Shown: in pieces, positions 1 to 31,614 of the stretch | How the letters are laid out: each line of letters begins with the position of its first letter | Numbering within the stretch: the stretch's first letter is position 1 | IMG/VR virus record: IMGVR_UViG_3300042465_004654 | Coordinates: 1-31,614 of that record | Reading direction: 5' to 3' (one strand) | DNA from: a virus | Length of the DNA stretch: 31,614 bases | Position numbers and translations under genes: made by a program | Notes under the pieces: generated by a model | The model's database searches: none | Told to the model about the DNA's origin: nothing | The model's input: only the letters and a program-made list of their open reading frames with translations

Positions 1-127
1 TTGCGGCTGTGCTTGAGACTGCCAACCCGCTCGATCGTGGACTGTTCTTGCGGTTCGCCGAAGCGCTCGAGCTCAACTTCCGGAGAAGCGTCTTCGAGCT
101 CGCCATCGCCGCAGGTCGCTCGCCAGC
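1..127. repeat. Terminal direct repeat, copy 1 (circle closure)
   Basis: Bases 1-127 are identical to 31488-31614. The repeat lies inside an open reading frame that stays in phase across the join. The simplest reading is therefore that the assembled contig is circular (or circularly permuted) with a unique length of 31,487 bp. A length of 127 is also a common assembler k-mer, which favours an assembly overlap over a biological terminal repeat. Confidence 0.95.
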
Positions 128-1187
128 CGATGCGGCCGACCTCGCCAAGCGCAGCCAGCTCGACTTCGACAACACTCCGGCCTTCGTGCGCAACCAAGCG
201 TCGCGCTGGCTTGGTGAAAGCGCCTGGCTCTACGCTGCGACCACGCAAGCGCTTGCGGCGGTGTCAGCGCAACCGCGGGCGGCGGTCGCAGCGTTTCAGG
301 CCGCGCGCGCCAAGGCCGAAGCGCAGGACCCTTACAGCATCCATGGCGACAAAGCGCTCACCTCGCTCGGCATCGTCGAACGGGATGGCGAGGCGTACTA
401 TCTGCCAAGCGTTCCGGCCTTCAAGCCGCTCGAGGCTGCGATCGGCGCTGCGCGTCGGGCCGACCTCATCGTTCGCGACATCCGCGCGGCCTACGGTCAA
501 GGCGACGCTGTCGATGCGGGCATCGTCGCCCTCGAGCAGGGCGTCGGCAACATCGCAAGCGTTGCGGCTGCGCTGATGGCTCCCGAAGTCCTGGATGCCT
601 GGGATCGGTACGAAGAAGGGGAGGCCTACGTCACGGCTGGCATCCCTACCGCTGAACCTCTGAGCGATGAAAAGGCCTTCTGGGCGCTGGCGATGAACGC
701 ACACGTGAAGGACCCTTCCAGGCTTCCGGGAGGGGAGTGGGAGGACTTCCTGCGCGTGTACCAACCGGAGCTCGTTCTGCCTCCCAAGGAGCTCGCCGAC
801 AAGCAGGATGCGCGCTTGTGGACAGGACTACCCCCGGAGGGCATGCCGCACCTGCGGATGGGTACGACTCCGGAAGGGCGAGAGTTGTGGATGAGCTTCA
901 AGCCGTCGGCGGTTGGGCTCAAGCGGCTGAGTGTGTTGCGCGCCTTGACCCCCGACAACCTCGAGCAAGCGTTGCAGATCTACAGCGCGTTCAACGTGGA
1001 CCAGTTCAAGGCGCGCGACATCCGCGCCACGGCTCCACCGTTCGACGTTGTCGCGCAGCCTGTGCTTGCGCCTACGCTTCCGCAAGCTGCAGTCGAGACC
1101 GTGTTGCCGCGGGTTACGATCGATCCAGCGGAGGCGCGGCGCAGGCAAGCTGCAGCCATTCAAGCCGTTCGCGAAAACGTGAAGTAG
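1..1187 (+). CDS. Giant internal virion (DNA ejection) protein, 3' part
   Basis: This is the last 395 codons or so of the gene that begins at 28046; the first full codon here starts at base 3. Joined across the circle, the protein is 1542 aa. The part seen here is Ala/Arg/Glu-rich and mostly helical by composition, with no signal peptide, no clear membrane span and no lytic transglycosylase motif that I can see. It ends in a Pro/Ala-rich stretch and a basic Arg-rich helix. Position and size match T7 gp16, the largest ejectosome protein, which is inferred to enter the cell with the DNA and help form the trans-envelope channel. An ATG at 9 is an internal Met, not the start. The next gene follows after 24 bases. 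Confidence 0.75.
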   Translation, partial: AAVLETANPLDRGLFLRFAEALELNFRRSVFELAIAAGRSPADAADLAKRSQLDFDNTPAFVRNQASRWLGESAWLYAATTQALAAVSAQPRAAVAAFQAARAKAEAQDPYSIHGDKALTSLGIVERDGEAYYLPSVPAFKPLEAAIGAARRADLIVRDIRAAYGQGDAVDAGIVALEQGVGNIASVAAALMAPEVLDAWDRYEEGEAYVTAGIPTAEPLSDEKAFWALAMNAHVKDPSRLPGGEWEDFLRVYQPELVLPPKELADKQDARLWTGLPPEGMPHLRMGTTPEGRELWMSFKPSAVGLKRLSVLRALTPDNLEQALQIYSAFNVDQFKARDIRATAPPFDVVAQPVLAPTLPQAAVETVLPRVTIDPAEARRRQAAAIQAVRENVK

Positions 1188-1211
1188 CCGCCCGAGCAAG
1201 AGGGGGAACAC

Positions 1212-1652
1212 ATGCCGACCCGCATCACGCACTTCCTGCACAAGTCCGACGTCACTGGTTCACAGGCCGTCGGGACGGCGTTCAACACGACTGCGCGCCA
1301 CACGCACAGCCTGCTTGTTGCGGCCAACGCGCCCGACTTCCAGCTGCGCGCGAACTACCTGGGCATCATGCAGGGCCTGCAGATCTACTTGACGACCCTT
1401 GCGGGCGGCGCGACCTCCGTCACTGTGCGCATCACGCAGGACGCGGCCGGCGACGTTGTGTGTGTGCCAGACACTACAGCGACCCTTGCGACCGGTGTCA
1501 CGACCGCTGCGACCGGTAGCGCCATGTTCAAGATCGATCTTCCGATCCATCAAGACTTGGGAGGCCCCGGCAACGGCACATTCTATGTGTTCGTCAAGGT
1601 CGACGCAGGAACCGCCGTATTCACTGGCTCCATGATCACGTGGATGGAGTGA
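1212..1652 (+). CDS. Small beta-rich virion protein, unknown
   Basis: A 146-aa protein with a GAGGGGG ribosome site 7 bases before its ATG. It has no cysteines, and it is rich in Thr, Ala, Gly and Val in alternating patterns typical of a beta sandwich (for example TSVTVRITQD and TFYVFVKV). It has no signal peptide. It lies directly after the last ejection gene and 3 bases before a fibre-like gene. A structural role, such as a tail appendage or carbohydrate-binding jelly-roll, is therefore the best inference. I do not recognise the family. Confidence 0.6.
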   Translation: MPTRITHFLHKSDVTGSQAVGTAFNTTARHTHSLLVAANAPDFQLRANYLGIMQGLQIYLTTLAGGATSVTVRITQDAAGDVVCVPDTTATLATGVTTAATGSAMFKIDLPIHQDLGGPGNGTFYVFVKVDAGTAVFTGSMITWME

Positions 1653-1655
1653 CCG

Positions 1656-2480
1656 ATGCCGATCGTCCCGGTCTTCCCCGATGTGGCGCCGACGCCAACC
1701 CCTCCTGCTCCGGTGATCGGAGCCTGGACCGCTGTAGGCTCGGTCAACTTCATCGGTTGCACGCCACAAACGTTCACGACAACCGGCGCCAAAACCGTAA
1801 CTCTCTCCGGTGGGTCTACGGTAACAGTCAACGCAACGATGAGCGTCGGCACCATCACAACCGGGACCGCTGGAGCTGATGCGACGCGTGGCCTCATCGC
1901 TGATGTGCCTGTTGGCGTCGCAAGTACGGCGTATCAACTGCGCACAACGGTTCCTGTCAGCCCAAGCATAGCTGTGACAGATGACCTGCTTTGTGTGATC
2001 AAGTGGCGCGTCAACCTTGGCACAGGCACCAATCAGCGCGGATTGACCGGACTCACGACATCGGTCGGCACAGAAGGATCGGCCGACTTTTCGGGGCTGT
2101 TGTTGCAGAACACTGCGACGAACGTCGTCAAGCTCCAGACACGCAAGGGCACATCAGTCGCCGACACGGTCGCATCAGTCCCGACCGGTATGCGTGACGG
2201 CACTACGCTGATGCAGTCCGAAGTTCGCATTGTTGGTGCGCTACGCACGCAGTTCACTTCGACCTATGCGCGCCCTGTTGACACCGGGACCCCGACCTAC
2301 ATCGGCGACATCGGAAGCAACAGCACCGGTCCCGATGCAGGCCTTGGCGCGCCTTTGTTCAACGGCGCGGCTGTGTATGTGATGCTCTATTCATGGAACG
2401 GCGCGGCAAGCGGAGGATCTTCGCAGACCGCCATTGAGGAAATCACGGTGTATGCGCGGCCATCCTACCGAGTTCCATAG
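1656..2480 (+). CDS. Putative tail fibre / receptor-binding appendage protein
   Basis: This 274-aa protein begins with a Pro-rich leader (residues 1-21, with APTPTPPAP) followed by Thr/Gly/Ser-rich beta repeats (TTTGAKTVTLSGGSTVTV). The C-terminal half resembles a lectin-like sandwich (YVMLYSWNGAA and ending EEITVYARPSYRVP). The ribosome site GGAG lies 6 bases before the ATG. Codon use has more A/T third positions than the adjoining structural genes, which fits an exchangeable receptor-binding module. A role in host recognition is inferred from composition and position at the end of the virion block; no named domain is evident. Confidence 0.5.
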   Translation: MPIVPVFPDVAPTPTPPAPVIGAWTAVGSVNFIGCTPQTFTTTGAKTVTLSGGSTVTVNATMSVGTITTGTAGADATRGLIADVPVGVASTAYQLRTTVPVSPSIAVTDDLLCVIKWRVNLGTGTNQRGLTGLTTSVGTEGSADFSGLLLQNTATNVVKLQTRKGTSVADTVASVPTGMRDGTTLMQSEVRIVGALRTQFTSTYARPVDTGTPTYIGDIGSNSTGPDAGLGAPLFNGAAVYVMLYSWNGAASGGSSQTAIEEITVYARPSYRVP

Positions 2481-2489
2481 GAGTCACAG

Positions 2490-2723
2490 ATGCTTGTGTT
2501 CAATGTGAGGCCCGTCACGATCGCCGATGAGCAAGGCGAACGGACGCGTGCGCAGCTTGAGATACTTCTTGATGACGAGCTTACGCCGATGGCTGCGATT
2601 GACCTGTCGAGTGCGACGCAGCCAGATGCGGCAACGTCCCGCGCTTGGGTGCGTCCGATTGTTGCGTCGATTCAGCAGGCTATTGCTGATGGTGTCCTGC
2701 CAGCCATTGATGGTGCCGCATGA
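2490..2723 (+). CDS. Small hypothetical protein
   Basis: A 77-aa acidic protein with GGAG upstream of the ATG. The first half looks like a short beta domain (MLVFNVRPVTIADEQGERTRAQLEILLDD) and the second half like a helix (VRPIVASIQQAIADGVLP). Its stop overlaps the next start as ATGA, so the holin-like gene that follows is translationally coupled to it. I do not recognise a family. A small tail or lysis-cassette accessory is possible but unsupported. Confidence 0.5.
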   Translation: MLVFNVRPVTIADEQGERTRAQLEILLDDELTPMAAIDLSSATQPDAATSRAWVRPIVASIQQAIADGVLPAIDGAA

Positions 2724-3043
2724 TCGCGCAGCTTGACTCCGGTCTTGTAAGCCAGCTCATCCCGTTGCTTGCCGGTCCCGGCGCTGCGGTGATCGTTCTC
2801 GTTGGCGTGTTGTACGGCTTCTACACCTTGGCCGTGCGGCATGCGCTTCCGCTCATCGGCGCCATGGGGAAGCGTCACCTGGACCAGATTGACACGTTGA
2901 TCGCAACACAGAAGGCCGAAAGCGTCGCCATCACCAAGACGTTGAGCAGTATCGACCGGCGCCTCGCTCGCATCGAGGGCATCACTGACGCAGGGCAGTT
3001 CCTACCCAACCCCGGCGCCATGTCGCCAGACCGGAGCTCGTGA
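2720..3043 (+). CDS. Putative holin-like single-span membrane protein
   Basis: A 107-aa protein with one strong hydrophobic span at residues 16-38 ([21 protein letters not shown]). A charged helical tail follows ([28 protein letters not shown]) that could form a coiled coil. The N-terminus is short and lacks a signal-peptidase site. The gene sits in the block that ends with the peptidase endolysin, so a membrane role in lysis (holin or related) is the most economical inference. Single-span holins exist, but this topology is also shared by other small phage membrane proteins. The start overlaps the previous stop (ATGA), and the stop overlaps the next start (TGATG). Confidence 0.5.
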
Positions 3044-3183
3044 TGCCGCTCAAGAAAGGCACAAGCCGCAAGACGATCGAAGCCAACATCCGCAAGCTCA
3101 TCGACGAGAAGTATCCGCCGAAGCAAGCGGTCGCGATCGCCTACGACAAGGCCGGCAAGGCCAAGAAGGGAGGTGGCAAGTGA
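3043..3183 (+). CDS. Tiny basic phage protein (MPLKKG family)
   Basis: A 46-aa, very Lys-rich protein beginning [19 protein letters not shown], with the core [16 protein letters not shown]. This pattern recurs in many environmental tailed phages: a basic N-terminus, a short helix, then a KQAVAIA-type helix and a Lys tail. To my knowledge it has no assigned function. The start shares one base with the previous stop (TGATG), and its stop overlaps the next GTG start. It belongs to a coupled string of four small genes that ends in the endolysin. A nucleic-acid or virion association is a guess from the charge only. Confidence 0.7.
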
Positions 3184-3329
3184 AGGGCCTCTACGACAAC
3201 ATCAACGCGCGCAAGAAGGCCGGCACGAGCCGACCCAAGTCGCAGACGACGATTGACGAGAAGACCTACCAAAAGATGAAGGCAAAGCAGGACGGGTTCT
3301 TCGCTGGCCGCATGAAGGCAAGCAAGTGA
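3180..3329 (+). CDS. Tiny basic phage protein (KGLYDNI family)
   Basis: A 49-aa basic protein starting from GTG, in a GTGA overlap with the previous stop. It begins (M)[17 protein letters not shown] and ends in [11 protein letters not shown]. Short proteins that start KGLYxNI and carry Arg/Lys runs are widespread next to MPLKKG-type genes in environmental phages; I know of no function. About one third of residues are Lys or Arg. Its stop overlaps the start of the next gene in the same GTGA fashion, so the set is translated as a coupled cassette. Confidence 0.65.
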
Positions 3330-3583
3330 GCTCGGTGCGTCGCATCAAGCAGGGCGAACCCGGCTACGGCCGCAAGAAGTTCGTCGCAACCGGGACCTAT
3401 GAAGGCAAGGCCTACACGGTTCGGTTCGGCGACCCCGAGCTCGAGATCAAGCGCGACGATCCAGAACGCCGCGCGAACTTCCGCGCTCGACACGGCTGCG
3501 ACGATGCGGGCCCGCCCAACAAGGCGCGCTACTGGTCTTGCAAGATGTGGAGCAACAAGCCCGTCTCGGAGATCGCAAAGTGA
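3326..3583 (+). CDS. Conserved small phage protein with RARHxC / YWSCKMW motifs
   Basis: An 85-aa protein starting at GTG in a GTGA overlap. A short beta domain (KAYTVRFGDPELEIKRDDPERR) leads into the conserved blocks FRARHGC (around residues 52-58) and YWSCKMW (around 69-75), which place two cysteines and a histidine in a possible metal-binding arrangement. The same pair of motifs occurs in small proteins of many aquatic and large phages. The function is unknown, with structural roles often assumed. It is coupled to the endolysin gene by a further GTGA overlap. Confidence 0.7.
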   Translation: MSSVRRIKQGEPGYGRKKFVATGTYEGKAYTVRFGDPELEIKRDDPERRANFRARHGCDDAGPPNKARYWSCKMWSNKPVSEIAK

Positions 3584-4047
3584 CCGACGATCCGCCCCGC
3601 GCTGGCGAGTTCTTCACCTGGAAGGAGCTCACGACGACTTCGACCGGTCTCGCCAACGTGCCCGATGCGATGGCGCGCAACAACCTGCGCTACCTGTGCA
3701 GCGAAGTCCTGGACCCGTTGCGGCGCCATCTCGGCCGGCCGATCCGCGTGACGAGCGGCTACCGCGCACCGGCGGTCAACCGAGCCGTCGGCGGGAGCGC
3801 CACGAGCGCACACGTGCGAGGCGAGGCCGCCGACATCAAGGTGGAAGGCATGACCGCAACCGACATCGTCAACGCACTGCTCGGCATCGGTGTGCAGTTT
3901 GACCAGGCGATCGCCTACGCTCCGATTCGAGGCGGACACGTGCACATCGGCATCAAGGCCGGTGCGAACGCACGCCAGCGGCGAGAACTACTCTGGGCGC
4001 CCGAAGGCGGCGGCTACCGTCCCTTCGTGCAAGTGCGGCCGATGTGA
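3580..4047 (+). CDS. Endolysin, M15-type zinc peptidase
   Basis: A 155-aa protein of the peptidase M15 (VanY / D-Ala-D-Ala carboxypeptidase-like) fold, as used by many phages to cut peptidoglycan cross-bridges. Visible motifs are FFTWKEL near the N-terminus, RVTSGYRAPAVN, the zinc signature SAHVRGEAADI (His and Asp ligands) and the second zinc His in GGHVHIG. The length is typical of a single-domain M15_3 endolysin, and there is no signal peptide, so release through a holin is expected. I chose the GTG at 3580 because it overlaps the previous stop (GTGA), as in the three preceding genes; an ATG at 3538 would overlap the preceding gene by 46 bases. It is the last gene of the late unit and is followed by a hairpin terminator. 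Confidence 0.9.
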   Translation: MTDDPPRAGEFFTWKELTTTSTGLANVPDAMARNNLRYLCSEVLDPLRRHLGRPIRVTSGYRAPAVNRAVGGSATSAHVRGEAADIKVEGMTATDIVNALLGIGVQFDQAIAYAPIRGGHVHIGIKAGANARQRRELLWAPEGGGYRPFVQVRPM

Positions 4048-4109
4048 TAGCCGTCGAGCGCACAATCTGACGTCCGCCGCAAGGTGGGGCTAGCGCCAGA
4101 CTGCAAACA

Positions 4110-4152
4110 CGCCGGTCAGGGCATGGGGCTCTGACCGGCGTTGTCGTCTTTT
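4110..4152 (+). terminator. Terminator hairpin 1, between convergent units
   Basis: A perfect 10-bp stem, CGCCGGTCAG / CTGACCGGCG (4110-4119 and 4131-4140), encloses an 11-base loop GGCATGGGGCT and is followed on the plus strand by TTGTCGTCTTTT. It lies between the end of the rightward late unit (4047) and the end of the leftward unit (4151), so it probably works in both directions. A second hairpin with the same loop lies at 4913-4943. Confidence 0.8.
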
Positions 4153-4399
4153 ATGCCCCGTTACAATGCTCGCCGCGCTCAATGCAAGCGATGGTGTCAT
4201 GCAGCGAAAGCACGCGCTGAGCCACATTGGCGCGCAGCCACGCCACCACGGCGGCGCGCTCCGCGGCAGCGCCGCGGGCCTCGCCATCGGCGAGGACGGC
4301 GTTCAGCGCGCCGTTATACTCGCAGCCAGCCGAGCAGTAGGGCCTCCAATCGGAGTGCCGCGATTCCCCTGCGCACCACGGACACACGTCGGCGATCAC
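4151..4399 (-). CDS. Small zinc-motif protein with AVVAWL...ERGEH tail
   Basis: An 82-aa protein. The N-terminus has CPWC and, after a short stretch, YCSAGC, giving a four-cysteine zinc knuckle (residues 6, 9, 22, 26). The C-terminus carries AERAAVVAWLRANV and ACIERGEHCNGA, a helical tail that also ends the protein encoded at 11640-12095. The GTG start has a GAGGGGG site 6 bases upstream; no closer in-frame start exists. It is the last gene of the leftward early unit. Similar Cys-rich plus ERAAVVAWLR pieces occur in small phage proteins of unknown role. A regulatory or host-takeover function is possible but not shown. Confidence 0.65.
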   Translation of the reverse strand: MIADVCPWCAGESRHSDWRPYCSAGCEYNGALNAVLADGEARGAAAERAAVVAWLRANVAQRVLSLHDTIACIERGEHCNGA

Positions 4400-4440
4400 T
4401 GCGCACCCCCTCGCACCGTCCGGCGGCCGATGGTGGTCAT
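4396..4440 (-). CDS. Candidate 14-aa coupled micro-ORF
   Basis: MTTIGRRTVRGGAQ. Its ATG overlaps the stop of the upstream coiled-coil gene (ATGA), and its stop overlaps the GTG start of the zinc-motif gene (GTGA). It thus bridges the 37-base gap exactly and would carry ribosomes from one gene to the next. It may be only a coupling device or chance, and nothing in the peptide indicates a function. Confidence 0.3.
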   Translation of the reverse strand: MTTIGRRTVRGGAQ

Positions 4441-4877
4441 CGGGCACCCACCAGGGTCTGCCGCAGGTCCCGCACCGTCGCCTCGGCCGCCGACCGCCAC
4501 GCATCCCCAGCGGTCTCCGGCTCGGCTTCGGCGTTGTGCGCCGCAACCGCAGCGTAGATGCTGGCGAGGCGCAGGGCCTCGACGATGGCGGCGCGCAGGC
4601 GGGCGGCTTCGGCCTCGGCGGCTTCGGCGCGGGCCTCGGCGCGAGCCATCTCAGCCTCCGCAGACGCAAGTGCGGTGCTCGCCTCGCATGGCCATTCGCC
4701 GTGGCATCGGTTCTCGGGGCGGGGCATCGCGGCAAGCTCAGCGCGCAGCCGCCGCACCTCAGCCTCGGCGGTTTCGGCGCGGGCGCGCATCGTGTCGCGC
4801 TCGGCCTCCATGCGCTCCAGCGCGTCTATCGCCGCGCCGTGCAGCATCTCGAAAACCTGTTCGGTAGTCTCGAACAT
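4437..4877 (-). CDS. Coiled-coil protein, unknown function
   Basis: A 146-aa protein. Residues 15-50 and 66-108 are long Ala/Glu/Arg heptad runs (AEAEVRRLRAEL, AEAEAARLRAAI) that predict coiled coils. They are separated by a short segment with two cysteines (ENRCHGEWPCEAST). Similar Ala/Glu-rich coiled-coil proteins are common in phage early regions without known function. I placed the start at the ATG at 4877, because the AGGGGGG site lies 6 bases before it; the GTG at 4880 would be only 3 bases from that site. It lies downstream of hairpin 2 and overlaps the micro-ORF. Confidence 0.65.
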   Translation of the reverse strand: MFETTEQVFEMLHGAAIDALERMEAERDTMRARAETAEAEVRRLRAELAAMPRPENRCHGEWPCEASTALASAEAEMARAEARAEAAEAEAARLRAAIVEALRLASIYAAVAAHNAEAEPETAGDAWRSAAEATVRDLRQTLVGAR

Positions 4878-4912
4878 CACTCACCCCCCTCACACTTGGG
4901 CTTACTGCAAGA

Positions 4913-4943
4913 CGCCGATCGGGGCATGGGGCTCCGATCGGCG
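4913..4943. terminator. Hairpin 2, covarying partner of hairpin 1
   Basis: A perfect 10-bp stem, CGCCGATCGG / CCGATCGGCG, with the same 11-base loop GGCATGGGGCT as the element at 4110-4140. Flanks are shared too (ACTGCAA before, GGCGTTGTC after). The stem differs at two base pairs, and both are compensated (G-C to A-T, and A-T to G-C), so the fold is conserved. It lies 23 bases past the leftward Lar-like gene and 35 bases before the next leftward start. Its T-tracts are weak on both strands, so attenuator, antisense-transcription block or structured RNA are all possible. Confidence 0.65.
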
Positions 4944-4966
4944 TTGTCATTCTCAAACGGGGACCT

Positions 4967-5302
4967 TCACAGGTCGTCCCGGGCGGGTACGTCCGCAGGT
5001 TTCGATCGGGGCCCCCAGACATTGGGCGTGCCGTCAAGCATCCCGTTCCACTGGTCGACAGCGCGCGAAGCTGCAAGCGGCCCAGTCGGGTCGGAATACA
5101 CTGGCAATGGTCCTGCCATAAAGCAGCCGGAACACAGCAAGACGGCACAGAACGCAACGCCTGTCGCATCTACATGCACTTCGATGTGCGGCCGCTCTTT
5201 GCAGAAGGGGCAAGTTCGGACCCCCGGCAAAGCCGGAATCACGTAGGCGATCTTGTCGAATGGGTGCTCAGATCGTTGTGTCGACTTCTTGGCCCGAGGC
5301 AT
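4967..5302 (-). CDS. Lar-like restriction-alleviation family zinc protein
   Basis: A 111-aa protein with the treble-clef/zinc-ribbon layout of the Lar family: CPFC (residues 31-34), a beta stretch, CSGC (57-60), MAGPLPVYS and an A-x-x-x-WN motif (AVDQWNGM, 82-89). Known Lar protein from Rac prophage reduces EcoKI restriction by modulating the modification subunit; many phage relatives are annotated only by this domain. A basic 15-residue N-terminus (PRAKKSTQR) precedes the domain, and a Pro/Arg tail follows. The start shares a base with the previous stop (TGATG). An anti-restriction role is a family inference. Confidence 0.65.
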   Translation of the reverse strand: MPRAKKSTQRSEHPFDKIAYVIPALPGVRTCPFCKERPHIEVHVDATGVAFCAVLLCSGCFMAGPLPVYSDPTGPLAASRAVDQWNGMLDGTPNVWGPRSKPADVPARDDL

Positions 5303-5655
5303 CAGACACCTCGCTCGGCAAGCCGTTGCGCCAGACTCAACACGAGCTCACGGGCAAGCGCGCGTTCGACGGGCAAGGCCTCGACATCCGCATGCAGGTA
5401 CACGAGCAGGTCGAGCGCTTCTTGGTAGGCGCCCGCTGTCGCCTTCGGCCATCCGACCGACAGAACACCGCCGTACTTCTGGACCCCGACTTCGGCACGG
5501 GCCTTGAGGCACGCTACAACCGCATCAGGAAGGCGATGGGACGCCACCCCTACCGCAGGTGCGCCTTGGCTATGCCCCGGCCCTAAAGCCGTTGTAGCGG
5601 TCTCCACAAGCATCGCTGCTTGTCCGTCGCTGGCGACCCATAGACTAAACTTCAT
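5302..5655 (-). CDS. Conserved phage protein with KYGGxL...YQEALDLLVYL motif
   Basis: A 117-aa protein. The recognisable core is RAEVGVQKYGGVLSVGW, then AYQEALDLLVYLHADVE (residues 53-92). This resembles a helical motif seen in many phage early proteins and at the N-terminus of some phage dATP/dGTP diphosphohydrolase-like proteins, usually written YGxxLxxxNG...Q-EALDLxxYL. The helices recall all-alpha nucleotide pyrophosphohydrolases, but I see no complete EExxE metal motif, so enzyme activity is not claimed. The N-terminal 45 residues are non-conserved and Ala/Gly/Val-rich. The gene is coupled on both sides (ATGA, TGATG). Confidence 0.55.
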   Translation of the reverse strand: MKFSLWVASDGQAAMLVETATTALGPGHSQGAPAVGVASHRLPDAVVACLKARAEVGVQKYGGVLSVGWPKATAGAYQEALDLLVYLHADVEALPVERALARELVLSLAQRLAERGV

Positions 5656-5990
5656 TGTCCCCTCAGCTGTTCGATGGTTGCGATGGCTGTCGTGATGCCT
5701 TGCGGGAGGCCCGCAGCTCGAGGCTCGGCTTCAATGCCGCGCCACAGCTGCGGACGATCGCACTGCGCTCGCCACACGATGTTCTGACTCTTGGCTTCCC
5801 AGGGCAGCGCAGTGCCTCCGAGCTTCCATCGGTCGCTGATGTCTGGCACATCCTCGTCGACCTTCCACCATTGGGCGCCTTTCTTGAGGTACAGCCTCAC
5901 GACCTGACCCCGGCGATTCAGATGCAGGAATCCGTACCAGCCCGCGCCACGATCGGCGCGCAGCTGGTCGAGCACGGTGCGCTCACTCAC
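5652..5990 (-). CDS. Hypothetical protein downstream of exonuclease
   Basis: A 112-aa, Trp- and Arg-rich protein (WYGFLHLNRRGQVVRLYLKK, WWKVDEDVPDISDRWKLGG, NIVWRAQC, QLWRGIEAEPRAAGLP). I do not recognise a family. The beta-like N-terminal half with basic residues could bind nucleic acid. The start is a GTG (5990, with an adjacent GTG at 5993) overlapping the 3' end of the exonuclease gene by 8 bases. The longer open frame reaching back to 6701 lies wholly over the exonuclease and is rejected. Co-translation with the exonuclease suggests a recombination or replication accessory. Confidence 0.6.
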   Translation of the reverse strand: MSERTVLDQLRADRGAGWYGFLHLNRRGQVVRLYLKKGAQWWKVDEDVPDISDRWKLGGTALPWEAKSQNIVWRAQCDRPQLWRGIEAEPRAAGLPQGITTAIATIEQLRGQ

Positions 5991-6792
5991 CACTGACACC
6001 GCTAGGCAGCGTCGCAGCCTGCACATCGCCCCGGCCCGGCCAAGTGTTGCTGCGCATGCAGTCGAGCACCTTGCGAACAAGCTCGAGGTGATCGGCCATC
6101 GCGCCCGCGATCGTGCCCTGGTCCCATTCGACGGCGGTCGCATCCCACGGCGCCTTGTCTTCGGCGACCACGGTGTACCAGCGCACCTGCGTCGCGTTGA
6201 GGTCGACGCCGTAGTGATGCGCTGCAGCGTACGTGTAGTGCGCGAGCTGCAACATCCAGCCGTACTTGCGCGCAGCCCAGGCGATGAGCTCCGCAGTCGT
6301 GTCGCCGAACGTTTTGATGTCGGCGATGATGATCCCGTGCTCAGGGCTGTAGTGCATGATGTCCGGCTTACCCTTGCACAGAAGCAGCGCGTCTCCGAGG
6401 TCGAAGTCCCACACCACTGGTTCTTCGCACACAGTCTGAGGCAGCGACAGCACCCAGCGGAGCCACTGGTTCCGCCCGTAGGCGTTGGCGATGTTGATGG
6501 CCTGTTCGTACTCGTTGAGGCTGAGCACGTTCTTGCCGACGCTGTTCTGCAGGAACGCTGCGTATTCCTTGTTGCGAGGGTCCTTGCGGCCTTCCCACAC
6601 AGCGATCTGATCGTGGGCGGACATGGGCTCCAGCACCAGCGCATGCACAGCGCGCAGCATCGCATACTCTGCAGCGTTGTCTTCTTGGTGGTCGACCGCA
6701 TGCCGGTAATGCAGCGGCGACTTGCGCATGTGCTTCAGCGTGCTGTAGTTCACGCCCGGATGGGCTCGGTAGTCGGCGTCAGTGAGAAACAT
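5983..6792 (-). CDS. PDDEXK (RecB/RecE-type) exonuclease
   Basis: A 269-aa protein with the phage PDDEXK exonuclease pattern: YSTLKHMRKSPLHYRH near the N-terminus, HALVLEP (His 50), CKGKPDIM (Asp 144), IIADIKT (Asp 158, Lys 160), then WMLQLAHYTYAA with the Gln 182 / Tyr 186 helix typical of RecB-family nucleases. It would resect double-stranded DNA 5'-3' to give single strands for the Erf annealing protein four genes upstream. Length and motif order match exodeoxyribonuclease 8-like phage proteins. The Gly usually before the HALxLEP motif is replaced (MLRAVHALVLEP). The start at 6792 has GGAGG 8 bases upstream and overlaps the resolvase gene by 14 bases. Confidence 0.85.
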   Translation of the reverse strand: MFLTDADYRAHPGVNYSTLKHMRKSPLHYRHAVDHQEDNAAEYAMLRAVHALVLEPMSAHDQIAVWEGRKDPRNKEYAAFLQNSVGKNVLSLNEYEQAINIANAYGRNQWLRWVLSLPQTVCEEPVVWDFDLGDALLLCKGKPDIMHYSPEHGIIIADIKTFGDTTAELIAWAARKYGWMLQLAHYTYAAAHHYGVDLNATQVRWYTVVAEDKAPWDATAVEWDQGTIAGAMADHLELVRKVLDCMRSNTWPGRGDVQAATLPSGVSGE

Positions 6793-7270
6793 GGTAGCGG
6801 CCTCCGTTCTGAATGTTGTAGGTCACGGCGATGGCGAGGGCGGCCCAAGCATGGGACGTCACCCCGTAGAGGGGACCTGGCTTGCGTCGGTCGCCGAGCG
6901 CTCTTGCCTTGTCGCCTCCGTGGAGCTCGATGAGGGCTTGCCTCACGAGCGCGTCTTTGTTCCCCTTCGTTGCGCAGCCCAAGGCCTGCAGCACATCACG
7001 ACGGGGAATGAACGCTGCAGGCTGGTCGAGCTGGTCGCACAGCTCCATGCAGCGACCGATGACTTCGGTTGTGCGGACAACCTGAGTCGAGGGCGGCCCG
7101 GCCTGCGTCCGTTCGCACACGACCCTGTAGGGCCGATGCTCACGCACCCAGGTCCGGACATCTGCCCACTCAAGGCGGGACTGTGCTGCGACGACGAACG
7201 GCGTGTTCGTGATGTCGTACAGCACAAGCCCCGAATGCTCTGGGCCTGGGTCAAGCCCGAGCAGGATCAC
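6779..7270 (-). CDS. RuvC-like Holliday junction resolvase
   Basis: A 163-aa RNase H-fold nuclease. Visible motifs are LGLDPGPEHSG (Asp 7), VVCERTQ (Glu 53), a conserved NKDALVRQAL (Asp 106) and the phage-family signature KPGPLYGVTSHAWAALAIAV near the C-terminus. It would resolve four-way or branched DNA made by recombination or replication before packaging. In bacterial RuvC the last motif supplies an acidic or His residue and a final Asp. Here His 140 is present, but the final Asp position reads Ala 143, as I recall for this phage subfamily. The start is GTG in a GTGA overlap with the preceding gene. Confidence 0.85.
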   Translation of the reverse strand: MILLGLDPGPEHSGLVLYDITNTPFVVAAQSRLEWADVRTWVREHRPYRVVCERTQAGPPSTQVVRTTEVIGRCMELCDQLDQPAAFIPRRDVLQALGCATKGNKDALVRQALIELHGGDKARALGDRRKPGPLYGVTSHAWAALAIAVTYNIQNGGRYHVSH

Positions 7271-7632
7271 TGCTCCGTCTCCACCAGCCAGGGCGAGGGC
7301 TGATGGTCGGGATTCCAGCGACCCAGCGACTTGCCCCCTGGGGGCAGCGCAAGCTTGCGGTAGTCCACCGACTGTTGCGTGCAGTACGTGATATTGCCGT
7401 GCACCATCGACAACGACAGATACGCAAGCATGCCTTCGCCGACCTGCTTTGCGGTGGTCTCACCACCGCGCGCGTTGCCCGCATGCCGTTGCACCAGCTT
7501 CAGGAAGTCCTTGAAGCCAAGGTGCAGGTACACGCCATGCGTGTTCACTTGCACGCTGTAGTCTGTGATGCCTGCTTCCTCGAGGGCAGCGGCGGCCCGA
7601 TGCGCCCAGTGAACGCGAACTGCGATGGTCAT
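7267..7632 (-). CDS. Hypothetical protein in recombination operon
   Basis: A 121-aa basic protein. The N-terminus (VRVHWAHRAAAALEEAGITDYSVQV) looks like helix then strand, followed by GVYLHLGFKDFLKLV. The middle is Gly/Lys-rich (NARGGETTAKQVGEGMLAYL), and the tail has VDYRKLALPPGGKSLGRW. I do not recognise the family and see no catalytic motif. It lies between erf and the resolvase with coupled junctions on both sides (ATGA and GTGA), so a recombination accessory role is likely from context only. Confidence 0.6.
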   Translation of the reverse strand: MTIAVRVHWAHRAAAALEEAGITDYSVQVNTHGVYLHLGFKDFLKLVQRHAGNARGGETTAKQVGEGMLAYLSLSMVHGNITYCTQQSVDYRKLALPPGGKSLGRWNPDHQPSPWLVETEQ

Positions 7633-8381
7633 GCCTCACCTCCCGACTTCCGCGCGCGGCGCGTCTTGGGTTCTTCGGCCTCGATCGGCGCTGCGTGCGA
7701 CGCCAGCGAAGCGAGGCGCTGAGACAAGAACTGCTCGATGGTTGCAGCGCCGACGGTCTTGAGCCAGCTCAGCATCTGCGCTTGCTGATGCGCAGGCATG
7801 TCGGCGGGTGCAGGCTTGTTGTGTGCTTCGCAGTACATCTTCAGCGCATCGAGCTCCATCGGCGCAATGGCTTCAGCGATCTCTGCGTCGGTCATCTGGC
7901 GCGCAGCCGGAGGCGCAGCGCGCGGCGTGAACGCACGCACCGGCGAAGGGCTGGAGCTTGCGGCGCCAGATGCGGCGCCCGATGCGTCGTTGCCGTCATC
8001 GTCGCTCTGGATGACGCCGCAGATCGACGCCAACGTGTAGCGGCGCAGGTACGAGATCGCCGAACCGACCGCATGCGCGTCCTTCTTGCCAGCGACCGGC
8101 ATGCTGCAGATGGACTTCATCCACTGCCCGGACTCGTGGGTGATCAGCGTCGTCATGTGGATGACGTCTTCGGCCAAGACTGGATGCTGCAACACGCACA
8201 GGCCGGAGGCGTTGTAGGCAGGCAAGATCGCCTCGAGCACGCTCGCAAGGCTCGTGTACTTGGTGCGGAAGGCAGGGTTGTTGGCGTCCTTGAACGCGCG
8301 GCCCATCATGCCTTGAGCCTTAGCAAGAGCGCCGAAGAGCTCAGCACAGCTGTCGCTGTAGAAGACGTTGGTGTTGTACAT
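7629..8381 (-). CDS. erf: Erf-family single-strand annealing protein
   Basis: A 250-aa protein of the ERF superfamily, which anneals complementary single strands in RecA-independent recombination and genome circularisation (P22 Erf). The N-terminal domain shows NPAFRTKYTSLASVLEAILP (35-54) and the hallmark KKDAHAVGSAISYLRRYTLASICGV followed by DDDGND (99-132). A flexible Ala/Ser/Pro linker and a helical C-terminal domain (TDAEIAEAIAPMELDALKMY...) follow, ending in a basic patch (KTRRARKSGG). It is the second gene of the leftward early operon, 3 bases after the RHH gene, with AGGGGAAC as ribosome site. It pairs functionally with the PDDEXK exonuclease downstream. Confidence 0.92.
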   Translation of the reverse strand: MYNTNVFYSDSCAELFGALAKAQGMMGRAFKDANNPAFRTKYTSLASVLEAILPAYNASGLCVLQHPVLAEDVIHMTTLITHESGQWMKSICSMPVAGKKDAHAVGSAISYLRRYTLASICGVIQSDDDGNDASGAASGAASSSPSPVRAFTPRAAPPAARQMTDAEIAEAIAPMELDALKMYCEAHNKPAPADMPAHQQAQMLSWLKTVGAATIEQFLSQRLASLASHAAPIEAEEPKTRRARKSGGEA

Positions 8382-8384
8382 GTG

Positions 8385-8552
8385 TCAGTTCCCCTGTTCG
8401 TGAGCGTCGTTGACAAGCTTCTCGATGAGTTTGTTGATGGAACGCAGCCCGCTGCGAGCACGAATACCCTCCGCTCGTGCCCACACGACAGGCGACAGCT
8501 TGACTTGGTGGAAGTGCTTCTCTGTGTTTGGCATCTTCTTGTCGGTCATCAT
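8385..8552 (-). CDS. Ribbon-helix-helix repressor candidate
   Basis: A 55-aa protein: a charged arm (MMTDKKMPNTEK), a short strand HFHQVKLSP, then two helices VVWARAEGIRARSGL and SINKLIEKLVNDAHEQG. This is the beta-alpha-alpha layout of Arc/CopG-type repressors, where the strand of a dimer reads the major groove. I chose the ATG at 8552 because GGGGAGGG stands 5 bases before it; the longer frame starting at 8633 would run through the operator/promoter DNA. It is the first gene of the leftward early operon. Four repeats lie over and behind its own promoter, so autoregulation is likely. Confidence 0.75.
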   Translation of the reverse strand: MMTDKKMPNTEKHFHQVKLSPVVWARAEGIRARSGLRSINKLIEKLVNDAHEQGN

Positions 8553-8574
8553 CGCGCCCTCCCCGGTGCGCCCC

Positions 8575-8631
8575 AGCATGCTAAGGCATGCGCGCGATAC
8601 CGTCAACACCCAACAGCATGCAATAGCATAC
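8575..8631. promoter_or_regulatory. Operator cluster O1: four AGCATGC-type repeats
   Basis: Two pairs of heptamers occur at 8575 (AGCATGC), 8585 (GGCATGC), 8615 (AGCATGC) and 8625 (AGCATAC). Within each pair the spacing is exactly 10 bp, about one helical turn, and each unit holds the near-palindrome GCATGC. The first pair covers the -10 and spacer of the leftward promoter; the second pair lies behind its -35 and before the rightward gene at 8644. The same repeats occur at 11261-11287. Confidence 0.75.
8578..8606 (-). promoter_or_regulatory. Leftward early promoter
   Basis: On the minus strand, TTGACG (8606-8601) is followed after 17 bases by TAGCAT (8583-8578). This matches sigma70 -35/-10 at 5 of 6 and 4 of 6 positions with ideal spacing. 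Transcription would begin near 8571, about 20 bases before the RHH start codon. The -10 lies inside the first operator repeat. Confidence 0.65.
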
Positions 8632-8643
8632 AAAGGCGAGAAC

Positions 8644-9204
8644 GTGCCCGACGTCGCCGCTCTCTACGTTGATCGAGGTGGAGTCTATGACCGTCCCGAT
8701 GTTGACTTGTGGGACATCAATAGAGATGCTCGGTTTTACTCTGGCCCCTTGCCTGTAGTCGCGCATCCGCCATGTGAACGATGGTCGCGCCTTGCGCACA
8801 TCTGGGCTGCAGTGCCTGGTCGGCCCGGCATCGGAGAAGATGGCGGCTGTTTTGCTGCGGCTCTTGCTGCGGTTGAACGCTACGGTGGCGTGCTAGAGCA
8901 CCCCCTTGGATCGGCTGCTTGGCCTGCGTTCGGCTTGCCTGCGGCGCCAGTATCTGGATGGGCACGCACGCTGTATCGGCCTGGTTGGTCATGCCGAGTC
9001 GAGCAAGGTTGCTACGGTCACTTTATGCCGAAGCCGACGTTGCTGTATTATGTTGGCGCGACACCTCCTCCGCCTTTGCTTTGGGGCGCATCAAAAGCAT
9101 CCGGCCGTTTTGATAGGACGTCGAGTAGCGATCCGCGGCGCAGGCGAACACCGCTCGCCTTTGCGGAGTTGCTGCTTTCGATGGCCAGAGGTTCACGTGC
9201 TTAG
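8644..9204 (+). CDS. Truncated C5-methyltransferase-like phage protein
   Basis: A 186-aa protein. Key blocks are VYDRPDVDLWDINRDARFY, VVAHPPCERWSRL (Pro-Pro-Cys44), GGVLEHP (Glu 85), and EQGCYGHFMPKPTLLYYVG. The order PPC-x-x-W-S, then a Glu-containing motif, then a Q/YG/K-P-T block recalls motifs IV, VI and VIII of C5 cytosine methyltransferases. The N-terminal SAM-binding motif I is absent, however, so catalysis as such is doubtful. Similar stand-alone proteins occur in many phages with unknown function. The GTG start follows AAAGGCGAG just past the second operator pair. A/T-ending codons are more frequent than in neighbouring genes, which hints at separate acquisition. Confidence 0.6.
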   Translation: MPDVAALYVDRGGVYDRPDVDLWDINRDARFYSGPLPVVAHPPCERWSRLAHIWAAVPGRPGIGEDGGCFAAALAAVERYGGVLEHPLGSAAWPAFGLPAAPVSGWARTLYRPGWSCRVEQGCYGHFMPKPTLLYYVGATPPPPLLWGASKASGRFDRTSSSDPRRRRTPLAFAELLLSMARGSRA

Positions 9205-9424
9205 CGCCGACAAAGTCGCCATCACTGCAGCGCGGTTGTTGCTCCCGACGAAGCGGCGTGTCCCGCTTGCCGACCTGCGTTGGCAGGCCGAGCGCGTCAT
9301 CGAGGCGCGGCGTCGGGAGCATCCGGATCTCGAGCGCCAACCCCGGCCGGCGCAGCTGGCAGTGTGGGAGAGCTGGCACGATGACATTGCAGCGGAGGTT
9401 GCGCGCAGAGCAGAAGCTCTGTAG
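9197..9424 (+). CDS. Small hypothetical protein
   Basis: A 75-aa basic, helical protein (ITAARLLLPTKRRVPLADLRW, ERVIEARRREHPDLE, AVWESWHDDIAAEVARRAEAL). The GTG start overlaps the last codons of the methyltransferase-like gene by 8 bases and has AGAGG upstream. The family is not recognised. It is the last gene before a strong terminator, so this gene and the previous one form a short two-gene operon. Confidence 0.5.
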   Translation: MLSADKVAITAARLLLPTKRRVPLADLRWQAERVIEARRREHPDLERQPRPAQLAVWESWHDDIAAEVARRAEAL

Positions 9425-9458
9425 AAAGGCGCGCGCAGAACGCAATGCAACGAGGGGG

Positions 9459-9495
9459 CGGCATCCGGAATGGTCCGGGTGCCGTCTTTGCTTTT
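9459..9495 (+). terminator. Rho-independent terminator
   Basis: An 11-bp stem with one G-T pair, CGGCATCCGGA / TCCGGGTGCCG, around a 4-base loop ATGG, followed by TCTTTGCTTTT. It closes the two-gene operon 8644-9424. Confidence 0.85.
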
Positions 9496-9667
9496 GACTT
9501 GTCGATTCGCGCTGCTTCTGGTAGGCAAGAGCGGGGCGCCGTAGAGCCCCGGCTGTCCTCCTGTCCCCGCGCGACTCAGCCCGCGCACCCCGTCCGTCGG
9601 CCCGGAGTAGCTACCGGGACCCGGCGGGCGGTTGGGCAGGGGAGGCCATCTCTCGACAGGAGAAGAC
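9494..9667 (+). promoter_or_regulatory. Leader of replication operon, with dyad at 9601-9618
   Basis: No gene is seen here. A TTGACT (9494-9499) could be a -35, but the expected -10 (TCTGGT at 17 bp) is poor. At 9601-9618 there is a loop-free dyad, CCCGG-A-GTAG/CTACCGGG (8 bp with one bulged A), that could be an operator. The start codon at 9668 has a clear AGGAG site. The placement after a terminator argues that a promoter for the replication genes lies here, possibly needing an activator. Confidence 0.35.
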
Positions 9668-10702
9668 ATGACCGACGATGAAGCCCCGAACAGGGGCCGT
9701 TCGCGCACATCTGCGCGTCAGACGGCCGCGCCAACTGGCGAAGGCTGGGACCCGATTGAACGATGCGACTGGGAAGCGGTTGCGTCGGCACTGATGAAGC
9801 CGTGGCCCTTAGGCGCGCAACGACATGACCTGCGGTACTGGGCAAGCCGTCAACGAGCCCACAAGGGCGACAGACCCGGCTACCGCCTGCTTGCGGAGCG
9901 TTGGGGCATCACCGAGAAGGCGGCCCGCATCGTCTGCAGCGACGTTGAATGGTGGGCTGATCCGCGCTTCGGCGACCCCGATCCTAAAAGGGCGCAGCAA
10001 GGGCGCACCGAGGGCGCAGCAAGGGCGCAGCAAGGGCGCACCGAGGGCGCACCTGTACCCGTGGATGACGACGTTCTCAACGTAAAAGGGCGCACCGAGG
10101 GCGCAGCAAGGGCGCACGAAGGGCGCACCGAGGGCGCAGCAAGGGCCCCTAAAGATAACAGCAACAGCAACACCAACAGCCACACCGACATCGAACAGAT
10201 CTTGTCGGCTACGCCGACGCAAGAGCGTCCGAAGCCGGAGAAGGTCAAGCGGACAGCAGAAGCAGCGCAGCTGTTGGCGCTGCTTGATGCGCTGCGTCTG
10301 ATGCGGCATCGAGGCCGCAAGCTATCGGAGGGCACCTGGGTCCCGAAGCTCGAGAAGGCCTTGGCGAAGCGGAGCGCGCAGAGCATCGTCGACGGGTACG
10401 TCTGGATGCTCCGAAGTCCGCAGGCCGCCTTCTTGCGGGGCGAGGATGGGAGAGGCACGACCGACTACACGGTCGACTTCTCGACTTGCCTTGCGCATCC
10501 CGAGTACGCCGATCGCCGTCGCTGGAAGGGCAGTGAAGGCCCGTTGCAGCCTGAGCTCGATCGGTGGGAGGCTGCCTTAGCAGCTGGCGAGCCAGAACCG
10601 GCATGGGTGGAGCGATGGGCGGCCGTCGATGCGTTCGCAGCCGATCGCGCTCGAGCACGGATGCAACCGATGGAGGATGGCGACTATGACGAGATCTTCT
10701 AA
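9668..10702 (+). CDS. Replication initiator (lambda O-like) carrying internal iterons
   Basis: A 344-aa protein. Residues 26-97 form a winged-helix-like domain (WPLGAQRHDLRYWASRQ, GYRLLAERWGITEKAARIVCSDVEWW). Residues 108-129 and 140-161 are repeats of RAQQGRTEGAA type, encoded by 11-bp DNA repeats. These are followed by a polar Asn/Ser/Thr linker (KDNSNSNTNSHTD) and a C-terminal domain of about 130 residues (ALLDALRLMRHRGRKLSEGTWVPKLEKAL...). The layout of N-terminal DNA-binding domain, origin DNA read as a linker, and C-terminal interaction domain parallels lambda O, whose gene also contains the origin. The likely partner is the host or co-encoded helicase loader. The ATG at 9668 is chosen for its AGGAG site; the 9632 ATG lacks one. 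Assignment as initiator is inferred, not from a named domain. Confidence 0.65.
   Translation: MTDDEAPNRGRSRTSARQTAAPTGEGWDPIERCDWEAVASALMKPWPLGAQRHDLRYWASRQRAHKGDRPGYRLLAERWGITEKAARIVCSDVEWWADPRFGDPDPKRAQQGRTEGAARAQQGRTEGAPVPVDDDVLNVKGRTEGAARAHEGRTEGAARAPKDNSNSNTNSHTDIEQILSATPTQERPKPEKVKRTAEAAQLLALLDALRLMRHRGRKLSEGTWVPKLEKALAKRSAQSIVDGYVWMLRSPQAAFLRGEDGRGTTDYTVDFSTCLAHPEYADRRRWKGSEGPLQPELDRWEAALAAGEPEPAWVERWAAVDAFAADRARARMQPMEDGDYDEIF
9989..10152. repeat. 11-bp iteron array, candidate replication origin
   Basis: The unit is AGGGCGCANNN. Cluster 1 has six units starting at 9989, 10000, 10011, 10022, 10033 and 10044. Cluster 2 has five at 10087, 10098, 10109, 10120 and 10131, plus a degenerate one at 10142. 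Both clusters begin TAAAAGGGCGCA and are separated by 32 bp. Spacing is exactly 11 bp, so the codon phase shifts from unit to unit, which argues for selection on DNA rather than protein. The DNA after the array (10150-10200) is A-rich and less GC-rich, as expected for an unwinding element. Confidence 0.75.
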
Positions 10703-11255
10703 AAGTATGATCGCGTATCTGCGCGACAACCTCGGCAAGCTGGCAGAGCGGCACAACAGCACAGCACCGGACGATGAACGCAACATCAGCCCGCACGACA
10801 TCGACGAAGCCGTCAACGTGTGGCTTGAGATGCGTGCGCTCAACGACAAGGCCGCGCGCGACACGTTGCTCAAGACGCTGGAAGGAAGCGAGTGGGTCAA
10901 GCCAGGCGCGATTCGCAGCGCTGTCTCGAGGCGCATCCTTGGGCCACGGGCGACGAAGGCCGTCGGTGAAGTCTGGGTTCGCTGGAATCAGCTCGAGGCC
11001 GGATCGTGGACCGTGAAGCCGGACGTCGAAGCTGCAGCCAAGCTGCGCAGCGAGCTCGAGCATCGTCGCGCTGCAGCGCTGCGTGAAGGCGACCCCGAAG
11101 ACCTGGTCAAGTGGGCCAAGACCGAAGTGCCTTGGCTTGGTCGCTTGCTCGGTGATGAGCCAGAGCCGCCGCTACCCGACAAGAAGCGGCACTACTGCGC
11201 TGCTCCCAACGAGATTGCAGCGGCGGTCGCAAAAAGAATCATCCGGGCCGGTTGA
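10686..11255 (+). CDS. Replication-operon protein, unknown (helicase-loader position)
   Basis: A 189-aa, Arg/Ala-rich helical protein that overlaps the initiator gene by 17 bases; GGAGG lies 9 bases before the ATG at 10686. It begins MTRSSKSMIAYLRDNLGKLAERHN and contains SPHDIDEAVNVWLEMRAL and WVKPGAIRSAVSRRILG. The C-terminus has VPWLGRLLGDEPEPPLPDKKRHYC. In lambda-like arrangements the gene after the initiator supplies helicase loading, but I see no Walker A motif, so this could only be a non-ATPase loader or primosome adaptor. The family is not recognised. Confidence 0.6.
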   Translation: MTRSSKSMIAYLRDNLGKLAERHNSTAPDDERNISPHDIDEAVNVWLEMRALNDKAARDTLLKTLEGSEWVKPGAIRSAVSRRILGPRATKAVGEVWVRWNQLEAGSWTVKPDVEAAAKLRSELEHRRAAALREGDPEDLVKWAKTEVPWLGRLLGDEPEPPLPDKKRHYCAAPNEIAAAVAKRIIRAG

Positions 11256-11287
11256 TGGTTAGCATGCTGTAGCATACTACAGCATGC
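11252..11287 (+). promoter_or_regulatory. Operator cluster O2 and possible promoter
   Basis: Three repeats in perfect 10-bp phase: AGCATGC at 11261, AGCATAC at 11271 and AGCATGC at 11281. They match the elements at 8575-8631. A TTGATG (11252-11257) could act as -35, with CATACT (11273-11278, 15 bp) or TACTAC (11275-11280, 17 bp) as a weak -10 inside the repeats. The gene at 11323 would be the first controlled. Confidence 0.65.
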
Positions 11288-11322
11288 CGCCACATCCAAC
11301 GAGGCGAGCGACAGGAGCAACC

Positions 11323-11643
11323 ATGACTGACACCGCAAAGGCCGCACGCGGCATCATCGTGATCATCGCAGCCGCGCTGTGCATCGCTGTCGACAAGGTC
11401 GAAGCGCACATCGACGAGCTCACAAGGCGAGACCTGGAGCAGGCAGACTACGAGTTCAGGCGCTCCGGAGCCATTCAAAAGGCAGAGGCCGCCGTGTTGT
11501 GGCAGATGCAGCTCGAGGGCCGGTGCGCGCCTTCGATCGTCGCTGCATCTGCGATTCCTTGCACGAAGCAGGTCAAGCCTGTTGTTCGGCCCGAAGAGCA
11601 CGTGTGGACTGTAGGGCCGGCGGTCAAGCGAGGTGCGCGATGA
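11323..11643 (+). CDS. Small single-span membrane protein
   Basis: A 106-aa protein with a hydrophobic segment at residues 8-22 (GIIVIIAAALCIAV) that looks like an N-terminal anchor. A charged helix follows (DKVEAHIDELTRRDLEQADYEFRR), then a less ordered C-terminus with two cysteines. AGGAGC stands 5 bases before the ATG. The gene lies immediately behind operator cluster O2 and is coupled by ATGA to the winged-helix gene. Such operator-controlled membrane proteins in phages sometimes alter the host envelope or exclude other phages, but there is no direct evidence for that here. The family is not recognised. Confidence 0.55.
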   Translation: MTDTAKAARGIIVIIAAALCIAVDKVEAHIDELTRRDLEQADYEFRRSGAIQKAEAAVLWQMQLEGRCAPSIVAASAIPCTKQVKPVVRPEEHVWTVGPAVKRGAR

Positions 11644-12095
11644 ATGGCCGTGTCCATCTTGATCGTGTCGCTGAACTCCGTGGCATCTGGGGCCGCAATG
11701 GCCTAAGCATCACAGAGCGCGCGGTTTTAGGTTGTCTGCTCGTTCAGTCCTGTGACGATAAGCCTGCAAAACGCACTCGAAGCTGTTGTAGCTATAGGCA
11801 GATAGCAGCGCTCACTGGACGCTGTGAACGTTCAGTAGGCAGAGCGCATCGCAGCTTGCGAGCTCAAGGTGTGCTTGTCGATGTGCGCCAACGTGGTGTG
11901 AACGAAGTGAATCCTGGTGCGTATGAAGTTGGCTTCGACCTATCGCGCATCCCTTCCGCTCATCAGCGCGCTGATCGGGCAGCCATACATGAACGCGCGG
12001 CGATTGTCGCTTGGCTGCAGGCCATCGAGGACGATGGGCGAGGCAGCACGTGGCAGTGGGCGGACGCCATCGCGCGGGGCGAGCACGTGAAGTAG
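11640..12095 (+). CDS. Winged-helix DNA-binding protein with ERGEH-type tail
   Basis: A 151-aa protein. Residues 20-85 read as a winged helix: LSITERAVLGCLLVQS, then SYRQIAALTGRCERSVGRAHRSLRAQGVLVDV, in which the second block is a clear helix-turn-helix with wing. The C-terminal 34 residues (HERAAIVAWLQAI... WADAIARGEHVK) match the tail of the small zinc protein at 4151-4399. The start at 11640 overlaps the previous stop (ATGA). A/T-ending codons are common, unlike the structural genes. A role as transcriptional regulator or replication accessory is likely; late-gene activation would fit its place just before the late unit, but this is inference. Confidence 0.6.
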   Translation: MNGRVHLDRVAELRGIWGRNGLSITERAVLGCLLVQSCDDKPAKRTRSCCSYRQIAALTGRCERSVGRAHRSLRAQGVLVDVRQRGVNEVNPGAYEVGFDLSRIPSAHQRADRAAIHERAAIVAWLQAIEDDGRGSTWQWADAIARGEHVK

Positions 12096-12116
12096 CCGGC
12101 AAGTGGGCGGCGACTA

Positions 12117-12161
12117 GGCGCGGCGGTATGCTGTTGGTCGCAGCCGTCGCGCCGTTGTTTT
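12117..12161 (+). terminator. Rho-independent terminator
   Basis: A 10-bp stem with one G-T pair, GGCGCGGCGG / CCGTCGCGCC (12117-12126, 12144-12153), a 17-base loop, then GTTGTTTT. It ends the rightward early unit 22 bases after the winged-helix gene. Only about 40 bases remain before the terminase gene, so late transcription may depend on read-through past this site. Confidence 0.7.
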
Positions 12162-12201
12162 GGCGATGATGGCGGGCAGCACCCTGCATGCAGGATTGCC
12201 G

Positions 12202-12660
12202 ATGAGCATCAAGAGACCCGTGATTAGGCTGCCTGACGGCAAAGAGCCGCAGTGCTGGGACGAGCTGACGGACACACAGAAGCGCGTCGTGTCGTGGATG
12301 GTCGACAACGAAAAGGACCATCGGGCCGTCATCGCAGAGAGGGTGACGAACGGTGTCGCCGTCTATCAGCGTTGGGGCGTGGACAACCTCTACAAGTGGG
12401 CGGACTGGTACAAGGCAACCAAGCCGCCACCGCCCCCCGACCCGGTCGCGCTCATCGAGGCCGCGCTGCCTGTGCTCACCGAGCGCGCGCTGCAGTTGCT
12501 CCGAGAGACGCTCGAGGCCGGTGAGGGCAACGCGACAGCGGTGCGGGCGGCACAATGGACGCTCGACAAAGCCTACGAGTTCGCGAAGGCGCAGCCGAAG
12601 ACCGAGGGCACGAAGCAGGCGATGGCCGAGCTTGAGGCTGTGCTCCGTGTGGTGAGCTGA
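12202..12660 (+). CDS. Terminase small subunit
   Basis: A 152-aa protein directly upstream of, and coupled (TGATG) to, the large terminase. It is helical throughout: ELTDTQKRVVSWMVDNEKDHRAV, then VYQRWGVDNLYKWADWYK, a poly-Pro hinge PPPPPD, and an amphipathic C-terminal half (LIEAALPVLTERALQLLRETL). This fits the DNA-recognition and oligomerisation domains of small terminases, which form rings that select viral DNA for packaging. I prefer the ATG at 12202 (AGGA 8 bases upstream) to the ATGs at 12160/12166. Identification rests on position, size and fold-like composition. Confidence 0.7.
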   Translation: MSIKRPVIRLPDGKEPQCWDELTDTQKRVVSWMVDNEKDHRAVIAERVTNGVAVYQRWGVDNLYKWADWYKATKPPPPPDPVALIEAALPVLTERALQLLRETLEAGEGNATAVRAAQWTLDKAYEFAKAQPKTEGTKQAMAELEAVLRVVS

Positions 12661-14231
12661 TGGTCGCCTTCGTCCCTGGCGCCGTCCCGATTCCGCACCG
12701 CGCTGCAGTCGCGCAACTGGTCAGTGATGCCGACAAGTTCGCGCGGCTGCATCGAGTGCAGGACAAGGACAGCAAGCAGCTTGTGCCGTTCGTGCCGTTG
12801 CCGATGCAGGTCAAGATCTTCGAGGCGGTCAAGGCAGGTCACAAGCGCATCCTCATTCTCAAGGCGCGACAGGTCGCAGCAACGACCGGTGCGAAGATGG
12901 TGATGCACTGGAAGGCCTACACGACACCGCACGCAGCGATGCACGCGGTCATCAGCATGCGCGACGACAGCGCGGTCATGCTGCTTGACGACAATCGCCG
13001 ATGGCTTGACCAGCTTCCGGCGCTCTTGACCCGGCCGGTCGAGACCCGCGCTCGAGCTCGCCTCGTGTACGGCGACACCGGTGCAAGCCTACAGGCGTTC
13101 ACCAGCCGGTCTCAGACCGGCCTGCGTTCGTTCACGCCAGCGGCTGCGCTCATCTCCGAAGCTGCGTACGCTCCGGACTTGGAAGAGGTCTTGGCGCAGG
13201 TGGATGCGGCTGTAGGAGACGGCCTGCTCATCGTGGAGTCGACCGCCAACAACCCGGCCGACTTCTACAGCTCGCTTGTGCGTGGCGCGCCAGAGAACGG
13301 CTGGACTCTGCTCACGATGTTCTGGCATGAGCACCCGACCTATTGCGACGGCGCGAAGCTCATCCCGGATGACTTTGAGGCGAGCTTGACCGATGCGGAG
13401 AAGTCGCAGCGCGAAGCCTACGGTCTCAGCCTGGGCCAACTCCACTGGCGACGCCGCACATGTGCTCGGCTTGGCTCGGAGCACAAGTTCAGACGCGAGT
13501 ACCCGGCCTCGATCGATGACTGCTTCCTCGAGCGCGAGGGCGGCTACTACGGCGACGAGCTGCTTGCGCAGGTCAACGTGCTCGAACACGCGCTGCATGG
13601 AGAGAACGCGGGGCGAGAGATTGAGAAGCCACACCCGCATGACCGCTACGTCATGGGTGTAGACGTCGGCGGTGGCGTTGGTGGCGACTACAGCGCGCTT
13701 TGCGTCGTGTCCGTTGCAACGTCGCAGGTCGTCTACACAGAGCGCAACAACAAGGTCACGCCTTCAGCTTGGGCGCATCGCTGCATCCAGGTAGCGACCC
13801 GGTACAACCAGGCGCTAATGCTTGCCGAGAGCAACAACCACGGCCATGCGTTGCTGCTTGAGCTCCAGTCCTGCGGCTACAACGCACAATGGCGCGATCC
13901 GAAGACGGGAAAGCCTTGGGTCACGACGCTGCAGAGCAAACTCGATGCGTTCGACACGCTGCGTGAGTCGTTGCAGCTTGTGAAGATGCTTGACCGGCCA
14001 ACGTGGCTTGAGTTGCGCAGCCTCACGATCCCTCCGGGCAAGGTCGCGCCAGAGGCGCCCAAGGGCGCGCATGACGATGCGGCGATGGCGATGGCCTTGG
14101 CGTACCGTTGCCTGCGCGATGTGCCGTCAAGCTGGCGCACAACCGCGCTACAGTCGGGACGCACGCGGATAGACGACCTGCTCGCAGCATCCCGCGCGCG
14201 GCGCATTCGCTCCGCTGCCTTGCCCTTCTGA
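12660..14231 (+). CDS. Terminase large subunit (packaging ATPase/nuclease)
   Basis: A 523-aa packaging motor. The N-terminal ATPase shows PLPMQVKIFEAV, a Walker A-like ILKARQVAATT (about residues 65-75; the usual Gly is Ala) and a Walker B-like AALISEAAYA (about 163-172). A coupling motif follows in LIVESTANN. The C-terminal RNase H-like nuclease shows VMGVDVGGGVGGDYSALCVV (first Asp), LAESNNHG (Glu) and AHDDAAMAMALA (last Asp). It pumps DNA through the portal and cuts it at a headful or at cos. Length is typical. The start overlaps the small subunit's stop, and the portal follows after 6 bases. Confidence 0.93.
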   Translation: MVAFVPGAVPIPHRAAVAQLVSDADKFARLHRVQDKDSKQLVPFVPLPMQVKIFEAVKAGHKRILILKARQVAATTGAKMVMHWKAYTTPHAAMHAVISMRDDSAVMLLDDNRRWLDQLPALLTRPVETRARARLVYGDTGASLQAFTSRSQTGLRSFTPAAALISEAAYAPDLEEVLAQVDAAVGDGLLIVESTANNPADFYSSLVRGAPENGWTLLTMFWHEHPTYCDGAKLIPDDFEASLTDAEKSQREAYGLSLGQLHWRRRTCARLGSEHKFRREYPASIDDCFLEREGGYYGDELLAQVNVLEHALHGENAGREIEKPHPHDRYVMGVDVGGGVGGDYSALCVVSVATSQVVYTERNNKVTPSAWAHRCIQVATRYNQALMLAESNNHGHALLLELQSCGYNAQWRDPKTGKPWVTTLQSKLDAFDTLRESLQLVKMLDRPTWLELRSLTIPPGKVAPEAPKGAHDDAAMAMALAYRCLRDVPSSWRTTALQSGRTRIDDLLAASRARRIRSAALPF

Positions 14232-14237
14232 GGTCCC

Positions 14238-15917
14238 ATGCTCACACCTGCGCACGTTGCCGATATCGTCGGTCAACACGACCTGTACTGGACCAACCGG
14301 CGCGAAGAGATGCGCGAACTGCGTCGCCTCTACATGACGGACTTCTGGGCCAAGGAAGAGAACGTTGTCGAGGGCGTGCTGCGCACCGAGGTCCCGAAGG
14401 CCTACGCTGTCGTGGAGAGCTACCTTGGCTCGCTGTATGCCAAGAACCCGGCTGTCTTCGTGCAGCCCGATGTGCGCGCGCGCGGCAACGCAGACGTCGC
14501 TGAGGCAACCGCGAACCTGTACCTGCTCACGATCCGAGAGCAGCTCGAGGACGCGACCCGACTTGCGCTCATCTATCCGTGCTCGTTCATCAAGCTGAGC
14601 CCAGTCGAGAGCGTTGACCCGCTCAAGCGCGTGGCGTCCGCTGCGCTGCCTCCCTGGGAGGTCATTGTCGACGCCACGGCCTGCAGCTGGGACCAACAGC
14701 GCTACGTAGGTCACGTGTACCTGATGCCGCTCGACGAGGCTGCGGTGCGCTACGACCGGCCGGAGACCGACTTCTCGCCACGGGTGTACCAGAAGTGGAT
14801 CGACGCCAGCTCCACAATCGGTGGACGCACGATGCTCGGTCTGAACCCCAACGACAGCAGCGTGCCAACGAACGAGAAGTGGGTTCGCATCGTGGAGATG
14901 TACGACCTGCAGGCCGACAAGCTGCTCGTATGGAGCGAGGACTTCCGCAAGCCTGACACGTTCGTCTTCCAGGGCGTCAAGGTTCAGGTCGGCGCCCTCG
15001 AGGCGACCGCCGCAGCCGATGAGCGTGCGCCCGAAGCGGAGCTCCAGCACGAGACCACGGGCATTCCGTTCAAGTCCGCATCGGGCAGGCCCGTTGTGCC
15101 GATCATCCCGCTGTACTTCTCTCGGGACCCTGACACTCCGCTGCGAGGCTACAGCTTGCTTGCTCGCAGTCGTGACCAGTTCCGAGAGATGAACCTCATC
15201 CGAAGCTACCAAGCGCAGGGCGTTCGGCGCATGGCGCGGCAATGGATGGTACGCGCTGGCTTCTTGTCCGAGGATGCGGCTGCGAAGATCGCGCAGGGCC
15301 TCGACGGCGAGATGATTGAGGTCGACCTGCAGCCAGGTCAACCGCTCGACGGGAACATGACGCCGGTTCCACAAGCGCCGATCCCTGGCGACATCGCGGC
15401 CTACGCGGTCACGGTTGACAGCGACATCCGCGACGCTGGCCTCTTGGCGCCGTTCACGCGGGGCGAGGTCACGAAGTCAACGGCTACCGAACAGCAGCTG
15501 CTTGCGGCGTACACCTCGAGCGAGATCGGGCGCATGGCCCGCATCCGAGACAGCGTGATCACGGGCATCGCGTCGACGTACAACATCATCTTGTCGGTTG
15601 TCCTGGGCGACGAAGCAGAGCCGCTTGCCCTCCCGAACCCGGTCGGGCCGACCAACCTGAGCGCCGATGACCTGACAGGCGACTTCAGCTACTGGGCCGT
15701 TGACGCAGGCACCACGCCGATGAGCGACATGGCACGGCAACAGAGCCTGGAACGCTTGGCGCCGTTGCTGCTCTCGCTTGGTGCGCCACGTGAAGCGGTG
15801 CTCTCCGAGCTCGTCCGCGCCTACCAGCTGCCCGAAGCCTTCGCGAAAGCGGTCGAGGCCGCACAGCCCCCTACCCCCGAAGGGGCGCCCGCCCCGCTTC
15901 CGATCGAAGGAGTCTGA
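14238..15917 (+). CDS. Portal (head-to-tail connector) protein
   Basis: A 559-aa portal of podovirus type, which forms the dodecameric ring at the head vertex for packaging and tail attachment. Helpful signs are the N-terminal helical start (HVADIVGQHDLYWTNRREEM), a central stem and crown region (PIIPLYFSRDPDTPLRGYSLLARSRDQFREMN), TATEQQLLAAYTSSEIGRMARIRDSV, and a Pro/Ala-rich acidic tail (AQPPTPEGAPAPLP). It follows the large terminase, as in most tailed phages. The GAGGTCCC site precedes the ATG. Length agrees with T7-like connectors (about 530 aa). Confidence 0.88.
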   Translation: MLTPAHVADIVGQHDLYWTNRREEMRELRRLYMTDFWAKEENVVEGVLRTEVPKAYAVVESYLGSLYAKNPAVFVQPDVRARGNADVAEATANLYLLTIREQLEDATRLALIYPCSFIKLSPVESVDPLKRVASAALPPWEVIVDATACSWDQQRYVGHVYLMPLDEAAVRYDRPETDFSPRVYQKWIDASSTIGGRTMLGLNPNDSSVPTNEKWVRIVEMYDLQADKLLVWSEDFRKPDTFVFQGVKVQVGALEATAAADERAPEAELQHETTGIPFKSASGRPVVPIIPLYFSRDPDTPLRGYSLLARSRDQFREMNLIRSYQAQGVRRMARQWMVRAGFLSEDAAAKIAQGLDGEMIEVDLQPGQPLDGNMTPVPQAPIPGDIAAYAVTVDSDIRDAGLLAPFTRGEVTKSTATEQQLLAAYTSSEIGRMARIRDSVITGIASTYNIILSVVLGDEAEPLALPNPVGPTNLSADDLTGDFSYWAVDAGTTPMSDMARQQSLERLAPLLLSLGAPREAVLSELVRAYQLPEAFAKAVEAAQPPTPEGAPAPLPIEGV

Positions 15918-15918
15918 G

Positions 15919-16482
15919 ATGCCCCTTGAAGTGATGACCAAGCTCCCCGGTGAGTTGAGCAAAGCCGCGCGCGACAGCGACGAGATGGTCGGCATGGAGC
16001 TTGCCGCCATGGTCCCGAAGCCAGACCGGCCCTACAGCCCGAAGGTAGTCAAGGCGCTTGCCGAGACCCTCAAGGCCGTGCTCGAGGCGGTCGGCATCGA
16101 GGGCGTTGAGGTCGAAGAGTACACGGGCCCAGTCGCGCAGCTTGAGCCCGATGATGTGCGCTTCCTCGCCATGGTCGCTGCGATGGCTCAGGACTACGGC
16201 AAGCCGATCCCGGTCGAGCTCACCGACATCAAGGGCGACAAGGAGCTCACGGTCATCACCGCCCACTTGAAGGGCCTGGCCAACGACCCTCGCTTCAAGG
16301 CCTTCCTTGAGGTCGACCAAGAGCAGGCCGAACCGCTCGCCGAAGAGATGGCGATGGAAAAGCGCGGTGAGGTCGAGGTCGAAGGCGAGATGGAAGAAGG
16401 CGAGGGCGAAGAAGGCGAGGTTGAGATCGAGGTCAAGAAGAAGCCGAGCCCTGATGCTCTCTTCCGTTCTCGCATGCGCTGA
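15919..16482 (+). CDS. Head-region protein with acidic tail, unknown
   Basis: A 187-aa protein starting one base after the portal stop, with GAAGGAG upstream. Residues 1-130 contain helices (KVVKALAETLKAVLEAVG, DDVRFLAMVAAMAQDYGKPI). Residues 131-172 are an almost continuous Glu run (EEMAMEKRGEVEVEGEMEEG...), ending in KKKPSPDALFRSRMR. Acidic-tailed proteins between portal and capsid genes are often scaffold-associated or DNA-mimic-like, but no family is recognised. It may assist assembly together with the scaffold at 17133. Confidence 0.6.
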   Translation: MPLEVMTKLPGELSKAARDSDEMVGMELAAMVPKPDRPYSPKVVKALAETLKAVLEAVGIEGVEVEEYTGPVAQLEPDDVRFLAMVAAMAQDYGKPIPVELTDIKGDKELTVITAHLKGLANDPRFKAFLEVDQEQAEPLAEEMAMEKRGEVEVEGEMEEGEGEEGEVEIEVKKKPSPDALFRSRMR

Positions 16483-16490
16483 GGTTCACG

Positions 16491-17105
16491 ATGGCTTTCT
16501 TTCGCACGCTCACAAGCGCAGTCGGTGGTCTTGCGAAGAAGGCCGCCGAATCGGCGCTGGTCAACACAGTTGCCGAAGTGTTCGGCTTCGCTGGCGCGAA
16601 CCAGCGGCGCGTTGTGCCGACGGACTTCACGGTTCTACGGCAAGAGGGCGTCGGCGGAACCGTGTCGGCGATGCTGGGCCTCGAGGAAGCGATCGACCAG
16701 ATGCTTCCCGTGCGCTTCCAGTACACCGACCTGTGGGTGCGCCGGGATGGCTCCATCATCGGCGTGAAGGGCTTGCGCGTCGGCAACCCGCACGCGCTGT
16801 TCTACGGCCCGAACGGCCTACCGTACCTGCACATGTACATCGACCCGCAAAGCGCTTCGCAGAGCAACACGCTGCGCAGGCGGGCCGACGCGACACCGAG
16901 CGAGCGCGCCAACGGGCAGATGCCAGGTTGGCGGACGTTCATCGTTGGGCGCATCCGTGACCTTGAAGTGCTCGAACCCAAGGATGCGTTCGGGCGCCGC
17001 AAGCGGTTCAAGATCGCTCCAGGCTTCAACAAGGGCTACTACGACAGCTACGTGCTCAGGGCTGGCGATGTGAGCCGGAAGCGAGCGACCTGGGCTCAAG
17101 ACTGA
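16491..17105 (+). CDS. Head morphogenesis-region protein, unknown
   Basis: A 204-aa basic protein. The N-terminus is an amphipathic Ala-rich helix (FFRTLTSAVGGLAKKAAESALV), followed by mixed beta content (LWVRRDGSIIGVKGLRVGN, HALFYGPNGLPYLHMYID) and a basic C-terminus (GRRKRFKIAPGFNKGYYDSYV). GAGG lies 7 bases before the ATG. It stands between the acidic protein and the scaffold. I do not recognise it. An internal or head-assembly protein is likely from place alone. Confidence 0.55.
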   Translation: MAFFRTLTSAVGGLAKKAAESALVNTVAEVFGFAGANQRRVVPTDFTVLRQEGVGGTVSAMLGLEEAIDQMLPVRFQYTDLWVRRDGSIIGVKGLRVGNPHALFYGPNGLPYLHMYIDPQSASQSNTLRRRADATPSERANGQMPGWRTFIVGRIRDLEVLEPKDAFGRRKRFKIAPGFNKGYYDSYVLRAGDVSRKRATWAQD

Positions 17106-17132
17106 CATCACCCCCACGCAAGGAAGTCCATC

Positions 17133-17921
17133 GTGACCACTCCGACCGCAAGTGCGCCAAGCCAACCGTCAACCGCCCAAGCTGTGCTCGATCAAGCGAC
17201 TTCACTGCATGCCGATGCACCGGCGCCCACGCCAGAAGTCGAGTCCGCAGAAGTCGAGCTCGAAGTCGAGGCCGAAGGCAAGCCAGAACGGCGCGGCCTG
17301 TCCTGGGCGGATGCGCTCAAGCAGGTTCCGCCCGACATTCGCCAACTCATGAAGTCGATGCAGGCGGACTACACCAAGAAGACGCAGGAGCTTGCCAGCG
17401 AGCGCAAGAACTTCCTTGCTGAACGTGAAGCGCTGCTCAAGGGGCACGCTGAGCTCAAGGTCCCGGATTCACTTCCGGAGTACGACCCGTTCAACGAGTC
17501 GACGATCGCAGCGCGCATCGAGGCCGAGGTCACGAAGCGGTTGCAGGCTGTGCTCGAGCCGATGAAGCGGGAGTACGAACAGGTCAAAGCGGAAGAGACC
17601 TACAACAGCTTTCTTGCCGAGCACAGCGACCTGAAGACCGACACCGGCCTGCGCTCCGAGGTGCAGCATCTGCTCGAGACGAACGCAAGCCTGGACCTTG
17701 AGACAGCCTATTGGGCGGCGAAGGGCAAGCAGGCGCGGCAAGCTGCAGCCAAGGCCGCAGAGACCGACAAGGCGCGGCGCGCAGCGGAGCGTGAGGCTGC
17801 GCAGCGCGGGACCGGCCTGCCTCGCAAGGGCGCCGCGGCATCGCCTCCGGCGAAGGGTGAAGTCCGCTCGATGAGCGCGGCCGACATCTACGCTCTGGCG
17901 CAGTCGTTGCATCGACGTTGA
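17133..17921 (+). CDS. Scaffolding protein
   Basis: A 262-aa highly charged helical protein directly before the major capsid gene, the usual place of a scaffold. Residues 1-50 are Pro/Ala/Glu-rich and disordered. Residues 70-110 (MKSMQADYTKKTQELASERK) and 130-160 (RIEAEVTKRLQAVLEPMKREYEQVKAE, first 20 quoted as RIEAEVTKRLQ) form coiled coils. The C-terminus is basic and helical (AADIYALAQSLHRR), like scaffold tails that contact the coat protein. The start is GTG with AAGGAAG 7 bases upstream. It would direct procapsid assembly and then leave the head. Confidence 0.75.
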   Translation: MTTPTASAPSQPSTAQAVLDQATSLHADAPAPTPEVESAEVELEVEAEGKPERRGLSWADALKQVPPDIRQLMKSMQADYTKKTQELASERKNFLAEREALLKGHAELKVPDSLPEYDPFNESTIAARIEAEVTKRLQAVLEPMKREYEQVKAEETYNSFLAEHSDLKTDTGLRSEVQHLLETNASLDLETAYWAAKGKQARQAAAKAAETDKARRAAEREAAQRGTGLPRKGAAASPPAKGEVRSMSAADIYALAQSLHRR

Positions 17922-17922
17922 C

Positions 17923-18025
17923 GTTGCGCTACCGTTGCGCTGCGCGGACTACCCCTTTGCGGCGTCCTGTAGCGGCATCCGGTAGCGGACACGCCCCCAC
18001 AACCGACAACCAACCGCAAGGAGGG
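17923..18025 (+). promoter_or_regulatory. Structured leader of the capsid gene
   Basis: This 108-base gap holds GTTGCGCT twice (17923 and 17934, 11-bp step), GTAGCGG twice (17969 and 17982, 13-bp step) and a 7-bp inverted repeat CGCTACC / GGTAGCG (17927-17933, 17981-17987). An unstructured C/A-rich run then leads to the ideal Shine-Dalgarno AAGGAGGG (18018-18025), 4 bases before the capsid ATG. No good sigma70 promoter is seen. An mRNA-stabilising or processing role for high capsid expression is an inference. Confidence 0.4.
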
Positions 18026-18029
18026 CATC

Positions 18030-19064
18030 ATGCCCATCAACCCGTCGATTCTTTCGACTACGCTGCAGCTTCTGCGCGACAAGCTGATCGACAACAGCTT
18101 CGTTTCGCACCCCTTGTTCCGCGCCATCGAGCAGTCGGGCAACCTCGTCAAAGTCAACGGCGGTAGCCGCGTTGAGCAGCCCGTGATCTTCGGCGACCAT
18201 AGCCAGATTAGCGTGCTGAACAACGGCTTTGAGCCGGTCTCGCTCGCCGTGACCGACCCCTTCAACGCCGCGAAGTACGAATACTCGAACTTCACCCAGC
18301 CCATTGTGCTGAGCGCGGTGGAGAAGGCTGCGAACAAGGGCGACCTTGCCGTTGTGAACATCCTCGAGAGCAAGATGAAGAACGTCATGCTCTCGCTGAA
18401 GAAGGCCGTCAACGAGCAGGTCATCCGGGGCACCGGCACGATCAACACGCTCCAGACGCTCAACGGCAACGGTACTACCACCGTGGCCCCCAACACTACC
18501 GGCTGGCTCGAAGGCGTTGTCCGCAACAGCCAGGTCGACGTCGTCGGCGGTCTGGCCAAGACCACGTTCCGCGGTCAGAACTGGTTCAACCAGTTCTTCA
18601 ACAGCGGCGCGGCCTTCGACCTGAGCCATCTGGACCAGTTGATGATCAACTGCCAGCTGTTCCATCCCGGCGGCAAGTTCCCGGACATCATTCTGATGAG
18701 CCCGGCCTGCTATGGCGCCTTCCAGGCGCAGCAGCAGTCGCAGGTGCAGTACATCAGCGCGTCCGACCGCTCGAGCCTCGATGCTGACATGGTCGGCATG
18801 TGGCGTGGCGCGAAGATCTACGTCGACCCGAACCTGGGCTTCACCGCCAACGCGGGCTCGGCCATGGGTGCGCTGCCTGTCTCTGCATACGCGCTCAGCT
18901 CGGACATGTTCCAGCTGTACGCGGACGTCGACGGCTGGTTCAACCTCAGCGAGATGATGCCGGTTCCCGGCACCGCCACTGAGGCTGCACAGGTCTTCTG
19001 TCGCATGCAGCTCGTGACCGGTCACTTGGCCAGCCACGGCGTTCTCATCAACGCGGAGGCCTGA
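18030..19064 (+). CDS. Major capsid protein (HK97-type)
   Basis: A 344-aa protein in the canonical place after the scaffold. The N-terminus (INPSILSTTLQLLRDKLIDN) and E-loop-like stretch (GGSRVEQPVIFGDHS) precede long helices (VEKAANKGDLAVVNILESK). A P-domain and A-domain strand set follows (FPDIILMSPACYGAFQAQQQ, MWRGAKIYVDPNLGF), and it ends QLVTGHLASHGVLINAEA. These features and the length match HK97-fold coats of small podoviruses. It is preceded by the best ribosome site in the genome, consistent with its expected abundance. No N-terminal prohead-protease cut site is evident, in keeping with the separate scaffold. Confidence 0.88.
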   Translation: MPINPSILSTTLQLLRDKLIDNSFVSHPLFRAIEQSGNLVKVNGGSRVEQPVIFGDHSQISVLNNGFEPVSLAVTDPFNAAKYEYSNFTQPIVLSAVEKAANKGDLAVVNILESKMKNVMLSLKKAVNEQVIRGTGTINTLQTLNGNGTTTVAPNTTGWLEGVVRNSQVDVVGGLAKTTFRGQNWFNQFFNSGAAFDLSHLDQLMINCQLFHPGGKFPDIILMSPACYGAFQAQQQSQVQYISASDRSSLDADMVGMWRGAKIYVDPNLGFTANAGSAMGALPVSAYALSSDMFQLYADVDGWFNLSEMMPVPGTATEAAQVFCRMQLVTGHLASHGVLINAEA

Positions 19065-19069
19065 TTCAC

Positions 19070-19561
19070 ATGGCTACTTCGACTCTCATCCAGTACCTGC
19101 CCTCTGGTGAGTTGCCCGATACCAGCAACCGCAGCCAGACCGAGACCTTCATCGCGCGCGAGACCGTCGCCGTCGGTGACTGGGTTGCGTTCGACTACGC
19201 TGCGACCGACATCGGCAACATCACCCGCGGGATCTTCAAGGCCGACGGCAACAGCAGCCCGGTGCGCACCCCCTTCGGTGTCGTCATCGGCTCCGCAGAC
19301 CGGGACGCCAGCGGGACCCCGCTGTTCACCGCTGGTAGCCGCATCATCGTCTGCATCAGCGGTGTCGCCATCGCCAGCTGCAGCGACAACGGCGGCGCTG
19401 GCAACGCGATCGGCACCTTGCTGCAGATCACCAACACCGCTGGAACCGCTGATGTGGCCTCGGCCGCTTCCGCGCAGCCCGTGTGCGGCATCCTCAGCGA
19501 GACCATCGCCGCGGCGGCCGGCACCGTCCTGCGTCGCGTTGTGGTTGTCAAGCAGTTCTGA
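19070..19561 (+). CDS. Capsid decoration / head-stabilising protein
   Basis: A 163-aa protein, low in charge and rich in Ala, Thr, Gly and Ser, with beta strands (TVAVGDWVAFDYAATDIGN, GSRIIVCISGVAIASC, TVLRRVVVVKQF). This resembles small decoration proteins that cap the capsid after expansion. The gene follows the capsid by 5 bases, with GAGG near its start, and is itself followed by a hairpin at 19593. The identity is inferred from position, size and composition. Confidence 0.65.
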   Translation: MATSTLIQYLPSGELPDTSNRSQTETFIARETVAVGDWVAFDYAATDIGNITRGIFKADGNSSPVRTPFGVVIGSADRDASGTPLFTAGSRIIVCISGVAIASCSDNGGAGNAIGTLLQITNTAGTADVASAASAQPVCGILSETIAAAAGTVLRRVVVVKQF

Positions 19562-19592
19562 TCTCCGCTGCCCGGCCCAACCGGGTACACTG

Positions 19593-19619
19593 GCCCCGTC
19601 CGCTTCGCGCGGGCGGGGC
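19593..19619 (+). terminator. Hairpin after capsid block (partial terminator?)
   Basis: An 11-bp stem with one G-T pair, GCCCCGTCCGC / GCGGGCGGGGC, loop TTCGC, then TTCGTCGT. The weak T-tract suggests an attenuator or an mRNA 3' end stabiliser that keeps capsid messages in excess over tail messages. The strong ribosome site of the next gene (TAGGAGGGA) follows immediately. Confidence 0.55.
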
Positions 19620-19638
19620 TTCGTCGTAGGAGGGACCC

Positions 19639-21009
19639 GTGAACCTTGGCGACTTGATTGACTTCTGCGGCAACCTGCTCGACTACGATCCGACGAACGA
19701 TACGTACCGTTCGCAGCTCGTCGCGCTGCTCAACGAGGCGCAGACCCGGACGCTCACCGATCGGCCTTGGGACTTTGCACAGCGCGACCGCAGGCTGCAG
19801 GTCTGGACCGACACGACGCTACCGGTCACCGTGACCAACGGATCGGCGACGGTTGGCGGCGGTCCGTTCACCGTGTCGACGTCGGCGGTTCTGCCTGGCT
19901 CTCCGCTTGATCGGGCCGTCATCGAGATCACTGACAGCACAGCAACGACCTACACGCACCGCATCTCTTGGGTGCTCAACGGCGCGCAGCTGTACTTGGA
20001 CCGGCCGTTCATCGGTGTGACCGGCGCCTACACGGCGATCGTCAAGCGGCGGGAAGTCTACCTTCCCTCCGACTGCATGCAGGTGCAGAACGTCGGCGAC
20101 CCGTCGCAGGGCATCCCTGCCAAAGTCATGTTCCTGAGCAAGTTCGAGCGCGAAGACGCGAACTTGTACCCGGAGCTGCTCGGCACTGTCGAGGCCTACC
20201 TACCCAGCGAGGGCAAACGCATCCCGGCGCCGCAGACCCCTCGAGGCATCACGACGGTAGCAGCCGTCGGTCAAGGCGCGCGGACGATCAACGTCTACAT
20301 GGTCAACGTGCAAGGCATGCTGGCCACGAACTTCAAGGTCTACCGCTCCGATGTGAGCGATGGATGGGAGAGCGCGTTCAGCAAGGTTGCGACCTACAGC
20401 TTGAGCGACACCGAGACGCTGCGCTTCCAGCCCGAAGCGGTCGACGACACGACCGGCTTGTACCGTCGGTACTACTTCACCTGTCCAGAAGCGGGCATCC
20501 TCGCTCCTGTGCGCGTGCGAAGCGCAGGCGGACAAGGCTTTGCAGCGGCTGGCGTCGACACGATCAACCCGCAAGGCGGCGTCATCTTGGCCCCTGCGTT
20601 GGCTCTCAGCACGCTGCAGGCGCAGACGTTCCAGGCCTTGAGCGTGCGCTACGTCTGGGACCAGGCGGCCGCCTATCAGAGCATCCAGCTCTATCCGCAC
20701 CCAAGCGCAGATCAGCAGATCGATGTGCGGATGCTCATCGCTCCGAGTCGGATGCTCGAGGACCAAGACGCACCGCTTGTCCCGGCGGCCTATGCGCAGG
20801 CCATCGCCTACACGGCACTTGAGGCCTTGACGCTCAAGGTCGACAACGGCGCGCTATCGGCGGTCTACCAGCGCAAGAAGGATCTCATCATTCGAGGGAT
20901 GGAGCAGGCCTACCTGAAGGCCGTTCCCCGTCGGATCGTGAAGGGAACCCCGACGGCCGGCTATCGCTGGGTCACGAACCCCTACGGCCCGCTGCGGCTG
21001 CTTCCGTGA
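19639..21009 (+). CDS. Head-tail adaptor / tail tubular A-like protein
   Basis: A 456-aa protein with a GTG start and GGAGGGA site. The N-terminus (MNLGDLIDFCGNLLDYDP, then SQLVALLNEAQTRTLTDRPWDFAQRDRRLQV) and the C-terminus (AYAQAIAYTALEALTLKVDNG, RKKDLIIRGMEQAYLKA) are the helical parts typical of gatekeeper/adaptor proteins such as T7 gp11 and P22 gp4. The middle 200 residues are a beta-rich insertion (VTVTNGSATVGGGPFTVST, and fibronectin-like FKVYRSDVSDGWESAF). The length is more than twice T7 gp11, so the insertion may decorate the neck. It is followed after 7 bases by the nozzle gene. Confidence 0.7.
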   Translation: MNLGDLIDFCGNLLDYDPTNDTYRSQLVALLNEAQTRTLTDRPWDFAQRDRRLQVWTDTTLPVTVTNGSATVGGGPFTVSTSAVLPGSPLDRAVIEITDSTATTYTHRISWVLNGAQLYLDRPFIGVTGAYTAIVKRREVYLPSDCMQVQNVGDPSQGIPAKVMFLSKFEREDANLYPELLGTVEAYLPSEGKRIPAPQTPRGITTVAAVGQGARTINVYMVNVQGMLATNFKVYRSDVSDGWESAFSKVATYSLSDTETLRFQPEAVDDTTGLYRRYYFTCPEAGILAPVRVRSAGGQGFAAAGVDTINPQGGVILAPALALSTLQAQTFQALSVRYVWDQAAAYQSIQLYPHPSADQQIDVRMLIAPSRMLEDQDAPLVPAAYAQAIAYTALEALTLKVDNGALSAVYQRKKDLIIRGMEQAYLKAVPRRIVKGTPTAGYRWVTNPYGPLRLLP

Positions 21010-21016
21010 GGCTCTG

Positions 21017-23188
21017 ATGCAGGTCGACACCGTACAGGCTCCGCTTGCTGCAGGCCTCGTCACGAGGCTCCCACAAGACCCCTCGAGCGCAGGCCGCATC
21101 GAGAACTGGACCATCGACCAAGCCACGGGCGGCTGGTCAAGCCGTGTTGGCTATGAGAGCTTCGTGCCTGCGGCTACCAGCTGGGCGCCGTTCCAGAACT
21201 GCGGGCCGGTGTACAGCTTGCACGTTGCGCAGGCCTTGGCGGGTGGAGCTCGACAGCACGTGCTGTTCGAAGAGCAGGGCAACCTGCATCTGCTCTACGA
21301 CGCTGCAGGCACTCCCGTCTTGCGGACGCTCGCCACTGGTCGGCACGTGCCGACCGTCACCGAGGCTGCGAGCTGGTACACCGACACGCCGCATGGAACG
21401 GTCATCACCAACGGGTTCGATCGTCCGGTCATCGTGAAGCCGTGGCCGTTGGGCAGCATCGTCGACGCAGCCAACACGATCACGCAGTGCATTCGGCCTC
21501 TCGGCTTCGATGGCTTGCCGACGTCGGTCACGCCCCGCAACGTCAAGCCAATTCCGGCGCCGCCCTTCCCGGTCGACATCAAAGCAAGCGGCAACGGCGC
21601 CGTTACGCTTTGGTGCCCCTCACAAGGGAACGCCATCCCGGCCGGTGGCGTATGGGGCCTCGGCTTCGCCAACAATGCCGCTGGGCAGGACGGCGACAAA
21701 GAAGCCAAGTACGGCTACGCGCTGTCGTTTGTGACCGATTCAGGCAGCGAAGGCCCAGTGTCGACCTTGAACTCGGTCGCATGGGGGCTTCCGGCTGGCG
21801 CCATTGGCTACAAGCATGCGGTAGCGGTCACGATTCCCACGGGCCCGAAGGGAACGGTAGCGCGCAAGCTCTATAGGACGACGAACTACAGCGATGACTA
21901 CGACTTTCCCGGCGACACTCGGCTGTACTTGGTTGAAGTCATCAGGAACAACGTCGACACACTCTACTTCGACGCAGCACCGACCGCGCTGCTTGGCCAG
22001 CCCGCGCCAGACATCGCGACTGGCCCTCTACCAGCGCCCCGCGCCCGCTTTTCGGCTGTGTGGAACGGCGTTTTGTGGCTCGATGGCGGCCTCGAGGACA
22101 GCCGCACGCTGTACTACAGCGCCCAAGGGCTGATTGAACAGTTCGCGGCCGATGCCTACATCGAGCTTGCTGCGCAAGGCGGCGCCATCACCGCGCTCTA
22201 TGCGCACTACACGGCGCTGCTTGTGTTCCGCGAGAATGGAATCGACGTCGTGCAAGGCGATGCGCAGGCCGGATTCACTGTCACTACGCTCAGTTCGTCT
22301 GTCACTTGCCGTGCCCCGCATTCGCTGGCGACGGTCCCCGGCCTTGGCGTTGTGTTTCTGGCGCTCGATGGCGTCTATGCCATCACCGGAGGCCTGCAGG
22401 GCGGCGCAACGAACGACCTGGTCAAGCTCACGACGTTGCAGGACCAGTTCATCAACCGCATCACGAATGACGCCTTCCCGAAGGCTGTCGCGACCTGGTC
22501 TGCACAAGAACAAGAGTACGCGCTATTCGTGCCGACGCTCGGCAACGACCGGCCCGACACCGGGTTCATCTTGCACGTGGACCGGTTGCAGGCCGCGCCC
22601 GATGCGTCGCCTTGGTCGACCCGCAAGGGCTTCCCAGTCGGGGCTGTGAGCACCTTCTTCGGCGGCGCGATGGTTTTCGGGCATCACACGGGCAACCAAG
22701 ACACGGCGCCAGAGAGCGAGCGCGGGCTTTTCGTGATGTCCGGCAAGCGTGCGCTCGGTCGCGTTCTTATTGACGATGTGCTCAAGGATGGGCCGACGCC
22801 TACGAGCATCTACCGGTCGGCTTGGTCCGCGTTCGGCGACCCTCAAACACAGAAGCAGGTCGCCTACGTCACGATCTGGATGCTCACCACGGGCAACCAG
22901 AAGATCACGATGCGGCACTACAAGGACTTCAGCCTGCAGGCCGTCGAAGAGCGGACCTACTTCGCACAACCGCCAGACGCTGCCTCGCTTGCTACGCTCG
23001 ACAAGTCCGTGTTGAGCCAGGCGACGTATCGAGACGAGCGCTTGGTTCCGCTGCGCTTCTCGGTCGCGCATCAAGGCTGCAGCTGGTTCTGCTTTGAGCT
23101 CGAGACACAGGAAGATCTCATCCTTGTGGGCTGGGAGTACGGCTTCACGAGCAAGGGCACGCAAGTCGTGATGGGAGTGCGCGCATGA
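21017..23188 (+). CDS. Tail nozzle (T7 gp12 / tail tubular B-like) protein
   Basis: A 723-aa beta-rich protein. It opens with VDTVQAPLAAGLVTRLPQD and RIENWTIDQATGGWSSRVGYE, the pattern of short-tail nozzle proteins that begin near the adaptor (N-rich NW/GW repeats). Propeller-like blades follow (RARFSAVWNGVLWLDGG, GLGVVFLALDGVYAITGG, GAMVFGHHTGN), then a C-terminal sandwich (SWFCFELETQEDLILVGWEY). T7 gp12 is of similar length (about 790 aa) and follows gp11, exactly as here. It would form the hexameric tail tip through which DNA leaves. The GAGG site and downstream ATGA coupling to the next gene are clear. Confidence 0.78.
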   Translation: MQVDTVQAPLAAGLVTRLPQDPSSAGRIENWTIDQATGGWSSRVGYESFVPAATSWAPFQNCGPVYSLHVAQALAGGARQHVLFEEQGNLHLLYDAAGTPVLRTLATGRHVPTVTEAASWYTDTPHGTVITNGFDRPVIVKPWPLGSIVDAANTITQCIRPLGFDGLPTSVTPRNVKPIPAPPFPVDIKASGNGAVTLWCPSQGNAIPAGGVWGLGFANNAAGQDGDKEAKYGYALSFVTDSGSEGPVSTLNSVAWGLPAGAIGYKHAVAVTIPTGPKGTVARKLYRTTNYSDDYDFPGDTRLYLVEVIRNNVDTLYFDAAPTALLGQPAPDIATGPLPAPRARFSAVWNGVLWLDGGLEDSRTLYYSAQGLIEQFAADAYIELAAQGGAITALYAHYTALLVFRENGIDVVQGDAQAGFTVTTLSSSVTCRAPHSLATVPGLGVVFLALDGVYAITGGLQGGATNDLVKLTTLQDQFINRITNDAFPKAVATWSAQEQEYALFVPTLGNDRPDTGFILHVDRLQAAPDASPWSTRKGFPVGAVSTFFGGAMVFGHHTGNQDTAPESERGLFVMSGKRALGRVLIDDVLKDGPTPTSIYRSAWSAFGDPQTQKQVAYVTIWMLTTGNQKITMRHYKDFSLQAVEERTYFAQPPDAASLATLDKSVLSQATYRDERLVPLRFSVAHQGCSWFCFELETQEDLILVGWEYGFTSKGTQVVMGVRA

Positions 23189-23847
23189 AGCACTGGACAA
23201 CCCGGCAAGCGGTCGCGCGCAGCGTCATCGCACCGGACACGATCAACGACGAGCTCGCTGTCAGTCAGAGCAGCATCACCACCCTTGACCGGTCGCAGAT
23301 GCCGCCCGACTGGTGCAACGCAAGTCGCCTCGAGGACTACGCGCTGCACAGGGTGTACCAAGACCCGCTGTACCCGCTGTCTCGAGGGGGTGAGCAGGTC
23401 GCAGACCAAGACACGAGCGTTCCCAACAACTCGTGGATCAGCAGCACGATTCAGGTGCACCTTGGCGACTGGACCAACATCGGCCCGGCTGTTCCCCTTG
23501 CAGGCTTCAAGGGTGGAAGTCTGTACATGGAATACGGATGCAACACCTACGCCAACAACATCTTTGCGGATGGCGTCAATGACGGTCGGCCTGGTTCACC
23601 AGCCTACGTTCGACTGCGCATCCTGGTCAACGGCATCACCCTCGCTGAACGGCGCGGCAAGGCCGCGCATGGTCGATGCCGAGTCTTCGGCTCGCTGCAG
23701 CTACCAGCTGGCGACCTGACAGTGAACCTGCAGTTCAAGCTCACCGAGGCGAGCGAAGATGCTGCGCTTGTGACGTTGGCCGGCGGTCATCTGATGCAGG
23801 CCCACATCTACGCAGGCCGCTATCTGGCGATCGGGAGGTGGCGATGA
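23185..23847 (+). CDS. Virion-associated tail protein, unknown
   Basis: A 220-aa protein coupled by ATGA to the nozzle gene. The N-terminal half is mixed (MKHWTTRQAVARSVIAPDTIND), and the C-terminal half has a beta-sandwich look (GSLYMEYGCNTYANNIFADG, YVRLRILVNGITLAERR, DLTVNLQFKLTEA). Tail-attached appendage or adaptor is likely from the position between the nozzle and two related appendage genes. No family is recognised. Confidence 0.6.
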   Translation: MKHWTTRQAVARSVIAPDTINDELAVSQSSITTLDRSQMPPDWCNASRLEDYALHRVYQDPLYPLSRGGEQVADQDTSVPNNSWISSTIQVHLGDWTNIGPAVPLAGFKGGSLYMEYGCNTYANNIFADGVNDGRPGSPAYVRLRILVNGITLAERRGKAAHGRCRVFGSLQLPAGDLTVNLQFKLTEASEDAALVTLAGGHLMQAHIYAGRYLAIGRWR

Positions 23848-24737
23848 GCCGCATCACACGAGCTCCGGTTCAAGACGGCGACAGCGTCACCGCAGCCAAC
23901 CTCAACAACCGATTCAACGACTATTCGCAGGCTGGCGCACTCAATGCGTTCAACACGCGGGATGCAGCGATTGACCTGCCACACTTCACGCCAGCGCGCT
24001 TCATGGCGCCGCAGATGGCGACCGGCACGATCGGCCGGCCCGACTGGAAGCACGGAGCGTTCAACAGCGACACAGCTGTAGCAGGCGCGCAGCCTCCGTT
24101 CCTTGTGCGCAACGCTGCAGGCGTCGCGACCCCCCTCGCTCTCGGCACAGGCTGGACGCTCGATGCCGACAGTGTGCTGCGCGTCTACTGGGACCTCAGT
24201 GTGCGTCCGGTCTACACGGGTGCGCGGCCTTGGCAGGGCACCATCAGCGACTGGGACATCGGCGCTGGCGCTGTCGTCAATGTCGCGACCAACGTCACTT
24301 GTTGGGCCTTCTGGCTGCAATGGGACGTCACGAGCGTAGCGCTTGCAAACTTCGTGAACGTGCCTGGTCAGGGCGACTTCAACAGCGCAGACCCAAGCGC
24401 GACGAAGCTCGGCAACCCGCTGTCAACGTGTGGCGCCACAACATCGGTTGCGGCCTTCAACGAGACCGCCGTTCAGCCGGACAACGGCGATATGCCGGCA
24501 AGGCTTGAAGCGAAGGTCGGATGGCAGGGCATTAGCGGCGACTGGCACAGGCAAGGCAGTCCGGTCGCCTCGATTGTCGTGTATGGCCTTCGCGTCGTCT
24601 TCACCGGCTTGCTGCACAGCTGGAACAACGCCGGTCAAGATTGGCTGGTTCGCGACGATGCGCTGAACGCGAAGGGGGCGTGCTCGCTGGACCACAACGC
24701 GGGCGGCCTCAACGCAATGCTCATGCGGGTGAAGTGA
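23844..24737 (+). CDS. Virion appendage protein (paralogue pair, member 1)
   Basis: A 297-aa protein. Its N-terminus (VQDGDSVTAANLNNRFNDYS and AFNTRDAAIDLPHFTP) has the motif of phage proteins that set up trimeric fibre or appendage domains: a short helix after 'TAANLN', then a strand. The next gene has the same layout (TTLTSAALEGNFEALRVYL, LEASKWIQTRHLQPPE), so the two look like paralogues. The rest is beta-rich with many Trp residues (ISDWDIGAG, NVTCWAFWLQWDV). GGGAGG lies 6 bases before the ATG, which overlaps the previous stop (ATGA). Confidence 0.6.
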   Translation: MSRITRAPVQDGDSVTAANLNNRFNDYSQAGALNAFNTRDAAIDLPHFTPARFMAPQMATGTIGRPDWKHGAFNSDTAVAGAQPPFLVRNAAGVATPLALGTGWTLDADSVLRVYWDLSVRPVYTGARPWQGTISDWDIGAGAVVNVATNVTCWAFWLQWDVTSVALANFVNVPGQGDFNSADPSATKLGNPLSTCGATTSVAAFNETAVQPDNGDMPARLEAKVGWQGISGDWHRQGSPVASIVVYGLRVVFTGLLHSWNNAGQDWLVRDDALNAKGACSLDHNAGGLNAMLMRVK

Positions 24738-25450
24738 TGGCCTTCGTCGCTCCGAACGTCTTCGTCGCCAACACTACGCTCACGAGCGCTGCGCTCGAGG
24801 GCAACTTCGAGGCATTGCGCGTCTACCTGCACAACGGGGTCGTTGCCGGCGACCTCGAGGCAAGCAAGTGGATTCAGACGAGGCACCTGCAACCCCCAGA
24901 GTTGCTGCCCTACCAAGGCCTACAGCACGGAGTGAGCGGCTACCAGGGCGGGCAGAGCGCCAGCGGCATGGACATCCGCTTGACGTTCGCAACGAAGTTC
25001 TTGACCGGACAAGGCCGAACGGCCGCCAACACGTTCGTTGCGCTACCCAACGCGGCCTTTCAGCTTGATGTGCGTCGCGCTGCGAAGTTCCTGTTCCACT
25101 ATTGGTGGGAGTGGGAGGCCGGACCCGACGATTCGACGGCTGGCTACCAAGTGGCCCAAGCTGAACGTCTGGTCTGGCTTGCTCCGTGGATCGGTACGCT
25201 GCCGACAGCCTTCACGGGCTATCGCGACAGAGCACAAGAAACGCGCAACGCTGAGGACACGTTGAGCACAAGCTTTCCGGCCGGCGCATTGAGAACCTAT
25301 ACGCAAAGCGGCGGGTACGATGCGAAGCAGGGCTGCATCGCACACGAGACCACGGCTGGCGTTGTTACCTTCGGCTTGGCAACGCACTCGCAGGTCGACC
25401 GGGTCGGCGTCGTGAACTGGGGCGTCGCAGTCGAGGGATTCTACCTCTGA
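24737..25450 (+). CDS. Virion appendage protein (paralogue pair, member 2)
   Basis: A 237-aa protein sharing its N-terminal set-up with the gene before (see 23844-24737). The C-terminal part is Trp/Gly-rich beta (FLFHYWWEWEAGPDD, VTFGLATHSQ, GVVNWGVAVEGFYL). It starts in a TGATG overlap. As the last gene before the internal proteins, it probably builds a tail-side or head-side appendage. Other possibilities are a head fibre or receptor-binding subunit; none can be chosen from the sequence. Confidence 0.6.
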   Translation: MAFVAPNVFVANTTLTSAALEGNFEALRVYLHNGVVAGDLEASKWIQTRHLQPPELLPYQGLQHGVSGYQGGQSASGMDIRLTFATKFLTGQGRTAANTFVALPNAAFQLDVRRAAKFLFHYWWEWEAGPDDSTAGYQVAQAERLVWLAPWIGTLPTAFTGYRDRAQETRNAEDTLSTSFPAGALRTYTQSGGYDAKQGCIAHETTAGVVTFGLATHSQVDRVGVVNWGVAVEGFYL

Positions 25451-25458
25451 GGTGAACC

Positions 25459-26118
25459 ATGGCGATCGGGACAGCGCTGCTTATCGGTGCAGGCGCGGCA
25501 AAAGCTGCAGCGGGCATCGCCCAAGGCATCGGCACTGCGCGCGCAGCCAAGAAGATGATGCTCTCCGAGGCAGAGAAGCGTGAACTGGCAGACCTCGAGG
25601 CGCGGCAACGGCGAGGCGAGCTCGGCCTAAGCGAAGAGCAGCGCGGCGCCCTTGAGGCGAGGTTTCTGCAAGAGCAAGCCGGCGCAACACGAGAGCTGCA
25701 AGCGCAAGGCCTGCAGCAAGCGGCCGCCCGCGGCGGTGGCGTGAGTGGTCGAGAGCTGTTTCTACAGGAGCAAGCGCGGGCAGGCGCACAGACGGGCATG
25801 CGTGTGCAGCAAGGGCAAGTGCTCGCCCAGGCCGAGCGTGAAGCGGCTGCAGCCGAGGCGGCACGCATCGAAGCGATGCGCAATCAGCAACGCTTGGCCG
25901 AGGCCCAACGAGCTCAAGGCATCATGCAAGCCGTCACCGGAGGGCTTGCAGGCGCGGCCGACGTCGGCCTACAGGCTGTGCAGATTCAAGAGCAGCGTGC
26001 TCAAGCGGCGGCGCAGCTTCGTGCGCAACAGTTCGCAGCCGATGAGGCGATTCGTCGTCTGCAAGCATCCGGCGGCGTCACCGGCGGCGGCCTCATCCCC
26101 GCGCCCACTCGGAGGTAG
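25459..26118 (+). CDS. Small ejection protein (T7 gp14-like position)
   Basis: A 219-aa Ala/Arg/Gln-rich protein. Residues 1-25 are hydrophobic and glycine-rich (AIGTALLIGAGAAKAAAGIA), able to insert in a membrane. The remainder is an almost unbroken Ala/Glu/Gln/Arg helix (REAAAAEAARIEAMRNQQR, RAQAAAQLRAQQFAADEAI). T7 gp14 is 196 aa and is the outer-membrane member of the ejectosome; here it also leads a trio of rising sizes (219, 642, 1542). GAGGTGAACC precedes the ATG. The role in DNA ejection is inferred. Confidence 0.65.
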   Translation: MAIGTALLIGAGAAKAAAGIAQGIGTARAAKKMMLSEAEKRELADLEARQRRGELGLSEEQRGALEARFLQEQAGATRELQAQGLQQAAARGGGVSGRELFLQEQARAGAQTGMRVQQGQVLAQAEREAAAAEAARIEAMRNQQRLAEAQRAQGIMQAVTGGLAGAADVGLQAVQIQEQRAQAAAQLRAQQFAADEAIRRLQASGGVTGGGLIPAPTRR

Positions 26119-26120
26119 GC

Positions 26121-28049
26121 ATGCCTAAACGCGAAGACTACTACGAGCGCTATGCGCGGGAGCTCGCTGCGGTCAACCGCCTCAAGCGGTTCGAGGCCGA
26201 AGTCGAGAACGAGCAACAGCGACTGACCTACCTCGATAGTTTGGTGCAAAACGAGCGCGCCAACCTGACCAGCCTGCAGCAAGTCTTCGCGGTGCCGCCC
26301 GTCGACCTGGCTGCGGTTCAGGCCGTGCTGCAACAGGTCGGCGATGCAGCTGCGCAGCGGGCAAGCATCGCAGCGGGCAGTCGCGCGGCGCGCGTTGAGG
26401 CTACCTCGCTCAGCAAGGATGAGCGGGCCGCCATCATGGCCGGCGCAAGCGTAAAGGGCGATGCGCCCGGCATCTTGCGACGGGCCACGGCGCTCATCAC
26501 TCCGGAGATGACGCCAGAGAAAGCGGCGGCGATCGCCTCGTTCGCCACTTCTCAAGCGCAGAAGTTCGCCAGCACGGGCCAAGAGCTTGGCGGCGTGCTT
26601 GCCAACCTGCAGCGCGCAGCGGGAACCGCCAAGGGCAAGGTTCCGACCGGCGCAGGCGCGGACACGGCTGCGCAAGCTGCAGCGAGCCGAGCGCTTGAGC
26701 AGTTCGCCTTCGCGGGCCCGTCCGGTGTGCGCGGCGGCTATGGCGGCCTCGCCATCGTCGAACGTCGCGCCATGACCGCAGACGAGCTCGAGCGCGCTGG
26801 CGACAAAGCGGCGGCCGAAAAGCTGCGCGCCAGTGGGTTCGCGACGCAAGAAGATGCGCTGCAGGCTGCGCTCGAGGTTGCTCGCGCGACCGGCGACATC
26901 AAGCAGGCCGATGCGTATGCAAGAGACATCTACATCGAGGCCCGCAACAAGCAGGCCTACCGCAATGACCAGCGGGCCGACTTCGAAGAAGAGATCTTGG
27001 CCAGCCGCAAGCGCATCGCACAGCTCGAGGCCGAACGCGGCGCCCTCGATGCTGCCTACGATGACCCTGCCCTCGAGGTGCTGCGGCGTGAGCTCGAAGC
27101 GCAGGGCTACAAGGTCGAACGCAAAGGCAGCGCAGACGAGTGGAAGAACCGCTACCTGCAGTACCAGAACACGCCGATCTATGACACCTTGCTCAAGGCC
27201 GATCGGCTTGTTGAGGACGCACGCACCAACGCGCGCCCGCTGCAGGCCGACACGGTCGCACAGACTAAAGCCGTCAACCTGGCACGGGCCTATGACCAGG
27301 CAGGGACGGAATACGACATCAACGTGCTGCGCGAACAGCTCGAAAAGGACAAGAGCCTGAACGCTGCGAGCATCGACGATGCGCTGGCGTTCCTTGTCGC
27401 TTACCGTGAACTCGGTGGCGAGAAGCAAGCTCCGGCCAAGCTCGAAGCCGATGCCAAGGCGGCCCAAGCATCGAAACAGACCGAAGCCCAGAAGGCCGAA
27501 GCCGCAAAGGCTCGCCTCGAGGGGCTCAAGGCACAAAAGGCTGAGCTCGAAACGAGGGCAGCTGCAACCAACGCGGCCCCCGCTCCGCAGGCGGCGCCCG
27601 CTGTGCTCCCTGCAGCGCTGCAGGCAGGCTTAGGAGCGCTTCCAGGCGTTGCGGCGACCGTTGGCACGGCTGCGCAGCCAAGCGCGACTGCAGGGCTTGT
27701 GCAGGACCCCACGAACGCGAACTACCAGTACCGCCCACGGGCTGAGGGAGGTTTCGATGTCGTCTTCAAGGGGCAACCGTCCGGCATCGCAGCGCAGGGC
27801 ACGCGCGCAGCGCAAAGCATCGCGAATGTCCTTAGTGGCGCAGAACCATTGCCTGCAAGTCGACCTAAGCTCCGGCTTCCGGTTGGTGCTCCGATGGCTG
27901 CAGCCCCTGTTGCTGCTCGGCCTGCGCCGGTTGCGCCGTCGATGGCGCCGCAAGCTCCAGCAGCGCCGACGCCAGCAGCACCAACAGTCCCGCCGTTCGA
28001 GACGGCTGATCAAAGGCTCAAGCGTTTGATGGAGCTCGCCAACCAATGA
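26121..28049 (+). CDS. Middle ejection protein (T7 gp15-like position)
   Basis: A 642-aa protein with GGAGG before the start. Residues 1-55 are a coiled coil (RYARELAAVNRLKRFEAEVE). Residues 60-330 are Ala-rich helical repeats (DAAAQRASIAAGSRAARVEA), residues 430-500 are highly charged helix (KQTEAQKAEAAKARLEGLKA), and the last 90 residues are a Pro/Ala-rich unfolded tail (PVAARPAPVAPSMAPQAP) ending in a short helix (QRLKRLMELANQ). Similar lengths and helical content occur in T7 gp15, which lines the ejection channel. The stop overlaps the start of the giant gene (ATGA), so the two are made together. Confidence 0.65.
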   Translation: MPKREDYYERYARELAAVNRLKRFEAEVENEQQRLTYLDSLVQNERANLTSLQQVFAVPPVDLAAVQAVLQQVGDAAAQRASIAAGSRAARVEATSLSKDERAAIMAGASVKGDAPGILRRATALITPEMTPEKAAAIASFATSQAQKFASTGQELGGVLANLQRAAGTAKGKVPTGAGADTAAQAAASRALEQFAFAGPSGVRGGYGGLAIVERRAMTADELERAGDKAAAEKLRASGFATQEDALQAALEVARATGDIKQADAYARDIYIEARNKQAYRNDQRADFEEEILASRKRIAQLEAERGALDAAYDDPALEVLRRELEAQGYKVERKGSADEWKNRYLQYQNTPIYDTLLKADRLVEDARTNARPLQADTVAQTKAVNLARAYDQAGTEYDINVLREQLEKDKSLNAASIDDALAFLVAYRELGGEKQAPAKLEADAKAAQASKQTEAQKAEAAKARLEGLKAQKAELETRAAATNAAPAPQAAPAVLPAALQAGLGALPGVAATVGTAAQPSATAGLVQDPTNANYQYRPRAEGGFDVVFKGQPSGIAAQGTRAAQSIANVLSGAEPLPASRPKLRLPVGAPMAAAPVAARPAPVAPSMAPQAPAAPTPAAPTVPPFETADQRLKRLMELANQ

Positions 28050-31000
28050 GCACACAAGCCGAGATGCTCGACGCAGCCGAGAAGCTCATCGCCAAGGGCC
28101 TCAAGGCCGAAGCGAAAGAGCTGCTCGAGCTTGCACAGCAGATGCAGCCTACGCCTCCCCTGACAGCGCAGGCGGCGCCGTTCCCTTCGTTCGCCCCTAC
28201 AGGCGAGATGCAACGCCGCATCGAGCAGGCAGCGGAGCAAGCTGCGCGTGAGCAGATCGAAGCGCGTGGACCGTTCATCGTTGGCGATCCGCTCAAGCAA
28301 GAGCAGGAAGCGGCCCGCCTTGCTCGTGAGCAGCTTGAGCGCCAACGCGAACGGCTCGTTGTTGCAGGCGAAACGCGTCCGATGGAGCCTGGAACAGCGG
28401 CGCCATTCAGCCGAGCATCTCGCGTTGTCGAGGCCCCTGGCGTCTTGGTTGCACCGGTCGAAGGCACTGGCGTCTTGAGCTCCGAAGAGCTGGCGCGGCG
28501 CGAAGCGGAGGCACTGGTTCCTGTCGAGGGCCTTCCCGCTCCGCTCGATGTCGAGAAGCTTCCAGCGCCAGAGGCTGCGCGCTTCTACCGCGACCCTCAG
28601 ACGGGCAAGCTTCGGCGCCCAACGGTACGTGAAGAGCTTGCAGAGGCCTTCCAGCTGCAGACCGAAGTCAGTGAAGAGCGCTTCCGCGAAGAAGAGCGGG
28701 TTCGGGGCGAGCAACAGCGAGAGATTGACCGTCGCATTGAGGCCGGTGAGGACGTTCCGGTGTTCGAGCGGTACGTTGGTCCGCTTGTGAGTGGCGTTCT
28801 GACCAAGGAACAGCAAGGCGCGGGCGTTGTGGAGACCCCGTTAGGCGCTGCGCTGCGTTCTGCCCTCGGTTGGGTGAGTGTTGCGGCCGCAGAAGGCTAC
28901 TTCCGAGGCCTTGGCTACGAGGTTGACGAGCGCGGACTGCCCCGCAACCCCGATGACCTCGGCTTTGAGATCGCAAAGCTGCGCGAACGCATCGGCTTGC
29001 CAGAAGTCCTGTTCCCGACGCAAGCTTTGGAGCAAGCAGCGACCGCCTACGCAGATGCGATCGGCGCAGACCCTGAGACCAGAACGACGATCACCAACGC
29101 TATCGCTGCGATTCCGCAAGTGGCGGTCCCGCTTCCCGGTGTTGCGACTCAGCGCCAGACACGCAAGGTCACCGCGTATGACCCCGAAGGCCGACGCCGC
29201 GTGACCGATGTCGAGGCGCCCGATCCGCTCGAGGAGCCGCAAGCGTTTCTGGAGTTTGAAGCGCGGCGCATCACCGAGAACCTCGCAAAAGGTCGCACCC
29301 TTGGCGACGAATGGGCGGATACCCCTGCAGTCCGGGACTACTACGCACGGGTGACCGGCGACCCCGATGCTGCTTTCATCGCAGGCTTGGTTCCCGAAGT
29401 CATCCTCCCGGCTGGCCCCGAGCTGCTTGGCGGCATCGGCTACGTCGCCGACATCGCACGCGCCTTCGCCAAGGCGGAACGGCTCAAGGAAGCACAAGCT
29501 GCGCAGAAGGCAGCGCAAGCTGCAGCGCGTAGCCGTGACTTGGTTCGCGGTCTCGCAGAGACCAACCCGGCACGAGCTCGTCTTCCCGCGCTCGAGGTCA
29601 GAGCGGCACAGCTTGAGCAGCGTGCGCTTGAGGCCGCAGACCAAGCAGCGGCGAACGTGTCGCCCTCGGTTGTGCAGGCCGTAGCCCGCAAGGCCGCAAA
29701 ACTGGCGGTTGTGGATGAGGCGAAGCAGCAAGCGTTCGTCGACAAGCTCGGCTCGGTCAACTTCCCGAGCGATGTCGCACGGGTAGCCGATGAGGCCGGC
29801 CTTGATGATGCGGACAAGGCGCGCGTCGTGTCGCTCACGAGAGCCAACACGCCAAGCGACTACGTGATGATCAGCGACACGATCGGCGTCCCGCGCGACA
29901 TGGCGCAAGAGGCCTCGCAGCGTCTCGCAGCGCATCGGCGCGCGACATTCGTGCGCACTCCCGATGAGGTTGCGGCCGCATTGCGGCAAGAGGCAGCCCA
30001 GGCCGCGGGCCCAGTGCAGACGAAGCTGTACAGCTTGGCTGCGCGCGCCCCGGCCGACGTCGACGCCATTCGCAAAGAGGCGGTCATCGCGCTGCGACAG
30101 TCGGCCCGCGCTCGAGGCGTAGCCGCCAACGAGGCCGAGGCCTTCGCGCGCAGCTTCGACCAACGTCCGCCCGGCGAAGCTCTGCCAGAGCTTGCCCGGT
30201 ATGCGACTTGGTCTGATGTGCCAGCGGCGGCGCGGCGCCAAGCACAAGCGGCATGGGAGACCAAGTTCTTGGACCAGCTCGGCCCCATGGCTCGCCGATC
30301 CGCAGACTTGACTCGTGCGCAGGTCTGGTTCGACGGGACGGAGTCTGTCTTCAACGGCCTCACAGCGCGCAAGCTGCGTGCTCTGGCGCCGTTCGTCCCG
30401 CTGGATCGGGGAACCCTCGCTGCAGCGCGGACGGCGCGTGAGATTCAGGCGAAGGGCATCAGCTCGCTGCGCGACCTCAAAGCAAAGCTCACCGACGCCA
30501 CGAAGCGCACAGGCAGCGTTGACGGCGCTCTCGATGAGCTGATGGCCGGAGAGCTCAGCCGATCCGTTGCTGCTCGCACTCCACCGGCCCAGGCATGGGA
30601 AGCGCTCTTCGAAACGATGTACGGCGCCCGCAAGGACGCTGCGAAGGAGCGCGCGGCGCAACTTGTGGACCTCGAGGCCTACCCAACCATCGGGCAAGTC
30701 CGCGCTCTCGACAGGCTACTTGAAGCGCAGGGCATCGTGACGGGCAAGGCCCCCGACTTCCGCGCGGCCTTCTTGAAGGTCATCCATGAGCAGGGCTTGA
30801 AGAAGGCTCTGAGCGCCGAAGCGCGGGACATCTACGCTGCGCAGGCGGCCGTCGACCTGGCTCCCGGCCAGACGCTGCAGGACATCATCCAGCGGTTCCC
30901 GCAGCCCGGTGCGGTTCGCACACTCCCGGTTCCTGAGCTCACCACCGGCGCGCCCTCGACACGCATTGCTCTGGTCGACCCGACGGCTGGAGAAGTGGAG

Positions 31001-31614
31001 CGTGCATTGTCAGAGGGCGTAGCCGATGGCTTGTTCACCGCCATCGATAGCGTACCGGTTCGAGCTCGAGGCGCGACCGGCGCCTACCTACAGGATGCGA
31101 TCGAGCACGCAGCCAGCATCGGCCGTCGCGACTCTCAAAGCCGCTTCACCTATGGCTACATCCTTCCGAACGTGCCTGTGCAGTTGGGACGGCTTGCGCA
31201 GCTTGGCTTGTTGCCGTTGGCGACGATCGGCGCGCGACAGACGCTCGAAGCGGCTGGCTTGGTCGGCCGAAACGCCATCGACTACGCGACCGAGGCCGTC
31301 TTCAATCGGCGCATGCTCGGCACCGGGATCGTCGATGAGGCTGGCGTCTACTACAGCCCCAAGATGCTCGATGACCTGGCGCAGTCCTACGGCGTCGGCA
31401 CATCAGCCGTTGAAGCGGAGCGCGTCGGCTCGCTGGGGCGTGACCTGTTGCGCGAAGCACAAGCGGCTGCGGCTACGCATCCGCGCCTTGCGGCTGTGCT
31501 TGAGACTGCCAACCCGCTCGATCGTGGACTGTTCTTGCGGTTCGCCGAAGCGCTCGAGCTCAACTTCCGGAGAAGCGTCTTCGAGCTCGCCATCGCCGCA
31601 GGTCGCTCGCCAGC
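28046..31614 (+). CDS. Giant internal virion (DNA ejection) protein, 5' part
   Basis: Starts with ATG in an ATGA overlap (GGAG 10 bases before). It runs open to the window end and continues at base 1 in the same phase, ending at 1187, for a total of 1542 aa in the circular map. The N-terminal 120 residues are coiled coil (MLDAAEKLIAKGLKAEAKEL). A hydrophobic patch lies around residues 440-470 (FIAGLVPEVILPAGPELLGG), and another follows around 1043-1060 (VQLGRLAQLGLLPLATIGAR). Most of the rest is Ala/Arg/Glu helix. T7 gp16 (1318 aa) is the nearest analogue in position and size, but I see no transglycosylase motif. A lytic domain may therefore be missing, or carried by another protein. Confidence 0.75.
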   Translation, partial: MSTQAEMLDAAEKLIAKGLKAEAKELLELAQQMQPTPPLTAQAAPFPSFAPTGEMQRRIEQAAEQAAREQIEARGPFIVGDPLKQEQEAARLAREQLERQRERLVVAGETRPMEPGTAAPFSRASRVVEAPGVLVAPVEGTGVLSSEELARREAEALVPVEGLPAPLDVEKLPAPEAARFYRDPQTGKLRRPTVREELAEAFQLQTEVSEERFREEERVRGEQQREIDRRIEAGEDVPVFERYVGPLVSGVLTKEQQGAGVVETPLGAALRSALGWVSVAAAEGYFRGLGYEVDERGLPRNPDDLGFEIAKLRERIGLPEVLFPTQALEQAATAYADAIGADPETRTTITNAIAAIPQVAVPLPGVATQRQTRKVTAYDPEGRRRVTDVEAPDPLEEPQAFLEFEARRITENLAKGRTLGDEWADTPAVRDYYARVTGDPDAAFIAGLVPEVILPAGPELLGGIGYVADIARAFAKAERLKEAQAAQKAAQAAARSRDLVRGLAETNPARARLPALEVRAAQLEQRALEAADQAAANVSPSVVQAVARKAAKLAVVDEAKQQAFVDKLGSVNFPSDVARVADEAGLDDADKARVVSLTRANTPSDYVMISDTIGVPRDMAQEASQRLAAHRRATFVRTPDEVAAALRQEAAQAAGPVQTKLYSLAARAPADVDAIRKEAVIALRQSARARGVAANEAEAFARSFDQRPPGEALPELARYATWSDVPAAARRQAQAAWETKFLDQLGPMARRSADLTRAQVWFDGTESVFNGLTARKLRALAPFVPLDRGTLAAARTAREIQAKGISSLRDLKAKLTDATKRTGSVDGALDELMAGELSRSVAARTPPAQAWEALFETMYGARKDAAKERAAQLVDLEAYPTIGQVRALDRLLEAQGIVTGKAPDFRAAFLKVIHEQGLKKALSAEARDIYAAQAAVDLAPGQTLQDIIQRFPQPGAVRTLPVPELTTGAPSTRIALVDPTAGEVERALSEGVADGLFTAIDSVPVRARGATGAYLQDAIEHAASIGRRDSQSRFTYGYILPNVPVQLGRLAQLGLLPLATIGARQTLEAAGLVGRNAIDYATEAVFNRRMLGTGIVDEAGVYYSPKMLDDLAQSYGVGTSAVEAERVGSLGRDLLREAQAAAATHPRLAAVLETANPLDRGLFLRFAEALELNFRRSVFELAIAAGRSP
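31488..31614. repeat. Terminal direct repeat, copy 2 (circle closure)
   Basis: Identical to 1-127, as described for copy 1. The reading frame of the giant gene passes through the repeat without change of phase, which would be unlikely if the two ends were unrelated. Confidence 0.95.

Follow-up and report, generated by a model that had tools for sequence, protein, structure and literature searches.

Two clusters of 10-bp-phased repeats in a 31,614-nucleotide phage genome ("the window," by which we mean the whole stretch of DNA analysed) are predicted to be operators of an autoregulating ribbon-helix-helix (RHH; MetJ/Arc/CopG superfamily) repressor, a 55-aa protein that would act at its own promoter and at one other promoter by way of phased subsites in tandem, as omega of pSM19035 does; we put the probability of this reading at roughly two in three. 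We read the clusters as a two-promoter regulon because the phasing is exclusive to the two promoters, because the heptamers are conserved against changing flanks, and because the layout recurs in cousin phages. That the 55-aa protein is the binder, that it folds as a dimer, that it represses rather than activates, and when it does so, we infer. If the reading is correct, a single 55-aa repressor whose operator code is easy to read ties together two blocks of genes in an uncultivated phage lineage; otherwise, the protein would be an ordinary phage autorepressor.

Phased repeats are exclusive to two promoters

The first cluster comprises four heptamers and the second cluster comprises three (Table 1). 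Because the unit at 8585 reads GGCATGC, the heptamer family is RGCATRC, and not strictly AGCATRC. All four units of the first cluster occupy a single 10-bp register (8575+10n, with the third and fourth places empty). Lone AGCATRC heptamers are not enriched (15 vs. 9.7 expected; 8 of 100 shuffles reach 15), and the spaced pair AGCATNC-N3-AGCATNC occurs three times in the window vs. zero times in each of 100 shuffles. Across the whole 31.6-kb genome, 36 GYATRC-type hexamers form four pairs within 12 bp, all exactly 10 bp apart and all inside the two clusters; of 300 Markov sequences, 8 contain a 10-bp GYATRC pair and none contains two. GYATRC-N4-GYATRC is found at four places in the window and at four places in a relative's 22.9-kb contig, all within the two clusters, and the reversed-pattern control gives zero. 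The shuffle and Markov counts confirm the claim of a first-pass annotation that phased heptamers are present at 8575-8631 (2+2) and 11261-11287 (3), and the confinement of all close hexamer pairs to the two clusters bears out its claim that isolated GCATGC elsewhere is unphased.

Two further analyses connect the clusters. In a motif-blind test, with random regions excluding both promoters and, for the window and L015, an 11-bp coding repeat, 3 of 400 random region pairs from the window score as high as the two promoter regions. With a matrix trained solely on second-cluster units (from the window, close relatives, and L012), the highest-scoring places in the window apart from that cluster are 8615 (23.4 bits) and 8575 (21.2), and the first unrelated place scores 10.3. 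We conclude that the repeats and their phasing are real and are exclusive to two promoters.

Table 1. Repeats, promoters, and genes of the two regions (window coordinates).
Feature	Position	Strand	Details
First-cluster heptamers	8575-8631		AGCATGC 8575-8581, GGCATGC 8585-8591, AGCATGC 8615-8621, AGCATAC 8625-8631
Predicted operator pair 1	8575-8591		covers spacer end and -10 of leftward promoter
Predicted operator pair 2	8615-8631		same 10-bp register; upstream of leftward -35, just before GTG 8644
Predicted operator triplet, second cluster	11261-11287		AGCATGC 11261-11267, AGCATAC 11271-11277, AGCATGC 11281-11287
Leftward promoter	8578-8606	-	-35 TTGACG 8606-8601, 17-bp spacer, -10 TAGCAT 8583-8578; 9/12 consensus matches
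Rightward promoter	11252-11280	+	-35 TTGATG 11252-11257, 17-bp spacer, -10 TACTAC 11275-11280; placed by comparison with L007, L047, L015, L127, L016
55-aa RHH-like protein gene (MMTDKK...HEQGN), first in leftward operon	8385-8552	-	ORF; orthologues upstream of erf in L047 and L015; predicted strand-helix-helix
Erf-like single-strand annealing protein, second in leftward operon	7629-8381	-	PF04404, E 2.8e-19; phrog_2324, E 4.7e-37
Holliday-junction-resolvase-like gene, leftward operon	6779-7270	-	phrog_1770, E 1.7e-9
Exonuclease VIII-like gene, leftward operon	5983-6792	-	phrog_412, E 6.3e-34
Divergent gene, unknown function	8644-9204	+	phrog_12600, E 5.1e-46; GTG start 12 bp past operator pair 2
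106-aa protein, one hydrophobic N-terminal stretch	11323-11643	+	ORF; first gene past operator triplet; relatives at same place in L007, L012, L010
151-aa protein	11640-12095	+	weak winged-helix and replication-initiator-like matches, E about 0.006-0.07, below cut-offs

Each of the two clusters overlaps a promoter-like sequence. The leftward promoter is the only sigma-70-like site found in 7200-12300, where 0.7 such sites are expected by chance, and the first cluster does overlap its -10 element, as the annotation had noted. The rightward promoter is weak by consensus in the window (7/12 matches) and absent from the sigma-70-like site scan; its -35 element is TTGATG in the window and TTGACG in relatives. 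The annotation further held that the switch links both early units. Gene content (Erf, exonuclease VIII-like, resolvase-like) does give the leftward unit an early look, but the rightward operon leads directly into the genes for terminase, portal, and capsid and could contribute to late expression; the linkage itself is putative.

Heptamers are constant while flanks and spacers vary

Close relatives that retain the protein have not lost the phased repeats: both clusters are present in the only other contig found with an identical 55-aa protein. Comparison of the window with L188 reveals two substitutions in 93 bp of the leftward promoter region and three in 95 bp of the rightward promoter region, none of them in heptamers. 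The heptamers of the triplet are unchanged in L188, L007, and L011. In close relatives, flanks and spacers vary and heptamers are constant. In L012, which encodes a protein 81% identical to p10686, the same place carries AGTATGC, AGTATGC, GGCATGC, and CGCATGC at 10-bp steps, with TGGACA-17-TATGCT spanning the four-unit array. In L010, the membrane gene is kept (85%) without the cluster and with another gene upstream; the RHH gene lies outside L010 coverage.

These comparisons make it very improbable indeed that the direct repeats are incidental, the functional element at 11261-11287 being a hairpin or one palindromic operator and the first cluster resembling it by chance. The window sequence at the triplet, GCATGCTGTAG-CATA-CTACAGCATGC, is a perfect 11-bp inverted repeat, as a hairpin or palindrome would have it; however, L188, L007, and L011 break the inverted repeat and keep the heptamers, and we reject a hairpin or single palindrome at this site. 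Change of the triplet's first spacer from TGT to TAC leaves 9 of 11 positions of the inverted repeat and leaves the direct repeat intact. Moreover, L012 has four direct units, and no place in the genome other than the second cluster itself scores higher than the first cluster.

Arrays of similar pattern were also observed at other loci. Four AGCATGC at 10-bp steps were met in L006, an unrelated contig in which no RHH gene was recognised among nearby listed ORFs, and the array found by pattern scan in L008 sits within an ORF; neither array argues either way. At the Erf-bearing loci L102, L103, and L109, pattern matches lie at the start of an apparently HTH-like ORF, not beside an RHH gene.

The 55-aa protein has a predicted RHH-like fold

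An RHH fold for the 55-aa protein is supported by predicted topology. The structure prediction for the window protein (pLDDT 71) has helices at residues 21-34 and 39-53 and an N-terminal part of low confidence, and the prediction for the L015 orthologue, made from five sequences, has a strand at 11-15 and helices at 20-33 and 38-58 (pLDDT 83.2), which is the strand-helix-helix order in about 45 residues of the RHH superfamily. The structure matches listed are mostly to RHH or RHH-like proteins, including Arc, CopG, ParG, MatP, PutA, and NikR, with best Foldseek E values of 0.67 and 2.0, a best Z of 5.2, and none at E 0.001 or better. Searches of Pfam with three orthologues (E up to 10) and of PHROG with the window protein returned no families. 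Short diverged RHH proteins are often missed by profiles. The missing profile match makes RHH membership less probable without excluding it, and we therefore use the label "RHH-like."

In searches for the protein elsewhere, tblastn at E up to 1 found none in phage records, none was confirmed in genome_contigs, and alignment found it in only two contigs in viral_contigs; the L015 orthologue was reached via its terminase and Erf. With respect to a role as an RHH antitoxin, no toxin gene is adjacent in the window, L015, or L047, and the next gene in the operon is Erf-like.

Cousin phages have the same layout with a different motif

Two cousin phages, L047 and L015, encode an RHH orthologue, 33-35% identical to the 55-aa protein, before erf. 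Neither has 10-bp GYATRC pairs. Instead, each whole contig (25,897 and 31,281 bases) contains exactly two GRCGCA-N3-GRCGCA pairs, with units 9 bp apart, one pair per equivalent promoter and in the same orientation relative to transcription; the reversed-pattern control gives zero. The rightward promoter is conserved as TTGACG-17-TACTGT/G in L047, L015, L127, and L016, with the paired units within the spacer. For this motif, which was chosen by eye, 0.05 and 0.10 pairs are expected from shuffled contig parts, and five pairs occur in 1.32 Mb of 161 other loci, which are all loci except those hand-assigned to the two lineages and which are not independent, several overlapping on one contig. The motif-blind test does not single out the cousins' sites (192/400 for L015; 182/400 and 43/400 for two possible leftward regions of L047). 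A matrix made from the cousins' rightward units places the L047 leftward site third in the contig part, behind a stronger place, and the L015 leftward site outside the top eight. More distant orthologues in L031 and L033 (E 3.6e-6) and L034 (0.017) have, by eye, no evident shared phased pairs.

The predicted DNA-contact strand differs between orthologues (HQVKLS vs. NIKID/N), and the operator motif differs likewise. We tentatively suggest, as a proposal somewhat more apt to fail than to hold, an undescribed phage RHH repressor family in which the protein and all of its operators change together and the two regulated promoters are kept: the subsite (GYATRC vs. GRCGCA) and the dimer spacing (10 vs. 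9 bp) would have been replaced, and the DNA-contact strand would have been duplicated in one lineage. If so, the phages offer a natural series for a regulator rewriting its recognition code while keeping its regulon, and the paired lineages, 10-bp GYATRC and 9-bp GRCGCA, offer a compact test of a co-evolving RHH protein, subsite, and dimer spacing.

The cousins also bear on the identity of the binder. The regulon could be one regulon read by another protein: the winged-helix protein (11640), p10686 (10686), the 9668 protein, or a host regulator. The winged-helix gene sits in the regulated operon, L047 and L015 also retain p10686 and the 9668 protein, and GCATGC is palindromic and readable by many dimeric regulators. 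We nevertheless consider another binder unlikely: one of the two sites is the RHH gene's own promoter, and a difference in the orthologue's predicted DNA-contact strand goes along with a difference in the operator motif. The winged-helix protein was rejected as the common binder: tblastn at E 1e-3 found no relative of it in L015 or L047 despite the two-promoter layout there.

Proposed switch

According to the proposal that the 55-aa protein represses both promoters, neighbouring dimers would lie one helical turn (10 bp) apart on a single DNA face and would bind cooperatively. At the protein's own promoter, dimers on pair 1 would cover the spacer and -10 element, and the protein would thereby limit production of itself and of the recombination proteins encoded behind it (Erf, resolvase-like, exonuclease VIII-like). 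Pair 2 lies 40 bp upstream in the same register and may reinforce this repression or control the divergent gene at 8644. The triplet at the rightward promoter would cover the spacer, -10 element, and start region, such that the 55-aa protein would hold the membrane/winged-helix operon and perhaps also the packaging genes that follow.

Phased subsites are present at the gene's own promoter and at another promoter, as for a tandem-operator RHH autorepressor. Of the Arc/CopG-type switch put forward in the first-pass annotation, the part that stands is the shared operator type: it lies at the promoter of the RHH-like gene and at that of the membrane/winged-helix operon and is kept in the relative, and the layout recurs in the cousins.

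Comparison with known systems

Arc and Mnt (phage P22) and CopG are small phage or plasmid RHH repressors, and Arc and CopG have essentially one operator region each. The predicted fold of the 55-aa protein is similar to those of CopG (Z 4.9) and Arc (Z 4.8), with only 16-20% identity in structural alignments. RelB of relBE places its RHH dimers next to each other along one face of the DNA with spacing-set cooperativity (PMC2812701), as proposed here, but has contiguous 6-bp repeats and a toxin co-repressor, whereas here erf is next and no toxin is adjacent.

The ParR/parC system (pB171 type) has an RHH protein, 10-bp direct repeats, and autorepression (PMC5016525), as seen or proposed here, but ParR uses a ParM filament and larger arrays, and there is no ParM among the window proteins scanned. 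The arrays could be sites for partition, in the manner of parS/omega or parC/ParR, in a plasmid-living phage, with transcriptional control secondary. RHH centromere-binding proteins work through short tandem repeats that overlie promoters: ParR has 10-bp repeats (PMC5016525), and omega has 7-bp heptads at three promoters (PMC9499535). We consider partition highly improbable: no ParA, ParM, or TubZ family is found among the window proteins scanned (a subset of genes), and the clusters have only 2+2 and 3 units, whereas omega needed four or more contiguous units for ParA activation (PMC9499535).

The annotation's term "undescribed" fits the protein family, for which there is no Pfam or PHROG match, and our search of the open-access literature listed no phage RHH repressor with this layout; it does not fit the general arrangement, since omega (ParB) of pSM19035 is already a known case of a small RHH repressor that acts on several promoters, its own among them, through tandem subsites. 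PMC9499535 and PMC5016525 describe for omega, as we observe or predict here, a small RHH protein, tandem 7-bp units, and arrays of varied length over several promoters, including its own. The omega heptads, WATCACW, are contiguous, come in sets of 7-10 at each site, and function together with ParA in partition, whereas the phage has 7-bp units with 3-bp gaps (10-bp step), two to four per site, and no partner ATPase among the scanned proteins.

Layout of the window

The window (31,614 bases; G+C 64%) carries a 127-base perfect direct repeat at its ends (1-127 and 31488-31614), which marks it as a probable complete phage genome.

Promoters, repeat clusters and genes of the window
Feature	Position	Strand	Description
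Leftward genes	from 8552	-	In order: 55-aa protein, Erf-like annealing protein, unknown protein, resolvase-like, exonuclease VIII-like
Pair 1	8575-8591		First cluster
Leftward promoter	8606-8578	-	TTGACG-17-TAGCAT
Pair 2	8615-8631		First cluster
Rightward genes	from 8644	+	phrog_12600 protein, then unknowns
Rightward promoter	11252-11280	+	TTGATG-17-TACTAC
Triplet	11261-11287		Second cluster
Membrane-protein gene	11323	+	Hydrophobic N-terminal stretch
Winged-helix gene	11640	+	Weakly winged-helix-like protein
Downstream genes		+	Small terminase (named by position), large terminase, portal, capsid

A phrog_12600-like protein is matched in Pseudomonas phage Persinger (L192 6001-6444; NC_054149.1 14753-15196), in the gap between annotated gp39 and gp40, where the gene is apparently unannotated. 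Tandem 11-bp repeats (GGGCGCACCGA/GGGCGCAGCAA) at 9985-10146, within ORF 9668-10702, encode an RTEGAAR-like repeat, with similar ones in the orthologue from contig L015. Between the winged-helix and small-terminase genes, 12105-12180 contains G+C-rich hairpins and a TATGCT conserved in L013, L014 and L016, and may be a terminator or late promoter.

Repeats in 10-bp steps at two promoters

The first-pass annotation reported seven AGCATGC or AGCATAC heptamers in 10-bp steps; all seven positions stand, with the correction that the unit at 8585 reads GGCATGC. Single heptamers show no enrichment by count in the window; their spacing does. The 36 GYATRC-type hexamers form four pairs within 12 bp, all spaced exactly 10 bp and all inside the two clusters; one such 10-bp pair is present in 8 of 300 Markov sequences, and two pairs in none. 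Compared with each other in a motif-blind test, the two 120-bp promoter regions are equalled by 3 of 400 randomly drawn pairs of regions. With a weight matrix built from second-cluster units (window, close relatives and L012), the best sites in the window outside that cluster are 8615 (23.4 bits) and 8575 (21.2 bits), and the top unrelated site reaches 10.3 bits.

Pair 1 overlaps the spacer end and −10 of the leftward promoter, and pair 2, which keeps the 10-bp register of pair 1, is found upstream of that promoter's −35. The triplet places one unit in the spacer, one on the −10 and one over the start region of the rightward promoter. The latter matches consensus poorly in the window, and its position is fixed by relatives that carry a promoter at the equivalent place (L007, TTGACG-17-TACTAC; L047, TTGACG-17-TACTGT; L015, L127 and L016, TTGACG-17-TACTGG; L012, TGGACA-17-TATGCT). 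A sigma-70-like site scan lists no promoter for the divergent gene at 8644.

The clusters in close relatives

A close relative's contig (L188; also L001, L004, L044, L046, L048 and L051) encodes an identical 55-aa protein, carries both clusters, and differs from the window at 2 of 93 bases in the leftward and 3 of 95 in the rightward promoter region, none in heptamers. The rightward changes are also present in L007 and L011 (the latter contig also being L003). Two of them convert the first triplet spacer from TGT to TAC; this breaks the inverted repeat that is perfect in the window, with 9 of 11 arm positions remaining, and leaves the direct repeat intact. Contig L012, with 81% identity to the window protein encoded at 10686 and 72% to the membrane protein, has four units at 10-bp steps in the equivalent place (AGTATGC, AGTATGC, GGCATGC, CGCATGC). 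L010 has no cluster at its membrane gene (85% identical), where the upstream gene differs; this locus does not include its RHH gene.

An unrelated contig, L006, has AGCATGC four times at 10-bp steps at 486-522 (TTTAGCATGC x4), flanked by near-identical TAATGTTTCATTT...GAAACATTTA.

The 55-aa protein is likely a ribbon-helix-helix protein

Neither Pfam (E up to 10) nor PHROG contains a family that matches the 55-aa protein. AlphaFold2 predicts two helices, 21-34 and 39-53, in the window protein (pLDDT 71); for the L015 orthologue, with five sequences, it predicts a strand-helix-helix topology (pLDDT 83.2). Structure matches are chiefly RHH or RHH-like proteins, none individually significant (best values: E 0.67; Z 5.2 over 46 residues at 3.6 A; E 2.0 in a separate search). 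Given the predicted topology and these matches, an RHH fold is likely, not proved.

Possible joint change of motif and spacing in cousins

In cousin contigs L047 and L015, an orthologue 33-35% identical (HMM matches; 18 invariant columns across three aligned sequences) lies directly upstream of erf. Phased GYATRC is absent throughout both. Instead, GACGCAC occurs twice between the −35 and −10 of each rightward promoter, and GGCGCA twice immediately past the −10 of each leftward one, in both cases at a 9-bp step; in L047 a 54-aa gene intervenes between the leftward promoter and the RHH gene. GRCGCA-N3-GRCGCA, a motif chosen by eye, occurs exactly twice per complete contig (L047, 25,897 bases; L015, 31,281 bases), once per promoter, and its reversed control occurs in neither; shuffled contig parts give 0.05 and 0.10 expected pairs, and five turn up in 161 other, partly overlapping loci that total 1.32 Mb. 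The motif-blind test fails to single out the cousin promoter regions (192, 182 and 43 of 400 random pairs equal them), and under a strict matrix built from the rightward units the leftward site comes third in L047 and is not among the top eight in L015. We rate the cousin evidence as good, though short of decisive, for a single regulator that acts at two promoters through an altered recognition sequence.

The predicted strand also differs around its pair of inward-facing hydrophobic residues, reading HQVKLS in the window and TNIKID or TNIKIN in the cousins; the DNA-facing residues are assigned by analogy with Arc. The cousin orthologues (L047 4828-4998; L015 2293-2472) also have a tandem duplication (KIDEATRTV ... 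KIDEATRTM) of the strand region near the N terminus, which the window protein lacks.

The more remote orthologues (L031, L033, L034) are encoded in divergent orientation ahead of the small terminase, with no shared phased pairs seen by eye in these loci. The small-terminase promoter regions of L033 (~5160-5205) and L034 (~3130-3180) have TGTCA and TGACA alternating every 8-9 bp, which may be a further phased operator.

A putative two-promoter autorepressor

The simplest reading, which infers binding, timing and the direction of the effect, is that one RHH dimer would bind each heptamer, with dimers one turn apart binding cooperatively and blocking both promoters. At the leftward promoter the protein would regulate its own synthesis, and at the rightward one it would control the membrane/winged-helix operon. 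Pair 2 may contribute cooperativity across 40 bp, or it may affect the divergent gene at 8644.

According to passages of PMC9499535 and PMC5016525, omega of pSM19035 has 7-bp repeats over the promoters of three genes, its own included, and binds weakly to a single repeat and well to two; passages of PMC5016525 describe ParR as binding 10-bp repeats, and passages of PMC2812701 describe RelB cooperativity as dependent on spacing. With these precedents the way of working is already known, and the most interesting part is the apparent joint change of motif and spacing between sister lineages. The nearest precedent for the putative two-promoter autorepressor is omega of pSM19035.

Follow-up and report, generated by a model that had tools for sequence, protein, structure and literature searches.

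The window analysed in this study, a 31,614-nucleotide stretch covering a 31.6-kb and possibly incomplete phage contig (IMG/VR record IMGVR_UViG_3300042465_004654), carries a candidate replication initiator gene of 344 amino acids with a dense array of short repeats inside its coding sequence. The repeat-bearing gene is divergent, standing between a recombination-type, minus-strand group on its left (exonuclease VIII-like, Holliday-junction resolvase-like and ERF annealing genes) and a terminase/portal group on its right (a TerS-like gene, terL and portal). Two relatives were used for comparison: contig IMGVR_UViG_3300033076_001090 (L037), which has the same core word, and contig IMGVR_UViG_3300000231_000003 (L129), brought in by a scan with the ERF protein, which has an initiator homolog at the same place. 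The features of the locus are as follows.

9549..10155, plus strand: exchanged cassette, comprising the leader, the predicted DNA-binding domain and the iterons
9668..10702, plus strand: candidate replication initiator gene (344 aa), with a predicted N-terminal DNA-binding domain, a repeat-encoded linker and a C-terminal domain
9740..9988, plus strand: N-terminal domain, residues 25-107, with a predicted helix-turn-helix (HTH) at PGYRLLAERWGITEKAARIVC
9989..10054, plus strand: iteron cluster 1, six AGGGCGCA units with a 3-bp spacer after each
10055..10086, plus strand: gap between the clusters (step of 43 bp in the window and L037, 44 bp or 4 x 11 in L129)
10087..10141, plus strand: iteron cluster 2, five AGGGCGCA units with their spacers
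10142..10149, plus strand: degenerate twelfth, terminal unit AGGGCCCC
10150..10199, plus strand: A-rich tract with 6-bp periodicity (AACAGC...), a candidate unwinding element
10200..10702, plus strand: C-terminal domain, which evolves apart from the N-terminal/iteron cassette
10629..11255, plus strand: next gene, up to 208 aa with its real start perhaps at 10687, overlapping the end of the initiator gene

A first reading made from the letters of the window (the sequence-only reading) had described 11 perfect units and one degenerate unit in two 11-bp-phased clusters within the gene, and our count agrees exactly. The word AGGGCGCA occurs 11 times in the window, only on the plus strand and always within 9989-10138, against a chance expectation of 2.5 per window for both strands. 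Units start at 9989, 10000, 10011, 10022, 10033 and 10044 in the first cluster and at 10087, 10098, 10109, 10120 and 10131 in the second, giving a step of exactly 11 bp within each cluster and 43 bp from one cluster to the other, while the terminal degenerate unit, of the form (A/G)GGGCCCC, is retained across all three relatives. As had also been read, the units occupy all three codon phases, so that the encoded peptide has an 11-residue period; synonymous re-drawing of that peptide yielded a maximum of 4 units in 20,000 trials. The array is not an assembly artefact, because two further assemblies carry it, one identical (L009) and one at 95.7% DNA identity (L010). The contigs of two close relatives start just 3′ of the array, at window positions 10215 (L011) and 10339 (L012); these starts look like assembly breakage at the repeats, and such arrays may often fall at contig ends.

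A turn of B-DNA takes about 10.5 bp, slightly less than the step of the array, and a gentle superhelix is therefore expected, with sites that are not exactly on one face. Of the earlier proposal that the units lie on one face of the helix, the 11-bp step thus stands and the strictly single face does not, the drift amounting by arithmetic to ~17 degrees per site. Dyad symmetry within the units (match 0.36-0.55) is no better than in shuffled units.

The less GC-rich, A-rich stretch reported to follow the array is present: 10148-10187 holds 18 A and 2 T in 40 bases and has 50% GC, compared with 62-75% before it. The most A-rich 48 bp of the whole gene start 2 bp after the array in the window and 4 bp after it in L037. 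A 6-bp lag of 0.56-0.64 recurs in the tract of all three relatives, and this rhythm persists though the encoded residues shift from NSNSNT to DRDRDT. Its AT excess is modest (A 0.47, T low); by composition, the tract beside the array would qualify as an unwinding element.

Comparison of the window with L037 separates selection on DNA from selection on the peptide. None of the 88 core bases has changed, against 13 of 33 spacer bases (Fisher 6e-9); third positions are likewise unchanged in the cores (0 of 30) and changed at 48 of 107 in the N-terminal part of the gene (p 4e-7), and for four-fold sites in otherwise equal codons the counts are 0 of 19 and 22 of 48 (p 1e-4). Because the cores are frozen while the spacers and the four-fold sites of the same gene change, selection acts on the DNA, which is what the sequence-only reading had argued in preference to selection on the protein. 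The selected entity is an 8-bp DNA word, whatever its codon phase, and, being read in all three frames, the copies of this word dictate which amino acids the gene encodes there. Homogenisation could copy a core within one phage; alone it would not hold the word across two lineages with diverged spacers.

In L129 the word itself is different. Its array has 13 RGGGCAG units at exact 11-bp steps, arranged in clusters of seven and six that lie 44 bp apart, and terminates in GGGGCCCC, after which the same A-rich tract follows; the two clusters and the terminal degenerate unit are retained despite the changed core. At the peptide level the L129 array is only 42% identical to that of the window, and its units are read in another codon phase. 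Peptide and word have both changed, and the 11-bp DNA period has stayed. The converse, a peptide that is kept while the DNA period is lost, had been put forward as the observation that would count against an iteron array; it was not seen in the relatives, which show the opposite.

L037 is a natural recombinant, with a window-type N-terminal domain and repeats in a gene that is otherwise of the L129 type. In the three-way alignment its affinity is to L129 before ~9550, to the window over 9568-10152 and again to L129 from 10156, which places the breakpoints between 9549 and 9568, ~100-120 bp 5′ of the ATG, and between 10152 and 10156, at the border of the array and the A-rich tract. A two-breakpoint fit to 625 informative sites finds 118 of 164 sites window-like inside the exchanged piece and 69 of 461 outside it, a gain of 89 log-likelihood units that none of 60 shuffles reached. 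Among coding sites of L037, 45 are window-like and 27 L129-like in the N-terminal part, against 28 and 125 in the C-terminal part (p 1e-10). The N-terminal part of L037 is 83% identical to that of the window, with which it shares the word; the 75 bp 3′ of the array are 97% identical in DNA between L037 and L129, and amino acid identity over the C-terminal domain is 82% for this pair versus 50% between the window and L037.

Since L037 is window-like inside the breakpoints and L129-like outside them, the N-terminal half and the repeats move as one cassette, and the exchanged piece looks like a specificity module made of a reader and its sites. One N-terminal stretch, SRQRAHKGDRPGYR, is identical in both AGGGCGCA phages and reads ARERRRSCNRPSYR in the RGGGCAG phage, and is a candidate specificity determinant. 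Co-transfer in L037, together with co-divergence in L129, supports the view that the N-terminal domain reads the repeats lying next to its own coding segment; as only three independent lineages are known, the case for co-inheritance comes from one recombinant. The comparison of relatives proposed in the sequence-only reading accordingly came out as that reading anticipated, with the 11-bp period kept (L129) and the units changing together with the N-terminal domain (L037). A natural recombinant can in this way assign the specificity module of a protein that no database recognises.

The initiator gene product had no match in family searches against Pfam, PHROGs, NCBIfam and PDB sequences, and no homolog among phages and plasmids (INPHARED/PLSDB) was returned by tblastn. 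Structure prediction gave an all-helical N-terminal domain with two helices in HTH spacing, at a pLDDT of only 53, and Foldseek with the two low-confidence models (pLDDT 46 and 53) found no fold match. An hhalign comparison of this domain with the HTH of O-like proteins covered 18 columns (E 0.0066 for a single comparison, probability 6%) and serves as a lead only. Searching 398 Pseudomonadota genomes with an N-terminal domain HMM produced chance matches only, the best readable of which was apparently an Ada/MGMT-like protein. The C-terminal domain, which we took to resemble the C-terminus of YdaU/DUF1376-type proteins, received no support for this likeness from hhalign against the O-like panel, an indirect test. 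The next gene keeps its position in L037 and L129 and has no family match in Pfam, PHROGs or NCBIfam; that it encodes a helicase loader would be a guess only. In L129, the gene after the initiator homolog contains a 27-bp direct repeat (38/40 match; reverse complement, ~2796-2860) encoding RRVWAPPPP.

The phage has no recognisable helicase or primase of its own, and domain searches of the records for the window, L037 and L129 found neither VapE nor DnaB. In phages related by TerL (63-77% identity), the slot upstream of the terminase genes is taken up by a VapE-like primase/helicase or by other genes of replication, and we therefore assign this slot to replication. GC skew gave no clear origin signal and is uninformative here because gene orientation reverses at this point. 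A second small HTH gene, without repeats, lies at 11641-12095 between the initiator gene and terS; it is HTH_36-like (E 0.015) and has a weak phrog_391 match over open-frame residues 104-175.

Phased repeats within a gene that are selected as DNA are one mark of an intragenic iteron origin, and the array is under DNA-level selection with a conserved period, two-cluster layout and flanking A-rich tract, and is co-inherited with the N-terminal domain. The best explanation, which we regard as probable, is an intragenic, lambda-O-like phage replication origin with its own initiator; both the comparison of relatives and the constraint on the DNA favour the likely origin named in the sequence-only reading, with binding and replication as the steps we infer. 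The N-terminal domain of the protein encoded at 9668-10702 would bind the 8-bp sites within the gene itself, 11 perfect ones and one degenerate, and one protomer per 11 bp would build an ordered nucleoprotein array. Strain from this array may open the A-rich tract immediately 3′ of it (10150-10199), after which the C-terminal domain could recruit the host replicative helicase, perhaps aided by the protein of the following gene, and replication would start. Most metagenomic phage origins are unknown, and this candidate is placed to ~200 bp from sequence alone.

Among other readings, the main rival is a centromere-like site, at which an adaptor protein coats the 11-bp repeats, as ParR does on R1 parC, and segregates or anchors the phage genome. 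We retain it because the superhelix expected here resembles that of ParR on R1 parC (PMC9426499), and the formats are close: ten direct repeats flanking a promoter are bound by ParR as 11-bp units in R1, a Clostridium perfringens parC has 8-bp repeats with 3 bp between them, that is, the same 8+3 arrangement (PMC9426499), and the 11-bp direct repeats of the window likewise form two clusters and lack dyad symmetry. R1 parC, as outlined in PMC9426499 and its reference list, comprises two groups of direct repeats, about ten in all and 11 bp each; they surround a promoter in an intergenic position and have ParM as partner, whereas the array in the window is inside a gene, adjoins an A-rich tract and occupies what is the replication slot in relatives. 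A ParA-type ATPase (AAA_31) was found in none of the three records, which may be incomplete, in a search with 14 working controls, and a search for ParM that had no positive control gave no match; we consider a centromere improbable. Also improbable, and ranked below it, is a regulatory operator or decoy, in which the N-terminal domain would bind the repeats for autoregulation or self-titration without origin function. The cassette does include the ~100-120 bp upstream leader, and a promoter region that co-evolves with the domain may lie there; however, 11-13 sites placed 320-500 bp 3′ of the start codon, with a conserved A-rich tract, exceed the needs of an operator, and the phage showed no second recognisable replication initiator.

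A neutral minisatellite, an 11-bp tandem repeat expanded by chance in a linker-encoding region, would find a parallel in bacteria, where AGGGCGCANNN arrays of at least three units occur in 14 stretches of unrelated genomes, mostly intergenic, with more than 20 units in a Methylovulum example. The divergence pattern (no change in 88 core bases, 13 changes in 33 spacer bases) led us to reject this reading, since spacers change and cores do not, and the layout is retained where the core has changed; moreover, two-unit matches in 398 random Pseudomonadota genomes were at the level of the reversed control, except in the genome chosen for having an array. We hold it to be very improbable. The least probable of the four is a packaging (pac) site, suggested by the position of the initiator gene ~2 kb upstream of terL. 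Against it, a separate TerS-like gene (12203-12660, called by position and by-eye likeness to an L046 gene) lies directly 5′ of terL, and TerL relatives at 63-77% identity with the upstream region covered have no such array.

The bacterial AGGGCGCANNN arrays share the core and the 11-bp step in about ten unrelated genomes, mostly outside recognisable genes (L018, L022, L024 and L029 from Methylovulum; L017, L019, L020, L021, L023, L025-L028 and L030). Those of Methylovulum psychrotolerans recur with similar flanks, like a dispersed element. These arrays could be coincidental minisatellites or ectopic iterons.

The intragenic origin that we favour follows a design known from lambda, where iterons and an AT-rich tract lie in the middle of gene O (PMC7466680, PMC3349717, PMC5043065), extra iterons in lambda and Stx lambdoid phages simply add residues to the O protein (PMC7466680), and O bound to the iterons opens the adjoining AT-rich region (PMC5043065). 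Like ori-lambda, the window has repeated sites in a gene, here predicted initiator sites, with an A/T-rich tract directly after them. Lambda has four iterons of 18-19 bp, near-perfect inverted repeats bound by O dimers, and an AT-rich tract of 38-40 bp (PMC3349717, PMC5043065), whereas the arrays of the window and L129 consist of 11-13 non-palindromic 8-bp sites at 11-bp steps in two clusters, and the initiator protein has no detectable relation to O. Neither Pfam, PHROGs and NCBIfam nor hhalign against the O-like panel (probability 6%, 18 columns) gave O-type family homology. The initiator would thus work like O on ori-lambda and cannot be filed in the O family, as homology and dyad-symmetric iterons were not found; array and gene follow a known design whose parameters are unusual here, namely short non-palindromic sites, one per turn, in 11-13 copies.

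Plasmid iterons are longer and lie outside the initiator coding sequence. In P1, RK2 and pSC101, helically phased direct repeats beside an A+T-rich region are bound by initiator monomers (PMC5043065), and the window resembles them in its direct repeats, about helix-phased and adjoining an A-rich tract; unlike them, it has no Rep-family domain in the gene, and a search for a DnaA box found none. We put forward, tentatively and with more doubt than confidence, that an initiator family unrelated to O convergently placed the origin in its own gene, and that its protomers line the DNA as an unbroken filament, one per 11 bp (as ParR coats parC), instead of binding as separate dimers to long palindromic iterons, with leader, DNA-binding domain and iterons as a swappable specificity cassette. 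The locus offers a searchable signature, a non-triplet DNA period in an early gene with frozen cores, variable spacers and a 3′ A-rich tract, and a search for it in other phages would find initiators missed by homology.

An unrelated panel of 30 prophage genes matching phrog_391 (replication initiation O-like) from Pseudomonadota genomes shows a similar order of parts. Half of them (15 of 30) have an intragenic tandem array unmatched by 300 codon shuffles, mostly at residues 100-150, right after the wHTH, and A content is raised after the arrays (p 0.011, n=14), AT content not significantly. Like the window gene, these wHTH proteins thus combine an intragenic array, often an A-enriched stretch after it, and a C-terminal domain; their arrays differ in having few copies and periods mostly of 17-24 bp, an 11-bp linker array occurring in L105 only. 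That array (L105:1760-1830, CCAAATCNGCN) is unrelated in sequence to that of the window and constitutes an independent 11-bp case. Just after the iterons, many of the O-like prophage genes (L098, L100, L102, L105, L106, L120 and others) have stretches of the NEPS/EPSVEPSMNP type (GAACCATCA repeats), which look like short-period A-rich tracts dictating the peptide.
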